Shown here in pieces: positions 1 to 64,000 of a stretch of 64,000 nucleotides of DNA (the first letter of the stretch is position 1; each line of letters starts with the position of its first letter). A program made the position numbers and the translations under genes. The notes under the pieces were generated by a model. That model was not told the origin of the DNA, searched no databases, and saw nothing but the letters and a program-made list of their open reading frames with translations. This DNA is from Lysobacteraceae bacterium (GTDB taxonomy: Bacteria > Pseudomonadota > Gammaproteobacteria > Xanthomonadales > Rhodanobacteraceae): positions 620,001 to 684,000 of the forward strand of contig SEHB01000001.1 of the NCBI GenBank assembly GCA_004143945.1, given 5' to 3'.

Positions 1-777
1 CGCGCGGCCTCCCGCCAGTTGCCAGACGTGCACATGATGGACTTCTTCGACGCCGATCTGCGCCGCGACGAGCGTCGATTCGACGACCCCGTCCTCGATG
101 CCGGCCGGCGTGCCCTCGAGCAGGATGTGCGCGCTCCGGCGCAGTAGATGCCACGCGCTGCGCAGGATCAGCACCGACACGAGGACCGACACGACCGGAT
201 CGATCCAGTTCCACTCGGCCCAGCGGATCAGCAGCGCGGCGATCACCGCACCGACCGACCCGAGCAGGTCGCCGAGCACGTGCAGCCTCGCGCCCGCGGT
301 GTTGAGGTCGTGTTCGTCGTGCGTGTGCAGCACGCGCAACACGAGCAGGTTCACCAGCAGCCCGGTGCCGGCGATCGCGAGCATCATTCCCGACAGGATC
401 TCGCCCGGGTGGAACAGGCGCGTGGCCGCCTCGAACACGATCCAGGCGACCAGCACGAACTGCAGCAGGGCATTCGAATAGCCGACCAGCACCTCGAGCC
501 GGGCATACCCGAATGTGCGCAATGCATCGGCGGGCCGCTGCGCGAAGCGCGCGCCGAGCCACGCGAACAGCAGCGCGAGCGCGTCGACGAGCATGTGGCC
601 GGCGTCGGCGAGCAGCGCAAGCGAACCCGAGAGCACGCCGCCGACGGCCTCGACGACGAGCATGCACGACGTCAGCGCGAACGCGAACAGCAGCCGGCGC
701 ACGCGCTGCGAAGCGTCGCGCTGACCCGTCGCGTGTGCGTGGCCATCATGGTGGTGGTCGTGGTGGTGCGGATGCAC
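1..777 (-). CDS. CDF-family zinc/divalent metal efflux transporter (3' end outside window)
   Basis: Cation diffusion facilitator that would export Zn(II) or a similar ion from the cytosol by proton antiport. The chosen start is GTG at 777, which gives a His-rich N-terminus (MHPHHHDHHHDGHAHA) typical of ZitB/CzcD proteins. Hydrophobic helices follow, with the family signature ALLADAGHMLVDALAL, whose Asp/His residues match the transport site. A second helix group and the start of the cytosolic metal-binding domain (EEVHHVHVW) come before the window edge. 259 residues are visible of roughly 300 expected. It lies 59 bases downstream of the MerC-like gene on the same strand, so the two may be one operon reading away from the Zur box. 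Family is certain; the metal is inferred from the neighbours. Confidence 0.88.
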   Translation of the reverse strand, partial: MHPHHHDHHHDGHAHATGQRDASQRVRRLLFAFALTSCMLVVEAVGGVLSGSLALLADAGHMLVDALALLFAWLGARFAQRPADALRTFGYARLEVLVGYSNALLQFVLVAWIVFEAATRLFHPGEILSGMMLAIAGTGLLVNLLVLRVLHTHDEHDLNTAGARLHVLGDLLGSVGAVIAALLIRWAEWNWIDPVVSVLVSVLILRSAWHLLRRSAHILLEGTPAGIEDGVVESTLVAAQIGVEEVHHVHVWQLAGGRA

Positions 778-836
778 GAGTGCGCCGGGAGGGGTGTCGA
801 ACCGCGATGCTAGGCAGGGGTGGCGCGGTTACACAA

Positions 837-1280
837 TCACGGGGAGGCGTGATGCGCGCAGTTCGCATCGTGCACGTGGCGCCGCGCGAGGCGCAGGTTG
901 GCGAGGTGCGAGAGCGCGACGAGGGTGCCACCGATGCTCACGAGCGCGGCGTGCAGCACCGGACGCGCATCGACATCGATCGCGATGCCCGCGAGCAGGC
1001 ATGCGATGCCCGGCGCGAGCAAGCCGAACGCGCGCAGACGCCGGTGGCGGCGGAAGCCCGTCAGCAACGAGGTGGCCGCGAGGATGGCGGCCACCGTGAT
1101 GAATCCGCGTTCGAACGCATGGTTCGCGAACACGCCGAGGCCGATCGCGGGCAGCAGCGAGACCACGACCGGCAACGCCGCGCAATGCACTGCGCAGACG
1201 AACGACGCACCTGCGCCGACGCGATCGACCGTGCTCAGCAGCGAGTTCGAGGGAGGCGAATCGGACATGCAGGCCGGCAT
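837..1280 (-). CDS. MerC-domain integral membrane protein
   Basis: A 147-residue protein of the MerC type with four predicted membrane helices. The first carries the conserved CAVHC motif of MerC-like transporters, and the C-terminus is His-rich (ARRHVHDANCAHHA). Classical MerC carries Hg(II) inward, but no merR, merT, merP or merA is nearby. The gene instead diverges from a Zur-boxed TonB receptor and precedes a CDF transporter, so a role in zinc homeostasis is more likely (inference). Start is ATG 1280 or ATG 1268 (MSDSPP); neither has a decisive ribosome binding site. The 119-base gap to the receptor gene holds the Zur box, so the two genes probably share control. Confidence 0.8.
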   Translation of the reverse strand: MPACMSDSPPSNSLLSTVDRVGAGASFVCAVHCAALPVVVSLLPAIGLGVFANHAFERGFITVAAILAATSLLTGFRRHRRLRAFGLLAPGIACLLAGIAIDVDARPVLHAALVSIGGTLVALSHLANLRLARRHVHDANCAHHASP

Positions 1281-1363
1281 CCTGGAGATCGGAACCTTGT
1301 AACAGTGTGGCCCGCGATGCGTGAACGGAACCGTGACTTCCGGACCAGCCCCGGGCAGGTGTG

Positions 1364-1376
1364 GTTATAGTATAAC
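1364..1376. promoter_or_regulatory. Zur box between the MerC-like gene and the zinc receptor gene
   Basis: The sequence GTTATAGTATAAC is a perfect 13-base palindrome (6+1+6) and the only AT-rich stretch in this divergent gap. It matches the core of the gammaproteobacterial Zur operator (GTTATAnTATAAC). It lies 23 bases before the receptor start codon and 84 bases before the MerC-like start. A Zur-type repressor is encoded at 3530-4006. Zn-loaded Zur would be expected to shut the receptor, and perhaps the divergent gene, when zinc is plentiful. Confidence 0.85.
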
Positions 1377-1399
1377 ATACCGAAACCTCGGAGACTTGC

Positions 1400-3445
1400 A
1401 TGCGTTCCCAACTGATCGCGAGCCTCGTCGGCGGCGTGGTCGCCGCGCTTGCCGCAACCCAGGCCCGCGCCGCCGACGCCGGGCCATCCGCCCCTCCTGC
1501 GACGCTCCCTGCGGACATCCATCGGCACGAGGCCGATCAGAGCCATGCGAGGCCCGCGGTGGACCGCGCGGACCCGGAGCTTCCGGCCGTGGTGGTCAGC
1601 GCGGTCCCGGGTGACCTGCCGGCCGACCGCATCGTGCGTCCCGTGGGCGTGCTCGCGGGAGCCGAACTCGACGATGCGCGCGCCGCGACGCTGGGCCAGA
1701 CCGTCGCGGGGATGCCCGGCGTGCAGACCACCGCGTTCGGCCAGGGCGTCGGGCGCCCGGTGATCCGCGGTCTCGATGGCGCACGCGTCGCCGTGCTCGG
1801 CGACGGACTCGGCGCCGGCGACGTGTCGAGCGTGAGCCAGGACCACGCGGTCACGATCGAGCCGTTCCTCGCCGATCGCATCGAGATCCTCAAGGGTCCT
1901 TCGACCCTGCTCTACGGGTCCGGCGCGATCGGTGGAATTGTCAACGTGATCGATGGTCGCATCCCCGAACGCATGCCCGACAACGGCATCGGCGGACGCG
2001 TGCAGGCGAGCCACGACGGCGCCGCGAATGGCGATGCGCAAGCCTTCCGGATCGATGCGGGGCGCGATCGATTCGTGCTCCATGCCGACGGCATGCGCAG
2101 GCGCTTCGGCGACTACGACACGCCTTCAGGCCGTCTCGCGAACAGCTTCGTCGATTCCAGCGCCGGCGCGCTCGGCGCGTCGTGGGTCGGCGAACGTGGA
2201 CACGTCGGCGTCGCGGTGTCGCGCTTCCTCGACCAGTACGGAAACCCGGCCGAGCCAGGCAATCCGCTCGAAGGCGAGCCCGCCGTGCACGTACGCATGG
2301 CGCAGACGCGGCACGAGTTCGCGGCTTCGCTGGATGCACCGTTCGCCGGCATCGACGACATCGACCTGCGCTTCGCGCACACCGATTACGGGCATGTCGA
2401 ACTGGAAGGCGAGGAAATCGGCACCACGTTCGCGAGCCGCAGCAACGAAGGACGCGCGCTGATGACGCGCGAAGCCGGCGGCTGGCTCGGCGCGTTCGGA
2501 GTGCAGGCGTTCACGCGTGCGTCGAGTGCGATCGGCGAGGAAAGCTTCGTGCCGCCGAGTCGCAGCCGCGGACTCGGCCTGTTCACGACCGCTCGACGCG
2601 AATTCGGCGCGATCGACGTCGAGCTCGGCGCGCGCGCGGATCGCCAGCACAGCACGCCGCAGGGCGGCGATCGGCGCGACTTCCGCCCTTACAGCGTGTC
2701 CGCCGCATTCGGCTGGCATCTGACGCCGTCATGGCACGCCACGCTCAACCTGGATCGCGCGCAGCGCGCACCAGCCGAAGAGGAACTGTTCGCGCATGGG
2801 CCGCACCTCGCCTCGGCAACGTTCGAAGTCGGTGATCCTGGCCTCGACAAGGAAACCGCGAACCAGCTCGAACTCGGGTTGCATTGGCACGCGAACCTCG
2901 TCGACGCGAAGATCGCGGCGTACGCGAACCGCTATGCCGACTTCATCCATCTCGCCGACACCGGACTGGTCGAGGACGACCTGCCGGTGCGACGCTGGTC
3001 CCAGGCCGATGCACGCTTCCGCGGCCTCGAAGCCGAAGCGACACTGCATCTCGGCGGCAATGCGAGCGGCCACTACGACCTGCGCATGTGGGGCGACAGC
3101 GTGCGCGCGACGCTCGAGGGCGGCCGCAACGTCCCGCGCATGCCGGCCACGCGCGCCGGTATGGAACTGGCCTGGCGCAACGACGACTGGCGCGCGAGCG
3201 TCGGTGCGACGCGCTATTTCCGGCAGGAGCACACCGCGCAGTTCGAGACCGACACGCCCGGGTTCACGCTGCTCGACGCGCGCCTCGCATGGACGTTCCA
3301 TGAGGACGCGCGGGGCGGCTGGGAAGCCTGGCTCAACGGCAGCAACCTGGCCGACCAGACCGCGCGCCTGTCCACGTCGCTGATCAAGGACCAGGCCCCG
3401 CTCGCCGGACGCAGCGTGACGGTCGGCGTTCGCGCGATGTTCTGA
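1400..3445 (+). CDS. TonB-dependent outer-membrane receptor, probably zinc uptake (ZnuD-like)
   Basis: A 681-residue TonB-dependent receptor. A signal peptide (cleavage near AATQARAADA) is followed by a His/Asp-rich stretch (ADIHRHEADQSHARP) and a plug domain that includes RPVIRGLDGARVAVLGDG and IEILKGPSTLLYGSGAIGG. The rest is a beta-barrel that ends in an aromatic residue (GVRAMF), as the Bam signal requires. Barrel size and plug resemble ZnuD rather than the larger siderophore receptors. The Zur box just upstream and a convergent zur gene support zinc as the substrate. Start ATG 1400 follows CGGAGA. Substrate is an inference; receptor class is clear. Confidence 0.88.
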   Translation: MRSQLIASLVGGVVAALAATQARAADAGPSAPPATLPADIHRHEADQSHARPAVDRADPELPAVVVSAVPGDLPADRIVRPVGVLAGAELDDARAATLGQTVAGMPGVQTTAFGQGVGRPVIRGLDGARVAVLGDGLGAGDVSSVSQDHAVTIEPFLADRIEILKGPSTLLYGSGAIGGIVNVIDGRIPERMPDNGIGGRVQASHDGAANGDAQAFRIDAGRDRFVLHADGMRRRFGDYDTPSGRLANSFVDSSAGALGASWVGERGHVGVAVSRFLDQYGNPAEPGNPLEGEPAVHVRMAQTRHEFAASLDAPFAGIDDIDLRFAHTDYGHVELEGEEIGTTFASRSNEGRALMTREAGGWLGAFGVQAFTRASSAIGEESFVPPSRSRGLGLFTTARREFGAIDVELGARADRQHSTPQGGDRRDFRPYSVSAAFGWHLTPSWHATLNLDRAQRAPAEEELFAHGPHLASATFEVGDPGLDKETANQLELGLHWHANLVDAKIAAYANRYADFIHLADTGLVEDDLPVRRWSQADARFRGLEAEATLHLGGNASGHYDLRMWGDSVRATLEGGRNVPRMPATRAGMELAWRNDDWRASVGATRYFRQEHTAQFETDTPGFTLLDARLAWTFHEDARGGWEAWLNGSNLADQTARLSTSLIKDQAPLAGRSVTVGVRAMF

Positions 3446-3529
3446 GCGAGTCGTTCGTGCAATCGAGTGGAGCGCGTTCGATGCAGGCGTGCACCCTGTG
3501 CACGATCGTCGCAATCAGCACGCGGACGC

Positions 3530-4006
3530 CTACATGTCCTCGCGGCAATGCTCGCACACGCCGTGCACCTCGAGCGTCTGCGCACGCGCACGAAAGCCGC
3601 GTTCGCGCGCCTGTTCGCCGAGCAGCCGCGACACGCGCTCGTCGCAGACTTCGACCGCGGTCGAGCAGACATCGCAGATCAGGAACGGCACCTGGTGTGC
3701 TTCGCTCGGGTGGTGGCAGCCGACGAACGCATTGATCGACTCGAGCTTGTGGATGAACCCGTGCTCGAGCAGGAAGTCGAGCGCACGGTACACCGTCGGC
3801 GGCGCCGCGCTGCCGTGCTCGTCCTTCAGACGGTCGAGCAGGTCGTAGGCCTTGACCGGCTTGGTTTCTGCGGCGATGAGCTCGAGCACGCGCAGCCGCA
3901 GCGGCGTCAGGCGCAGCCCGCGAAGTTCGCACGCGCTCGCGACCGCACCGACGAACGCATTCGCGTCGTGGCGATGGTCATGCAGCTGGCGAAGCGGTCG
4001 TGACAT
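3530..4006 (-). CDS. zur: Zinc uptake regulator, Fur family
   Basis: A 158-residue metalloregulator. The winged-helix part contains LRLTPLRLRVLELI, AYDLLDRLKDE and PPTVYRALDFLLEHGFIHK. The latter is close to E. coli Zur (PPTVYRALDFLLEQGFVHK) and sets it apart from Fur, which lacks this wording. The dimerisation half has structural zinc pairs CDVC and CEHC, and a regulatory site with GCHHPSEAHQ. ATG 4006 is preferred over the upstream ATG 4057 because GAGG lies seven bases before it. It converges with the receptor gene, and its likely operator is the palindrome at 1364-1376. No znuABC transporter is in the window. Confidence 0.92.
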   Translation of the reverse strand: MSRPLRQLHDHRHDANAFVGAVASACELRGLRLTPLRLRVLELIAAETKPVKAYDLLDRLKDEHGSAAPPTVYRALDFLLEHGFIHKLESINAFVGCHHPSEAHQVPFLICDVCSTAVEVCDERVSRLLGEQARERGFRARAQTLEVHGVCEHCREDM

Positions 4007-4175
4007 CGGGTGCCTCGGCAGCGATGGGATGCGCGCGGTGTCGAGCGTAGCCCGCATGCGCGCGGAAGTCGAAGCCGGCAGGCATCCGGCAGCTCGATGA
4101 ATGGGGGCGGATCGCTCGCATTCGAGCCCAGGCGACGTCCTCCACTCGCCCGATGGTCTTCGGCACCTGCCGCAA

Positions 4176-4574
4176 CTACCACCCGCGCGTCCGGTCCACG
4201 CGCTTGAGCTGCGATCGCTCGGAGCGCTGCGCGGCCGCGCGCAGGTTGATGCCGCAATAGCGACAGGCCTTCGCGGCCGGCACGTTCGGGCGGCCGCAGT
4301 CCGGGCATTCGACCAGGCCGGACTTCGACAACACGATCACGAGCCAGCCGATCGGCCCGAGCGCCGCGCCCCAGAGCAGGCCCGCGAGCCAGCGGCCCTT
4401 CGCTTTGCCGATGATCGCGCCGATCACCGCGCAGCCGAGCGTGATGCCGAGCAGCCATTTCAGCAGGGTCGGATCGAACAGCATCCGCATGCACGCATCC
4501 AGCATCGCCCGCACCGCGACCGGATCGGTCTGGTCGAGCGCGGACAGCGCGCCCAGGCTGCACTCGAGTTCCAT
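4176..4574 (-). CDS. Small membrane protein with C-terminal zinc ribbon
   Basis: A 132-residue protein not assigned to a named family. Residues 32-82 form two Gly-rich hydrophobic helices (GITLGCAVIGAIIG, GLLWGAALGPIGWLVIVL). The C-terminal cytosolic tail carries a rubredoxin-like zinc ribbon, CPDCGRPNVPAAKACRYCG, followed by basic residues. It starts 10 bases after the gltX stop codon. Its GAGGAG ribosome binding site spans that junction, so it is probably the second gene of a gltX transcript. Similar small zinc-ribbon membrane proteins are common; the function is unknown. Confidence 0.7.
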   Translation of the reverse strand: MELECSLGALSALDQTDPVAVRAMLDACMRMLFDPTLLKWLLGITLGCAVIGAIIGKAKGRWLAGLLWGAALGPIGWLVIVLSKSGLVECPDCGRPNVPAAKACRYCGINLRAAAQRSERSQLKRVDRTRGW

Positions 4575-4584
4575 GCCGGGCTCC

Positions 4585-5985
4585 TCAGCTCGTCTTCGCG
4601 ATCGCCGCCTCGATGCGCCGCAGGGCTTCGTCGCGTCCCGCGAGAAACACGGTGTGGTCGATCGACGGCGAAACCTGGGTGCCGGTCAGCGCCACCCGCA
4701 GCGGTTGCGCGACCTTGCCCATGCCTTCGCCGATCGCCGCCGCGGCCGCTTCGATCGCGCCGTGCACGCCTTCGACGTTCCATTCGCCGAGCGCGGCGAA
4801 CTGCGAATGTGCGGCTTCGAGCGCGGCGCGCGCGGTCGGCGTGCGCAGGTGCTTCGTGACCGCCTGCTCGTCCCAGGCTCCGATCGGCGCGTACCAGACG
4901 CGCGCCTTCTCGGCCATTTCCTTCAGCGTCTTCGCGCGATCGCGCAGCGCGACGACGACATCGACCGGATCGGGACCCAGCGCAGGATCGATGCCGGCCG
5001 CGCGCAGGTGCCATTCGAAATGCTGCACGAGTTCGAGCGGGTCATCGTTCTTGAGATACTGCTGGTTGATCCATGACAGCTTCTCGAGGTCGAAGCGCGC
5101 GGCCGACTTGTTCACGTCGCCGACGTCGAACAGTTCGACCATCTGCTCGCGCGAGAAGATCTCCTGGTCGCCGTGCGACCAGCCCAGCCGCACGAGGTAG
5201 TTCAGCAGCGCATGCGGCAGGAACCCGTCGTCGCGGTACTGCATCACGCTGACCGCGCCGTGGCGCTTGCTGAGCTTCTGCCCGTCCGCGCCGAGGATCA
5301 TCGGCAGGTGCGCGAACGCGGGAACGTCGGCGCCGAGCGCATGGTAGATGTTGACCTGGCGCGGTGTGTTGTTGACGTGGTCGTCGCCGCGGATCACGTC
5401 AGTGATGCGCATGTCGATGTCGTCGACGACGACCGCGAAGTTGTAGGTCGGGAACCCGTCCGAACGGAACAGCACGAGGTCGTCCAGTTCCTCGTTCGAC
5501 CATTCGATGCGACCCTTGACGCGGTCCTCGAACACGACGCTGCCCGACGACGGATTGCGGAAGCGGATCACGCGGTTCGGATCGTCGCGCAGCGGTTCGT
5601 TGCGATCGCGGTAGTAGCCGTTGTAGCGGGGCTTCTGCCCGGCCGCCATCGCGGCCGCACGCATCGCTTCGATCTCTTCCTTGGATTCGTACGCGTAGTA
5701 GGCCTTGCCGGCCCTGACGAGTTCCTCGGCGACCTGCCGATAGCGATCCATGCGCAGCGTCTGGTAGTACGGCCCCTCGTCGTGAGAAAGGCCGAGCCAG
5801 GCCATGCCATCGAGGATCGCCTGCACGGCGGCATCGGTCGACCGCTCGCGGTCGGTGTCTTCGATGCGCAGGATGAACTCGCCGCCGCGATGGCGGGCCT
5901 CCAGCCAGCAGTAGAGCGCGGTGCGCGCGCCGCCGATATGCAGGTAGCCGGTGGGACTCGGGGCGAAGCGGGTGCGTACGGTCAT
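4585..5985 (-). CDS. gltX: Glutamate--tRNA ligase
   Basis: Class I aminoacyl-tRNA synthetase that charges tRNA-Glu. The start [20 protein letters not shown] holds the HIGH-type motif (HIGG), and [10 protein letters not shown] is the KMSKS-type loop. The 466-residue length is normal for the discriminating bacterial enzyme. ATG 5985 is chosen over an upstream in-frame ATG (6084) because the family starts right at this motif. The C-terminal anticodon-binding region is complete. A tRNA-Glu gene lies at 12183-12258. It is divergent from the cpdB-like gene, with a 131-base gap. Confidence 0.97.
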
Positions 5986-6116
5986 CGGGTGTCGCGACGG
6001 GAAGCGGCCAACCAGTTTAGCCGAGCGCGCCGCGGCGCGACATGCGGCCGGGCGGCGCGGGCGCGACACGCCGGATGCGGGCACAATCCACGCTCCCCCG
6101 GTCCAGCTTGCCTGCC

Positions 6117-8126
6117 ATGTCCCCTGATCGCGCGCTGTGTGGCCTGCTTCTGTCCCTGCTGCTCGGCGCCTGCACGGCTACCGGCGGAACCCGCGGCGAC
6201 GCGCCGCCCGCGGACGGCGCCCGTGGGCGCATCGCGATCCTCGAAACGACCGACCTGCATGCGAACATCCTCGGCTACGATTACTACAAGCTCGCCGAGG
6301 ACCCCTCGATCGGACTCGATCGCACGGCCACGCTGGTGCGCGAGGCGCGCGCGGAGTTCCGAAACACCCTGCTGTTCGACGCGGGCGACACGATCCAGGG
6401 CACCGCGCTGGCCGATTACCAGGCGCGCGTGGCGCCGCCGTCCTGCGACGAACAGCTCGCGATCTACCGTGCGATGGACACGATCGGCTACGACGGCGGC
6501 ACGGTCGGAAACCACGAGTTCAACTATGGACTCCCGTTCCTCGCACAGGTCAGCGGGCAGTCGATGAATGCCGAGGGGGTGGCTGCGCGGCGCTGCAAGG
6601 GGCCCTCCTTCCCGCTCGTGCTCACCAACGTCGAGAGCCTGCGCGACGGCGAGCCGATCTATCCGCCCTATGCGGTGCTCGACCGGCGCATCGCGATCGA
6701 AGACCGCGACGGACGCACGCGCGACGTGCCGGTCCGCGTCGGCATCATCGGCTTCACGCCGCCGCAGGTCATGATGTGGGACCGCAGCAACCTCGAAGGA
6801 CGCGTGCGTTCGCTCGGCGTGGTCGAAGCGGCGCGCAAGTGGTTGCCGAAGCTGCAGGCCGAGCGCGTCGACCTCGTCGTCGCCATCTCGCACGGCGGCC
6901 TCGATGCATCGCCGTACAGTGATGCGATGGAAAATGCGAACTGGCACCTCGCGCGCGAGCCGGGCATCGACGTGCTGCTGCTCGGACACTCGCATGCGGC
7001 GTTCCCCGACCCGGGCAACGAGAAATCACGCTATGCCGCGATGCCCGGCGTCGACAACGCACGTGGACTGGTGCATGGCAAACCCGCGGTCATGGGCGAC
7101 TTCTGGGGCAAGAGCCTCGGCGTCGTCGACCTCGCGCTGGTGCGCCGCGACGGGCTCTGGCAGGTCGACGCGGACGCGTCGCACTCGGAAGTACGCGACA
7201 CGCGCAAACCCGACGGGAGCCATGTCGCGCCTGATCCGCGCATCGCCGAGCGCATCCTCCCGGTGCACGCGGCGACGATCGCCTACGTGTCGCAGCCGAT
7301 CGGCGACAGCGATTTCGCGATGACGAGCTACTTCACCGAAGTCGGCGACGTCACCGCGCTGCAGCCCGTCAACATGGCGCAGCGCGCCTACGTCGAAGCC
7401 ACGATCGCGCACGAGCTGCCGCAGCATGCAGGCATCCCGGTGCTGTCGGCGGCTGCGCCGTTCAAGACCGGCTTCGGCGGTGCAGCCGACTACACCGACA
7501 TCGCCGCGGGTCCGCTCGCGATCCGCGGCGCGGCCGACCTGTATCTCTATCCGAACACGCTCGCGGCCGTGAAGATCGATGGTGCGACGCTGCACGGCTG
7601 GCTCGAGCGCTCGGCGACGCGCTTCAATCGCATCGATCCCGCGCTGGCCCGGCCGCAGGAGCTGCTGAACCGCAAATTCCCGGGTTACAACTTCGACGTG
7701 ATCCAGGGCGGCATCCGCTACACGATCGACGTGACGCGACCCGTCGGCGAGCGCATCGGCGACCTCAGATGGGACGGCAAGCGGGTGGATCCGGCGCAGC
7801 CGTTCATCGTCGTCACGAACAACTACCGCGCGAGTGGCGGCGGCCATTTCCCGGGACTCGATGGCTCCAACCTCGTGCTGTCGGCGCCCGATGCGAATCG
7901 CGACGTGTTGATCGAGTGGGTACGCGCGTCACGCCACCTGCAGCGCGCGACGCACGGTTCCGATCGGAGCTGGCGCTTCGCACGCGTACGCACGGCGGGA
8001 CCGGTTACGTTCACCTCGGCGGCGGGCAAGGCCGAGGTCGCGCGCGCGGCCGGCATCGAGGGCGTGAGCCAGCTCCGTGACAACGGTGACGGCACCGCAA
8101 CCTACGCGATCGACCTGTCGCGCTGA
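6117..8126 (+). CDS. cpdB: 2',3'-cyclic-nucleotide 2'-phosphodiesterase/3'-nucleotidase, lipoprotein form
   Basis: A 669-residue CpdB-type metallophosphoesterase that hydrolyses 2',3'-cyclic nucleotides and then 3'-nucleotides outside the cytosol. Metallophos domain motifs are visible: [40 protein letters not shown] and LGHSHAAFP. The 5'-nucleotidase C-terminal domain follows ([30 protein letters not shown]). The N-terminus has a lipobox, LLLGAC, so the mature protein is probably a lipoprotein; E. coli CpdB is soluble and periplasmic. ATG 6117 puts the signal peptide at the start. The symbol reflects family similarity. Confidence 0.9.
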
Positions 8127-8483
8127 ACCGACCCTGCCCCGGTCGTGGGAGCGGCTTCTTGTGGGAGGGGCTTCAGCCCCGAGCTTTTCGCATGGCCGAT
8201 CGGGACTGAAGTCCCTCCCACAAGGCACCGACTACGAGCCGCGACAGCGCTGGCCATGCTGTGTGGGAGGGGCTTCAGCCCCGAGTTCTTCGCCTGATCG
8301 ATCCGCGCCTTCGTCGTTCCGCTGGTCGCGGCTGCACCGCTCCTGCACGGAGCGATGGCGGAACTCCGCTGCACCGTGCAGCAGCAGGCGCTGCACATGA
8401 GCGCGGCAGCGCGAGCGCGAGGCCGCCATCGGCCGCCCCGGTTGAGCGCGGCTGCTATCGCCCGACTGCAGCCGCGGGTGCGG
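8127..8483. repeat. 357-base non-coding gap with REP-like palindromes
   Basis: No convincing gene is seen. Two direct copies of GTGGGAGGGGCTTCAGCCCC occur at about 8160 and 8262, and an inverted partner (GGGACTGAAGTCCCTCCCAC) at about 8202-8221. A partial copy (GTGGGAGCGGCTTC) is near 8145. Each copy can fold on itself (GGGGCTTCAGCCCC), and neighbouring copies can pair. The wording resembles the GTAGGAGCGGCTTCAGCC repeat family found between genes in pseudomonads and xanthomonads. The stretch lies between two convergent genes, where it could act as a terminator or mRNA stabiliser. Confidence 0.8.
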
Positions 8484-8930
8484 CTACTTCACGTGGATCG
8501 TGACGACCTCGGAAACGATCGGCGGATCGAACTGCACGTGGCGGCTGTCGCCGAGGTTCAGTTGCAACGTATGCGTGCCGGGCTCGAGCGTGATCGTGTC
8601 CTCGGTCTGCCCGCCGCCGTAATGCCGGTGGAATTCGTCGTTCGGGATCGGACGGTCGATCATCGGCCATTCGCTCTGGTCGATCAGCAGGTGGTGATGG
8701 CCGCTGCCGGCGCTCGCGCCCGCGGTCGGCGCGATCGCGATGCCCTCGGCGCCGAACACGACGCGCACGTCCTTGCCGACGGTTTCACCGTCTTTCGGCG
8801 AGACGATGAAGACGCGCGCGCCTTCGGGGGCCTTCTGCGGCTCGAAGGCCAGCGGCTCGACGTCCGGCGCGGCGCACGCGATGCCGGAGGCCATTGCGGA
8901 TGCCAGTGCCAGCAACATGATCGGGCGCAT
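8484..8930 (-). CDS. Secreted DUF4399 protein
   Basis: A 148-residue protein with a signal peptide (MRPIMLLALASAMASGIACA) and one DUF4399 domain. The conserved features are FIVSPKDGETVGKDVRVVFG, the GHHHLLID triplet-His motif, HYGGGQTE and LEPGTHTLQLNLGDSRH. The clustered histidines suggest metal binding, but no biochemical function is established for the family. ATG 8930 is fixed by a strong AAGGAGG eight bases upstream; an in-frame ATG at 9005 would add an unlikely leader. It is divergent from the ABC exporter gene. Confidence 0.85.
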   Translation of the reverse strand: MRPIMLLALASAMASGIACAAPDVEPLAFEPQKAPEGARVFIVSPKDGETVGKDVRVVFGAEGIAIAPTAGASAGSGHHHLLIDQSEWPMIDRPIPNDEFHRHYGGGQTEDTITLEPGTHTLQLNLGDSRHVQFDPPIVSEVVTIHVK

Positions 8931-9049
8931 CGGACCGTCCTCCTTCAAGGGTTTGGAACCCCGATCATAGACGCGTGCGCTGGCAATTGGGCGCCGCGCC
9001 CCCATCCTCCGGCGACCATCGGTACGACCTGACCGACGAAGCCCCCTCG

Positions 9050-10837
9050 ATGGAACGCGAAAGAGCCCATGGCACCTGGGCGGTGATCCGCCGCCTCTGG
9101 CCCGAAGTCTGGCGCTACCGCTGGCGCGTCGGCGTCGCGCTGGTGTTCCTCGTCGCCGCCAAGCTCGCCAACATCGGCGTGCCGCTCGTGATGAAGGACC
9201 TCATCGACGCGCTCGACCTCGAACCACGCCCGCTGATGATCCCGCTTGTGCTGCTGCTCGCGTACGGCGCGCTGCGGCTGTCGGCATCGCTGTTCCAGGA
9301 GCTGCGCCAGATCGTGTTCGCGCGCGTGCTCGCGCGCACCTCGCGCACGATCACGCTGCGCGTGTTCGAACACTTGCACGCGCTGTCGCTGCGCTTCCAC
9401 CTCGACCGCCGCACCGGCGGCGTCGCACGCGACGTCGAGCGCGGCATGAGCGCGACGTCGGACCTGCTCGACTGGACCATCTACACGATCGTGCCGACCC
9501 TGCTCGAAGTCGTGCTGGTCTGCGCGATCCTCGTCACGCGCTTCGACTGGACCTTCGCGGCGATCACGATCGGCACGCTGCTCGCCTACGTCGCGTTCAC
9601 GTTTTCGGTCACCGAATGGCGCATGCGCTGGTACCGCGCCGCGAACGTGGCCGACACCGAGGCGAACGAGCGCGCGGTCGATTCGCTGCTGAACTACGAG
9701 ACGGTCAAGTACTTCGGCAACGAACGCCACGAGTTCGGCCGCTACGACGCGAGCCTCGTGCGGCTCGAGGATGCGACGGTCAGGAGCCTGAAGACGCTCG
9801 CGGTACTCAACATCGGACAGGCCGGCATCGTCGCGCTCGGACTGACCCTGCTGCTCTGGCGAGCCGCGAGCGGCGTGATCGCTGGCAGCATGACACTCGG
9901 CGACTTCGTGCTCGTCAACGCCTTCCTGATCCAGCTCTCGATCCCGCTCAACTACCTCGGCATGGTCTATCGGGAGGTCAAGCAGGCGCTGATCAACATC
10001 GAGCGCATGTTCGCGTTGCTCGGCGAGCAGCGCGAAGTCGAAGACGGGGCCGGCGCGCAGCCGCTGCGAATCGACGGCGCGCACGTGCGCTTCGAGAACG
10101 TCGATTTCGCGTACGATCCGGCGCGTCCGATCCTCTCCGGCATCGACCTCGAGATCCCGCCAGGCCACACGCTCGCCGTGGTCGGCACCACCGGCGCGGG
10201 CAAGTCGACGCTCGCTCGGCTGCTGTTCCGCTTCTACGACGTCACGGGTGGGCGCATCACGATCGACGGCCAGGACATCCGCGCGGTCACGCAGGCGTCG
10301 CTGCGCGCCTCGATCGGCATCGTGCCGCAGGACACCGTGCTGTTCAACGACACGATCTTCTACAACATCGCCTACGGACGCCCCGGCGCGACGCGCGAGG
10401 AAGTCGTGGCCGCGGCGCGCGCGGCGCACGTGCACGACTTCATCGAGTCCCTGCCGCAGGGTTACGACACCGGTGTCGGCGAACGCGGCCTCAAGCTTTC
10501 AGGCGGAGAGAAGCAGCGCGTCGCGATCGCACGCACGCTGCTCAAGCGGCCTGCGATCCTCGTGTTCGACGAGGCGACGAGTGCACTCGACACGCGCACC
10601 GAGAAAACGATCCAGGCGGAGCTTGCCGACATCGCGCGCGACCGCACCACGCTGGTGATCGCGCACCGCCTGTCGACGATCATCGACGCCGACGAGATCG
10701 TCGTGCTCGAGCACGGCCGCGTGGTCGAGCGCGGCAGCCATGCCGAACTGCTCGCGCACGCTGGTCGCTACGCGCAGTTGTGGACGATGCAGCAGCGCGA
10801 ACGCGCGACCCCTTCCCCTGCGCCCGTCCAAGCCTGA
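9050..10837 (+). CDS. Atm1-type ABC exporter (half-transporter, permease fused to ATPase)
   Basis: A 595-residue half-transporter that should work as a homodimer in the inner membrane. The N-terminal half has six helices. NYETVKYFGNERHEFGRYD is the conserved loop wording of Atm1/HMT1 heavy-metal and glutathione-conjugate exporters. The ATPase half has Walker A (GTTGAGKST), signature LSGGEKQR and Walker B (ILVFDEATSALD). Relatives export glutathione-bound metals or persulfides; the substrate here is not proven. ATG 9050 is preferred over an upstream in-frame ATG (8975) lying in the divergent promoter region. Confidence 0.9.
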   Translation: MERERAHGTWAVIRRLWPEVWRYRWRVGVALVFLVAAKLANIGVPLVMKDLIDALDLEPRPLMIPLVLLLAYGALRLSASLFQELRQIVFARVLARTSRTITLRVFEHLHALSLRFHLDRRTGGVARDVERGMSATSDLLDWTIYTIVPTLLEVVLVCAILVTRFDWTFAAITIGTLLAYVAFTFSVTEWRMRWYRAANVADTEANERAVDSLLNYETVKYFGNERHEFGRYDASLVRLEDATVRSLKTLAVLNIGQAGIVALGLTLLLWRAASGVIAGSMTLGDFVLVNAFLIQLSIPLNYLGMVYREVKQALINIERMFALLGEQREVEDGAGAQPLRIDGAHVRFENVDFAYDPARPILSGIDLEIPPGHTLAVVGTTGAGKSTLARLLFRFYDVTGGRITIDGQDIRAVTQASLRASIGIVPQDTVLFNDTIFYNIAYGRPGATREEVVAAARAAHVHDFIESLPQGYDTGVGERGLKLSGGEKQRVAIARTLLKRPAILVFDEATSALDTRTEKTIQAELADIARDRTTLVIAHRLSTIIDADEIVVLEHGRVVERGSHAELLAHAGRYAQLWTMQQRERATPSPAPVQA

Positions 10838-10946
10838 CACTGGGAGTCACAATCGCCCGCGCCGCCGGGCCGAAGCGTGAACCCTGTATCGGCGAAAGTC
10901 AGGCACGTTCCTTGCTTCGCCGGAAGCGCTCGCACAAACCCCGGGG

Positions 10947-12053
10947 ATGCCCTTGAACACACCCAGAGTCCTGACCCTATGCGTGGCCGGCGCCGCCGAA
11001 GAAGTGGCCGCCCGCATCCACGCCATGCTCGACGACCAGCGCACGCGGCTCGACGCGCGCTGGCGCCCCGCCCACCACGGCCAGGCCGACGTGCTCCTGA
11101 TCGACGCGGAATCGGTCTATGGCCACATGGACTGGTTGCGCGCGCAGGCCAGCGGCAGGCTCGTCGTCGCGATGGCGGCGTCGCAGGAATCCTACGATCC
11201 CGATTTCTGGCTGCGCACGCCGCTGCAGGCGACCGACCTCGTCACCGTACTCAACCGGATCGGCGCGCAACTCGGCGTCAAGGCTGCGCCCCAGGTGACG
11301 CCGATCCGCGCGCCGACCACCGCGCCGGCGACGCCCTCCGCCGCCGCGCCCGCGGTGACGCTCCCGCCGCCTGCCAAGGTTGCAGCCGAGCCGCCACGTG
11401 TTGCACCCCAGGACGCGCCGTCGCGTCCACCACCGCAAGCGGTGGCTAGTGCGCCGACGCCGATGCCGCAGCACCCGCGCAACCTGCTCGAGTTGATCGA
11501 ACGCGAGGGCGAGGGTTCGCCACTCGCGCAACGGCTGCGCCTGCAGGCCGAGGGCCTGCCCGAGATCCTGCTCGACCCGCGCGAGCGCACCTGGCACTCC
11601 AGCAGCAGCCTCAAGGGCCTGTCGGGATGGGCCACGCGCGCGCTGCGCGCCGACGACGCGCGCCACATCAGCGATACCGATTTCGCGAGCGCGAGCGGCT
11701 CGCTGCCGTCGCAACCGCTCGCGCGCCTCAAGTGGCTGGTCCACCTCGTGCGCGGCGACGGCCAGCTCGATCCCGCGCTCGATCCCGGCGCGCGCTACAA
11801 GCTCACGCGCTGGCCGCAGAGCGAGCGCGAGTTCCCCAAGCACTTCCGCATCGCGACGATGATGCTGAAATCGGCCGCTCCGCTCGAGGAGATCGCCGAG
11901 CTCAGCGGCGCGGGCGTCGCCGACGTCGCGAACTTCATCAATGCCTATCACGCGCTCGGTTTCATCGAACCCGAAGTCGCCGACCGTGGCCAGGACGACG
12001 GCAGGCGCAGCGGACTGTTCGGCAGGATGAAAAAAACCTCCGCCGTGAGTTGA
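10947..12053 (+). CDS. Cytosolic protein with receiver-like N-terminus and helical C-terminal domain, function unknown
   Basis: A 368-residue protein. Residues 1-115 look like a degenerate receiver fold (ADVLLIDAESVYGHMDWLRA, VVAMAASQESYDPDFWLRTPL). A Pro/Ala-rich linker covers residues 115-180. The C-terminal 180 residues are alpha-helical and include a winged-helix-like segment (IATMMLKSAAPLEEIAEL, ADVANFINAYHALGFIE), which resembles the PatA-like output regions of some bacterial receiver proteins. No signal peptide or membrane helix is seen. It stands alone before the tRNA cluster. I do not recognise a named family, so the function is left open. Confidence 0.75.
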   Translation: MPLNTPRVLTLCVAGAAEEVAARIHAMLDDQRTRLDARWRPAHHGQADVLLIDAESVYGHMDWLRAQASGRLVVAMAASQESYDPDFWLRTPLQATDLVTVLNRIGAQLGVKAAPQVTPIRAPTTAPATPSAAAPAVTLPPPAKVAAEPPRVAPQDAPSRPPPQAVASAPTPMPQHPRNLLELIEREGEGSPLAQRLRLQAEGLPEILLDPRERTWHSSSSLKGLSGWATRALRADDARHISDTDFASASGSLPSQPLARLKWLVHLVRGDGQLDPALDPGARYKLTRWPQSEREFPKHFRIATMMLKSAAPLEEIAELSGAGVADVANFINAYHALGFIEPEVADRGQDDGRRSGLFGRMKKTSAVS

Positions 12054-12091
12054 CGAACGCGCGCGCGCTCACTATCCTTTCGCGCTCTCTC

Positions 12092-12167
<76 letters not shown>

Positions 12168-12182
12168 GAGCGGTTCCTGTGC

Positions 12183-12258
12183 GTCCCCATCGTCTAGAGG
12201 CCTAGGACACCGCCCTTTCACGGCAGTAACAGGGGTTCGAATCCCCTTGGGGACGCCA
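12183..12258 (+). tRNA. tRNA-Glu (anticodon TTC)
   Basis: A 76-base cloverleaf with encoded CCA: acceptor GTCCCCA/TGGGGAC, T arm AGGGGTTCGAATCCCCT, and anticodon loop CTTTCAC with TTC in the centre. The anticodon stem reads CCGCC on one side and GGCAG on the other, which leaves a C-A mismatch at the second pair (28-42), where E. coli tRNA-Glu has C-G. The rest is canonical, so it is probably functional. Confidence 0.95.
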
Positions 12259-12334
12259 TAACAGTGAAGGGCGAATGCGAACCGGGATGGTTCGCCTGCA
12301 ACACCGGCGCAGGATGCGTCGCACGGTACAACGC

Positions 12335-12411
12335 GGAGCGGTAGTTCAGCTGGTTAGAATGCTGGCCTGTCACGCCGGAGGTCGCGGGTTCGAGTCCCGT
12401 CCGCTCCGCCA
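12335..12411 (+). tRNA. tRNA-Asp (anticodon GTC)
   Basis: A 77-base cloverleaf with encoded CCA: acceptor GGAGCGG/CCGCTCC, D arm GTTCAGCTGGTTAGAAT, anticodon loop CTGTCAC and T arm GCGGGTTCGAGTCCCGT. Anticodon GTC reads aspartate codons. It is the last tRNA of the tandem set and is directly followed by a strong terminator. Confidence 0.96.
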
Positions 12412-12418
12412 TACACCC

Positions 12419-12451
12419 GCCGGTTTGGAGGTTTCTCCAAACCGGCTTTTT
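12419..12451 (+). terminator. Rho-independent terminator of the tRNA cluster
   Basis: A perfect 12-base stem GCCGGTTTGGAG / CTCCAAACCGGC with a four-base loop is followed by five T residues. It lies 7 bases after the tRNA-Asp CCA end, so it should end transcription of the Ala-Glu-Asp tRNA unit before the next gene. Confidence 0.93.
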
Positions 12452-12579
12452 CATGCCTGCCGTTCGCCTTGCCTGACGCGCTGAATGCCGCCCCACTGCG
12501 TCGGCCTGCGTTAAGACCTGCGACATCCCCCGATGAGTCCAATGCGAAGGCACGCCTCATGCGTGCCTCGGAGGACTGC

Positions 12580-14250
12580 ATGGACCCATCGGCGACGTCG
12601 GCAACCGAATCCAGCGAAGCCGAAGGGTCGGACGCCGCGCGCGGCCTGCGGATCCTGCGCGTGCTCGCGCGCCACTGGCGCGCGGGCATCTTCGACGCAT
12701 CGTCGACGACGTCACTCGAAGCCGACGCAGCCGAAGCCTTCGCCTCGGATCTCGAATCGCTCGGACCCGCGTTCGTCAAGGTCGGCCAGATGCTGTCGAC
12801 GCGCACGGATCTCGTGCATCCCGACGTTCCGGTCGTTCTCGAGCGCATGCAGGACGCAGTGGCGCCGCTGCCCTGGCATGTGATGCAGCGGGAGATCGAA
12901 CGCGCACTCGGCGCGCCGACCTCGACCCTGTTCGCGCGCATCGACCACGAGCCGATCGGCAGCGCATCGCTCGCGCAGGTGTATCGCGCGGCGCTGCCGG
13001 ACGGGCGCGCGGTCGCGGTCAAGGTGCAGCGCCCGGACGTCGAGGCCGTGATCACGCGCGATCTCGACCTGCTCGGCAAGATCGCGCGCGGCCTCGATCG
13101 CTACACGCGCATCGGCCAGCGCCTCAGGCTGCAGGACTGGATCGGCGAATTCCGCGAAAGCCTGTTGCGCGAACTCGACTACGACGCCGAAGCCGACAAC
13201 CTCGAACGCTTCGCCGAGCACCTGCGCCCGTACGAGGCGCTGCTGGTGCCGTTGCCGACACGCAGCCACCTCGCGCGCAGCGTGCTGACGATGCAGCTCG
13301 TGCGCGGCCGGCGCATCGACGCGGCGCCCCGCTCCGTCGCAGGCGATCGCGCAGGCATGCTCGCGTCCGAACTGGTGCGCGCCTATCTCGACCAGGCGCT
13401 GCTGCACGGCGAGATCCACGCCGATCCGCATCCGGGCAACCTGCTCGTCACCGACGACGGACGACTCGCGCTGCTCGACCTCGGCATGGTCGCGAACGTG
13501 TCGCCGCAGCGGCGCGACCAGTTGATGCGGATGATGCTCGGTGTCGCAGACGGTCGCGGCGAGGACGTCGCCGACGAACTCGCGACGATCGGCGAACCGC
13601 TCGAATACTTCGATCGCGCGGGCCTGCAGCGGGACGTCGCGCGCCTCGTCGCGCGCTATGCGGCAGGCGAGCAGCCCGCGCCCACCGAAGGCAGGCTGCT
13701 GCTGGAGATGGTGCGCCTGTCGACCGTGCACGGCCTGCGTCCGGCGGCCGAACTCAGCCTGCTCGGCAAGGCGCTGTTGAACCTCGACGCGAGCCGCGCA
13801 CTGCTCGCACCCGAACTGGCCGTGCGCGACCTCATCGCGGCGCACCTGTCGCGCATCGCCGCGGACCGGCTGAGCGAAGGGCTCAACAGCGCGCGCTTCG
13901 TCGACGGTCTTCATCAAGTGCAGGCACTCGTCGCGGGCGCGCCAAAGCGCCTGGACAGCCTGCTCGCGATCCTCGCTGAAAACCGCCTGCAGGTGCGCAT
14001 CACCGGCCTCGAGGAAGCGCGTCTCGTCGAGAACCTGCAGAAGATTGCGAACCGCATCGCGGCCGGCGTGATCGTCGCCGCGCTGATCCTCGCGTCGGCG
14101 CTGGTGGTGCGCGCAGGTCCTGCCGCGGGCGTGCCGGGTTACTCGACGATCGCAATTGGCCTGTTCCTGCTCGCGACCGCGCTCGGTCTCACGATGGTGG
14201 TGCAGGCGCTGCGTACCGACCGCTCGGCGCCGCCACGCAAGGAGCCCTGA
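12580..14250 (+). CDS. UbiB/ABC1 (ADCK)-family atypical kinase
   Basis: A 556-residue protein of the family that supports ubiquinone synthesis and lipid-linked processes. Hallmarks are the KxGQ motif (FVKVGQMLSTR, residues 65-75), the Ala-rich loop GSASLAQVYRA, the catalytic-loop motif HADPHPGNLLV and the metal-binding LLDLGM. Two C-terminal membrane helices (GVIVAALILASALVV, GLFLLATALGLTMVV) anchor it. ATG 12580 follows CGGAGG; an upstream in-frame ATG (12469) overlaps the tRNA terminator region and is unlikely. It is not next to ubiE or ubiJ, so it may be a UbiB-like paralogue rather than UbiB itself. Confidence 0.88.
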   Translation: MDPSATSATESSEAEGSDAARGLRILRVLARHWRAGIFDASSTTSLEADAAEAFASDLESLGPAFVKVGQMLSTRTDLVHPDVPVVLERMQDAVAPLPWHVMQREIERALGAPTSTLFARIDHEPIGSASLAQVYRAALPDGRAVAVKVQRPDVEAVITRDLDLLGKIARGLDRYTRIGQRLRLQDWIGEFRESLLRELDYDAEADNLERFAEHLRPYEALLVPLPTRSHLARSVLTMQLVRGRRIDAAPRSVAGDRAGMLASELVRAYLDQALLHGEIHADPHPGNLLVTDDGRLALLDLGMVANVSPQRRDQLMRMMLGVADGRGEDVADELATIGEPLEYFDRAGLQRDVARLVARYAAGEQPAPTEGRLLLEMVRLSTVHGLRPAAELSLLGKALLNLDASRALLAPELAVRDLIAAHLSRIAADRLSEGLNSARFVDGLHQVQALVAGAPKRLDSLLAILAENRLQVRITGLEEARLVENLQKIANRIAAGVIVAALILASALVVRAGPAAGVPGYSTIAIGLFLLATALGLTMVVQALRTDRSAPPRKEP

Positions 14251-14349
14251 TTACGACGGTCGATGTGTCGCCCGGCGGGCTGGCTCGGGGCCGGGTCCGC
14301 CTCGGAGCCAGGTGAAGCGCCGGCCGCGATTTCGGACAAAACGAAAAGC

Positions 14350-14390
14350 GCTTCGCGCGAGGCGATCCGCCTTCGCGCGAAGCATTTCTT
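14350..14390. terminator. Probable bidirectional terminator between convergent genes
   Basis: A 13-base hairpin (GCTTCGCGCGAGG at 14350-14362 pairing with 14371-14383, one G-T pair) has a T-rich run (ATTTCTT) on its right. On its left is an A-rich run (ACAAAACGAAAA), which is a T-run on the other strand. It lies between the convergent UbiB-like gene and the Gly/Asp/His-tailed gene and can serve both. Confidence 0.75.
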
Positions 14391-14405
14391 CAGATTGACG
14401 CAGCT

Positions 14406-15743
14406 TCAGTCGTGATGGCGCCCGCGATCATCGTCGCCGCCGTGGCCACCATGGCCGCCGTGGTCATCATCGTCATCGTCATCGTCCCCGCCGTGCCCGC
14501 CGTTGTCGTCACCGGGCGGATCGTCGTTGCCGCCGCCACCGTTGTCGTCGCCCGGCGGATCGTCGTTGCCACCGCCGTCATCACCTTCGGACGGCTGGGT
14601 CGGGAACAGGCCCGACAGCACCACCGCGCCGCCGCGACGCACCTGCACCATCTGCCCGCGTGGATCGAAGTCGAGCAGGAAGTGGCCCGCTTCGGGCGGA
14701 TCGCGGAACTCGATCTCGCCTTCGGTCCCGCGTGCGACCGCCACCACTTCGATCGTGCCGCGTTCGATGCCGCCGACATCGAGCGCATAGAAGCCCGCGG
14801 CCACGTCCTCGAGTTCGACCGAGAAGTCGGCGCGATTCGGCCGCTCCTCGAGTTTGGCCTGGAGTTCCGGGCCGTCGTTCGCGGTCTCGACGTGCATCTC
14901 GTAGACCGCGAACGAGCCGCCCGGAACGCCTCCGTCGTCGTCACCCGCACCGCCCTCGCCCGAGCCGAACTTGGTGCGCAGGAACACGGTGCTGCCCTGG
15001 ACGATCTCGACCATCGCGCCGCGCGGATCGAAATCGAGCAGGATCTTGCCGGGCTCAACCGGGCTGCGGAACTCGACTTCACCTTCGGTGCCGGTCGCCG
15101 CGGTGCGGACTTCGAGCGTCGCGCGCTCCACTCCGCCCACGCGCAACGAATAGTCGCCGAGTGGCAGGTCTTCGGCCTCGACCTTGAAATCGGTGCGATC
15201 GCTGCGCTCTTCGAAGCGCGACTTGCCGCTCGCCACCTGCACGACACCGGTGTTCTCGAAGTATTCGACGATGCGGTCGCGGTCGGTGACGATGCGGTCA
15301 TCGGAGATCCCGCCCGTGCACGCGCCACTCGCGTCTGCCGTGGCGCGCACGATCGCGACCTGGCCCGATGCGAGGCGTCGGTCGATCGGCGCGAGTGCCA
15401 CGCTGCCTCTCGAGCAGTCGTCGAACGAAACGGTGAGTTTGCCCCACGGAACGGACGAACCGGCCGTGACCGCGTCGAGCACCGCGCGATTGCCGCGGAT
15501 CGCGCCCTTCGCGCGGACCCACTGCGGCCGGCCGGCCGCGTCGTTGCCGATCCAGAACGCGTGCAGCTCCTTGCCTGATGCAGTCTGGACGACTTCGGCG
15601 CCGAGCGCGCGCGTCGGGGCCGCGCGGTCGAGCCAGAGCCCGGAGAAACCGCGAGTGATCGTGAGTGCTTGCGCGGTTGGTGCAAGCGCCGCGCTTGCGA
15701 GCACGAGCGTCGCGGCGGCGAGCAGGGTAGGACGAGTCGACAT
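14406..15743 (-). CDS. Secreted protein with duplicated domain and acidic Gly/Asp/His tail
   Basis: A 445-residue exported protein of unknown function, with signal peptide MSTRPTLLAAATLVLASAAL. It carries two copies of a roughly 110-residue unit. Copy 1 contains GVERATLEV, GTEGEVEFRSP, LLDFDPRG and STVFL; copy 2 has GIERGTIEV, GTEGEIEFRDP, LLDFDPRG and GAVVL. The last about 60 residues are low complexity: two copies of NDDPPGDDNGG, then runs of Asp with GGHGGHGG, ending RGRHHD. Such tails usually bind Ca or transition metals (inference). ATG 15743 begins the signal peptide. It is divergent from the signalling cluster across a 300-base gap. Confidence 0.8.
   Translation of the reverse strand: MSTRPTLLAAATLVLASAALAPTAQALTITRGFSGLWLDRAAPTRALGAEVVQTASGKELHAFWIGNDAAGRPQWVRAKGAIRGNRAVLDAVTAGSSVPWGKLTVSFDDCSRGSVALAPIDRRLASGQVAIVRATADASGACTGGISDDRIVTDRDRIVEYFENTGVVQVASGKSRFEERSDRTDFKVEAEDLPLGDYSLRVGGVERATLEVRTAATGTEGEVEFRSPVEPGKILLDFDPRGAMVEIVQGSTVFLRTKFGSGEGGAGDDDGGVPGGSFAVYEMHVETANDGPELQAKLEERPNRADFSVELEDVAAGFYALDVGGIERGTIEVVAVARGTEGEIEFRDPPEAGHFLLDFDPRGQMVQVRRGGAVVLSGLFPTQPSEGDDGGGNDDPPGDDNGGGGNDDPPGDDNGGHGGDDDDDDDDHGGHGGHGGDDDRGRHHD
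14516..14580. repeat. Tandem repeat coding the acidic tail
   Basis: Two near-identical units of about 33 bases (core GGCGGATCGTCGTTGCC) encode the repeated NDDPPGDDNGG blocks of the secreted protein. Just beside it, 14463-14490 is a run of TCATCGTCAT units coding a poly-Asp stretch. This simple-sequence DNA is prone to length change by slippage. Confidence 0.8.
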
Positions 15744-16043
15744 GATGAATTCCCGGAAGAAGTGCCGCCGATCGCAGCGAGGCCATGCTGCCGTTGGCCG
15801 ACGGATCGCTCCATCCGGAGTTCCACCCAGCCCCACGCGGGCGCTGCCCCCACCTTCGCGAGCACCGCCGCGGCGCGCGTGCTCCCGTCGCGCAGCATTC
15901 AGGAAGCGCGCTGGGTGGTTCCACCCAGCGCGCGGCAGGCACTCCGCCCACGCGCACTGCGCTCTATCGACTCGCGAGCGGCGCTGCATTACTGTCATCC
16001 GCACATATCCATCGGCGTGAATGCGCGCCGAGGCGAGGGGGCG
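15744..16043. promoter_or_regulatory. Divergent 300-base gap with a perfect hairpin at 15906-15933
   Basis: No coding potential is convincing here. The main feature is a perfect 13-base stem GCGCGCTGGGTGG / CCACCCAGCGCGC with a two-base loop, too GC-rich and T-poor for a normal terminator. Partial relatives of its arm (TTCCACCCAGC) occur near 15823. It may be a REP-like palindrome or an operator for one of the two divergent promoters. Promoter elements were not identified. Confidence 0.55.
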
Positions 16044-16904
16044 ATGCAGCTACCGACGGTCCGCAATCCCTGCCTGGCACTGGCGGCCTCGGCCGTGCTG
16101 CTGTGCCCTGCGATCGCGCGCGCCGGCAGCGTCGTCGTCGAGATCGTCGACGGGCGCAAGGCCAAGGCCGAGATCACCCTCGTCGATGGCGCCAACAGCT
16201 ACAGCGCCGATTTCGAACTGGAGTTCCACAATCCGCAGAACCTCACGGTCGCCTGCGTGGGCATCGATGCCGACGTGCTCGATGCGATCGAGATCGCCGA
16301 CATCGAAAGCCGCCTGCCCGATCCGGCCAACCAGTCGATCGACCCGGCGTTCCCGGTGCGCGTCACGGTGGAACCGCCGATCGCCTGCGGACTGGCCTTC
16401 GAGGACGAGGTGCACGTGGAGTTCGACACGCCCGATCTCGTGTTCGCACCGTTCTCGCCGTATCGCCTGATGAAAGCGCCGCTCGGCGGCGACTTCCACG
16501 ACATCACCGCATCGGTCATCGCCGGCAGCGTGCGCTCGCGCGGAAGCGGCGGCAGCTTCTCCGAGTTCGTGATGATCGCCGATTCGCTCCAGGATCACGC
16601 GGCCGACGCCGATGCGGCGTACGACGCGCTCGAGGCGCGCCTCGACGATCCCGCGATCGCGCTGACCGCGCAGTTGACGCTGCAGACCGACGTCGCGCTG
16701 AGCCGCGCCGCGTACGATGCGGACAACCATGCCCAGGCGATCGCGCTGCTCGACGACCTCGACCTGCACTGCGCGACGCTCGGCGGGCCGGCCCTGCCGA
16801 ACGTCTGGCGCTCCGCGCGCGACCTCGTCAACGCCGAAGCGGAGATCGTCACCCTGGGCCGCAACATCAAGTTCGCACTCGGCCGCCTCGCCGGATCGCC
16901 CTGA
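16044..16904 (+). CDS. Secreted protein of unknown function heading the signalling cluster
   Basis: A 286-residue protein with signal peptide MQLPTVRNPCLALAASAVLL, cleaved near AIARAGS. The mature part begins with a beta-rich segment (VVVEIVDGRKAKAEITLVDG) and ends in a helical region (DADAAYDALEARLDDPAIAL, AIALLDDLDLHC). Two Cys pairs could form disulfides. ATG 16044 follows GAGGGGG. The next gene starts 11 bases after its stop, so it is probably the first cistron of the FHA/kinase operon and could be its periplasmic partner (inference from position). I do not recognise the family. Confidence 0.72.
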   Translation: MQLPTVRNPCLALAASAVLLCPAIARAGSVVVEIVDGRKAKAEITLVDGANSYSADFELEFHNPQNLTVACVGIDADVLDAIEIADIESRLPDPANQSIDPAFPVRVTVEPPIACGLAFEDEVHVEFDTPDLVFAPFSPYRLMKAPLGGDFHDITASVIAGSVRSRGSGGSFSEFVMIADSLQDHAADADAAYDALEARLDDPAIALTAQLTLQTDVALSRAAYDADNHAQAIALLDDLDLHCATLGGPALPNVWRSARDLVNAEAEIVTLGRNIKFALGRLAGSP

Positions 16905-16915
16905 CGGGTGCCTCG

Positions 16916-17842
16916 ATGCCGGCACGCCTCAGCATCCATGTCCCGGGCGAACCGACCCTGCTGCGCATCCTCGAGGACGGCGCTTCGATCGAGCTCGGCC
17001 GAGATCCAGCGGGCGAACTCGTGATCGAACACGCTTCGGTCTCGCGCCGGCACGCGCGCATCACGCACGACGACGGCGGATGGCAGCTGTCCGATCTCGG
17101 GTCGAAGAACGGCATCCGCGTCGACGGGGCGCGCACCGCCCACACGCGCCTCGAACGCACGTGCTGGTTCGCGCTCGGCGACGTGTTCTGCGAGTTCGAG
17201 CCGATCGATGCACGTGCGCGCGCCCACCTCGCCGCGCGCGACGCCGAGCGCCGCAGCTCCTCGCACGCGTGGACCGAGCGCATCGCGCGCAACCGGCGCA
17301 CCGAAGACCTCGTGGCCGACCTGCTGCGCGGCATCGTGGAGATTTCCGAATGCGAGCGCGGCTTCCTGCTGGTTTTCGATGCGGATGAACGCCTCGTCAT
17401 GCGCGCGTGCCATTCGCTGACGCCAGACGAAGTCGCGGACCGCACGTTCACCGGCAGCCGCAGCGCGGTCGACCGCGCATTGCTGCATCGGCGCCCGGTG
17501 TTCTCGTCCGACCAGCGTGATCGCGCCTGGCTCGGCGACCAGGCGAGCGTGATCGCACGCGGCCTGCGCGCGATCGCGTGCCTGCCGCTGCAGCATGGCG
17601 GCGACCTGCTCGGCGTCGCCTATGCCGACACCGGCGACGCGGCGAAGGAGTTCACCGATCTCGATGCCGAGCTGCTCGCGGCCTTCGTCGAGCGCGCGTC
17701 GGTCGCGCTCGCGATCGCGATGCTCGACGAACAACTCGCCGGATTGACCTCGCTGCTCGCGGTCGGCGACGCGGGCAATCGCACGCTCGGCGCCGCGCCC
17801 GCATGGCCGTTCCCGCCGGCGGCGGCTGGAGACCACGCGTGA
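16916..17842 (+). CDS. FHA-GAF protein
   Basis: A 308-residue cytosolic protein. Residues 1-95 form a forkhead-associated domain with the phosphothreonine-binding residues in IELGRDPAG, SVSRRHARI and LSDLGSKNGIRVDG. After a charged linker, residues 130-285 form a GAF domain (ISECERGFLLVFDADERLV, RAIACLPLQHGGDLLGVAYAD). FHA domains bind phosphothreonine made by Ser/Thr kinases, and the next gene encodes such a kinase, overlapping by four bases (GTGA). The GAF domain could sense a small ligand. It resembles the FHA-GAF parts of larger myxobacterial signalling proteins, here without an attached output domain. Confidence 0.88.
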   Translation: MPARLSIHVPGEPTLLRILEDGASIELGRDPAGELVIEHASVSRRHARITHDDGGWQLSDLGSKNGIRVDGARTAHTRLERTCWFALGDVFCEFEPIDARARAHLAARDAERRSSSHAWTERIARNRRTEDLVADLLRGIVEISECERGFLLVFDADERLVMRACHSLTPDEVADRTFTGSRSAVDRALLHRRPVFSSDQRDRAWLGDQASVIARGLRAIACLPLQHGGDLLGVAYADTGDAAKEFTDLDAELLAAFVERASVALAIAMLDEQLAGLTSLLAVGDAGNRTLGAAPAWPFPPAAAGDHA

Positions 17843-20800
17843 CCTCGCCGGGCCGCGGCATGCAGCCCGATGGCGCCCTGAAGGCGACCGTCACCGGCCT
17901 GCTGGCCGCGGCGGAACTGCGCGCGGGCGAAGTCGTCGCGGAGCGTTACCGGATCGTGCGCCTGCTCGGCATGGGCGGAATGGGCGTGGTCTACCAGGCG
18001 CGCGACCTCGAGCTCGACATCGACGTCGCGCTCAAGCTGTTGCGCCCGGAGCTCGCGAGCCGGCCCGATGCGTTCGACCGCTTCCGCCAGGAACTGCTGC
18101 TCGCGCGCCAGGTATCGAGTCCGCACGTCGTGCGCATCCATGACCTCGTGCGGCATGGCCAGGTCTGGCTGATCAGCATGGACTTCGTCGCCGGGCCCTC
18201 GCTCGAGCGATTGCTCGATGGCGAAGGCGCGCTTGCGCCGGAGCGCGCGATCGGCATCGTGCGCCAGCTCGCGCTCGGCCTCGCGGCTGCGCATCATCGC
18301 GGCGTCGTGCATCGCGACCTCAAGCCCGCGAACGTGCTGATCAACGAGCACGGCGACGCCGCGATCACCGACTTCGGCGTCGCGCGTTCGGCCGGCAGCA
18401 CCGGCATCACCGGTAGCGGCGTCGTGATCGGAACGCCCGAATACCTGTCGCCCGAACAGGCGCGTGCGGAACCGCTCGATGGCCGCAGCGATCTCTATGC
18501 ACTCGGCCTCATCCTGTTCGAGATGCTGACCGGCACCCTGCCGTTCCGCGGCGGCACGCCGGCCGAGATGCTCGCGCAGCGCATCGTGCGCGATCCGCCA
18601 TCGGTCGACAGTGTCAAGCCCGGTTTGCCCACGTTCGCCGTACGCCTGTGCGCGCGCCTGCTCGAACTCAAGCCCGCGCGACGCTTCCAGAGCGCCGACG
18701 ACGTCGTGCGCGCGATCGACCGTCGCCGCGTGCCCGGCATCGACAACCGGCAGCGCAGGACATTGCGATTCGCCGCGACACTTGGCATCGCCGGCGCGCT
18801 GCTGGCCGGCGGGTGGTACTGGAGCGCGACCCGTCCGATGCACGAATCCGGCGCGCCGATCGCCGTGGCGTCGTCGCTGGACCTCGCACCACTTCCGTTC
18901 ACCGCTTCCAGTGCCGACGACGCCGCGCTCGCCAACGGCATCGGGCTGCGCCTTGCCGACGCACTCGCGGGCACGCCGGCCGTGCACAGCGCAGGACCCA
19001 CGCGCGTCGCGCGCGCATTGACCGAACTCGGCTTCGACGCAGCCGCCGCGCAGCGGCACCGGGCGCGTGTCGCGCAGGCACTGGGTGCGCGCACGCTGCT
19101 GCAGGGCGAACTCGTGCGCGACGCGACCGGCATCGAAGTGCGCGTGACGAGCTGGCCCGCCGATGGCGGTGCCGCGACCTGGAGCGCGAGCCGGCGCGCC
19201 GCGACGCCGGCCGAGCTTGCGCCACGCCTGCACGACCTCGAACAGGCATTGCGCGCCCATTTCGCGCTGTCGCCGGACGCGCGCGCATGGCCCGCTGCCG
19301 ACACGCTGGCCACGCTCGGGTCGATCGGCCGGCCGTCGGTGGGAGCCGCATCGCTCGACGCGGCGCTGCGCGTCGCCGCCGAAGCGAACGACGCGCTGCT
19401 CTGGTGGCAGGTGCTGGAATCTCTCGATCGCGCGGGCCGGCAGGCGGATGCGACGGCCGCCGCGCGCAAGGCGAAGGATCAGCTCGCGGATCGCACGGAC
19501 TTCGCGTCGCGCCGTGCGCTCGCGATCGCCGACGTGCTGCTCGGCGAAGATGCCGCGGCGATCACGCGCCTCGACGCGTTGCATGCCGAACTGCCGGACG
19601 ATCCCGCGACGATCCTCTGGCTAGCCCGCGCGCGCGCCGACACCGGCCAGTTCGACGAGGCGCAGGCGCTGCTCGTCGACCTCGTCGCGGCCGACGCACG
19701 CAACGTCGATGCCTGGTACGCGCTCGGCAAGTACGCGATCCAGTCCGGCGACGCGAAACGCGCGGTCGACGACTACCTGGTCCGCGCGCAGGTGCTCGCC
19801 AACCGACTCGACGAGCCACGCATGCGCGCCGATGTCAGCAATGCGCTCGGCATCGGCTACCGGCGGCTCGGCCAGCTCACGCTCGCGGCCGAGCAGCTGC
19901 AGCACGCGGCGCGCCTGCGCGAAGCACTCGCGGATGCACGTGGCCAGGCCGCGAGCCTGCGCAACCTCGCGACCGTGCGCTCGATCCAGGGCGATTTCGA
20001 CGCCGCGCAGGCCGCGCTCGACGAGGCGCGCCGCATCGTCGAGCCGCTCGGCGACAGCGCCGCACTCGCGGACCTCGCGAACGACGCGGGCCTGCTGCAG
20101 GAGGAACGCGGCGACTACCGCAAGGCACTGGAGTCCTATCGTCAGGCATTGAACCTGCGCCAGTCGCTGCATGATCCGCAACGCGTCGCCGAAAGCCTCA
20201 TCAACGTCGGCTTCGCGTACTACCAGATCGGCGAGTTCGACAACGCGCAACTGTATTCGGAGCAGGCCGCGACGACCTACGCGACCGTCGACGACAAGAC
20301 CGGTGGCGTGCATGCGCAGCAGAACCTCGGCCTCGTCGAGGTCGCGCGCGGCGACTGGGCGCACGCGCGCACGCTGCAGGCCGAAAGCCTGCGCACCGCC
20401 GAGGGCCTGCAGATGGCCGAAGAAGCGACGATCAGCCGCGCCGCCCTGGCGGAGCTCGATCGCCTCGAAGGCGCGATCGACGCGGCGATCGCGGGAGCCG
20501 GCGTCGCCCTGGCCGAGTTCGGCGCGCGCGAGGATCCGCGTGGCACCACCGAGATGAAGCTGCTGCTGTCCGCAGCCTGGTGCGACGCAGGCGACTGGAC
20601 CGCCGCCACCGATGCGCTCGACGGATTGCAACCTGCACGCGTCGCCAACGGCGAACAGGCGAGCCTGCTCGCCTGGCGGCTCGGCGAAATCGCGCTCGGC
20701 CGCGGTGACGCGGGCGCCGCGCTCGCTGCGGCCGATGACGCGATCGAGCGCGCGACCGGCGCGCACAGCCTCGGCTCCGGCTTCGGAGCGCGGCTGCTGC

Positions 20801-21174
20801 GTGCGCGCGCATTGGCGGCGCTCGATCGATCCGCCGACGCGAGGCGCGAACTCGCCGGCGTGCGCGAAGGCATCGAGCAGTACGCGAGCGTGCCCTTGCG
20901 GCTGCTGCTCGCCGAAGCACGCCTGCGCATCGCCCCCGCGGACGGCGCCGCCTGGCGCGAAGCGAAGGCCTTGCTCGCTCGCCTGCCCGGTTACGGACGT
21001 GCCTGGGCGATCCATGCACTGGCCGCGATCGCCCTTCCCGCCGAGCGCGACGAGGCGTTGCGACTCGCGAACGAAGCACTGGCACGCCTGCACGCGCGCA
21101 CCCCGACCGCGCAGCAACCTGCGCTGGCCGCGCTCGCGCGCGCGCACGGCCTCGATACGGATGTCCTGCGATGA
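17839..21174 (+). CDS. Membrane-anchored Ser/Thr protein kinase with C-terminal TPR array
   Basis: A 1111-residue protein. The cytosolic PknB-type kinase domain covers about residues 35-300, with Gly-loop LLGMGGMGVVYQARD, catalytic Lys in VALKLL, HRDLKPANVLI, DFGVA and APE-type GTPEYLSPEQ. One membrane helix follows at about 310-330 (FAATLGIAGALLAGGWYW). Behind it are an Ala-rich region and many tetratricopeptide-like repeats (for example QLQHAARLREALADARGQAA, ALESYRQALNLRQSLHD). GTG 17839 is chosen because it overlaps the preceding TGA as GTGA and has GGAG before it; ATG 17860 is the alternative. It should phosphorylate the FHA partner or itself (inference). Confidence 0.9.
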   Translation: MTSPGRGMQPDGALKATVTGLLAAAELRAGEVVAERYRIVRLLGMGGMGVVYQARDLELDIDVALKLLRPELASRPDAFDRFRQELLLARQVSSPHVVRIHDLVRHGQVWLISMDFVAGPSLERLLDGEGALAPERAIGIVRQLALGLAAAHHRGVVHRDLKPANVLINEHGDAAITDFGVARSAGSTGITGSGVVIGTPEYLSPEQARAEPLDGRSDLYALGLILFEMLTGTLPFRGGTPAEMLAQRIVRDPPSVDSVKPGLPTFAVRLCARLLELKPARRFQSADDVVRAIDRRRVPGIDNRQRRTLRFAATLGIAGALLAGGWYWSATRPMHESGAPIAVASSLDLAPLPFTASSADDAALANGIGLRLADALAGTPAVHSAGPTRVARALTELGFDAAAAQRHRARVAQALGARTLLQGELVRDATGIEVRVTSWPADGGAATWSASRRAATPAELAPRLHDLEQALRAHFALSPDARAWPAADTLATLGSIGRPSVGAASLDAALRVAAEANDALLWWQVLESLDRAGRQADATAAARKAKDQLADRTDFASRRALAIADVLLGEDAAAITRLDALHAELPDDPATILWLARARADTGQFDEAQALLVDLVAADARNVDAWYALGKYAIQSGDAKRAVDDYLVRAQVLANRLDEPRMRADVSNALGIGYRRLGQLTLAAEQLQHAARLREALADARGQAASLRNLATVRSIQGDFDAAQAALDEARRIVEPLGDSAALADLANDAGLLQEERGDYRKALESYRQALNLRQSLHDPQRVAESLINVGFAYYQIGEFDNAQLYSEQAATTYATVDDKTGGVHAQQNLGLVEVARGDWAHARTLQAESLRTAEGLQMAEEATISRAALAELDRLEGAIDAAIAGAGVALAEFGAREDPRGTTEMKLLLSAAWCDAGDWTAATDALDGLQPARVANGEQASLLAWRLGEIALGRGDAGAALAAADDAIERATGAHSLGSGFGARLLRARALAALDRSADARRELAGVREGIEQYASVPLRLLLAEARLRIAPADGAAWREAKALLARLPGYGRAWAIHALAAIALPAERDEALRLANEALARLHARTPTAQQPALAALARAHGLDTDVLR

Positions 21175-21959
21175 GCCGCGAAACACCGACCAAACCCGTC
21201 CCCCTTGCGTCCCCGGATTCGGCGATGCGCGACCAGCTCGCGCGCCTGCGCGAACAGCAGGACCGGCTGTTTTCGCAGCTGCACGACGGCGAACAGCATT
21301 TCCGCCAGCTCGCGCGCTCGGTCTGGCGGGTGCAGGAGGACGAGCGGCGGCGGCTCGCGCGCGACCTTCACGACGGCATCGGACAACACCTGACCGCGTT
21401 GCGGCACCGGCTCGACGTGCTCGCCGCGGCCGAACCGCGCGCCGGAACGGACGGCCCTCTGCGCGAGGCGCTCGCATTGTGCGAGACCGCGATCGAGGAA
21501 ACGCGCGCACTCTCGCGCCTGTTGCGACCGCAGATCCTCGACGACCTCGGCCTCGATGCCGCGCTGCGCTGGCTCGCACGCCAGGCGTCGGGTGGCAATG
21601 GCACGGTCGAGGTCGAAGTCGGCGTGCTGCCGCCCGACCTCGACAGCGACCTCTCGACGCTGGTGTTCCGCGTCGCGCAGGAAGCGCTGACCAATGCCTG
21701 CAAGCACGCTCAGGCCGGCAACATCGTGCTGCGCCTCGCGCAGCGCGACGACCAGCTGATGCTGCTCGTCGTCGACGACGGCATCGGTTGCGACGTCGAA
21801 CAGGCGTTCGCGAAGTCGAGCAACGGCGACAGCACCGGGCTCGCGAGCATCCGCGAGCGCGTGCGCCTGTTCGGCGGCCGGCTCGCGATCGATTCGCGCC
21901 CCGGGGAAGGATTGCAATTGCGCGTGACCCTGCCGCTGCCGACCGGTGCATCCGCATGA
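21171..21959 (+). CDS. Soluble NarX/DegS-type sensor histidine kinase
   Basis: A 262-residue kinase with no membrane segment. An N-terminal coiled coil (residues 18-55) leads into the HisKA_3 dimerisation domain, with phosphoacceptor His67 in ERRRLARDLHDGIGQHL. The HATPase follows, with N box EALTNACKHA, G1 VDDGIGC and G2 region GLASIRERVRLFGGR. It overlaps the Ser/Thr kinase gene as ATGA, and the regulator gene overlaps it the same way. Lacking a sensor of its own, it may take input from the FHA-GAF protein or the membrane kinase (inference). Confidence 0.92.
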   Translation: MSRETPTKPVPLASPDSAMRDQLARLREQQDRLFSQLHDGEQHFRQLARSVWRVQEDERRRLARDLHDGIGQHLTALRHRLDVLAAAEPRAGTDGPLREALALCETAIEETRALSRLLRPQILDDLGLDAALRWLARQASGGNGTVEVEVGVLPPDLDSDLSTLVFRVAQEALTNACKHAQAGNIVLRLAQRDDQLMLLVVDDGIGCDVEQAFAKSSNGDSTGLASIRERVRLFGGRLAIDSRPGEGLQLRVTLPLPTGASA

Positions 21960-22600
21960 AGCCGATCCGCGTCCTCGTCGCCGACGACCACACGATCCTG
22001 CGCGAGGGCCTCGTCGCGCTGCTGCAGGCGAGCGGAGAATGCCAGGTCGTGGCGCAGGCATCCGACGGCATCGCGGCGGTCGAGCTCGCGTTGAAGACGC
22101 GGCCCGACGTCGTGGTCGTGGACATCTCGATGCCGGGCCTCAATGGCATCGAAGTCGTGCGCCGCCTCACGCAGGAGCTCGAGCAGACGCGCATCCTCGT
22201 GCTGACGATGCACGCCGAGGAAGAGTACGTGCTGCATGTCGTGCGCGCGGGCGCGTCCGGATTCCTGCTCAAGGACAGCGCGACCGGCGAGCTTCTCGGC
22301 GCGGTGCGCGCCCTCGCGGGCGGCCGCGGCTATTTCGGTGCGCACGCCTCGAAGGTGCTCGCGCAGCAGGTGCAGCGACCCGCGGGCCGCATCGAGGATC
22401 CCTACCGTGATCTCACGCCGCGCGAACGCGAGGTGTTCCACCTGATCGCCGAAGGCCTCACGACCAAGGAGATCGCACGCAAGCTCGGGACTTCGGCCAA
22501 GACGGCCGAGAACCACCGCTTCCGCGTGCTCGACAAACTCGACGTGCGCAACACCGCCGAACTCATCCGCTATGCCGTCCGCCACGGCCTGCTCGACTGA
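21956..22600 (+). CDS. NarL/FixJ-family response regulator
   Basis: A 214-residue DNA-binding regulator. The receiver has acidic pair D10-D11, phospho-acceptor D56 in VVVVDISMPGLNG and the conserved Lys in GFLLKDS. The output is a LuxR-type helix-turn-helix (LTPREREVFHLIAEGLTTKE, KTAENHRFRVLDKL). It starts in an ATGA overlap with the histidine kinase, so the two are cognate partners. It is the last gene of the coupled cluster. Target genes cannot be read from the sequence. Confidence 0.93.
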   Translation: MKPIRVLVADDHTILREGLVALLQASGECQVVAQASDGIAAVELALKTRPDVVVVDISMPGLNGIEVVRRLTQELEQTRILVLTMHAEEEYVLHVVRAGASGFLLKDSATGELLGAVRALAGGRGYFGAHASKVLAQQVQRPAGRIEDPYRDLTPREREVFHLIAEGLTTKEIARKLGTSAKTAENHRFRVLDKLDVRNTAELIRYAVRHGLLD

Positions 22601-22720
22601 CCCAATCCGCTCGCTCTCTGCGCAAGCCGAAGGCCACCCCGATCCGTTCGACCTGAGCGCATGCCGACTGCCACCCGATCCGCTCGCCCTGAGCGCAGGC
22701 CGAAGGCCGGAGTCGAAGGG
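22601..22720. repeat. Three degenerate intergenic repeat units
   Basis: Three imperfect tandem units of about 36-46 bases share the wording CCGATCCGCTCGCCCTGAGC followed by GCAGGCCGAAGGCC. The last extends into GGAGTCGAAGGG. This resembles the dispersed CTGAGC...GTCGAAGGG palindromic repeats of xanthomonads. It lies between the convergent response-regulator and FG-GAP genes. No gene is seen here. Confidence 0.7.
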
Positions 22721-22759
22721 CCCGCACGCCCGCGCGAAGCGGCAAGCTCAGTGCCGCGG

Positions 22760-24055
22760 TCAGCCCGCGGGCCCTGATCGCTTGGCGACCTCGCAAGCGA
22801 GGTTCGCAACGGGCAGTTCGAAGCCGTCGCGGAACAGTTCGTCACCGCCACCGAACAGGTGCACGCCGCCACGGTGTTCGAGTGCGCCCGCATGGCCGGG
22901 GGCCGCGACCGCGAGGCGCTGGTTCGACGCGGCGACGGCCCATCCGGCCATCGTCGCCGCAAGAGGTGCATCGAGTGTCGCGCGCGAGGTCGGGTTCCAC
23001 GTTGCGCCGGCACGCGCATACAGCGTCGCCGCGCCGCAGCCGTCGAGCGCATAGGGTGCGCCGACGAGCACCTCGATTTCGGGCGTCAACGCCACCGACC
23101 AGCCGAATCGATCGCCGGGGACGCCCGCCGGCGGCACCAGCCGCGCGCGTTGCGACCAGGTGCTGCCCGCCTGCATGAACAACAGCGCCGCACCGATGCG
23201 CGCATCGGCCATCGGTGCGCCCGCGACGATCGACTGTCCATCGAACGCGACCGAAAACCCGAGCAGGTCGCCGTCCGCGGCCGCGTTCGCGACGAACTTG
23301 GGGCCCTGCGACCATTCCGACTCGAGCAGCTGGAACAGGTAGACCGCACCGCGCGCGTATCCACCTGCCGCTTCGCCCGCCTCGAATGGCGCGCCCGCGA
23401 CGAACGCGTCCTCGTGCAGCGCGAGAGCGCGGCCGAGCCGGTCTCCTGCGGCAGCGTCCTCGGCCACCAGCCTCGCCTCGAGGCTCCACGCCGTGCCGCC
23501 GCGCGCGAACACGTAGACCGCGCCTGCATTGTCGTCGGCGCGGTCGGCGCCGACCACGAGTCGATCACCGCGCACATCGAGCGCGACGCCGAATCCGCCC
23601 GACGAAGATCCTGCGGGCGCGTCGATGCGCGCCTGCAGCGCCCAGCTGCCGCCGGCCTGCACGAACACGTAGACCGCGGCCGGGATCCGCGCCGGCGCGC
23701 CGACCACGAGCGTACCGGCGTCGAGCGCAACGGTCGCTCCGAAACGGTCGCCCGCGGCACCATCAGGTGCTTCGATGCGCAGCGGCGGCGAGCACGGCAC
23801 GCTCGCACAGTCGAACAGGTCGACCGCACCGGTCGCGCCCTCCCGCCCCGGGCTGCCGGCCACGATGCGGTTGGCGTCGCCATCCAGCGCGAACCCCAGC
23901 TCGTCGCCGGCCGCAGAAGCCGGATCGACGAGCAGTTCGCTGCCTGCCGCGCGCGCGGGTCGCGTGGCCGCCACGCCGACGAGACAGGCGCACGCGAGCG
24001 CCGCCAGCCACAGGCGCGTGCTCGCGGTCGCCGATGAGGTCGCGCAGGTTTCCAT
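22760..24055 (-). CDS. Secreted FG-GAP repeat (beta-propeller) protein with FRDGFE motif
   Basis: A 431-residue exported protein. After a signal peptide (LWLAALACACLVGVAATRPA), seven or so FG-GAP/integrin-alpha-like repeats follow, each of the form GDRFGxxVAL-DGxxLVVGAP-xGAVYVF. This predicts a seven-bladed propeller. Near the C-terminus (22811-22852) lies DELFRDGFELP, a motif shared with three other secreted proteins in this window, followed by about 20 residues. ATG 24055 is preferred over 24091 because it opens on the signal peptide. Function unknown; surface or extracellular binding is plausible. Confidence 0.82.
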   Translation of the reverse strand: METCATSSATASTRLWLAALACACLVGVAATRPARAAGSELLVDPASAAGDELGFALDGDANRIVAGSPGREGATGAVDLFDCASVPCSPPLRIEAPDGAAGDRFGATVALDAGTLVVGAPARIPAAVYVFVQAGGSWALQARIDAPAGSSSGGFGVALDVRGDRLVVGADRADDNAGAVYVFARGGTAWSLEARLVAEDAAAGDRLGRALALHEDAFVAGAPFEAGEAAGGYARGAVYLFQLLESEWSQGPKFVANAAADGDLLGFSVAFDGQSIVAGAPMADARIGAALLFMQAGSTWSQRARLVPPAGVPGDRFGWSVALTPEIEVLVGAPYALDGCGAATLYARAGATWNPTSRATLDAPLAATMAGWAVAASNQRLAVAAPGHAGALEHRGGVHLFGGGDELFRDGFELPVANLACEVAKRSGPAG

Positions 24056-24140
24056 GCGTGGATTAGCGTCCCGCGAAGCCGGTGCCGTCAAGCCTGTCGT
24101 GGGTGTTTCTCCTTCCCGGGCGCTGATCCGTGGATGCCCG

Positions 24141-24752
24141 TCAGAAGCGGTAACCCAGCGCGGCGCCGTAGACCAGCGGGTCGATATCGACCGTGCCGAC
24201 CTTCACGCCGTTCACCTTCACCTCCGACTCGATGTCGATCCAGCGCAGGTCCAGCGTCAGCGACCAGCGGTCCTGCAGCGCGAACGCGACGCCTGCGTGC
24301 GCGGCAAGGCCCCATGAATCGCCGAGTTCGACGCGCGTGCCATCGAGCGGACCGGTCTCGTCGATCGAAAAGAAGCGCGTGTAGTTGAGGCCGAGCCCGA
24401 CGAACGGATCCACCGTGCCCTGCGGGATGAAATGCCACTGCGCCGAAACGGTCGGCGGCAGTTGCCGGACCGTCGCGGCCTTGCCGCCGTCGAGGGTCAC
24501 CTCGTGCTTGAACGGGAGCGCCGCGAGCACCTCGAGACCGAGGTGCGGACGCACGCGGTATTCGAGCACGAAGGTCGCGCCGACCGCATCATCGACGCCC
24601 GCCTCGAGCGTGCCGCCAGCGAGACGGCCGTTGTCGGACGCGGGATCGACCGCGTGAACGCCCACCTTGAGTTCCCAGTCCCCGGGTTCGGCCGCGCTTG
24701 CGGCGGACAACCCGCCGAGCAGCGCCATCGCGAGCGGAAGGATCGTTTTCAT
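24141..24752 (-). CDS. ompW: OmpW-family outer-membrane protein
   Basis: A 203-residue eight-stranded barrel. The signal peptide (MKTILPLAMALLGGLSAASA) is followed by the family N-terminus WELKVGVHAVDPASDNG. Internal wording is typical (LEVLAALPFKHEV, PPTVSAQWHFIP, PFVGLGLNYTRFF), and the C-terminus ends in YGAALGYRF, the Bam signal. OmpW passes small hydrophobic compounds and is oxygen-regulated by FNR in enterobacteria. An FNR-type site lies 59 bases upstream of the start codon. ATG 24752 has AGGAG at correct spacing. Confidence 0.93.
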   Translation of the reverse strand: MKTILPLAMALLGGLSAASAAEPGDWELKVGVHAVDPASDNGRLAGGTLEAGVDDAVGATFVLEYRVRPHLGLEVLAALPFKHEVTLDGGKAATVRQLPPTVSAQWHFIPQGTVDPFVGLGLNYTRFFSIDETGPLDGTRVELGDSWGLAAHAGVAFALQDRWSLTLDLRWIDIESEVKVNGVKVGTVDIDPLVYGAALGYRF

Positions 24753-25071
24753 GCCTGCACTCCTGTCGTTGGACCAGGCGGCATCCTCGTCGGCGCGTCG
24801 CCGCGAACCGTTGACTGCGATCAACTCCCGCGGGTCGTGCGACGCGTTGCCGCATCGCGCCGTTTGCCGGTGCCGGCACGCCTCGGCCTCTTGCGCGTGC
24901 GCGCGCGACACGGCGCGCGTGGCCGCCGAATGCGCTGAACGTCGAACTGCGGACGGGCCTCGGCACGCCAACCCGCGATGGGCGCGCGTCGGCACCGATC
25001 CGTCAGCGCCCGGAATGCGATAGGCTTCGCGGCAACGGCGGCGGCTTTCCGTCCGTGACAGGATTCCGGCC
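24753..25071. promoter_or_regulatory. Divergent ompW/fnr gap with an FNR-type box
   Basis: A 319-base gap without a credible gene. TTGACTGCGATCAA at 24811-24824 matches the FNR/Anr consensus TTGATnnnnATCAA with one change. Its centre is about 65 bases before the ompW start codon and about 255 before the fnr start. It therefore probably controls ompW; control of fnr itself is less sure. Confidence 0.8.
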
Positions 25072-25827
25072 GTGCAGGGAACCGAGCATGCGATCGACAT
25101 CAGCGAGTTGCGCCAATCCTGCGCGCGCTGCGCGCTGTTGAACTTGTGCCTGGCGGCGCCGATCGGTGCCGCCGAGTTGCGGCGCCTCGACGACATCGTC
25201 AAGCGCCGCCGCCCGCTGGCGAGGAACGAATTCCTGTTCCGCGAAGGCAGCCGGCACTCGTCGCTGTACGTGATCCGCAGCGGTGCGATCAAGACCTCGG
25301 TGCTCCTGCCCGAGGGCGACTGCCAGGTGCTCGGCTTCCACCTTCCCGGGGAGATCCTCGGACTCGACGGCGTCGCCAGCGAACGCCACCAGCTCAGCGC
25401 CGAAGTGCTCGAGGAATCGAGCGTGTGCGAGATCCCGTTCGACCGGCTAGGCGAGGTCGCGGCGCAACTGCCGGCGCTGCAGCGGCAAATCTACCGCATC
25501 GTCAGCCGCGAATTCGTGCGCGAACAGGAGCATCCGGTGATGATGGGGCGCAAGCACGCGATGACGCGGCTCGCGCTGTTCCTGCATGGCTTCAGCGAGC
25601 GACGCAGCGCGCATGGGCTGGATCCGTGCAGTTTCGAGCTCAGCATGTCGCGCCAGGACCTTGCCAACTACCTCGGCCTCGTGATCGAAACCGTCAGTCG
25701 TGCATTCTCGCGTTTGCAGGCACTCGGCGTGATCGAGGTCGATCGGCGCCACGTCATCGTGCGCGACCGACGCGCGCTGTCGGACTTCGCGCGACCCGAC
25801 GAACCCGAGTTGCGCGCGACCGCCTGA
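25072..25827 (+). CDS. fnr: FNR/Anr-type oxygen-sensing transcription regulator
   Basis: A 251-residue Crp-Fnr family regulator. The four cluster ligands are present: C17, C20 and C26 (SCARCALLNLCL) plus C119 (SSVCEIPF), so it should bind an oxygen-labile [4Fe-4S] cluster. A cyclic-nucleotide-like barrel (FLFREGSRHSSLYVIRSGAI) is followed by the DNA-binding helix MSRQDLANYLGLVIETVSRA, whose ExxSR matches FNR recognition. The only suitable start is GTG 25072, after AGGA. It directly precedes the cbb3 operon, whose promoter carries an FNR box. Confidence 0.94.
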   Translation: MQGTEHAIDISELRQSCARCALLNLCLAAPIGAAELRRLDDIVKRRRPLARNEFLFREGSRHSSLYVIRSGAIKTSVLLPEGDCQVLGFHLPGEILGLDGVASERHQLSAEVLEESSVCEIPFDRLGEVAAQLPALQRQIYRIVSREFVREQEHPVMMGRKHAMTRLALFLHGFSERRSAHGLDPCSFELSMSRQDLANYLGLVIETVSRAFSRLQALGVIEVDRRHVIVRDRRALSDFARPDEPELRATA

Positions 25828-26005
25828 TCGCGTCGCGGACCCGCAACCTGCATGGCCCCCGTGCCACGTTGAAGGTGAAACACGGGGCATGCAAGCCACG
25901 CCGGGAGAAGCTCACCCATTGCCGCGGCAATGGTCGCGCTCGCGCTCCGTCCCGTTCTCGCCGCTGCGTCCTTTGGTCGCAGCGCTGGTGGCTGGCCGTC
26001 GCTCG

Positions 26006-26019
26006 TTGACCAAAATCAA
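26006..26019 (+). promoter_or_regulatory. FNR/Anr box upstream of ccoN
   Basis: TTGACCAAAATCAA matches TTGATnnnnATCAA with one change and lies 59 bases before the ccoN start codon, a position suited to activation. It shares TTGAC-N4-ATCAA with the ompW box at 24811, which suggests one regulator, the FNR protein encoded between them. The rest of the 25828-26078 gap shows nothing further. Confidence 0.87.
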
Positions 26020-26078
26020 CTCGCGGCGCCAACCGCCGGGTGACACTCGCGCGGCCTGATGCACGAGGGGAACCGCCG

Positions 26079-27506
26079 ATGCAGGCCATCGCCGAAACGT
26101 ACAACGACAAGGTCGTCCGCCAGTTCACGATCGTCACCATCCTTTGGGGCATCGTCGGCATGGCGGTGGGCCTGTTCATCGCGGCCCAGCTCGCCTGGCC
26201 GTGGCTCAACTTCGACATCCCGTGGCTGACGTACAGTCGCCTGCGACCGCTGCATACCAACGCGGTGATCTTCGCGTTCGGTGGCAGCGGCCTGTTCGCC
26301 GCGTCCTATTACGTCGTGCAGCGCACCTGCCAGGTGCGCCTGTTCGGCACCGCGCTCGCGGCGTTCACGTTCTGGGGATGGCAGGCGGTGATCGTCGCCG
26401 CCGCGATCACGCTGCCGCTCGGGTTCACGCAGAGCAAGGAGTACGCCGAACTGATCTGGCCGATCGACGTCCTGATCACGCTGGTGTGGGTCGCCTACGC
26501 GATCGTGTTCTTCGGCACGATCATGCGGCGCCGGATCAAGCACATCTACGTCGCCAACTGGTTCTTCGGCGCCTACATCCTGACGATCGCGGTGCTGCAC
26601 ATCGTCAACAACCTCGCGATCCCGGTGTCGTGGACCGAGTCCTACCCGATCTACTCGGGAACGGTCGACGCGATGGTGCAGTGGTGGTACGGGCACAACG
26701 CGGTCGGGTTCTTCCTGACCACGAGCTTCCTCGGGATGATGTACTACTACGTGCCCAAGCAAGCCGGTCGCCCGATCTACTCCTACCGCCTCTCGGTGGT
26801 GCACTTCTGGGCGCTGATCTCGATCTACATGTGGGCCGGCCCGCACCACCTGCACTACACGGCACTGCCCGACTGGGTTCAGTCGCTCGGCATGGTGTTT
26901 TCGCTGATCCTGCTCGCGCCGAGCTGGGGCGGCATGATCAACGGAATGATGACGCTGTCGGGTGCGTGGCACAAACTGCGCACCGACCCGATCCTCAAGT
27001 TCATGATCGTCTCGCTCTCGTTCTACGGCATGTCGACCTTCGAGGGGCCGATGATGTCGATCAAGACCGTCAACGCGCTGTCGCACTACACAGACTGGAC
27101 CATCGGGCACGTGCATGCGGGCGCGCTCGGCTGGGTCGCGTTCATCACGGTGGGCTCGATCTACAGCATGCTGCCGCGCCTGTTCGGTGCCGAGCGCATG
27201 CACTCGACCAGGGCGATCGACCTGCATTTCTGGATCGCCACGATCGGCATCGTGCTCTACATCTGCGCGATGTGGATCGCGGGCGTGATGCAGGGCCTGA
27301 TGTGGCGCGCGACCAACGCGGACGGCACGCTGACCTACACGTTCGTCGAGTCCCTGCGTGAAACCTATCCCTACTACGTGACGCGCTTCGTCGGCGGCCT
27401 GATGTTCTTCGCCGGCATGCTGATCATGGCCTGGAACGCGTGGAAGACCTGCGCGGCGGGCAAGGACCGCGCGGACGTTCCCGTCCCGCTGCCGGCGCAC
27501 GCGTGA
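26079..27506 (+). CDS. ccoN: Cytochrome cbb3 oxidase subunit I (CcoN)
   Basis: A 475-residue catalytic subunit of the high-affinity terminal oxidase, with 12 membrane helices. Haem and CuB histidine regions are present ([51 protein letters not shown]). ATG 26079 follows GAGGGG and lies after the FNR box. It is the first gene of a tight operon in which almost every later gene starts inside the stop codon of the previous one. Confidence 0.97.
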
Positions 27507-27518
27507 GGAGCCCCGACG

Positions 27519-28130
27519 ATGTCGCATGAACTGCTCGAAAAGAACATCGGCCTGATGGCGATCCTGGTCGTCGTCGTGATCGCGATCGGCGGCCTGGTCG
27601 AGATCGTGCCGCTGATGCACCAGGCCCAGGTGGTCCAACCAGCGCCCGGCGTGAAGCCGTATGCGCCGCTGCAGCTTGCCGGACGCGACGTCTACGTGCG
27701 TGAAGGCTGCTACGGCTGCCATTCGCAGATGATCCGGACGCTCGCATCGGAAAACCTGCGCTACGGCGCGTATTCGGTCGCGGGCGAATCGGTGTACGAC
27801 CGGCCGTTCCAGTGGGGTTCCAAGCGTACCGGTCCGGACCTCGCGCGCGTCGGCGGTCGCTACTCCGACGACTGGCATCGCGAACACCTCGCCAACCCGC
27901 GCAACGTCGTGCCCGAGTCGAACATGCCGGGTTATCCGTGGCTGGCCCAGGGCAGGCTCGATCCCGTGTTGATCAAGCGCAAGATGGAAACGCTGCAGTG
28001 GCTCGGCGCGCCGTACGCCCAGGCCGACTACGCCTCGATCGAGCCCGAGCTCGAAGGCAGGACCGAGATGGATGCGCTGATCGCCTACCTGCAGGGACTC
28101 GGCGTGCGCGCCGGCGGAGCGGCGCCATGA
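27519..28130 (+). CDS. ccoO: Cytochrome cbb3 oxidase subunit II (CcoO)
   Basis: A 203-residue monohaem cytochrome c of the oxidase. One N-terminal membrane anchor ([20 protein letters not shown]) is followed by C64-YGC67-H68 ([15 protein letters not shown]). The haem Met ligand is in [13 protein letters not shown], and [18 protein letters not shown] is strongly conserved in CcoO. It starts 12 bases after ccoN and overlaps ccoQ by four bases. Confidence 0.97.
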
Positions 28131-28282
28131 TCTCGGGCATCCTGATCGCCGTGATGATGGTGCTGTTCCTCGGACTCGTCGCCTGGGCCTGGAGCAGCGG
28201 CCGTCGAGAGGACTTCAACGAGGCCGCGCAGCTGCCGCTGGTCGAGCGGGCGCCCGCACGCCGCGAGGAGCCGCGAGCATGA
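28127..28282 (+). CDS. ccoQ: CcoQ, small cbb3 oxidase subunit
   Basis: A 51-residue protein with one membrane helix ([20 protein letters not shown]), then the typical [13 protein letters not shown] segment of CcoQ. It stabilises the oxidase complex. Both ends overlap neighbours as ATGA (ccoO upstream, ccoP downstream), which confirms the frame of this very short gene. Confidence 0.92.
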
Positions 28283-29214
28283 GCACGTCCTGGACCCTGT
28301 TCGTCGTCGTGCTGACCCTGCTCAACATCGGCGTGCTCGCGTGGCTGCTGATCGCCAACGCGCGATCGAAACCCGATCCCTCGGCGAAGGATTCCACCAC
28401 CGGCCACGTCTGGGACGGCGACCTCGTCGAACTCAACAACCCGCTGCCGCGCTGGTGGTTCGGCCTGTTCGTGCTGACGATCGTGTTCTCGATCGGCTAC
28501 CTCGTGTTCTACCCGGGCCTCGGCAACTTCGCCGGCAAGTTCGGATGGACCTCGCTCGGCGAAGCCGATCGCGAGGTGGCCGCGACGCGCGAGCGCCTCG
28601 ACTCGCTGTTCGCGCAGTTCCGCGGCCGGCCGATCGACGAACTCGCGTCCGATCCGGCCGCGACCAAGGTCGGTCGCAACGTGTTCGCCAACAACTGCGC
28701 GGCCTGCCATGGTTCGGATGCGCGCGGCGCGAAGGGATACCCGAACCTCGTCGACGAGGATGCACTGTACGGTGCGGACGCCGACACGATGCTCGCGAGC
28801 GTGCTCGGTGGCCGGCACGGCATCATGCCGCCGCTCGCCGCGGCGCTGCCCGACGCTGGCGTCGACGAGGTCGCGCACTACGCGCTGTCGCTGTCGGGAC
28901 TCGCGCACGACGCGCCCCTTGCATCCGCGGGGAAGCCGAAGTTCGAGGCGATCTGCTCGGCCTGCCACGGCATCGACGGCAAGGGCAATCCGCTGCTCGG
29001 CGGCCCCGACCTCACCGACGACGTCTGGCTCTACGGACCAGGCGATCTCGCCGGGATCCGCACCGCGATCGAGAAGGGCCGCGCCGGCGTGATGCCCGCG
29101 TGGGGCCCGCTGATCGGCGAGGACCGCGCGCGGCTCGCGGTCGCCTGGCTCATCGCGCAGCGCGAACAGCCGGTCGCCGCCGCGGCGACGCCCACGCCCG
29201 GGGCATCGCCGTGA
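28279..29214 (+). CDS. ccoP: Cytochrome cbb3 oxidase subunit III, dihaem cytochrome c (CcoP)
   Basis: A 311-residue subunit that passes electrons to CcoO/CcoN. It has two N-terminal hydrophobic helices, the conserved VWDGDLVELNNPLPRWW, and two haem c sites: C140-AAC143-H144 and C226-SAC229-H230. Each site has its own downstream Met (GIMPPL, GVMPAWG). It ends with a short Ala/Pro tail. It overlaps ccoQ (ATGA) and the next small gene (GTGA). Confidence 0.97.
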   Translation: MSTSWTLFVVVLTLLNIGVLAWLLIANARSKPDPSAKDSTTGHVWDGDLVELNNPLPRWWFGLFVLTIVFSIGYLVFYPGLGNFAGKFGWTSLGEADREVAATRERLDSLFAQFRGRPIDELASDPAATKVGRNVFANNCAACHGSDARGAKGYPNLVDEDALYGADADTMLASVLGGRHGIMPPLAAALPDAGVDEVAHYALSLSGLAHDAPLASAGKPKFEAICSACHGIDGKGNPLLGGPDLTDDVWLYGPGDLAGIRTAIEKGRAGVMPAWGPLIGEDRARLAVAWLIAQREQPVAAAATPTPGASP

Positions 29215-29525
29215 CCACGCGCACCTCGCTTCCGCACGCTCCGCGCGGCGGCGAGGAGCGCATCGCGACCACGCAGCGCGTCGGCGCGGTCGCGTGGCCC
29301 TCGTTCTTCGCGGCAGGCGTCGCCACGATGGTGTTCTTCGCGATCGTCGATCCGGTCGATCTCGCCTCGATCACCTGGCCGCGGCTCGAGATCTCGCGCG
29401 AGCTCGGCTACACGATCGGATTCTTCCTGTTCTGGTCGTGCACCCTGCCCGCCTGCTACGTGACGTCGCTGTTGCTGCGCCACACCGGCTGCCCGCGTTG
29501 CGAGGTGCGTGCGCGAGCGCCATGA
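29211..29525 (+). CDS. Small membrane protein inserted in the cbb3 operon
   Basis: A 104-residue protein starting at GTG 29211 inside the ccoP stop (GTGA) and ending in an ATGA overlap with ccoG. It has two hydrophobic helices (WPSFFAAGVATMVFFAIV, LGYTIGFFLFWSCTLPACYV) and a C-terminal CxxC (HTGCPRCE). Its coupled position suggests a role in oxidase assembly or metal delivery, but I do not recognise a family. Confidence 0.78.
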   Translation: MTTRTSLPHAPRGGEERIATTQRVGAVAWPSFFAAGVATMVFFAIVDPVDLASITWPRLEISRELGYTIGFFLFWSCTLPACYVTSLLLRHTGCPRCEVRARAP

Positions 29526-30931
29526 ACACGCCGAGGCTCGACATCCGCGTACTCGACGGCGAGTCCCTCTACGCGAAGCAGCCGAAGGTCTATCCACGCG
29601 AGATCGACGGCCGCTTCCAGCGCGTGCGCACCGCGGTGGTGTTCTGGCTGCTCGGCATGTTCTACGTGTTCCCGTGGATCAGCATCGGCGGCCAGCAGCT
29701 CGTGCTGTTCGACCTGCCGGCGCGCCGCTTCCACGTATTCGGACTGGTGTTCTGGCCGCAGGACTTCTACCTGCTGACGCTGCTGCTCGTGATCGCGGCG
29801 CTGAGCCTGTTCTTCTTCACCGCGATCGCCGGCAGGCTCTGGTGCGGCTACGCGTGCCCGCAGACGGTCTGGACCGAGGTCTTCCTCTGGACCGAGCGCT
29901 GGATCGAAGGCGACCGCAACGCGCGCATGCGGCTCGACAAGGGACCGTGGAACCGCGCCCGCATCTGGCGCAAGTTCGCCAAGCAGTCGGTGTGGATCGC
30001 GTTCTCGCTGTGGACGGGATTCACGTTCGTCGGCTTCTTCACGCCGATCCGCGAGCTCGCACCGCAGGTCGTCGGTGGCACGCTCGGCGGCTGGGCCGCG
30101 TTCTGGATCGTGTTCTACGGCTTCGCCACCTACGGCAACGCGGGTTTCCTGCGCGAACAGGTGTGCAAGTACATGTGCCCGTACGCGCGCTTCCAGAGCG
30201 CGATGTTCGACCGCGACACGCTCGTGATCAGCTACGACGTCGCGCGCGGCGAACCGCGCGGGCACCGTCGGCGCGGCAGCCCCTCGCGCCTCGCGCAGGA
30301 TGCCGGCGCGAGCGTACTCGGCGACTGCATCGATTGCCTGGCGTGCGTGCAGGTCTGCCCGACGGGCATCGACATCCGCGATGGCCTGCAGATCGAATGC
30401 ATCGCCTGCGCCGCCTGCATCGATACCTGCGACGCGATGATGGACAAGATGGAGTATCCGCGCGGGCTCATCCGCTATACCACCGAGCACGCCATGGCGG
30501 GTGGTCCGCAGCGCGTGCTGCGCCCGCGCGTGTTCGTCTATGCGACGATCCTCGCGGGCTTCATCGCGGCGTTCCTGTGGGCAGTGGTCGCGCGCGACAC
30601 CGTGACGATCGAAGTCCTGCACGACCGCAACGCGCTCTACCGCACGCTCGGCGGAGGCGCGGTCGAGAACAGCTACAACGTCAAGCTCGTGAACAAGGGC
30701 GAGCAGCCGATCGCGATCGCCGTGCGGCCCGTGACCGACCTGCCCCTGCGCATGGTCGGCGCGCCGGGCGTCACGCTCGAACCCGGCGAGGTGTTCTCGC
30801 TGCCGCTGACCCTGCGCGCCGAGCCTGGCGCGGTGCAGGGCCGCCATGCGATCGTGGTCCACGCGATCCTGCCCGATGGCAGCGTCGCGGCCGAGAGCCG
30901 CTCGCACTTCTTCGCCCCGGAGTCGCCATGA
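29522..30931 (+). CDS. ccoG: Cytochrome oxidase accessory polyferredoxin CcoG (RdxA/FixG)
   Basis: A 469-residue membrane iron-sulfur protein needed for copper handling during cbb3 assembly. It has five or so membrane helices and GRLWCGYACPQTVWTE near the membrane. Two [4Fe-4S] motifs lie in GDCIDCLACVQVCPTGIDIR and ECIACAACIDTCD, and a periplasmic Ig-like C-terminal domain follows. It lies in the operon by ATGA overlaps on both sides. Confidence 0.95.
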   Translation: MNTPRLDIRVLDGESLYAKQPKVYPREIDGRFQRVRTAVVFWLLGMFYVFPWISIGGQQLVLFDLPARRFHVFGLVFWPQDFYLLTLLLVIAALSLFFFTAIAGRLWCGYACPQTVWTEVFLWTERWIEGDRNARMRLDKGPWNRARIWRKFAKQSVWIAFSLWTGFTFVGFFTPIRELAPQVVGGTLGGWAAFWIVFYGFATYGNAGFLREQVCKYMCPYARFQSAMFDRDTLVISYDVARGEPRGHRRRGSPSRLAQDAGASVLGDCIDCLACVQVCPTGIDIRDGLQIECIACAACIDTCDAMMDKMEYPRGLIRYTTEHAMAGGPQRVLRPRVFVYATILAGFIAAFLWAVVARDTVTIEVLHDRNALYRTLGGGAVENSYNVKLVNKGEQPIAIAVRPVTDLPLRMVGAPGVTLEPGEVFSLPLTLRAEPGAVQGRHAIVVHAILPDGSVAAESRSHFFAPESP

Positions 30932-31167
30932 ATGCATCCCCCGCCCCGGTCCCCGCGACGCCTTGGTACCGCGTGCCCGAGATGTGGCTGGTGCTGCTGC
31001 TGCTCGGCGCGACCGTGATCGGTTCGATCTCGCTGGTGGTGACCGCGGTGCGTCATCCCGATGCACACCTCACGGTGCCGAACGACGAGCCGCGCCCGAG
31101 CAGGATCCCGCCGACGCATGCGCAGCCCGATGCCGTGCCGCCCGCGCAAGCCGGTACGACGCGATGA
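30928..31167 (+). CDS. Short FixH/CcoH-like membrane protein
   Basis: A 79-residue protein with one membrane helix and a periplasmic tail. TPWYRVPEMWLVLLLLGATV resembles the N-terminus of FixH/CcoH, but the roughly 90-residue periplasmic domain of typical FixH is missing; a Pro-rich tail ends the protein. It starts in the ccoG stop codon and ends in the ccoS start. Position and N-terminus support the assignment; the shortness is unusual. Confidence 0.72.
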   Translation: MNASPAPVPATPWYRVPEMWLVLLLLGATVIGSISLVVTAVRHPDAHLTVPNDEPRPSRIPPTHAQPDAVPPAQAGTTR

Positions 31168-31346
31168 CGATCATCCTCGTGCTGATTCCGCTCAGCATCG
31201 TGCTGCTGACGCTCGCGGGCGCGGCGTTCTTCTGGGCGGTCGACAACGACCAGTACGACGACATGGACACGCCTGCGCTGATGCCGCTGGCGGCCGATGC
31301 GGAGGATGCGCCCGCGCCTGCGCCGCGCCGCCGCGCAGGCAGCTGA
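31164..31346 (+). CDS. ccoS: cbb3 oxidase assembly protein CcoS
   Basis: A 60-residue protein with one N-terminal helix (IILVLIPLSIVLLTLAGAAF) followed by the CcoS signature FFWAVDNDQYDDMDTPAL. It is needed for haem/copper insertion into the oxidase. It overlaps the previous gene as ATGA and ends the operon, 12 bases before a convergent gene. The copper ATPase gene ccoI, usually between ccoH and ccoS, is absent here. Confidence 0.92.
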   Translation: MTIILVLIPLSIVLLTLAGAAFFWAVDNDQYDDMDTPALMPLAADAEDAPAPAPRRRAGS

Positions 31347-31358
31347 GGCCAGGCGGAA

Positions 31359-31850
31359 TCAGTCCTGCTGCGGCAGCATGGCCGCGTCGGACCGAAGCGG
31401 TTCGAGCGTGCCGATCGAATGGCCCTGCTCGGCGAGGTACTCGAGCCAGCGATTCAGGAACGAACTCATGCGCAGGCGACGCTGGAACTCGCTGCGCGCG
31501 GGCAACAGCGGCCCGATCGCACGCGCCAGGCGGCGATCGTCACGCAGGTCCAGCACCTCGGCCATGTGTGCATCGTGGTACATGCGCAGCAGCGCCGACG
31601 GCGCGCGCTCGCCGGTTTCGCTGTCGACGAAGCAGTAGGTCAGGTGCAGGTCGAGCGTGTAGCGGTGGCGTTCGAGCACCTCGAGGCGCAGGTCGAGTCC
31701 GTCGTCGAGGCTGGACACGTATGCACCCGGCGCGAGCCGTTGCGGCGCGAACAGCCGCGCGAGCCGGTGGTAGTTCTCCGCATGCAGCCCCATCAGCCAC
31801 GCGAAGCGGCTCGGCAGCAGTGGACGGGAGGTTTGGAGTACGGCGGACAT
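31359..31850 (-). CDS. DUF1249 protein (YqiB-like)
   Basis: A 163-residue soluble protein. The family wording is visible: FAWLMGLHAENYHRLARLF, LRLEVLERHRYTLDLHLTY, LRMYHDAHMAEVLDL and SSFLNRWLEYLAEQGH. DUF1249 proteins are conserved in gammaproteobacteria, often near cpdA or nudF; their function is not known. It stands alone here, convergent with the cbb3 operon, with ATG 31850 as the start. Confidence 0.88.
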   Translation of the reverse strand: MSAVLQTSRPLLPSRFAWLMGLHAENYHRLARLFAPQRLAPGAYVSSLDDGLDLRLEVLERHRYTLDLHLTYCFVDSETGERAPSALLRMYHDAHMAEVLDLRDDRRLARAIGPLLPARSEFQRRLRMSSFLNRWLEYLAEQGHSIGTLEPLRSDAAMLPQQD

Positions 31851-32043
31851 GGGTCGATCATAGGCGCGGCTCGCCGCGCCCGAACAGTCTTCTGCAATCG
31901 GTGCGAGCCGCGTAAGATGGGGACTCCCGCCTGCGATTCCAGCACGCGGCCGCGAAACGCGCCGCGCCGCCGCCCTGCCGCAACCTCCGTTCGGTCCGTC
32001 GTCCCGGACACGCATCGAGACCGATGCCGCATTCCTGCCCGCG

Positions 32044-32068
32044 CCTTCCCCCGCGGCGCGGGGGAAGG
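32044..32068. terminator. GC-rich hairpin after the subtilase gene
   Basis: CCTTCCCCCGC / GCGGGGGAAGG forms an 11-base stem with a three-base loop, 10 bases past the subtilase stop codon. It lacks a T-run. Its wording is the same CTTCCCCCGC palindrome that occurs in the composite repeats at 35579 and 55770, so it may be a solo copy of that repeat rather than a dedicated terminator. Confidence 0.6.
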
Positions 32069-32077
32069 CCTGCGGAC

Positions 32078-34480
32078 TCAGTGCCGGATCGCGATCGGCA
32101 TCCGCAGCGGCGGCAGCAACACGTCGTCGCCGACCAGGTGCAGCTGGCCGAAGTTCCAGCCGTTCGCCATCATCGTTCCGTCGATCGTCACGGTGATCAC
32201 CTGCGTGCCGCCGGCGGGGAGCGTGAACGTCGAGGGCACCACCGTGGCCGAGCCGGTCGGCACGCCATCGATCGTCAGCACGTAGTCCTCGTCGACGAGC
32301 TGGGTGCTCGTCAGCGTGCGCGTGAACGTGCACGTCGTCGCGCAGTTCGCGCTCGCCATGCTCGCGAGGTTGAGCGTCGACATGTCGCCGCCCGCACCCG
32401 GGTTCGCGGCGAGGAAGTTCGCGTCGCTCTCGTCGAGCACGATGCCGCTCAGCGCCGCGCGCGTGAGGTCGACGCGGCCGGACCCGAGATCCCATGCATC
32501 GACCGTGCTGCCATCCGCGCGGATCAGGCCCTCGAGCTTCGAGGTCAGATTGATCGCCGAACGCACTTCGGTCGGCGACCACTCCGGCCGCACCGCGCGC
32601 AGCAGCACCGCTGCGCCCGAGAGATGCGGTCCCGACATCGAGGTGCCGTTCTGGATCGATGTCGCGGTCGCGCCCCCCGCGTTCGCGGCGTAGGCCGCGA
32701 GGATGTCGGTGCCCGGCGCGGTGATGTCGGGCTTCACGATGAACTGCCCGCCGACCGCGAACGGTCCGCGCGAGCTGTAGTCGGACACGACGTCGCCGCG
32801 CTGGGGGAACGAAGCCGCGGGCAGCGTGATCGACACGCGCGCGTTCTCCGGGTCGGACTCGATGTGGGTCCAGACCGCATCCCAGTCCGCCCGCAGCATC
32901 GACCACGACGTCTCGTTCGCCCCGAGGTTGATGAAGTCGCGGTCGACGAAGATCACGCCGATCGCACCGGCAGCGAGCGCAGCGGTGCGCCGCGCGCCGC
33001 TGCCGCAGTTGCTCGCGTTCTGGTCGAGCGCGAGTACCGCGACCGCCGGAATGCGCTGTGGTCCCGGCGCGCCGTCGAAGCCGTCGGCGAACACGAGATC
33101 GGGATCGACGCCGACCGGTACCGTGAACGTGTCGGCCGGATACGCCGCGCAGCCGTCATTGCTGCCGTCGGCGAAGTTGGGACTGCGCACGATCGGCGAC
33201 TCGACGATGTCCGCGGTCGGTACCGGCGGCGCGGCCGGACGCAGCGGCAGGCCGGTCGTGCCCGGCGGCGGCACGCCCGGGCCGACCAGGTCGAAGCGGA
33301 AACCGACGACGTTGTCCTTGGTCGATGCCGCGACGGTTTCGACCCAGGGCTCGACATGGTTCACGGTGCCCGCGCCGGGACCGTCATTGCCGGCCGATGC
33401 GTTGACGAACACGCCGGCCGCGACCGCGTTGCGGAACGCGATCGACACCGAGTCGCCCCACGGCGAAACACCGCCGCTGATCGAAAAGTTGAGCGTGTCG
33501 ACGCCGTCGATGACGGCCTGGTTGACCGCCTGCGACGAAGCGGTGGTCGGGCAGCCCGTGGTGCAGACGCGGAATGCGATCACGTTCGCGTGCGGCGCGA
33601 CGCCGGAAATCAGGAAACTGCCCGCGCCGAACGGCGCCGACCACTGGTTGCCTGCCACCGTGCTTGCGGTGTGCGAGCCGTGGCCATTGAGATCGGTCGC
33701 GCTGCGCGTCGCCGACGTGCTCGTGAAGTCGTACATGCCGATCAGCTTGTCGTTGCACCGACCGAGGTCGGCATTCGGCGGCACCGGCCCGCACAGGCCG
33801 AGGTAGACGCCCGCGCCGTTCGGGTTCTCGTGCACGTAGCCATCGATCGGACCGGTCGCGGCGAACGCGGGGCTCATCCAGTTGATGCCGGTATCGAGCA
33901 CCGCCGCGACCATGCCTGCGCCGCGCGTGGCCACGCCGCCCGACGCGCTGCCGTCCCAGATCGTAGGCGCGCCGATGAAGGTCGGGCCGCGATCGGTCAG
34001 CAGGTCCAGCATGCGTTCGCGTTCGACCAGCTCGACGTCCGCGCGCTGAGCGAGGATCGCCGCTTCGCGCTCGTCGATCTCGACGATGACCGCGTTCAGC
34101 GCATGCTGCATCGTAGCGATCGCCTGCAGCGGACGGCCGATCGCGGCAGCCGCTTCGGCGACGAACGCGGACTGGCGCGCGCGCAGGTGTTCGACGTAGG
34201 CCAGCGCCTGTGGCGAACGCAGGTCGACGCGACCAATCTTGCGTCCGCGCTGGATTTCCGGCGCCGCGGCGAAGCCCGCCACGCCGCCGCGATAGGACGC
34301 GACCGGCGCGCCCTTCAGTACGATCGTGTACTGCGCCGGGCCCGTCGCGGCGCTTTGCGCAGCGGCCTCGCCCGCTTCGGCGCGCACGGCTTGCGGCAAC
34401 GCCATGCCGAGGCAGAAGGCGGCGCAGACGGCGGCTGCGAGGGGCGTGAGGCGGGAATGCGGCGACGCGAACGCGATCAT
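32078..34480 (-). CDS. Secreted subtilisin-like serine protease (S8) with PA insert
   Basis: An 800-residue protease. Signal peptide (PLAAAVCAAFCLGMALPQ), then an I9-type propeptide (AQYTIVLKGAPVASYRGG), then the S8 domain. The catalytic triad is Asp196 (VLDTGINW), His267 (LNGHGSHTAS) and Ser614 (NGTSMSGPH); the oxyanion Asn is in NASAGNDGPG. A long insert between His and Ser holds a PA-type domain (AAGAIGVIFVDRD) and the motif DLVFADGFDGAPG at 33063-33112. The C-terminal part is a fibronectin-III-like domain (VVPSTFTLPAGGTQVITVTI). ATG 34480 follows a GGAG. It probably degrades external protein. Confidence 0.92.
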   Translation of the reverse strand: MIAFASPHSRLTPLAAAVCAAFCLGMALPQAVRAEAGEAAAQSAATGPAQYTIVLKGAPVASYRGGVAGFAAAPEIQRGRKIGRVDLRSPQALAYVEHLRARQSAFVAEAAAAIGRPLQAIATMQHALNAVIVEIDEREAAILAQRADVELVERERMLDLLTDRGPTFIGAPTIWDGSASGGVATRGAGMVAAVLDTGINWMSPAFAATGPIDGYVHENPNGAGVYLGLCGPVPPNADLGRCNDKLIGMYDFTSTSATRSATDLNGHGSHTASTVAGNQWSAPFGAGSFLISGVAPHANVIAFRVCTTGCPTTASSQAVNQAVIDGVDTLNFSISGGVSPWGDSVSIAFRNAVAAGVFVNASAGNDGPGAGTVNHVEPWVETVAASTKDNVVGFRFDLVGPGVPPPGTTGLPLRPAAPPVPTADIVESPIVRSPNFADGSNDGCAAYPADTFTVPVGVDPDLVFADGFDGAPGPQRIPAVAVLALDQNASNCGSGARRTAALAAGAIGVIFVDRDFINLGANETSWSMLRADWDAVWTHIESDPENARVSITLPAASFPQRGDVVSDYSSRGPFAVGGQFIVKPDITAPGTDILAAYAANAGGATATSIQNGTSMSGPHLSGAAVLLRAVRPEWSPTEVRSAINLTSKLEGLIRADGSTVDAWDLGSGRVDLTRAALSGIVLDESDANFLAANPGAGGDMSTLNLASMASANCATTCTFTRTLTSTQLVDEDYVLTIDGVPTGSATVVPSTFTLPAGGTQVITVTIDGTMMANGWNFGQLHLVGDDVLLPPLRMPIAIRH

Positions 34481-34680
34481 GGCGGGCTCCGGACGAATGG
34501 GTTCTGCAGGTGCCGGCGCGAAGATCCCCTGGGACCGGCCCCCCGAGCATACCTTGCACCGCATGCGGCGTCCCGCCGCGTCGGCGGAGCCTCGCCGGGC
34601 GACGCGCAACAGGGTGTCCGGGACACCCGCCGCGGGGAATTCGGCTGCAGAGCCGCGACCGGCGACGCCGCATGGCCCGT

Positions 34681-35496
34681 TCAGAACATGTGCTTTTCGA
34701 TGCCGAGTTGCGAAAGGATCTTGCTCGCGATTTCCTCGATCGAGGTGTGGGTGGTGTTCTGCACCGCGATGCTTTCGCGGCGGAACAGCTTGTCGGCCTG
34801 CGCGAGTTCCCAGCGGCACTGCTCGAGCTTGGCATAGCCGCTGCCGGGCCGGCGTGCCTCTCGCACCTGGGCGAGGCGCTGCGGGTCGATCGTCAGTCCG
34901 TACAGGCGCGCGCGATGCGGTAGCAGGCGCTTGGGAAGTTCCAGGCGCTCGAGGTCTTCCTCTGTCAGAGGATAGTTCGCGGCCTTCACGCCATAGTGCA
35001 GCGCCATGTAGAGGCAGGTCGGGGTCTTGCCGACGCGCGAAACGCCGACCAGCACGACGTCGGCGTCGGAGTAGTTCACGTCGATGCCGTCATCGTGCGC
35101 GAGCGCGTAGTTGGTCGCGTTGATGCGCGCCTCGTAGGCGGTGAAGTCGGTCATGCCGTGCGCCTTGCCGACGCGCGGCGAACGCATGGTGCCGAGCTCG
35201 GCCTCAAGCGGCCCGAGGAACGGCGCGAACACGTCGAGCATCAGCGCGCCGCTCTCGGCCACGATGTCGCTGAGCCGCGCGTCCATGATCGTGTTGACGA
35301 CGATCGGACGCACACCCGAGGTCGCATAAGCCGTCTTGATGCGTACCGCCGCGGCGTGCGCCTTGTCCTCGTCCTCGACGAACGGAATGCGGTAGGTGTC
35401 GAAGTCGACCGAATCGAATTGCGTCAGCACGCTGTGGCCGATCGTCTCCGCGGTGATGCCGGTGCCGTCGGAAATGTAGAAGATCGTGCGCCGCAT
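34681..35496 (-). CDS. ppsR: PEP synthase kinase/pyrophosphorylase (DUF299)
   Basis: A 271-residue bifunctional regulator that switches PEP synthase off by ADP-dependent phosphorylation of a Thr and on again by Pi-dependent removal. Family features: N-terminus [21 protein letters not shown]-loop [15 protein letters not shown] and the GLTIDPQRL segment. In most relatives ppsR lies next to and divergent from ppsA. Here ppsA starts at about 40972, more than 5 kb away, with two genes and a repeat element in between. ATG 35496 is the natural start. Confidence 0.95.
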
Positions 35497-35778
35497 CGAC
35501 GAATCCTGGCCGGGAAAGCGCCCAGTCTAAGCAATCGGCGTGGCTGCGCGCATCCGCTGCGCTGCCGTTGCGCTTCTGCTTCCCCCGCTTGCGGGGGAAG
35601 ATGCCGCGAAGCGGCAAAAGGGGCCGCTTTTGATCTTGATCCTGCTTCGCGTGGCGCAAGCGAAGGTCAAGAGCGCCCCTCATCCGCCCCTGCGAGGCAC
35701 CTTCTCCCGCAAGCGGGAGAAGGAGGAGAAACGCTGCGTGAGCCTCTGCTTCCCCCGCTTGCGGGCGACGAAGAGCAC
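35497..35778. repeat. Intergenic composite palindrome element, copy 1
   Basis: Palindrome A (CTTCCCCCGCTTGCGGGGGAAG, 35579-35600) and palindrome B (CCTTCTCCCGCAAGCGGGAGAAGG, 35700-35723) are joined by about 100 bases. These contain GATCTTGATC and CCCTCATCCGCCCCTGCGAGG. A partial extra copy of A runs into 35750-35768. The same A-spacer-B arrangement occurs at 55652-55791. Both copies lie directly downstream of genes that share a C-terminal domain, and in the same orientation relative to those genes. No gene is seen in this gap. Confidence 0.85.
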
Positions 35779-38331
35779 TTATCGCAGCGGCGTCACCGTG
35801 ACGTTGTCGACCATCACGCGCGGTGCGGTCGGCTGGCCGTTGAAGGTCGCGTGGAGCTTGAATGCGTCGATGGCCGGCGCCGAGATCGACAGACGAGACG
35901 TCGCGGGGTGGTCGCGATCGCCCTCGCCTGCGAGCGTGAGGCTGTCGCTCGCGACGAGTGCGCCGCGTTCGTAGCCTTCGAGGTGAACCACGATGCCGCC
36001 CCAGGGGCCGTTCTCGTAGTAGGCGAGATCCATCGCGACGGCCTGCGCCGGCCGCTCGAGTCCGCCGCTCGCCCGCACGAGCGCGCCGATCGAGAAGTTG
36101 TCGCCGTTGACGAACGAAGTGCCGAAGGTCAGCGTGTTCGGTGCGCTGCCGAAGTCGGGAAAGTCGGCGTAGAACACGCTCGCATCCTCGATCACGAGCT
36201 GGTCGCCGACGTCTGCCGGCACGAAGGTGCTGCCATCGGGGAACACGCCGCCGATGCCATTGACCTCGTGCCAGTTGATGCCGCCGTGCTGCATCGAGGT
36301 GCCCATGAAACCCTCGGCGAGTGCGTCGAACGTGCTCACCTGCGGCGCCACCGGCGCGGCGTCGAAGCCGTCGGCGAAGATCGCGTCCGAGACCGCCATC
36401 TCGCCGAGCACGTGCGTGCCGACCTGCCGATTGAACACGAACAGGCGCCCGTCGCCGGTCGCGCGCATCCGCACGGGCAGGTAGCCACCGATCCAGGTGG
36501 TGGCGACGAAGGCGGGGTTCGTCTCGTCGGAGACATCGATCTCGTGCACGCCCGCGCGATCGCCGAACCACGCGCGATGGCCGTCGACCGCGACGGTCGA
36601 GCCGTTGGCCCACTCCGCCGGCCAGCCACCGAGGCGCACCGGCGCTGCCGGATTCGTGATGTCGACGACCTGCAGGCCGGTCTCGCAGGCCACGAACGCG
36701 CGCGTGCCGTCGGCGCTGACCTGCACGTCGTAGGCGCCGGCCATGATGCCCATGCAGCCGTCGCTGTAGATCGCGACCACCGCGGGCGCATCGGGATCGG
36801 ACACGTCGATGACGTGCAGGCCCGCGAACTCGTCGGCCGCGTAGACGTAGTTGCCATGCACCTGCAGGCGGAACACCGAGGTCATCGTGACGGCGCCACG
36901 CAGCACCGGCGCCGCTGGATCGGACACGTCGACGACCTGCACCACGCCGCCATTGGTCACCGTGCCGATGTAGGCGTAGTCGCCCTTGGCCGCGACCGCG
37001 GATGGATACTCGTACTCGATCTTGCCGAGTTCGACCGGGGCGAGCGGATCGGCGAGGTCGGCGATCACGAGCCCGTAGCCCCATGCGACGAGGTAAGCGC
37101 GCGTGCCGTCGACCGCGAACTGCTCGAAGTCGCGCTGATTGAGCTGCTCGGGCAGGCTCGCATCGAAGCGCGCGATCGGCGCGAGCGTACGCGCATCGGC
37201 GATGCCGAGGCCATAGTTCTCCGCGAGCAGCACCGCCTTGCCGTCGACGATCGCGACGTCGGTCGTGACCACGCCGCCATGCGGCGCGGTTTCGCTGACG
37301 AGCGCCGGCGCGGTCGGCGCGGACACGTCGAGGCGCTGGAAACGGTCGGTGCTCGTCAGCACCAGCGCGCCGTCGGCGAGCGGCGTCACCGAGCTCGCGC
37401 CGAGCGTGGGGATGTCCGAATGCCCGGCCGCGACCGGCGCCGACGGATCGGCGATGTCCCAGATGTCGATGCCCGCGAAACCGAGGCTGTAGGCATGGTC
37501 GCCCGACACGAAACCGTCGGTCGCGGGCGGCGTGTCAATGCTGCCGAGCAGCATCGGATCGGCCGGGTCGGCGAGGTCGCGCAGCGTGAGCTTGAGGCCG
37601 AACGATGCCGCCTGCGTGCCCTGCACGCGCGTGCGGAAGTTCTCGAGCGGATCGCCGCCGCCGCAGCCGCCGATCGCGACCGGCATGGCCGGATCGCTGA
37701 CGTCGAACGTCGTGCAGACATGGAACTGCTGGTTCGACATCTGGTTGCCGCTCGCGTACACGAGGTTGCCCTCGACGCGGCTGCGGTTGTAGATCGTCGG
37801 CCAGCGGACATGCTGCGTGAACGTCGGATGCAGCGGATCGGCACCGAGGTCGCCGCCGTAGATGCCGTTCTCCTGGTCGAACAGGTAGAGGTAGCCGTTC
37901 GCGGCAGCGATCGTCCACGCCTGCTTGAACGAGGAGGCGGTGTAGTCGTCGAATTCGTTGACGAGTACCGGATGGGCGGGATCGGCGATCGAATACACCG
38001 CCACGCCGCCGCTGTCGTCGCCGGCCTGCCAGCTCGCGTAAAGGTAGTCGCCCCAGCGCGTGAGCCCGTGGATCGCGCCGCGCGCTGGCGCGGTGCCCGC
38101 GTCGACGAGCAGCGGGGCCGCCGGCAGCGCATGGCTCCAGGTGCTGACGATCCGGCCCGACGCGACGTAGACCCAGGGGCCATCGACGACCGGATCGACG
38201 AGCGCACCGCCGAGCACGCGCGTGACTTCGAGCGGCGCCGGCGTGCCGGCCGCGCGTGGCAGCGTCGCGGCCGCGGTCGCCGCGGGCATCGACAGGACGC
38301 CGAGCAGCGCGGCGGCGATCAGGTTCTTCAT
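35779..38331 (-). CDS. Secreted LVIVD-repeat propeller protein with shared C-terminal domain
   Basis: An 850-residue exported protein (signal peptide [20 protein letters not shown]). About residues 40-640 are LVIVD-type propeller repeats of the form AYVAxGxxGLxVIDVSDPxxPVxxG. The motif [12 protein letters not shown] lies at residues 647-658 and leads to a C-terminal beta-rich domain of about 185 residues. That domain is strongly similar to the end of the Kelch protein at 53891-55615 (for example [41 protein letters not shown]). GGAGG lies before ATG 38331. It probably acts at the cell surface or outside; ligand unknown. Confidence 0.85.
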
Positions 38332-38451
38332 CGGGAGATCCTCCAGGAACGGGCGGAGCCGGCGAGCCGGCCTGCCGTCACGATGCCCGCGCGTCGGCGT
38401 GCGGGCATTCGCGGTCGATTCGAATTCGTTGCGGCGCCGATGCAGGCCGAT

Positions 38452-40833
38452 TCACTGCAGGGTCGTCGCCGGTTCGGCAGCCGGCATCACGCGTTGCCCG
38501 GCCAGCTGCAACGCGCGTTCGGATGCGCGCCGCCACGCCTCGTCGCGGTTCTGCGCGCGATGGATCCGGGCCGTGATCCACGCCGCGCGCGCGTCGCGGT
38601 CGGCCCAGGCCGCGACCGCGCCCGCGGCCTCGCTCGCGCGCGCGGGTTCGCCCTGTGCGAGCAGGACCGGCACGCGCGCCTGCGCGACCGCGAGCACGTC
38701 CTCGGGCACGCCGAGCCGCGTCGCACGCGCGGCGGCGTCGGCGAACGCGACGAGCGCGTCCGCCTCGCGCCGCTCGGCCACGGCCTGGTTCGCGGATGCC
38801 AGCGCGAGCTGCAACCGGCTCCAGTCGCCCGGATGCGCCTCGACCCAGGCTTCCATGCGCGCGAGTTCGCTCGCCGCGCCCGCGACGTCGCCGAGCTGTT
38901 GCAGCGACTGCAGGCGAAGTTGCAGCAGTTCGAGCCAGGCATCGGCCGATGCGGCTTCCAGTGCCGGCGTCAACGCGGCTTCGGCGAGCGCCGCCGCGCG
39001 TTCGGGCGCGCCGCGTGCATGCGCGATGCGCGCCTGCAGCGCGAGGCCGAGCGCGCGCGCGTCGGCATCCTCGGTCGGCGACGACTGCGCGTCGAGGCGA
39101 GCAAGCAGGGCTTCGGCATCGTCGAGCCGGCCCTCGGCCGCGAACAGGCCCGCACGCGAGAGCACGAGCTGCCAACGCACGCGTTCATTGCCCGAATGCG
39201 CCTCGGGCGGCCACAACAGGTCGCTCTGCACGCGCGCCGCGACCGGGTCCAGCATCAGGAGGTTCGCCGCGACGATCTCGATGCGCACGAACGCGAGTTC
39301 CTCGCGCGCGCCGAGCTTTGCGAGTCGCTGCTCGGCGCGCCGCAGGATCGGCAGCGCGTCGGCGGGCTGCCGGCGCTGCATCGCGAGCAGCCCGAGGTTC
39401 ATGTCCGCCTGCGCGAGCGTCAGCGCATCGCCGCCCGCCTCGAGTTCAACGCGCGCGCGCGCGATATGCGCGGCCGCCGCTTCGACGTCGCCGCGCCACG
39501 ACGCGACCGAACCGAGGCCCATCCAGGCCAGCCCGCGACCGATCGGATCGCTGCCGTCGGCGAGCAGCGCGGCCGCTTCCGCGTAGGTTGCATCGGCCTC
39601 GACGAGCAGCCCGCGCCGCGCTTCCGCGCTCGCGAGCGTGTTGAGGATGCGCGCGCGCAGCGTCGCGTCCTCGTCCGCGGGCACCTTGTCGAGCAACGGA
39701 CCGAGGCGGCGCTGGACCGCCGCGTAGTCGCCGCGGCCCATGTCGATCTGCGCGAGCCGCAGCTCGACCACCGGCTGTTCGCGCAGCGCCGGCTCGGCGC
39801 GCAGGATCAGCTGCTGCGCGAGGTCGAACTGGTCGGAAAGGATCGCCGCGCGCGTGCGCTGCATGAGTTCGTCGAGTGCGAGCGCGCCGGCTTCGCGCCG
39901 AGGCGGTGGCGCATGGCCGAGGCGCACGAGCAACAGGTCGATCGCCGCGTGCGTCGCCGCGAGCACGTCGCGGTCCGCAGCCTCCACCGTGATCGCGCGC
40001 GGCCCGTTCGCCGCGAGCTGCACGGTCCAGCTGCCGTCGCGGAAGCGCGCCGACGGACGCACGCGCAGCGCGTCGGCGGGTGCAAGCTCGGGATCGATCG
40101 CGTCGCGCGGCGCATCGGCGGGCCGTCCGCGCAGCCAGGCAAGCACGCTCTCGCTGGTCGGCGTCGTGATGCCGGCTTGGCGCAGGCGGCCGGCGACCAG
40201 GTCCATGAGGCCCAGGCGCAGCCAGCTCCACTCGTCGAGCTCGTCGGTTTCGGCCGGGAACACGACCGCCTGCGCGGCGTCGCCGATCGGCGCAGCGGCA
40301 ACGGCGGCGTCGGCGCCCGCGTCGCGCTCGCCCCAACTCCAGATCGCGAATGCCGCGAGCCCGAGCGCGAGCAGCAGCGCCGCGAGCATTGCGGGGCGGA
40401 GCCGCGAACGCGACGAAGTCGTCGCTGGCGGCGGCGCGGGCCCGATCCGTGCTTCCATGCCGGGCCCGGGCGCCGCGATCGCGGCGGGCGGCGCGACAGT
40501 GTCCGATGCGTCGACTTCGAGCCGCGTCGGCTCGACCCAGCGATATCCGAAGCGCGCGATCGTGCGGATCGCCGAATCTTCGGCGCCTGCATCGCCGAGC
40601 GTGCGTCGGATCCTGAGGATGGTCTGCGCGAGCAACGCGTCGGCGACGTCGGCACGACCCCAGACCGCAGCGATCAGCTCGTCGCGCCCGACCGCGCGGT
40701 CGCGGTGGGCGACGAGCCAGGCGAGGCAGTCGAGTGCGCTCGTCGGCAGCGCGACGAGCTCGCCCGCGCGGCGCAACTCGCGCGCGGCGGGATCGAGGCT
40801 GAAGTCGCGGAACAGGTAGCGCGGTGTCGTCAT
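38452..40833 (-). CDS. CadC-like membrane transcription regulator with TPR-type sensor
   Basis: A 793-residue one-component regulator. Residues 1-100 form an OmpR/PhoB-type winged helix ([49 protein letters not shown]). A Pro-rich linker and one membrane helix ([20 protein letters not shown]) follow, then a long periplasmic helical region with TPR-like repeats to the C-terminus. This topology matches CadC/ToxR regulators. It lies between the LVIVD gene (same strand, 120 bases away) and the divergent ppsA. Its target could be the LVIVD gene (inference). Confidence 0.85.
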
Positions 40834-40971
40834 CCGGGCAGGATAACAGCCGATCTTCGGCGATCCGACCCCGCCGCGACGCGGTTTCCCTTGCCCGCGC
40901 GCGCGCGAAGCCCGAAAATCCGCGTTTCGCGCGGCGCTGCCGCGCTCCCCTCGATGGTTCCGGAGATTCCC

Positions 40972-43344
<2,373 letters not shown>

Positions 43345-43372
43345 CGCCCTATCGTCCCGCCGGGAGAATCAC

Positions 43373-44209
43373 ATGAGGCTTTTTCGGACCTTCACTATCG
43401 CAGCACTCATGGCGTTCGCAGGCACACCCGCGATCGCCGCGCCGGCCAAGTCAGCCAATTACGAGATGGTCGCAAACGGCGAGGTGCGCATCGACCCCGA
43501 AGGACGTGTCAGCGATTACAGCCTTTCGAGCACGTTGACGCCGGAGATCGCGGCGCTCGTCGATCGCTCCGTGCGCGGCTGGCGCTTCGAACCGATCCTG
43601 CAGGACGGGCGGCCCGTGACCGCCAAGACGGCACTGCGCATCCGCCTGCTTGCCAATCGTTCAGCGGCCGATTCCGACAACTTTACCGTCAGCATCGCGA
43701 GCGTCGAGTTCGGCGCGCCGCGTCGAAGCTCCGCCGGCAAGCCACCCAGTTATCCCCGGCTCGCGGCCAGTGTACGGCTCGGTGCGAAAGTCCTGCTGCT
43801 GCTACGGATCGACGACACAGGCAAGGTCGTCGAGGCACTTCCCTACAAGACCAGCCTCGGCGCGCGCACGCGCTCTGAGAGCGACGCGGAATCGTGGCGC
43901 AAGCTCTTCGAACGCGCGAGCATCACCGCGGCGAAGACCTGGAAGTACGACCTGACCGAGAGCGTCGCGGGTCGGCGCATCGGTACCTACGCGCTGTTGC
44001 CGATCGTGTTCAGGATTCAGAGCGAGGCAGGTGGCGCGGAGGAGGACGACTGGATCGGATACGTGCCAGGTCCCGTCCACGAGCTGCCTGAGGAACTGCG
44101 GCACGAAATCGAGGCGAACGATCGCGCGTCCCGTCTGGCCGACGGTGAAGCCGCGGCATTGAACTCGCGCTTCCGGCTCATCGACGACGTGGTGGGCAAG
44201 GCGCTCTGA
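43373..44209 (+). CDS. Exported protein with two TonB-C-like domains
   Basis: A 278-residue protein with a signal peptide (LFRTFTIAALMAFAGTPAIA) and two segments of the TonB C-terminal type. The first is GEVRIDPEGRVSDYSL...RGWRFEPILQDGRPV; the second is LLLRIDDTGKVVEALPYKTS...TAAKTWKYDL. It has no N-terminal anchor or Pro-rich spacer, so it is not an ordinary energy transducer. It begins 28 bases after ppsA with GGGAGA before ATG, so it may be co-transcribed. Function unknown. Confidence 0.75.
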   Translation: MRLFRTFTIAALMAFAGTPAIAAPAKSANYEMVANGEVRIDPEGRVSDYSLSSTLTPEIAALVDRSVRGWRFEPILQDGRPVTAKTALRIRLLANRSAADSDNFTVSIASVEFGAPRRSSAGKPPSYPRLAASVRLGAKVLLLLRIDDTGKVVEALPYKTSLGARTRSESDAESWRKLFERASITAAKTWKYDLTESVAGRRIGTYALLPIVFRIQSEAGGAEEDDWIGYVPGPVHELPEELRHEIEANDRASRLADGEAAALNSRFRLIDDVVGKAL

Positions 44210-44283
44210 TTCGCGAGCTCGATGCAGCAGGATGCATCGGCACGCTTCCCCGCGAGGGACTTGCGATTGCGCCTGCAGCCCTC

Positions 44284-45300
44284 CTACGAAAAGGAACGAG
44301 TGTCTGCCACCGCCTGCCGGTGCTTCGCGCGCAGTGCTTCCAGCGCGAGGTATGGCGGCATCGCCCACCGCGCCACCTGTTCGCGTACGGGCTCGCCGAC
44401 CGCTTCGCGCTTGCGCAGGTCGTCCGACTCGAACGCTTCGCGCGGGCGCTTGGAGTGGCGCTGCAGACCGCTGCGCGCGCGTGCCGCATCGGAGGCATCG
44501 AGTCCGAGCACGCCGGCGAGACGGCCACCGATCGCTTCGGGCAGTTCGTCGTAGTTCACGGGGATGCCGCCGTGCGCCACGCACTGTTCGAATCCGGTCG
44601 CGAGCAGCAGACCGGTCACGCGTGCGACGTACTCGGCACGCGGAACCATCGTGTGTTCTTCCATCGCCGTCGCGACCGGCGATGCGCCGATGAGGCCGGG
44701 CACCATGTGTCGACCGGGTTCTTCGAGGTGCGATGCGACGATCGCGAGCGGATCGCGGTAGAGGTAGATCCACGGTGTGGCGGGGCATGCGCGGCGCAGC
44801 AGCGGCAGCTCGAAGATGTTCCAGGCATCGAGCTTGGCCACGAGCGCGCGTTCGGTTCCGCGCCGGCGCTGGCCCCAGGCGGAGAGCAGCGCCGCGATCC
44901 AGGCCGGCTGCATATCGGCGACCGAGGAATGGCCGTGATGCGCGCGCAATACCGCGTCGAGAGGCGGGGGCTCGGACAACACGATGTGGCTCGCCAGTCC
45001 CGCGAGCACCTGCGCGAGCAGCGTGGAGCCGCAGCGTGATGCGTGCAGCACGAATGCAGTCGGCGCGAGCCCGGGGCTGCGTGCCTGCCACTCGAGCAGG
45101 GCATCGAAGCCGGTCCGCCTTCCGAATGCGAGGTTGAACGGACGACGCAGTGCGACCTCGACGCTGTCGCGGAAGAACGGCTCGCACAATGGTTGCTGGC
45201 CGAAGCGGCACCAGTCGATCGCCCATTCGCGATCCGACCGCGACACCCGGATCGGCAGCCAGTCGCTCCAGTCGTGCGTTGCCTGGTTCAGGCCCGCCAT
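44284..45300 (-). CDS. Sulfotransferase-family protein
   Basis: A 338-residue protein of the PAPS-dependent sulfotransferase fold. The 5'-phosphosulfate loop is FVLHASRCGSTLLAQVL (residues 83-99) and the 3'-phosphate-binding segment is WIYLYRDPLAIVASHL. Its start codon lies inside the end of the upstream hydroxylase gene, so the two are coupled. The substrate cannot be told from the sequence; pairing with an Asp/Asn hydroxylase suggests successive modification of one peptide or protein (inference). Confidence 0.82.
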   Translation of the reverse strand: MAGLNQATHDWSDWLPIRVSRSDREWAIDWCRFGQQPLCEPFFRDSVEVALRRPFNLAFGRRTGFDALLEWQARSPGLAPTAFVLHASRCGSTLLAQVLAGLASHIVLSEPPPLDAVLRAHHGHSSVADMQPAWIAALLSAWGQRRRGTERALVAKLDAWNIFELPLLRRACPATPWIYLYRDPLAIVASHLEEPGRHMVPGLIGASPVATAMEEHTMVPRAEYVARVTGLLLATGFEQCVAHGGIPVNYDELPEAIGGRLAGVLGLDASDAARARSGLQRHSKRPREAFESDDLRKREAVGEPVREQVARWAMPPYLALEALRAKHRQAVADTRSFS

Positions 45301-46091
45301 TGCCGGACCCAGTCGCGCCGCGCCTGCGCCATCGCGACGCGCACTTCTTCGCGCTCGAAGCCGAATCCCGCTTCACTCGCCGATGCAAGCACGGCGTCGA
45401 GGAATGCTTCGGTGTCGGTCAGCGTGGCGAGCTCATCCTCGAGTGCCGGATGCGCATGGACGTGTGCGCGAAACGCAGCGAATGCTTCGCTGCCGCGGCT
45501 CGGCTGGCTCGGCGGCGTGTCGCCGAGGCCCGCGTCGATCTGCGCCTCAATCCAGGGCGAACGCGCGCAATCGACGACGAGATGGATGCGCGCGACCCCG
45601 CCGTGGTTCTCGACGCGATGTGGCCTCGACAGATCGAGGAACCAGCATTCGCCGGCCTGCATCGGCACCTTGCGGCCATCGAGCAGGAAATCGACGCGCT
45701 CGTCGGTGACGATCGGTACGTGGATGCGCAGGTCGCCATCGGCACCGCCGAGATCATGGTCGCGATGCTCGCGGATGCGCCCGCCCGGCCCGAGGCGCAG
45801 CAGGCGCGCGCTGCGCAGCGCGGTTCCGAGCCGGGCCAGTTGCGCCTGCCAGAATGCGTCGCAGTGCGCGGTCGGCCGTGCCTCGCCCTGCCCGGGCGCG
45901 AGCGGCGTGAACGCACCCTCGTGCGAACGCAACGCGATTCCGCTCCAGTCGCCCACGTAGTAGCCGGTATTGAAATGCGGGCGCCACGCGTCGGCAGGAA
46001 ACACAGCGACGGCGCGACGCAACGCGTCGACGTCGAAGCGCATCGGCAACCGCGCGAACGGTGGCGGGTTCCAGGATGGGGCTGGACTCAC
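45288..46091 (-). CDS. Aspartyl/asparaginyl beta-hydroxylase family dioxygenase
   Basis: Fe(II)/2-oxoglutarate-dependent oxygenase domain of the AspH type. The metal and cosubstrate region is visible: GPGGRIREHRDHD (first His), IHVPIVTDERVDFLLDG, and LDLSRPHRVENHGGVARIHLVVD (second His and Arg). GTG 46091 is preferred because it includes the conserved FARLPMRFDVDAL wording (267 residues). ATG 46043 (251 residues) is the alternative; neither has a good ribosome binding site. It overlaps the sulfotransferase gene by 13 bases. Confidence 0.82.
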   Translation of the reverse strand: MSPAPSWNPPPFARLPMRFDVDALRRAVAVFPADAWRPHFNTGYYVGDWSGIALRSHEGAFTPLAPGQGEARPTAHCDAFWQAQLARLGTALRSARLLRLGPGGRIREHRDHDLGGADGDLRIHVPIVTDERVDFLLDGRKVPMQAGECWFLDLSRPHRVENHGGVARIHLVVDCARSPWIEAQIDAGLGDTPPSQPSRGSEAFAAFRAHVHAHPALEDELATLTDTEAFLDAVLASASEAGFGFEREEVRVAMAQARRDWVRQWRA

Positions 46092-46267
46092 GACGTGCGA
46101 GTTCCGCGTGCAGGGCAAGGCGACATGGTCGATGCTCGAGCCCTTGCGGCGCAACCGCCGGTTGCACCGGCCTGCGAGGGTGCGCATGCGGCATTCGATC
46201 GCCGGCCGCGGCGACGGATCGGCTACGCTCGCGAATTGCGTCGCCGACGCGCCGATCACGAACCGCA

Positions 46268-47494
46268 ATGCCGCCGATTCGCGCCGCTCTTGTTGCCTGC
46301 CTGCTGACCGGGTTCACGGCCCTGCTCCGGGTCGCCACGGCCATGTCCGCGCCGCATGATCCATCGCGTGTCGTCGACGCCGGTTTCGATGTGTCCTTCG
46401 ACGCGATCCTCGACGATGCCGGCATTCCCGGTGGCGCCTGGGCGATCATCGCGGATGGCAAGGTCGAGCGGGCGGGCGCGCATGGCGTGCGTGCACTGGA
46501 CGATCCGCAGCCGGTGGCTCCCGCCACGGTGTTCCGCATCGCCTCGCTGTCCAAGACGTTCGCGGCGGGGCTTGCGGCGATCCTCGTCGACGAAGGGAAG
46601 CTTCGCTGGAACCAGCCGATCGCCGAGTTCGCGCCGCAGTTCAGGCTGCACGGCGATGCACAGCGCGGCTTGCAACTGCAGCACATACTCGGCCAGTCGA
46701 GCGGCCTCGTGCCCAATGCGTTCGACAACCTCGTCGACGCCGGCCAATCGCTCGAACGGATCCTGCCGCAGTTCCGCACGCTGTCGCCTGGTTGCGCGCC
46801 CGGGCGCTGCTACGGCTACCAGAACATCCTCTATGCGTTGTCGGCACAGGCGATCGAGCAGGCCGGCGGCAAGGACTACGCGATCCAGGTCACGGAACGC
46901 ATCTTCACGCCGCTTGCGATGCACACCGCGTCGTTCGGTCGCGCCGCCTTGCTGGCTTCGCCCGACCATGCGCTGCCCCATGTACGCAAGGGCGAGGCCT
47001 GGCGCAGCGTCGAAGTGGAAGAGGACTACTACCGGCTCCCGGCCGCGGCCGGCATCAACGCGAGCGTGATCGATCTTGCGCAGTGGACGCTCGCGCAGAT
47101 GGGACGCCATCCGCAGGTGATCGATCCGGCGCAGGTCGATGTGCTGACCAAGCCGCGCGTGTCGACGCCGAAGGACATGGGCCATCGGTACTGGAAGGAC
47201 GTGCTGACGAGCGCGCATTACGGGCTCGGCTGGCGCGTCTATCGCATCGGCGACGACGCCGTCGTGCTCCACTCCGGCTGGGTCAAGGGCTACGTCGGCA
47301 CGATCAGCTATTCGCCGAGGCTGCAACGCGGGCTCGTCGTGTTGTTGAACGGCGAGAGCAACCGGCTCAACGAGATCGTGAGTGGCTTCTGGGTGAGACA
47401 GTTCGAGGCTCTGCGCCACAGTGCACCGGACGAAACCGGCGCAATCCGCGATGCGGACGAATCCCAGCGCTCCGAGGGCGCCGCGAAGCACTGA
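46268..47494 (+). CDS. Serine beta-lactamase-like hydrolase (class C/EstB fold), exported
   Basis: A 408-residue protein with a signal peptide (AALVACLLTGFTALLRVATA). Penicillin-binding motifs: SxxK as S93-L-S-K96 (FRIASLSKTFAAG), YxN in CYGYQNILYA, and HSG in VLHSGWVKGY in place of KTG. The HSG form is common in esterase, D-aminopeptidase and peptidase relatives, so true beta-lactamase activity is not assured. It is divergent from the hydroxylase gene and convergent with the DUF4287 gene. Confidence 0.87.
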   Translation: MPPIRAALVACLLTGFTALLRVATAMSAPHDPSRVVDAGFDVSFDAILDDAGIPGGAWAIIADGKVERAGAHGVRALDDPQPVAPATVFRIASLSKTFAAGLAAILVDEGKLRWNQPIAEFAPQFRLHGDAQRGLQLQHILGQSSGLVPNAFDNLVDAGQSLERILPQFRTLSPGCAPGRCYGYQNILYALSAQAIEQAGGKDYAIQVTERIFTPLAMHTASFGRAALLASPDHALPHVRKGEAWRSVEVEEDYYRLPAAAGINASVIDLAQWTLAQMGRHPQVIDPAQVDVLTKPRVSTPKDMGHRYWKDVLTSAHYGLGWRVYRIGDDAVVLHSGWVKGYVGTISYSPRLQRGLVVLLNGESNRLNEIVSGFWVRQFEALRHSAPDETGAIRDADESQRSEGAAKH

Positions 47495-47543
47495 ATCCTG
47501 CCGGCATGGACGCCGACGCCACCGTTCCTGACGGTTGCGCGCC

Positions 47544-47759
47544 TCAATCCTTTCGCTGCGCGCGATGGTAGGCAACCAGCGCATTCGCATGCCCGTGGCC
47601 CATCTTGTGCTCCGACTTCAGCGCGGCGACCATGTCCATGTGCTTTCGGTCGTCCATCGAGGCCAGCAGCGCAAGCCAGTGCCCGACGGGCTTGCCATAG
47701 GTCTTTTCGATCGACGGGAAGTACGACGCCGGGCCTTTCGCCTTCGCTTCCGGTGACAT
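47544..47759 (-). CDS. DUF4287 protein
   Basis: A 71-residue cytosolic protein made of one DUF4287 domain (YFPSIEKTYGKPVGHWLALL, EHKMGHGHANALVAYHR). Function unknown; family members are often found beside stress or DUF1801 proteins. AAAGGAAA precedes ATG 47759. It lies 26 bases behind the GST gene on the same strand and is probably co-transcribed with it. Confidence 0.88.
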   Translation of the reverse strand: MSPEAKAKGPASYFPSIEKTYGKPVGHWLALLASMDDRKHMDMVAALKSEHKMGHGHANALVAYHRAQRKD

Positions 47760-47785
47760 GACGTTTCCTTTCGCGAGTCGAGGAT

Positions 47786-48436
47786 TCATCGGGCGCGCGC
47801 GGCGAACACCGCGAGCTGTGCGTCGAACGCACGCCGCCATGCCGGTCGTGCTTCGCCACGCGCGACATATGCAGCGAGGCTCGGGAACTGCGCGAGCATG
47901 TCCGCCTCGAGCCTGCGCAGCACGGTGACCATCACGAGGTCGCCGACGCTGAATGCGCCGTCGAGCCAGTCGGCGTGCGCGAGCCGCGTCGCGAGGTCGC
48001 GCAGGCGCCCGCGGATGCGCTCGTCGAGCATCGGCAGCCGCGCCTCGTACCACGGCTGGCCACGGTCGACGAAGTCGCTCTGCTCGCGTTCGACGATCGG
48101 CGGCTCCACGGTATTGAGTGCGGCGAACAACCAGGCGATCGCGCGTGCCCGCGCATGCGGGTCCCGCGGCAACAGGTTTGCGTGCGCATCGCGCTCGGCC
48201 ACGTGCAGCACGATCGCACCCGATTCGAACAGCACGAGGTCGCCCTGCTCGAACGTCGGGATCTGCCCGAACGGATGCCGCGCCCTGTGCGGAGCCTGCT
48301 TCATCGCCTTGAAGGACACGAGTCGCACGTCGTGGGGCTGGCCCGCTTCCTCGAGTGCCCAGCGCACGCGCATGTCGCGCGCGAGTCCCCTGCCCTCGTC
48401 TGGCGAAAGTTCGAAGGCGGTGATCACGGGCTCCAT
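47786..48436 (-). CDS. Glutathione S-transferase family protein
   Basis: A 216-residue GST. The thioredoxin-like N-terminal half contains RVRWALEEAGQPHDVRLVSF, the cis-Pro segment GQIPTFEQGD and LFESGAIVLHVAER. The helical C-terminal half contains SVGDLVMVTVLRRLE and FPSLAAYVARGEARPAWRRA. ATG 48436 opens on the first strand. It is divergent from the diguanylate cyclase gene (192-base gap) and likely transcribed with the DUF4287 gene. Substrate not known. Confidence 0.92.
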   Translation of the reverse strand: MEPVITAFELSPDEGRGLARDMRVRWALEEAGQPHDVRLVSFKAMKQAPHRARHPFGQIPTFEQGDLVLFESGAIVLHVAERDAHANLLPRDPHARARAIAWLFAALNTVEPPIVEREQSDFVDRGQPWYEARLPMLDERIRGRLRDLATRLAHADWLDGAFSVGDLVMVTVLRRLEADMLAQFPSLAAYVARGEARPAWRRAFDAQLAVFAARAR

Positions 48437-48628
48437 CGTCGACTCCGAGTCGATCTGGCATGCATGCGACGAACCGGCGCGGCCCGTATCGACACCGTGC
48501 ACGGGCTGCAGGGCCGATGCGCCGGTCGCGACCGCTCGCGGATCGGCCGTTCAGCCAACTCGCGCATCCGGCCCGCGCCGCGATGGCATAGTGGCAGTAC
48601 AGGGGCGTGGGCCCCGTGCAGGCCCGCA

Positions 48629-49816
48629 ATGACGGAAACCCTGTTCCTGCCGATCGACATCCCGACGCTCGCGGCGAGTCGCGCGTTGATGCAGATCATG
48701 CTCGCGGGCCTGCTGGCCTGGGTCGGCGCCGGACATGAGCAGGGCAAGGGCGCGCAGCTGTGGGCCGTCGGCTTCCTGCTCAACGGGATTTCGCTGTTCC
48801 TGTTCTCGATGCGCGTGCCCGCCGAGTGGGAATCCCTCGCGACCAGCGGCAACCATCTCGCGCTCGGCGCCGCGAGCGCCTGCTTCCTGCTGGGCTTTCG
48901 CGAATTCGGCCGCCAAAGTCGCCAGGCATGGATCGCGCTGCTGATGATCGCGATTCCCGCGGCCGGCCTGATCGCGTGGGAATACGCATGGCCGAATGCG
49001 CGCATGCGCGTGCTGACCACCGCATTCGCGCAGTTCCTGTTCCTGCTCGCTCTGCAAGCCAGCCTGCGCACGCCGCCGCGCCACGAGATCGAGCGCATCT
49101 ACCGGCGGCTGCGCGTGCTCGTACTGGTCTATGCGGCGGTGTTCGCGTGGTCCTACGCGAATATCGCGGGGCTGCTGCCGACCTCGGCGCGGCTCGAGAT
49201 CGGTTACCACCGCGTGCTGTTCAGCGTGGCCTCGCTGATGTTCATGCTCTCGCTCGCGGTCGCCTGCCTCGCACTGCAGTTCGCGATGCTCGCCGCGCGC
49301 AACGAGGATCTCGCGATGGTCGACTGGCTGACCGGCCTGCTCAACCGACGCGGATTCTTCCGCGCGGCCGAGCACGCCCACGGCTGGCGCGGCGGCGATG
49401 GCGCCGCGAGCGTCATCATGCTCGACATCGACCACTTCAAGCGCATCAACGACATGCACGGCCATGCTGCGGGCGACCGCGTGCTGCAGGCGCTCGGTGA
49501 TCGACTGCGCGAGCTCGCCGCGCCTTCCGACCTCGTCGCGCGGATGGGAGGCGAAGAGTTCTGCGTCGCGATGCCGGGCGCGCGGCGCGAGCAGGCGCTC
49601 GCACGCGCGGAAGCGGTGCTCGCGCATTGCCGTGCGACGACGGTCGCGGTCGATGGCGCGCAGATCCGCTTCACGTTGAGTGCCGGCGTCTGCGAAGCCA
49701 TGCCCACGCAATCCCTCGACGACGCACTCGCACAGGCCGATTCGGCGATGTATGCGGCCAAGCGCGACGGTCGCGATCGCACCTTCGCGGCAGGTGCGGC
49801 ACCGGCGATCGCTTGA
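48629..49816 (+). CDS. Membrane diguanylate cyclase (GGDEF)
   Basis: A 395-residue protein. Seven or so N-terminal membrane helices (residues 15-225) form a 7TM-like sensor, followed by a GGDEF domain with LTGLLNRRGFF, MLDIDHFKRINDMHGHAAGD and the active site RMGGEEF. The residues where the RxxD inhibitory site should stand (five residues before GGEEF) read APSD, so product inhibition is probably lost. No EAL domain is present. It should make c-di-GMP in response to a membrane or external signal. Confidence 0.92.
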   Translation: MTETLFLPIDIPTLAASRALMQIMLAGLLAWVGAGHEQGKGAQLWAVGFLLNGISLFLFSMRVPAEWESLATSGNHLALGAASACFLLGFREFGRQSRQAWIALLMIAIPAAGLIAWEYAWPNARMRVLTTAFAQFLFLLALQASLRTPPRHEIERIYRRLRVLVLVYAAVFAWSYANIAGLLPTSARLEIGYHRVLFSVASLMFMLSLAVACLALQFAMLAARNEDLAMVDWLTGLLNRRGFFRAAEHAHGWRGGDGAASVIMLDIDHFKRINDMHGHAAGDRVLQALGDRLRELAAPSDLVARMGGEEFCVAMPGARREQALARAEAVLAHCRATTVAVDGAQIRFTLSAGVCEAMPTQSLDDALAQADSAMYAAKRDGRDRTFAAGAAPAIA

Positions 49817-49897
49817 GCGAGACGGTCCAGATGCATCGATTATCCAGCGGTTCACGCGCCGCCGTACAAGAATGGCGTCCTGCCCGTTGCCACGGAT

Positions 49898-50404
49898 ATG
49901 CACATGTCGATCTTCTCGAGGCGTGAACAGGCACTCGGCCTCGCCGCCTGGCTCGTCGTCGTGTTCGTCGCTGCGGCGGCCGGCGCGATCGCGTCGGCGC
50001 AGTCACAGTCGTTCTATGCCGAACTCGTGCGCCCGGACTGGGCCCCGCCCGCGTCGGTGTTCGGGCCGGTCTGGACCCTGCTCTATGCGCTGATGGGGAT
50101 CGCCGCCTGGCTCGCTTGGCGCGAACGCGGCTTCGGCGGCGCGCGCAACGCGCTCTCGCTGTTCCTCGTGCAGCTCGTGCTCAACGCACTATGGAGCTGG
50201 TTGTTCTTCGCGTGGCGCCTCGGTGGCTGGGCGCTCGCCGACATCATCGTGCTGTGGCTGCTGATCGTCGCGACGCTGGTCGCGTTCTGGCGCATCAGGC
50301 CGCTCGCGGGCGTCCTGCTCGTTCCGTACCTCGCATGGGTCAGCTTCGCGGCCTTCCTCAACCATGCGGTGTGGCGACTCAATCCGGCCCTGCTCGGGTC
50401 CTGA
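49898..50404 (+). CDS. tspO: TspO/MBR family tryptophan-rich sensory protein
   Basis: A 168-residue protein with five membrane helices. Family motifs: FYAELVRPDWAPPASVFGPV, WTLLYALMGIAAWLAWR, NALWSWLFFAWR and PYLAWVSFAAFLNHAVWRLN. TspO binds porphyrins and can take part in tetrapyrrole breakdown or stress response. ATG 49898 or ATG 49904 may be the start. It is a single gene, 81 bases after the cyclase gene. Confidence 0.95.
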   Translation: MHMSIFSRREQALGLAAWLVVVFVAAAAGAIASAQSQSFYAELVRPDWAPPASVFGPVWTLLYALMGIAAWLAWRERGFGGARNALSLFLVQLVLNALWSWLFFAWRLGGWALADIIVLWLLIVATLVAFWRIRPLAGVLLVPYLAWVSFAAFLNHAVWRLNPALLGS

Positions 50405-50485
50405 TCGACGGTCGAACGTTCGGCTCCAGATCGCAGCGCGCCCGGGCCGAAGGGCCGGGCACCGGCTCGCAGGCGCGCGAACGCG

Positions 50486-50710
50486 TCATGCGGTCAGTCG
50501 ACCCACGATGCGTCTTACCCACGGAGCGACCAAGGTCACCGTCGGGAACGCGATCGGCCATGTGGTGATGCAGCTGCGCAGCCACTGCGCCGGGAATCCG
50601 GCATCGATGCCGTGGTTGATCGCAAGCACGAAGGCCGAGACGAGGCCGACCATGATCGCCGAAAGCAGTGCGCCGAACAGGATCGGTGCATGACGGGCGG
50701 GAATTCGCAT
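50486..50710 (-). CDS. DUF2798 small membrane protein
   Basis: A 74-residue protein with two membrane helices (LFGALLSAIMVGLVSAFVLA, TWPIAFPTVTLVAPWVRRIV) in the DUF2798 layout. AAGGAG precedes ATG 50710. It starts 40 bases after the DUF2938 gene ends, so the two form an operon under the MerR-type operator at 51291. Function unknown. Confidence 0.87.
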   Translation of the reverse strand: MRIPARHAPILFGALLSAIMVGLVSAFVLAINHGIDAGFPAQWLRSCITTWPIAFPTVTLVAPWVRRIVGRLTA

Positions 50711-50750
50711 CGCATGTTCTCCTTGGGGACGTGGAATGGGTGTGGAACGA

Positions 50751-51242
50751 TCACGACAGCCGAAGCAGGTGGAGCAGCCAGCCGCTCGCGTAGAGCCCGA
50801 CGCCGAACACCGCGTGCGTGACGAGGCTCTGCATGCGCGCAGCCGCCGGATTCGGCGTGCGGCTCGCGGCGAACCCCGCGCCCATGGCGGGTTGCATCAC
50901 GAGGAATGGCGCCGCGACGGTCGCGACGCCGACGAGCAAAGCGGGCGCGAGCGTCGGCTGTCGCATCCACGCGGGCCCGGCGATCGCGAGCAGCAAGGCC
51001 GCGAACAGCATGCCGATCGCGTAGTGCGCGATCCAGCCGATCGCGCGTTCGCCACGCACCGGCGCCGCCGCCTTGATCGACGCATGCCGCAGCCGCCCGC
51101 GCGCACTCCACGCGAACCAGCGTCCGACCAGGCCCCAGTCCGGCAATGCGATGCGCGCGACGCGCCTGCGCGCGAGCGCCCAGAGATCGGTCAGTGCCGT
51201 GGCGCCTGCGCCGAGCGCGAGCACGTACGCCAAATGGTCCAT
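50751..51242 (-). CDS. DUF2938 membrane protein
   Basis: A 163-residue protein with four or so membrane helices and DUF2938 wording (ALTDLWALARRR, LPDWGLVGRWFAW, GWIAHYAIGMLFAALLL, PFLVMQPAMGAGFAASRTPN). ATG 51242 has a strong GAGGAGG; an upstream ATG (51284) is unlikely. It is divergent from the merR-family gene across an operator dyad and heads a two-gene operon with the DUF2798 gene. Confidence 0.87.
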   Translation of the reverse strand: MDHLAYVLALGAGATALTDLWALARRRVARIALPDWGLVGRWFAWSARGRLRHASIKAAAPVRGERAIGWIAHYAIGMLFAALLLAIAGPAWMRQPTLAPALLVGVATVAAPFLVMQPAMGAGFAASRTPNPAAARMQSLVTHAVFGVGLYASGWLLHLLRLS

Positions 51243-51290
51243 CCAGTCCTCCTCGAATTGCCGCGTCGACCGCGTGGCGTGCACAATGCC

Positions 51291-51310
51291 ACTTCAAGTC
51301 GACTTCAAGT
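51291..51310. promoter_or_regulatory. MerR-type operator between divergent genes
   Basis: ACTTCAAGTCGACTTCAAGT is a 20-base dyad in which all but one symmetric pair match; it can also be read as a tandem repeat. On the minus strand it sits between a TTGACT -35 and a weak CATTGT -10 spaced 19 bases apart, the stretched spacing used by MerR-family activators. It lies between the MerR-family gene and the DUF2938 gene. Confidence 0.8.
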
Positions 51311-51322
51311 CAAGGGGTGGCG

Positions 51323-51802
51323 ATGGACATCGTCGAAGTCGCGCGACGCGCCGGCCTGCCTGCGTCGACGCTGCGCTACTACGAGCAGAAGGGTCTGATC
51401 ACGTCGATCGGCCGGCATGGCCTGCGACGCGTGTTCGACGCTGGCGTGCTCGAGCGGCTCGCACTGATCGCGCTCGGCCGCGCGGCGGGATTTTCACTCG
51501 ACGAGGTCGCGGCGATGTTCACGCCCGATGGTCGCCCGCGCATCGACCGCCGCAAGCTCGCGACGCGCGCGAAGCAGCTCGACCTCAAGATCCAAAGACT
51601 CGTGGCGCTGCGCGACGGCCTCGCGCATGCGGCCGTGTGTCCTGCGCCGAGTCACCTGCAGTGCCCGACGTTCCGGCGCCTTCTGCAAGGCGCGGCTTCC
51701 GCGAGACCCGCAGGGCGCGCCAAGCCCCGCCCCGAGCCACCGGCTGCGCGATCGCACAAAGGTTCGACGCGGCGCCGTGCAGGCGCGACCGGACACGCCT
51801 GA
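51323..51802 (+). CDS. MerR-family transcription regulator
   Basis: A 159-residue regulator. The N-terminal winged helix reads DIVEVARRAGLPASTLRYYE and GLRRVFDAGVLERLALI, followed by the dimerisation coiled coil (RRKLATRAKQLDLKIQRLVA). After it come two Cys (VCPAPSHLQCPTF), which may bind a metal or sense redox state, and a basic tail. AAGGGG precedes ATG 51323. It probably controls the divergent DUF2938-DUF2798 operon through the 51291-51310 dyad. Confidence 0.9.
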   Translation: MDIVEVARRAGLPASTLRYYEQKGLITSIGRHGLRRVFDAGVLERLALIALGRAAGFSLDEVAAMFTPDGRPRIDRRKLATRAKQLDLKIQRLVALRDGLAHAAVCPAPSHLQCPTFRRLLQGAASARPAGRAKPRPEPPAARSHKGSTRRRAGATGHA

Positions 51803-51819
51803 ACGCAAAGGAGGGATGG

Positions 51820-52213
51820 ATGCGCAAGAACCAGGGCAGCGAAGACGTCGATGCGTTCATGCAGGCGCTCGATCACCCGCACAAACCCGCCATCGAGGCG
51901 CTGCGCCGCGCCGTGGCGGCGGCCGATTCTTCGATTCGCGAAGGCGTCAAATGGAACGCACCGAGTTTCCGGACGGGAGAGTGGTTCGGCACGACCCACC
52001 TGCGTTCGAAATCCGGCATCGCGCTGATCCTGCATTTCGGCGCGAAGGCGCGCGGTGGCCGCGCCGGCGATCGAGGATCCTGCCGGCGTGCTCGAGTGGC
52101 TGGGCAAGGATCGCGCGATGATCCGTTTTGCGGACGCCGATGCAGTCGATGCGAATCGAGCGGTGCTCGCCCGGATCATTGCGCAATGGTTGCCTCACGT
52201 GCCCGGGCGCTGA
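51820..52213 (+). pseudogene. DUF1801 gene with a frameshift
   Basis: Homology to DUF1801 is split over two frames. From ATG 51820 (AAGGAGG upstream) the first frame reads SEDVDAFMQALDHPHKPAIE and SGIALILHFGAKAR. From about 52060 the family continues one frame over: PAIEDPAGVLEWLGKDRAMI, RFADADAVDANRAVLARIIA, stopping at 52211-52213. A single-base gain or loss around 52040-52066, in a GC run, explains it. This is either a real broken gene or a sequencing error. Together the parts give the full normal length of about 130 residues. Confidence 0.85.
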
Positions 52214-52310
52214 GCGCGGCCTCCCGGTCGACCTGCAACGGCAACGCACGCAGCACGGGCAGCCGATCGTCGCGCGGAAACAGGCAGCGCCCGCTGGCCG
52301 GCCGTCGGGC

Positions 52311-52988
52311 CTACGAGAGCATGCGCAGCAAGGCGTTCGCGGCTTCGGTCGACGAGGCCGGGTTCTGTCCGGTCACGAGCAGTCCGTCGGTGACGACGTG
52401 CGGCTGGAAGTCGGGTTTGCTCGAATACAGACCGCCGTGCTCCCTCAGCATCTGCTCGACACTGAACGGCACGTCGTCGACCAGTCCCACGGCCGCCTCC
52501 TCGCTGTCGGAAAATCCGGTCACGTTCTTGCCGCGCACGAGCGGCAAACCGAACGGTCCGCGCGCGTCGCGCAATGCGGCGAGGCCGTGGCAGACCGCGC
52601 CCACCGGCTTGCCCGCGGCGTATGCATGCTCGACCAGGTGCTGCGAAATCGTGTCGCCGGCGAGATCCCACAGCGGCCCGTGCCCGCCCGGATAGAACAC
52701 CGCATCGAACGCATGGCCCGCGACTTCGGCGAGCCGGTGCGTGTGCGCGAGCGCGCCTTGGGCGGGCGCATCCGCCGCGAAACGCCGCGTCGCCTCGGTC
52801 TGCGCGGCGTCGTCGTTGCTGCGTGGATCGATCGGTGGTTGCCCGCCCTTCGGGGAAGCCAGCACCACCTCGGCGCCGGCGTCCCTGAACGCGTAATACG
52901 GCGCCGCGAATTCCTCGAGCCACATGCCGGTCTTGTGTCCCGTATCGCCGAGCTCTCCATGCGAGGTCAGCACCATCAGGATCTTCAT
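52311..52988 (-). CDS. DJ-1/PfpI family protein (Hsp31/glyoxalase III-like)
   Basis: A 225-residue protein. Catalytic Cys133 and His134 lie in GAVCHGLAAL at the nucleophile elbow, with Glu26 in MWLEEFAAPYYAF. Further family segments are EVVLASPKGGQPPIDP, FYPGGHGPLWDL and TGQNPASSTEAANALL. This wording is that of the class I glutamine amidotransferase-like proteins that detoxify methylglyoxal or act as chaperones. GGAGGGG precedes ATG 52988. Confidence 0.9.
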   Translation of the reverse strand: MKILMVLTSHGELGDTGHKTGMWLEEFAAPYYAFRDAGAEVVLASPKGGQPPIDPRSNDDAAQTEATRRFAADAPAQGALAHTHRLAEVAGHAFDAVFYPGGHGPLWDLAGDTISQHLVEHAYAAGKPVGAVCHGLAALRDARGPFGLPLVRGKNVTGFSDSEEAAVGLVDDVPFSVEQMLREHGGLYSSKPDFQPHVVTDGLLVTGQNPASSTEAANALLRMLS

Positions 52989-53060
52989 CGCACCCCTCCG
53001 CGTTCGTCGGCCTGCATCCCTCCCGATATGCAGCCGCCGGGTCGCGATGACAAGGTGCAG

Positions 53061-53714
53061 TCAAACGCCGGCGAGCGGGCGCAGCCCGAGCTGGCGGTCA
53101 TGCAGGCGCGCCAGCGCGAGCTGCGCGAGGATCGAACCGCACAGCGCGAGGAACATGTCCCACTGCGTGTCCCAGACGTCTCCCTGGGTCGCGAGGTAGG
53201 CATCCGCGTCGCCGCCCATGACCAGCGCTGCCCACCATTCGATGAACTCGAAGAATGCGCTGAAGCTCAGGCACGCGGCGCAGACGAGGTAGAACAGCCA
53301 GCCACCCGGGGGCAGCGGTGTCAGGCGCAGCAGCAGTTCGCGCGCGAGGATCGCCGGCACGAACCCCTGTGCGAAATGCCCGAGGCGGTCGTAGTGGTTG
53401 CGCGCGAAGCCGAACACGTCGCGCGCCCAGTCGCCGAGCGGCGTCTCGGCGTAGGTGTACTGCCCGCCGTAGACGAGGATCACCGCATGCACGGCGAGCA
53501 GCCAGTACAGCAGCCGCGTCAGCGGAAATCGCCGGCGCGTGGCGACCAGCAGCGGGATGCCCGCGAGCACCCAGGCGATTTCCATGAGCCAGGTCATGCG
53601 ATCGTTCGGTGCGATCGCCGACCACGCGAGCACGCCGCCGACGATCGCGAGCAGGACCGTCGCCTCCGCGCGCCCGATGCCGACCGCGGGTGCACGGCCC
53701 TTCGATTCGTCCAT
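53061..53714 (-). CDS. DUF2238 inner-membrane protein (YjdF-like)
   Basis: A 217-residue protein with six or so membrane helices. DUF2238 features: YGGQYTYAETPLGDWARDVF, RNHYDRLGHFAQGFVPAILA, FFEFIEWWAALVMG and ATQGDVWDTQWDMFLALCGS. The repeated acidic and His residues in the membrane are typical of the family; its function is unknown. AAGGAG fixes ATG 53714. Confidence 0.9.
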   Translation of the reverse strand: MDESKGRAPAVGIGRAEATVLLAIVGGVLAWSAIAPNDRMTWLMEIAWVLAGIPLLVATRRRFPLTRLLYWLLAVHAVILVYGGQYTYAETPLGDWARDVFGFARNHYDRLGHFAQGFVPAILARELLLRLTPLPPGGWLFYLVCAACLSFSAFFEFIEWWAALVMGGDADAYLATQGDVWDTQWDMFLALCGSILAQLALARLHDRQLGLRPLAGV

Positions 53715-53890
53715 CGCGATCTCCTTCGTGCACTGCGTCATGCGGCGCGACCTTAGCGCAAACCCGGATCCAGCGGCGGCGAAACCGCGATCGCATGCGC
53801 GGCTCATGGAAACCGAATGCCGGTGAGGGCCCACGCGCGCAAGCTGACTGCACGCCGTCGCGCGCCGCGCGGCCAGCAACGGAGGACGAC

Positions 53891-55615
53891 ATGAACGGCA
53901 TCCTGCGCGTGATCGCGATCGCCGCCTGCTGTGTGCAGGCGAGCCTGGCCCATGGAGGCGGGGGATTCGAGGCGACCGGTGAAATGAACGTGCCGCGCTC
54001 GCACCAGGGCGCCGCGCTGCTGCCCGACGGGCGCGTGCTGGAGGTCGGCGGGATCGCCGGCACCGGCAACGTCGTCGGAAGTGCGGAATTCTACGACCCC
54101 GCGACCGGCGCGTTCACGCCCACCGGCAGCCTCGCCGATGCACGCATGCGCCCGACCACGGTGGCGCTCATGGATGGACGCGTACTCGTGGCCGGCGGGC
54201 GCGGCGGCAACCAGGGCGACACGATCTTCGCGAGCGCGGAAATCTACGATCCGGCGACCGGCCAATTCACGCCGACCGGCAGCATGACCGAACCGCGCTA
54301 CGTCACCGCGGTCGCGCGCCTCGACGATGGCCGCGTGCTGTTCGCGGGCGGCTTCAACTTCACCACCGACACGCTCGCGAGTGCCGAAGTCTACGACCCG
54401 GCAACGGGCACCTTCAGCCCGACCGGCCCGCTCTCCGCACCGCGCGATCCCGGCGGACGCGCCGCCAAGCTCGCCGACGGTCGCGTGCTCATCGCAGGAG
54501 GCTACGACGACTCGGGCGCGCTCGGTACGGCCGAAGTCTACGATCCGACCACCGGCCAGTTCACGCTGACCGGCAGCCTGACCGAACCGCGTGGCGACCA
54601 CGCGATCGCGACGCTCGCCGATGGGCGCGTGCTGGTCGTCGGCGGACTCGGCAACACGAGCTATCTCGCGCAAGCCGAACTCTACGATCCCGCGAGCGGT
54701 ACCTTCTCGCCGACCGGCAGCCTCGCGCACGTGCGCGCGAATCCGACCGCGACCCTGCTCGCCGACGGCCGCGTGCTCGTCGCCGGTGGCAACGGCAACG
54801 TGACGGGCGACCCCAACATCGCGCCCGCCGAGGTCTACGACCCTGCGAGCGGAACCTTCAGCGACGTCGGCGACCTCATCACCCCGAGCATGAGCGGCAC
54901 CGCGGTGCGCCTGGCCGATGGCCGCGTGCTGCTCGCGGGCGGCTGGGCCGGCGTCGAGGACATGCCGACCGCACACGCGGAACTGTTCGTCGCCGGAGCC
55001 GGCGACGACCGCATCTTCCGCGACGGCTTCGAGCTGCCGCAGGTCGATCCCGTGCTCGTGACCTACGACGATCTGGCCGAAAGTTTCCTCGGCACGTCCT
55101 TCACGCACGAAGGCATCACCTACCGCGACTGCAACGGCATCGGCGGCGTGTTCCCCGACGGCAGCACGTTCGAGCCGGCCGACGTCGGCGACCAGTTCAT
55201 CATCGAGAACGCGACGCTGTTCTGGAACGACTTCCCCGACTTCGGCAGCGCACCGAACACGCTGACCTTCGGCACCAGCTACGTGGTCGGCGACAACCTC
55301 TCGATCGGCGCGCTCGTTCGCGCGACGATGGAACTCGATGCGCCCGCGCGCGCAGCCAGCGTCCAGCTCGCCTACTACGAGAACGGTCCCTGGGGTGGCA
55401 TCGAGATCCACCTCGATGCGCTGTCGGGCGACGCCGTCGTCGACAGCGACGTACTGACGATCGCTGGCGGCGGGGACCGCGACAACCCGGCGGTCGCGAC
55501 GCTCGCGGTCGATGGCGTGGTGTTCGACACCCTGCGCCTCCATGCGACCTGGCAAGGCCAGCCGACCGCGCCACGCGTGATGATCGACAACCTTCAACTG
55601 ACGCCGCTGCGTTGA
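53891..55615 (+). CDS. Secreted Kelch-propeller protein with shared C-terminal domain
   Basis: A 574-residue exported protein (signal peptide MNGILRVIAIAACCVQASLA). Residues 25-370 are six or seven Kelch repeats (DGRVLVAGG, SAEIYDPATGQFTPTGSM), predicted to form a propeller. The motif DRIFRDGFELP at residues 373-383 joins it to a C-terminal domain of about 185 residues. That domain is highly similar to the end of the LVIVD protein at 35779-38331 ([41 protein letters not shown]). GGAGG precedes the ATG. The composite repeat lies just after the stop. Function unknown, likely extracellular. Confidence 0.87.
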   Translation: MNGILRVIAIAACCVQASLAHGGGGFEATGEMNVPRSHQGAALLPDGRVLEVGGIAGTGNVVGSAEFYDPATGAFTPTGSLADARMRPTTVALMDGRVLVAGGRGGNQGDTIFASAEIYDPATGQFTPTGSMTEPRYVTAVARLDDGRVLFAGGFNFTTDTLASAEVYDPATGTFSPTGPLSAPRDPGGRAAKLADGRVLIAGGYDDSGALGTAEVYDPTTGQFTLTGSLTEPRGDHAIATLADGRVLVVGGLGNTSYLAQAELYDPASGTFSPTGSLAHVRANPTATLLADGRVLVAGGNGNVTGDPNIAPAEVYDPASGTFSDVGDLITPSMSGTAVRLADGRVLLAGGWAGVEDMPTAHAELFVAGAGDDRIFRDGFELPQVDPVLVTYDDLAESFLGTSFTHEGITYRDCNGIGGVFPDGSTFEPADVGDQFIIENATLFWNDFPDFGSAPNTLTFGTSYVVGDNLSIGALVRATMELDAPARAASVQLAYYENGPWGGIEIHLDALSGDAVVDSDVLTIAGGGDRDNPAVATLAVDGVVFDTLRLHATWQGQPTAPRVMIDNLQLTPLR

Positions 55616-55651
55616 GGCGTGGTGCCGTGCTGCGATTCCCTTCTGCCGTCC

Positions 55652-55865
55652 CCTTCTCCCACTCGCGGGAGAAGGGGCCCCGCAGGGGCGGATGAGGGAA
55701 GCTCCTGATCTTCGATCACGCCACGAAGATCAAGATCAAGGGCAGCCCCCTTCTGCCGCTGCGCGGCATCTTCCCCCGCAAGCGGGGGAAGCAGGAGCGC
55801 GGGTGCTGCCGTTCCCTTCTCCCGCTCGCGGGAGAAGGTGCCCCGCAGGGGCGGATGAGGGGGCG
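55652..55865. repeat. Intergenic composite palindrome element, copy 2
   Basis: Palindrome B (55652-55675), a spacer with GGGGCGGATGAGGG and AAGATCAAGATCAAG, and palindrome A (CTTCCCCCGCAAGCGGGGGAAG, 55770-55791). A second palindrome B with its GCGGATGAGGG flank follows at 55815-55861. In reverse complement the first part matches the element at 35579-35723 in order and wording. It fills most of the gap between the Kelch gene and lexA (55616-55921), which holds no gene. Confidence 0.87.
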
Positions 55866-55893
55866 CTTTCGACTTCCCGCGAGCACTTGCGGA

Positions 55894-55914
55894 TACGTAC
55901 GTATGTACGTACAT
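55894..55914. promoter_or_regulatory. GTAC-type LexA operator in front of lexA
   Basis: TACGTACGTATGTACGTACAT contains three GTAC half-sites. Two are spaced by four bases (GTAC-GTAT-GTAC), as in the TGTAC-N4-GTACA boxes of Xanthomonad LexA2, and ATGTACGTACAT is itself a perfect palindrome. It ends seven bases before the lexA start codon. LexA bound here would repress its own operon with imuA, imuB and dnaE2 until DNA damage. Confidence 0.82.
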
Positions 55915-55921
55915 TCGCCCC

Positions 55922-56557
55922 ATGGACGACCCCCGCCTCACTGCCAACCAGCAACGCGTGCTCGACTGCATCCGACGCCATCTGGAGCTGCACGGCGCCG
56001 CGCCGACCCTGCGTGAAATCTCGGAAAATCTTGGGCTTGCAAGTCATAGCTCAGCGCAGGATTATGTAGAGGCGCTGGTCCGCAAGGGCGTGCTCGAACG
56101 CCTTCCGCATCACCGAGGCCTGCGCCTCCCGCTTCGTTCGCGGGCGCCGGCGGCAACCTGGCTCCCCCTCGTCGGCCGGGTTGCCGCCGGCAGCCCCCTT
56201 CTCGCCACCGAGAACATCGAAGGCCACCATGGCGTCGACCCGGAGCTGTTCCGTCCGCGCGCCGATTACCTGCTGCGCGTGGTCGGCTGGAGCATGCGCG
56301 ATGCGGGCATTCTCGACGGCGACCTGATCGCCGTGCATCGCACCGAAGTGGCCGACGACGGCCGCATCGTGGTCGCGCGCGTCGACGACGAAGTCACGGT
56401 CAAGCGCCTCGAACGACGCGCCGGGCGCGTGCGCCTGCTGCCCGCCAATCCCGAATTCGCGCCGATCGAAGTGGATCCCGATCGACAGGCGCTCGCGATC
56501 GAGGGCCTCTACGTCGGATTGATCCGACCCGCCGGTTTTTCCCCGAAACATCGATGA
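55922..56557 (+). CDS. lexA: LexA repressor (LexA2-type, mutagenesis operon)
   Basis: A 211-residue SOS repressor. The N-terminal winged helix reads LTANQQRVLDCIRRHLE and APTLREISENLGLASHSSAQ. The self-cleavage site is Ala89-Gly90 in VGRVAAGSPL. Catalytic Ser124 lies in VVGWSMRDAGILDGD and Lys161 in VDDEVTVKRLE. Its recognition helix differs from that of E. coli LexA, in line with the GTAC-type operator upstream. It heads the imuA-imuB-dnaE2 cassette, 15 bases before imuA. Confidence 0.95.
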   Translation: MDDPRLTANQQRVLDCIRRHLELHGAAPTLREISENLGLASHSSAQDYVEALVRKGVLERLPHHRGLRLPLRSRAPAATWLPLVGRVAAGSPLLATENIEGHHGVDPELFRPRADYLLRVVGWSMRDAGILDGDLIAVHRTEVADDGRIVVARVDDEVTVKRLERRAGRVRLLPANPEFAPIEVDPDRQALAIEGLYVGLIRPAGFSPKHR

Positions 56558-56572
56558 CAAGGATGCAGTGCG

Positions 56573-57322
56573 ATGTTCACGCTCGTTGCGCCTGAAGGCG
56601 ACCAGGGTTTTTCCACCATCGAACTCGCGCCGGTCGCATTGGCGGAGGTCGTGCCGCCCGCTCGCATGCAGGCAGACCTGCATGCGGTGCCCGCGCCGGC
56701 TCCTTCCCATGCGCTCGCCGAGGTGCTGCGCGACCCACGCATCTGGCGCCGCGGCACCGCCGCGCCCGCGACGATCGATGCGCAGCCGACCGGCATCGCG
56801 GGCCTGGATGCGCGCCTGCCCGGCGGCGGCTGGCCGCGTGGCGCGCTGAGCGAGATCCTGATCGAACAGGACGGCCTCGGCGAATGCAGCCTGCTGCTGC
56901 CCGCGCTGGCCGCGCTGACGCAGGCGCGCCGCCGCGTCGCGCTGGTCGCGCCACCCTATCTTCCGTATGCGCCCGCGCTCGCGGGCGCCGGCATCGACCT
57001 CGCCCAGGTCGTGCACATCGACGCCGACGCGGGCGACACCCACTGGACCGCCGAGCAATGCCTGCGCGCGGGCTGCTGCGGCGCGGTGCTGAACTGGCTT
57101 CCGCGCGCCGACTACCGCCAGTTGCGCCGCCTGCAGCTCGCGGCCGAAACCGGCGGCGCGATCGGCTTCGTGTTCCGTCCGCTCGCGGCTGCCGCGGAGG
57201 CGAGTCCCGCCGCGCTGCGCCTGCGCATCACGATGGCTGCCGACGGCGCGCCGCGCATCGACATCCTCAAGTGCCGCGGCCGCCTCGGCGACCACGCGCA
57301 GGCGATGCGGCTGCGTGCCTGA
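56573..57322 (+). CDS. imuA: ImuA, RecA/SulA-like component of the mutasome
   Basis: A 249-residue protein of the ImuA family, with a RecA-like fold lacking an intact Walker A. Visible segments are LAEVLRDPRIWRRG, TGIAGLDARLPGGGWPRGAL, LSEILIEQDGLGECSLLLPA and a basic C-terminus. It is needed, with ImuB and DnaE2, for damage-induced mutagenesis. It starts 15 bases after lexA, and imuB begins 14 bases after its stop. Confidence 0.9.
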   Translation: MFTLVAPEGDQGFSTIELAPVALAEVVPPARMQADLHAVPAPAPSHALAEVLRDPRIWRRGTAAPATIDAQPTGIAGLDARLPGGGWPRGALSEILIEQDGLGECSLLLPALAALTQARRRVALVAPPYLPYAPALAGAGIDLAQVVHIDADAGDTHWTAEQCLRAGCCGAVLNWLPRADYRQLRRLQLAAETGGAIGFVFRPLAAAAEASPAALRLRITMAADGAPRIDILKCRGRLGDHAQAMRLRA

Positions 57323-57336
57323 ACCGCGAGGCGTGC

Positions 57337-58779
57337 GTGCTCTGGGCCTGCCTCCGCTTTCCGCAACTGGCGCTGGACCTCGTCCACGCCGGCACGGATG
57401 AAACGGTCCGTCGACGACCGTTCGCGATCGTCGACGGACCCGCGCAGCGTCGCCACGTGCTGCTGGCGAATGCATCCGCACGCAAGGCGGGCGTGCAGGC
57501 GGGCCAGCCGCTCGCGGGTGCGCAGTTGCTGTGCCCGCGCCTCGCGATCGCACCGCGCGACGAGGCCGCGGAACGCCAGGCGCTCGAAACCCTCGCGGCC
57601 CTCGCCTACCGCTACAGCGCCGAGGTCAGTCTCGCCGCGCCCGACACGCTGTTCGTCGAGGCCGGCGCGAGTCTCGCGCTGTTCGGCGGCTGGCCCGCAT
57701 TCGAACGCCGCCTGCGCAGCGAACTCGAGCGACTCGGCTTCGCGCATGCCATTGCCGCCGCACCGACGATGGGCGCCGCCCGCGTGCTCGCAGACAGCGG
57801 CGCGACCCTCGCGATCCCGGCGCTCGCGCAGCTGCCGCTCGCGCTCGGCGCGGTGCCGCTCACCGCGGGCGGATTGCCCGCGAAGACGGTCGCCGCGTTG
57901 CGCGGCATGGGGCTGCGCACGCTCGGCGAACTGTTCGCGCTGCCTCGCGCGGAACTCGCGCGGCGCATCGGCCAGGACGCGCTCGATCATCTCGATCGCA
58001 TGCGCGGACTCGCGGCCGAAGCGTGGACGCGCTGGCAACCGCCGCAGCGCTACGAGCGTCGCATCGAATTCGCATACGGCATCGAATCGCATACCGCGCT
58101 CGGCTTCCCGCTGCAGCGCATGCTGCGCGAGTTCGCGCTGTTCCTCGTCGCGCGCGACGGCGGCGTGCAGCGCTTCGCACTCGTGCTCGGCCACGAGCGC
58201 GGCGCGAGCACGCGCATCGAGGTCGGCCTGCTCGCACCGCAGCGCGACGCCGCCGCGCTGTTCGAACTGGCGCGCGCACGCCTCGAACGCGTCGAGCTGG
58301 TCGCACCGGTGCATGCACTCGGCCTCGTCGCCGAGGACCTGCCCGCGCTGTGCCCGCTGCATCGCGACCTGTTCGAAACGAACCGGCACGAACAGTTCGA
58401 CTGGCCCGCGCTGGCCGAGCGCCTGCGTGCGCGCCTCGGCGACGCCGCACTGCGTGGCCTCGGCTGCGCGGGCGATCATCGCCCGGGGCGCGCCTGGCGC
58501 TTCGTGCCACCCGGCGCGGGCAGCGCGAAGCCGCTGCCGCCGGATGCGCAGCGTCCGTTCTGGCTGCTGCGTCGGCCGCTGCCGCTGCGCGGTGGCGCAC
58601 GCCGCATTCTCGCCGGGCCCGAGCGCATCGAAAGCGGCTGGTGGGACGAAGGCGACCAGCGCCGCGACTACTACATCGTCGAAACCCGTTCGGGCCAGCG
58701 TGCCTGGGCCTTCGTCGAAGCGGGCCGCCTCGTCGACGCAGGCATGGACGGCTGGAACCTGCATGGCTGGTTCGCATGA
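57337..58779 (+). CDS. imuB: ImuB, catalytically inactive Y-family polymerase homologue
   Basis: A 480-residue DinB-like scaffold protein. It keeps the palm and little-finger layout ([51 protein letters not shown]) but lacks the acidic triad: the DxD of the first motif is replaced, and [10 protein letters not shown] stands where SIDE would be. The C-terminal [15 protein letters not shown] is typical of ImuB. GTG 57337 is the start, with GAGG before it. It links ImuA, DnaE2 and the sliding clamp. It overlaps dnaE2 as ATGA. Confidence 0.93.
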
Positions 58780-61700
58780 ACACGCCGCGCCCGCCGAAGC
58801 GGCGCCGCCTGCGCGCGCCGCTCGAACCCGATCTTCCGGGTGAAGCCGACGACGATCCGCGCAGCGGCCTGCGCAAGGCGCAACGCAGCGTCGCGGCATC
58901 GACGACGGCAGGCGACGCGGACGGCACTGGCCCCCGTCCGCGCGACACGGCCCTCGACCGCCGTTATGCGGAACTGCACTGCCTGTCGAACTTCTCGTTC
59001 CAGCGCGGTGCCTCGGGCGCCGCCGAACTGTTCGCACGCGCGCACGAGCTCGGCTATGCCGCGCTCGCGATCACCGACGAGTGCTCGCTCGCGGGCATCG
59101 TGCGCGCACTCGAGGCGAGCACGAAGACCGCCGCGCACCCGGACGATCGCGTGAAGCTCATCGTCGGCAGCGAGGTGCAGCTCGCCGATGGACCCAGGCT
59201 CGTGCTGCTGGTCGCGGACGCGCAAGGGTATTCCGACCTGTGCCGGCTCATCACGACCGGGCGGCGCCGCAGTGCGAAAGGCGAGTATCACCTGCTGCGC
59301 AGCGATGTCGAACGACTCGGCGAAGGCGTGCTCGTGCTGTGGCCGTTGCCCGCCGGCAGCGATGCCACGCCGGCTACGCCCGATGGCGTGCGCGAACCCC
59401 GTCCGGACTGGCCTGCGCGTGCGGCCGCGGCGCACGTGCCCGAGTCGACGCACGCGCGCGACGCAGCCTGGATCACGCGCCACTTCGCGGGCCGCGCCTG
59501 GATCGCGGTGGAATTGCATCGCGGCGCGGACGATCGTGGCCTGCTCGAGCACGCACGCGTGTTCGGCGCGCACCACGGCCTGCCGCTGGTGGCCGCGGGC
59601 GACGTGCACATGCACGTGCGCCGGCGGCGTGCACTGCAGGACGTGATGACCGCGATCCGCCTCGGCAGCAGCGTGGCCGAGGCCGGGCTTGCGCTGTTTC
59701 CGAACGGGGAGCGGCACCTGCGCCGCGTCGACGACCTCGAACGCCTGTATCCACCGGAACTGCTGGCCGAGACCCTGCGCGTTGCCGCGCGCTGCCGCTT
59801 CGAGTTGCGCGGCCTCGGCTACGAATACCCGCACGAGCTCGCGCCGAACGGCGTCGACCGCGCGACCTGGCTGCGCACCCTGGTCGAGCAGGGCGCCGCG
59901 CGGCGCTATCCCGATGGCGTGCCGCCGCGCGTGCGCGACCTGCTCGCGAAGGAACTCGCGCTGATCCATCGCAAGCGCTACGAGGCGTTCTTCCTGACCG
60001 TGCACGACATCGTGCGCTGGGCACGCGAGGAACGCGGGATCCTCTGCCAGGGACGCGGCTCCTCGGCCAACTCGGCGGTCTGCTACTGCCTCGGCATCAC
60101 CGCGGTGAACCCGGTCGAGGGCCACCTGCTGTTCGAGCGCTTCCTCTCCGACGAACGCGACGAGCCGCCCGACATCGACGTCGATTTCGAGCACGAGCGG
60201 CGCGAGGAAGTGCTGCAGTACGTGTTCGCGAAATACGGGCGCGAGCGTGCCGCGCTCGCCGCGACGGTGATCGGCTACCGCGGCCGCAGCGCGGTGCGCG
60301 ACGTCGGCCGCGCGCTCGGCATCCCGGACGACCGCATCGACGGCCTCGCGCGCCTGTTCTCGCGCGTGCCGAGCGGACGCAACCTGCCTCAGTGGCTCGA
60401 GGAGCACGGCTTCGATCCCGACGACCGCACGCTGCAGCGGCTGTTCCGCCTCGCCGGCGAACTGCGCGGGTTCCCGCGCCACCTGTCCCAGCACGTCGGC
60501 GGTTTCGTGATCTCCGAACATCCGCTGCACACGCTGGTGCCGGTCGAGAACGCCGCGATGGCGGATCGCACGATCATCCAGTGGGACAAGGACGACCTCG
60601 AGGAAATGAAGCTGCTCAAGGTCGACTGCCTCGCGCTCGGCATGCTGACCTGCCTGCGCAAGTGCTTCGAGCTGCTGCGTGCGCACCACGGCGTCGATCT
60701 CGAGCTCGCGACGATCCCGCGCGAGGATCCGGCCACCTACGCGATGATCCGCGCGGCCGACACCGTCGGCGTGTTCCAGATCGAATCGCGCGCGCAGATG
60801 TCGATGCTGCCGCGGCTGCAGCCGCGCACCTTCTACGACCTCGTGATCGAGGTCGCGATCGTGCGCCCGGGTCCGATCCAGGGCGACATGGTGCATCCCT
60901 ACCTCGAGCGCCGGCGGCGGCCCGAACTGATCGAGTACGAATCACCCGCGATCGAACGCGTGCTCGGCCGCACGCTCGGCATCCCGATCTTCCAGGAGCA
61001 GGTGATGGAACTGCTGCAGGTCGCGGCCGGCTTCACGCCGGGCGAGGCGGACCAGCTGCGGCGTTCGATGGCCGCATGGAAACGCCGCGGCGGCCTCGAG
61101 CAGTTCCGCGACCGCATCTTCGAGGGCATGCAGTGCAACGGCTATTCACAGGCGTTCGCCGAGCGCATCTACCGACAGATCCAGGGGTTCGGCGAATATG
61201 GTTTTCCCGAGTCGCACGCCTACAGTTTCGCGCTGCTCGCCTATGCCTCGTCCTGGCTCAAGTGCCATTACCCTGCGTTGTTCACCTGCGCCCTGCTGAA
61301 CTCGCAACCGATGGGGTTCTACCAGCCCGCGCAACTGGTGCAGGACCTGCGCCAGCACGGCGGACGCGTGCTGCCGGCCGACGTCACCGCGAGCGAAGGC
61401 GATTGCACGCTGGAGCCGGCGCCCTCGATACCGCTCGCCGGCATGCCGCCTTCGCTGCATGCGATCGCGTTGCGGCTCGGGCTGGCCCAGGTCCGCGGGC
61501 TTTCCACCGATGCGATCGCGCGCATCATCGAGGCACGCCGCGAAGCACCGTTGCGCGACGTCGCCGACCTCGTGCGCCGCGCCCGCCTCAATGCGGCGGA
61601 GCGCGCATGCCTCGCCGATGCGGGTGCGCTCGCGAGCCTCAGCGGCGATCGCCACCGCGCGCGCTGGGACAGCGCGGGTGCGGAACTCCCTGCCCCGGTG

Positions 61701-62171
61701 CTGGCCGGCGCGAGGATCGAGGAAACGGCAGTCGACCTGCGCCCGCCGAGCCTGCGCGAGGACGTGATGGCGGACTACGCGACGCTCGGCCTCTCGCTGC
61801 GCGCGCATCCGCTCGCGCTCGTGCGCGCCGAGCTCGCGCGGCGACGCGTGTCGCCCGCGCGCCTGACCACCGACGTCGCCAACAGCGGTCGCCGGATGCG
61901 CTGCGCCGGCCTCGTGACCGTGCGCCAGCATCCGGGCACCGCCAAGGGCGTCACCTTCGTCACGCTCGAGGACGAAACCGGAATCGTCAACGTCGTGGTC
62001 TGGCGTTCACTCGCCGAACGCCAGCACCGCGTGCTGCTCGAATCGAGCGTGATGGCGGTCGACGGCGTGCTCGAGGCGAGCGAAGGCGTGCATCACCTGA
62101 TCGCGGACCGCCTGCACGACTACAGCGCATTGCTCCCCGAGCTCGCGTTCGCGTCGCGCGATTTCCATTGA
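58776..62171 (+). CDS. dnaE2: Error-prone DNA polymerase DnaE2
   Basis: A 1131-residue C-family polymerase for translesion synthesis. A basic, disordered N-terminal extension (residues 1-60, [12 protein letters not shown]) is followed by a PHP domain ([18 protein letters not shown]). The catalytic core has [17 protein letters not shown] and the Asp motif [16 protein letters not shown], then [13 protein letters not shown] and [17 protein letters not shown]. It ends in an OB-fold ([19 protein letters not shown]). It overlaps imuB by four bases and closes the lexA-imuA-imuB-dnaE2 operon. Confidence 0.96.
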
Positions 62172-62189
62172 CCTCCAAGATCAAGAGAT

Positions 62190-62385
62190 GTTGCATGGAG
62201 AACACGAAGGACGCACGGAGAACGCGAAGGAAAATCGCCGAGGTCCAACACGAGGCCCGTAGGCTGGACGAACGCAGGTCGGCCGGCGCCCTTCGTCACG
62301 TACGACGCTATCCGGTGCATTCCGCGTACCCATCCTTCAGCTCTCCTTCGTGTTCTCCGTGCGTCCTTCGTGTACTCCGTGCAAC
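62190..62385. repeat. 196-base element bounded by 41-base inverted repeats
   Basis: The left arm (62190-62230) and right arm (62345-62385) match at 38 of 41 positions in inverted orientation; both contain ACACGAAGGACGCACGGAGA. The arms themselves are built from a repeated GGAGAACACGAAGG unit. The 114-base centre codes nothing convincing. The structure resembles a miniature inverted-repeat element or a long stem-loop. It lies between the convergent dnaE2 and orn genes, in a 285-base gap. Confidence 0.85.
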
Positions 62386-62456
62386 AGCTTTCGCCCTCGC
62401 TCCGGCCTTTCGCTCTGGCTTCGGCTCCCCGCCCCCCGGCCCGCCCATTCGACGCC

Positions 62457-63026
62457 TCAGGGCGCCTCGAGGGTCCCGGCGATGCGGCCCATGAATGGCC
62501 GGTAGTAGGCAAGCTCTGCGATCGAGTCGCGCACGTCGCTGAGCGCGGTATGGGCCGAGTCCTTCGAGAAGCCGCGGCTGACCTCGGGTGCCCAGCGGCG
62601 CGCGAGTTCCTTGATCGTGGAGACGTCGAGGTTGCGGTAGTGGAAGTAGCGTTCGAGCCGCGGCATGAGCCGGTGCAGGAACCGACGGTCCTGGCAGATC
62701 GAGTTGCCGCACATCGGCGACTTGCCGACCGGCACCCATTGCGCGAGGAACTCGACGGTCAGCGCTTCGGCGGTCGCGATGTCCACTTCCGAATCGAGCA
62801 CGCGCTGCCACAGACCCGACTTGCGGTGCTGGTTGCGGTTCCAGTCGTCCATCGCCTCGAGTCGCTCCAGCGGATGGCGCAGCGCGAACTCGGGGCCCTC
62901 GGCCAGCGGATTGAGGTCCTTGTCGGTGACCACGGTCGCGATCTCGAGAATCGAATCGGAGCCCGGGTCCAGCCCGGTCATCTCGAGGTCGATCCAGATC
63001 AGGTTGTTCTCGTCCGGCACGCGCAT
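62457..63026 (-). CDS. orn: Oligoribonuclease
   Basis: A 189-residue DEDDh exoribonuclease that degrades 2-5-base RNAs and pGpG. Active-site residues: D13 and E15 ([12 protein letters not shown]), the middle Asp in [16 protein letters not shown], and His/Asp in [18 protein letters not shown] 63026 is chosen because the family begins at this point; an in-frame ATG at 63062 adds only unrelated residues. By clearing pGpG it supports c-di-GMP turnover, relevant to the cyclase encoded at 48629. Confidence 0.97.
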
Positions 63027-63101
63027 GCGGATTCCTTGAGTGCTCGCCCCCAGTCTAGGCAAGCCGTCGGCGCTTGCAAACCCTGCGCTATGCTGCGGGC
63101 G

Positions 63102-64000
63102 ATGGCACCCACCCTGCTATGGCACGACTACGAGACCACGGGCGCCGACCCGCGGCGCGATCGACCGGCGCAGTTCGCCGCGATCCGCACCACGCTCGAG
63201 CTCGAACAGGTCGGCGAGCCGGTGTCGTTCGACTGCCGGCCCGCGCCGGACGTGCTGCCGCATCCGCAGGCCTGCCTGATCACCGGCATCACGCCGCAAC
63301 GGATGCTGCGTGACGGCCTCATCGAGGCCGAGTTCGCCGCGCGTGTGCTCGAGCAGATGGCCGAGCCCGGAACCTGCAGCGTCGGCTACAACTCGCTGCG
63401 CTTCGACGACGAGTTCACGCGCAACCTGCTGTACCGGAACTTCCACGATCCCTACGAGCGCGAGTGGAAGGACGGCAATTCGCGCTGGGACCTCATCGAC
63501 CTCGCGCGCATGTGCCACGCGCTGCGTCCGGACGGCATCGAGTGGCCTCTGCGCGAGGACGGCTCGCCGAGCTTCCGCCTCGAGCATCTCGCGAGCGCGA
63601 ACGGCATCGTGCAGCAGCGCGCGCACGACGCGGTGTCGGACGTCGAGGCGCTGATCGGCCTGGCGCGGTTGATCCGTTCGCGCCAGCCGCGTCTGTGGGA
63701 TTTCCACTTTCGCCTGCGGCGCAAGCAGGCGGTGTTCGAACTCGTCGACCTCGCGCGCATGACACCGCTGGTGCACGTGTCTTCGCGCTATCCGGCGAGT
63801 CGCGGCTGCACCGCGATCATCGCGCCGCTCGCGCAGCATCCCTCGCAGCCGAATGCGGTGATCGTGTACGACCTCGACGTCGATCCGCAGCCACTGCTCG
63901 ACCTCGACGCCGACGAGATCGCCGACCGCGTGTTCACGCCTCGCGCGGACCTCCCCGAGGGCATCGAGCGCATCCCGCTCAAGGCCGTGCACGCGAACCG
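63102..64000 (+). CDS. sbcB: Exodeoxyribonuclease I (3' end outside window)
   Basis: The first 299 residues of a 3'-5' single-strand DNA exonuclease of about 480 residues. Active-site D9 and E11 lie in [11 protein letters not shown]. Other segments match E. coli ExoI closely: [51 protein letters not shown] and [12 protein letters not shown]. The SH3-like domain has begun before the window ends. ATG 63102 or ATG 63090 (four residues more) may be the start. It is divergent from orn with a 75-base gap. Confidence 0.95.

Follow-up and report, generated by a model that had tools for sequence, protein, structure and literature searches.

The window analysed here, a 64,000-nt stretch of a Lysobacteraceae genome, encodes two beta-propeller proteins of different kinds, one with Kelch and the other with LVIVD repeats. 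The initial annotation proposed that they share nearly the same last ~185 residues, a domain without a name that might act as a mobile surface-binding or sorting module. This raises the question of how one C-terminal region came to stand behind two unrelated propellers, and what it does there.

Two unrelated propeller proteins share a C-terminal region

The Kelch protein (574 aa; Kelch Pfam models, best E 3.1e-36) is encoded at 53891..55615 on the plus strand and the LVIVD protein (850 aa; LVIVD Pfam model, E 3.8e-33) at 35779..38331 on the minus strand. Both genes lie where the initial annotation had placed them, to which we add the strand of the second. By BLASTP, residues 373-574 of the Kelch protein and 649-850 of the LVIVD protein align without gaps with 126 of 202 residues identical (62%, E 3e-81), and the sequence blocks listed earlier as common to both are visible in this alignment. 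The propellers themselves show no similarity in this comparison, all other listed pairings having E ≥2.5, so the sharing of one C-terminal region by different propellers holds. Pfam assigns Kelch repeats to one protein and LVIVD repeats to the other, and has no match in their common part.

The 202-residue stretch consists of a short motif (in the following called the tag), a linker and a folded domain proper of ~183 residues. In the Kelch gene, the propeller region (approximately 53969..54994, +, judged from the Pfam Kelch stretches and from the end of its closest relatives at the tag) is followed by the tag DRIFRDGFE (55007..55033, +) and the domain (55064..55612, +). The LVIVD gene carries the tag DAIFADGFD (36361..36387, −), within residues 647-661, a segment between propeller and domain modelled with pLDDT <50, and the domain at 35782..36330 (−). 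Both tags were located by a six-frame motif scan and both domain copies by BLASTP.

The initial annotation had suggested searching the host for the domain behind other propellers, and a third copy was indeed found, at the end of a 686-residue protein with a delta-60 repeat propeller. Its tag and domain start 5.8 kb beyond the window end. This copy is 68% identical to the Kelch copy, the three copies share 62-68% identity, and all lie within 35 kb on one contig.

Palindromic intergenic repeats of the CTTCTCCCGCTTGCGGGAGAAGG type lie downstream of the Kelch gene (55643..55861, +) and of the LVIVD gene (35570..35723, −, within the stretch 35570-35771), with 84% identity over 155 bp between the two sides. 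Within the window and further stretches of the same genome (~426 kb, 12% of the genome), these repeats occur at those two places only. Behind the delta-60 gene a different repeat was seen (L004 6423-6700; ~3 copies of ~95 bp, ~92% identity), relatives of which occur in several other tag loci.

The tag is the seam between propeller and domain

Pairwise blastn of the three genes placed the boundary of the shared DNA precisely. Similarity between the Kelch and LVIVD genes (74%) sets in with the first IFRDGFE codon, which lies at nucleotide 1123 of the Kelch gene; between the Kelch and delta-60 genes (74%) it begins 7 bases ahead of that codon, and between the delta-60 and LVIVD genes (71%) at the tag. 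Further matches were confined to one of 32 bp between the Kelch and delta-60 genes and to the downstream repeats, and the Kelch-LVIVD match runs on beyond the stop codon because similar palindromes trail both genes.

We then looked at 10 Kelch-propeller loci and at all 16 delta-60 places found. The four closest relatives of the Kelch propeller (54-57% identical; a copy on contig C25 of the same genome and copies in G015, G013 and G009, all three of the same genus) end 4, 4, 4 and 7 residues past the tag, without the domain. Among the other Kelch loci, one ends in IFADDFE (L176), two in looser variants (L175, L177), one continues behind the tag into a different stretch of 163 residues (L186) and one ran off its stretch (L174). 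Nine of the 16 delta-60 loci end 0-3 residues past the tag without the domain, six carry the domain, and one ran off its stretch. The tag thus marks the seam between propeller and domain.

These observations bear on the simplest alternative, that a propeller-domain gene was copied as a whole and one propeller then diverged beyond recognition. The clustering of all three copies on one contig, the palindromes shared downstream of the Kelch and LVIVD genes, and the pairing of these two copies in the domain tree (91/89, below the mark for strong support) would fit such a duplication, but the DNA similarity stops at the tag, save for the one 32-bp match elsewhere, and for two of the three propellers (Kelch and delta-60) there are domain-less relatives that end in the tag. 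We regard this scenario as very improbable; duplication including the propeller had been named beforehand as what would speak against a mobile domain.

An uncharacterised family with a predicted carbohydrate-binding fold

We collected 56 members of the domain. None matched a named Pfam or NCBIfam family above its curated cut-off in searches allowing E up to 1; the weak matches were to two Pfam families (best E 0.054) and to six NCBIfam families, one member each (best E 0.037). The family is hence uncharacterised, as had been supposed, and a PDB sequence search with the domain gave no convincing match either.

An AlphaFold2 (AF2) model of the domain from 56 aligned rows has a mean pLDDT of 93.6 and a pTM of 0.88, and its strands form a beta-sandwich, in agreement with the earlier guess. 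The first ten residues, including the tag, have a mean pLDDT of only 59. In the model of the full LVIVD protein (pLDDT 78.5, 22 rows) the tag also falls in a low-confidence stretch.

Foldseek against the PDB placed gingipain cleaved-adhesin domains, meprin (presumably its MAM domain, the table naming meprin only), CBM4, CBM16, CBM29 and a few others on top, with E from 8e-5. The domain resembles these beta-sandwiches in fold class, size and place in secreted multidomain proteins. It differs from them in its low identity (8-16% across the 50 listed matches), in TM-scores that, for the 24 matches with E ≤0.001, do not exceed 0.49 (query length) or 0.57 (target length), and in having no sequence-profile match; even the Pfam model of the cleaved adhesin domain, the top structural neighbour, finds nothing in it. 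A viral structure library gave 15 matches with E ≤0.001 and low TM-scores, including a tail fibre and a collagen-like protein. Given the low TM-scores, the model makes a carbohydrate-binding-module-like fold class likely, but polysaccharide binding is a prediction only.

Fifteen alignment columns are invariant in all 56 rows, including those of Y-x-x-GPW-x-G, and an E and an N ahead of GPW occur in at least 90%. This conserved stretch is likely a functional loop. Such a loop (Y-ENGPWGG), strongly conserved across phyla, might instead serve a small molecule, for example a corrinoid, as in the DUF4465 structure with vitamin B12 (9hmu), which appears at Foldseek rank 33 (E 1.5e-3). The likeness to DUF4465 is a distant one of fold, however, with no link in sequence, and most of the structures ranked above it are CBMs, cleaved adhesins or meprin. 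We therefore consider a small-molecule binder improbable and keep a polysaccharide-binding module as the preferred reading of the domain.

The domain occurs in several phyla with different tails

The domain was detected in 9 of 61 near genomes (own genome included), in 10 of 233 genomes of the family (2 of 26 genera) and in 7 of 398 sampled genomes of the order (2 of 98 genera). A scan with one genome per species yielded 53 domain loci. By title, 11 belong to Lysobacterales and 37 to Planctomycetota or Phycisphaerae, -ales or -aceae; the remaining five are one each from Krumholzibacteriota, Fimbriimonadaceae, Vicinamibacteraceae, Cyanobacteria and a mere "bacterium". Bins that are wrongly labelled or unplaced may account for the last three. 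The tree sets the "Cyanobacteria" locus (L101) close to a Phycisphaerales one (L095) and the "Vicinamibacteraceae" locus (L086) among Planctomycetota, which makes both labels doubtful.

In this arbitrarily rooted tree, 13 Dokdonella-type rows group together with support (99/92) amid Planctomycetota rows. Two further Lysobacterales rows (L070, L085) stand apart, and a single clade of all 15 rows is not rejected (p-AU 0.404). The greater diversity of the domain in Planctomycetota suggests that it was transferred from there to Dokdonella. The partner type switches at least four times on the 12 labelled rows, where three states need a minimum of two switches.

Lysobacterales copies stand behind Kelch, LVIVD and delta-60 propellers, and also occur in a stand-alone (L011) and a tandem form (L009); many N-terminal partners had been named in advance as support for such a family. 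The Kelch-domain combination was seen only in the own genome among the Lysobacterales copies examined. Some copies have a poor tag: the first copy of G008 has none, that of G014 reads YVYANSFE and one of G019 FREVFDE. One LVIVD gene (L018, G008:C16:89116) ends in a truncated domain copy, a hint that the domain, once gained, can also be lost.

Outside Lysobacterales the domain follows closely, as judged by eye, on a signal-peptide-like start. According to text rules, with one locus (L092) reassigned by eye, the 42 non-Lysobacterales copies continue behind the domain into PEP-CTERM-like (27) or dockerin-like tails (10), an extra region of ~110 residues (4) or nothing (1). The ~110-residue region takes the place of an anchor in L082, L084, L086 and L092. 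Curated anchor cut-offs were passed in three of the ten Planctomycetota-type proteins scanned, by GC-type dockerins in L076 and L080 (the latter also Dockerin_1) and by the Pfam PEP-CTERM model in L077; the others had weaker matches or none. The same domain is thus joined to anchor modules that differ by lineage, with the tag in Lysobacterales.

As to carriers, none of 11 viral stretches that fit a pattern encodes a relative, so there is no sign of phage carriage. All 50 plasmid records matched by the Kelch protein are <60% identical to it and none covers 80% of the query; the best five of the 50 stop short of the domain.

The distribution also allows the domain to be the anchor itself, with the tag as a leftover of the old C-terminus that has no present role in these fusions, a view compatible with a sorting role of the tag elsewhere. 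The domain-less propeller relatives ending at the tag, and the domain copies whose tag has decayed, are in line with it. All three copies, the two in the window and the one beyond it, have an intact tag, however, and in Planctomycetota anchor-like tails come after the domain, for which there would be no need if the domain anchored alone. We consider this unlikely. That the domain is a binding module rather than a sorting signal is the more likely reading, so that of the "mobile surface-binding or sorting module" first proposed the binding part is retained, whereas the sorting-like element is not the domain but the tag of 7-9 residues just ahead of it.

The tag marks the ends of many unrelated proteins

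The consensus of the tag is D-x-IF-x-DGF[DE], and the DNA pattern scanned was IF-x-x-[GSR]F-[DE]. It has 66 matches in the genome, the Kelch tag being one of them, and the backward control none. Of these 66, each of which was read, 47 stand within six residues of the stop codon, where 0.85 would be expected if tags were evenly placed in the open frame, and 54 within 35 residues; among the 12 that are more than 50 residues away, one looks like chance (L169; IFDDRFE in a 159-residue frame). Positions not fixed by the pattern are conserved as well: D or E occurs two residues ahead of the I in 64 of 66 tags, and the residue preceding the G, for which six others were permitted, is D or N in 65 of 66.

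With V or L allowed at the I position, the number per genome exceeds 66. The six-frame motif scan showed two such variants in the window: VFADGFD (33074..33094, −), which lies at an unusual internal position in a subtilase (gene 32078-34819, −), within its Peptidase_S8 stretch, and LFRDGFE (22817..22837, −) in an FG-GAP_2 protein, 18 residues ahead of its stop.

By one crude rule, a signal-peptide-like start is present in 34 of 39 tagged versus 21 of 60 untagged coding-like frames (27 of 39 versus 18 of 60 within the first 100 residues), and in 56 of all 65 tagged frames when L169 is excluded. Among the best 25 of 43 families matched, these 65 proteins include beta-helices, FG-GAP proteins, subtilases, other peptidases, glycosidases and propellers. 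The best 25 of 40 NCBIfam families at E ≤0.001 include choice_anch_Q (8 of 65), choice_anch_B (2), M36 peptidases dependent on myxosortase (2), rhombosortase (2) and T9SS (1), and a MYXO-CTERM-anchored family (1), all judged by E rather than by curated cut-offs; one comparable case falls far under its cut-off, the LVIVD protein scoring 30.5 bits against choice_anch_B (cut-off 100).

Ten of the 65 tails were searched against NCBIfam and gave no match, even at E 10. None of the 54 near-terminal tags is followed by a helix-like stretch, and only one has two or more K/R in its last six residues. Apart from the C-terminus, tags occur between domains and, as judged by eye, just after the signal peptide (L125, L154, L226, L235). 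Proteins with further regions behind the tag suggest that it may be a general joint; in L128, L139, L158, L165 and L143, the 121-497 residues behind it have no Pfam match above cut-off.

Distribution of the tag across the order

Tag matches were found in 218 of 398 genomes of the order. The nine sampled genomes of the genus have 35-145 each and several other families reach tens, while one family (f2) has mostly 0-3, with 31, 23 and 16 in G311, G424 and G492 as exceptions. In a class sample of 143 genomes, the 141 outside the order had no more than 7, against up to 5 for the backward controls. The tag is thus abundant in parts of the order and at background level outside. Twelve non-Lysobacterales genomes with the domain have 0-3 tags, versus 46-145 in four Dokdonella-titled genomes.

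We read 20 stretches, hand-picked rather than random, from the listed places in five genomes of four other Lysobacterales families. These contain 23 matches. Seventeen are no more than six residues from a stop (one on the strand opposite another), three are 12-20 residues away, some of them in tandem, and the other three directly follow a signal-peptide-like stretch. The tag therefore stays near the stop in families with other codon usage. Tandem tags were seen in L217, L221 and L235, for example IFEDGFDPFIDLIFIDGFE at a C-terminus.

A mobile element acting at the DNA level was rejected as the cause of the tag, since other families keep the protein motif while encoding it with AT-rich codons. 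Such endings are familiar from Xanthomonadales proteins, without a name. Searches of open-access full text turned up nothing on the tag; papers containing the motif letters treat unrelated topics and appear to hold chance strings.

Comparison with known sorting and secretion systems

The GlyGly-CTERM/rhombosortase and MYXO-CTERM/myxosortase signals (PMC3237569, PMC11980579) are tripartite, with a motif, a transmembrane helix and a basic tail. Like them, the tag is a short mark that recurs at the C-termini of many unrelated exported proteins within one lineage, and the families of these proteins carry other sorting tails elsewhere. Unlike them, it has no helix (0 of 54) and almost no basic tail (1 of 54), and it also stands after signal peptides and between domains. 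A sorting signal of the PEP-CTERM kind was rejected because of the missing helix and basic tail and because the own genome has no exosortase (PF09721), which is present in 2 of 16 genomes of the genus.

We read the tag as a sorting signal by the same reasoning that was applied to GlyGly-CTERM, whose families carry different functional tails in different lineages (PMC3237569). The NCBIfam "choice-of-anchor" families (choice_anch_B, choice_anch_Q and others) follow the same logic, their tails differing by lineage from PEP-CTERM-like to GC-dockerin-like and here the tag, but no such model covers the domain and none matched the ten tag tails. That the tag is cleaved is unlikely, given the position of the domain: an LPXTG- or PEP-CTERM-like cut at the tag would remove everything behind it, the domain included. 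The tags just after signal peptides likewise speak against a C-terminal cleavage signal.

Could the tag be a processing or modification site, at which proteins that type II secretion has already exported are cut by a protease, glycosylated or joined to a lipid or ligand? Type II secretins (GspD) pass the family cut-off in all 16 genomes of the genus, the tag falls in the low-confidence stretches of both models, and its occurrence at C-termini, behind signal peptides and between domains would suit such a site. It would, however, have no need to stand within six residues of the stop, as 47 of 66 tags do, and we think it doubtful as the main role.

A proposed model: a mobile binding domain appended behind a sorting tag

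We favour, with a probability of roughly 0.55, the reading that a mobile extracellular binding domain of ~183 residues was appended behind the terminal tag of unrelated secreted beta-propellers, and that the tag is a sorting or surface signal. As such it would be unlike the known ones, having neither membrane helix nor basic tail. Tagged proteins would leave the cytoplasm via Sec, and the tag, exposed in a flexible linker, would be recognised by a Lysobacterales machinery for sorting or surface retention, possibly in concert with type II secretion. The domain would then bind a polysaccharide of the envelope or matrix and give the propeller a second hold.

New fusions may arise by recombination at the near-identical ~20 bp of tag DNA, the partners being a gene with the tag at its end and another with the tag ahead of the domain. 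Among the loci read, no gene with a signal peptide, an intact tag and then the domain was seen, so the donor in this scheme is assumed.

More tentatively, and at somewhat less than even odds, we propose that D-x-IF-x-DGF[DE] is the signature of an undescribed sorting or surface-display system of Lysobacterales, one that dispenses with a transmembrane helix and a basic tail, acts at either end of the mature protein and serves tens to more than 100 proteins per Dokdonella genome, and whose DNA serves as a seam for adding new binding domains. Because the order has both tag-rich and tag-free families, a partner enzyme, if the tag is indeed a sorting signal, could be searched for by phylogenetic profiling.

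The analysis adds an uncharacterised family of putative binding domains that spans several phyla, and a short tag, without an NCBIfam match in the ten tails searched, carried by tens of proteins per genome in some parts of the order. Should the tag be a sorting signal, the proteins that carry it could be predicted to have a cell-surface or extracellular fate.
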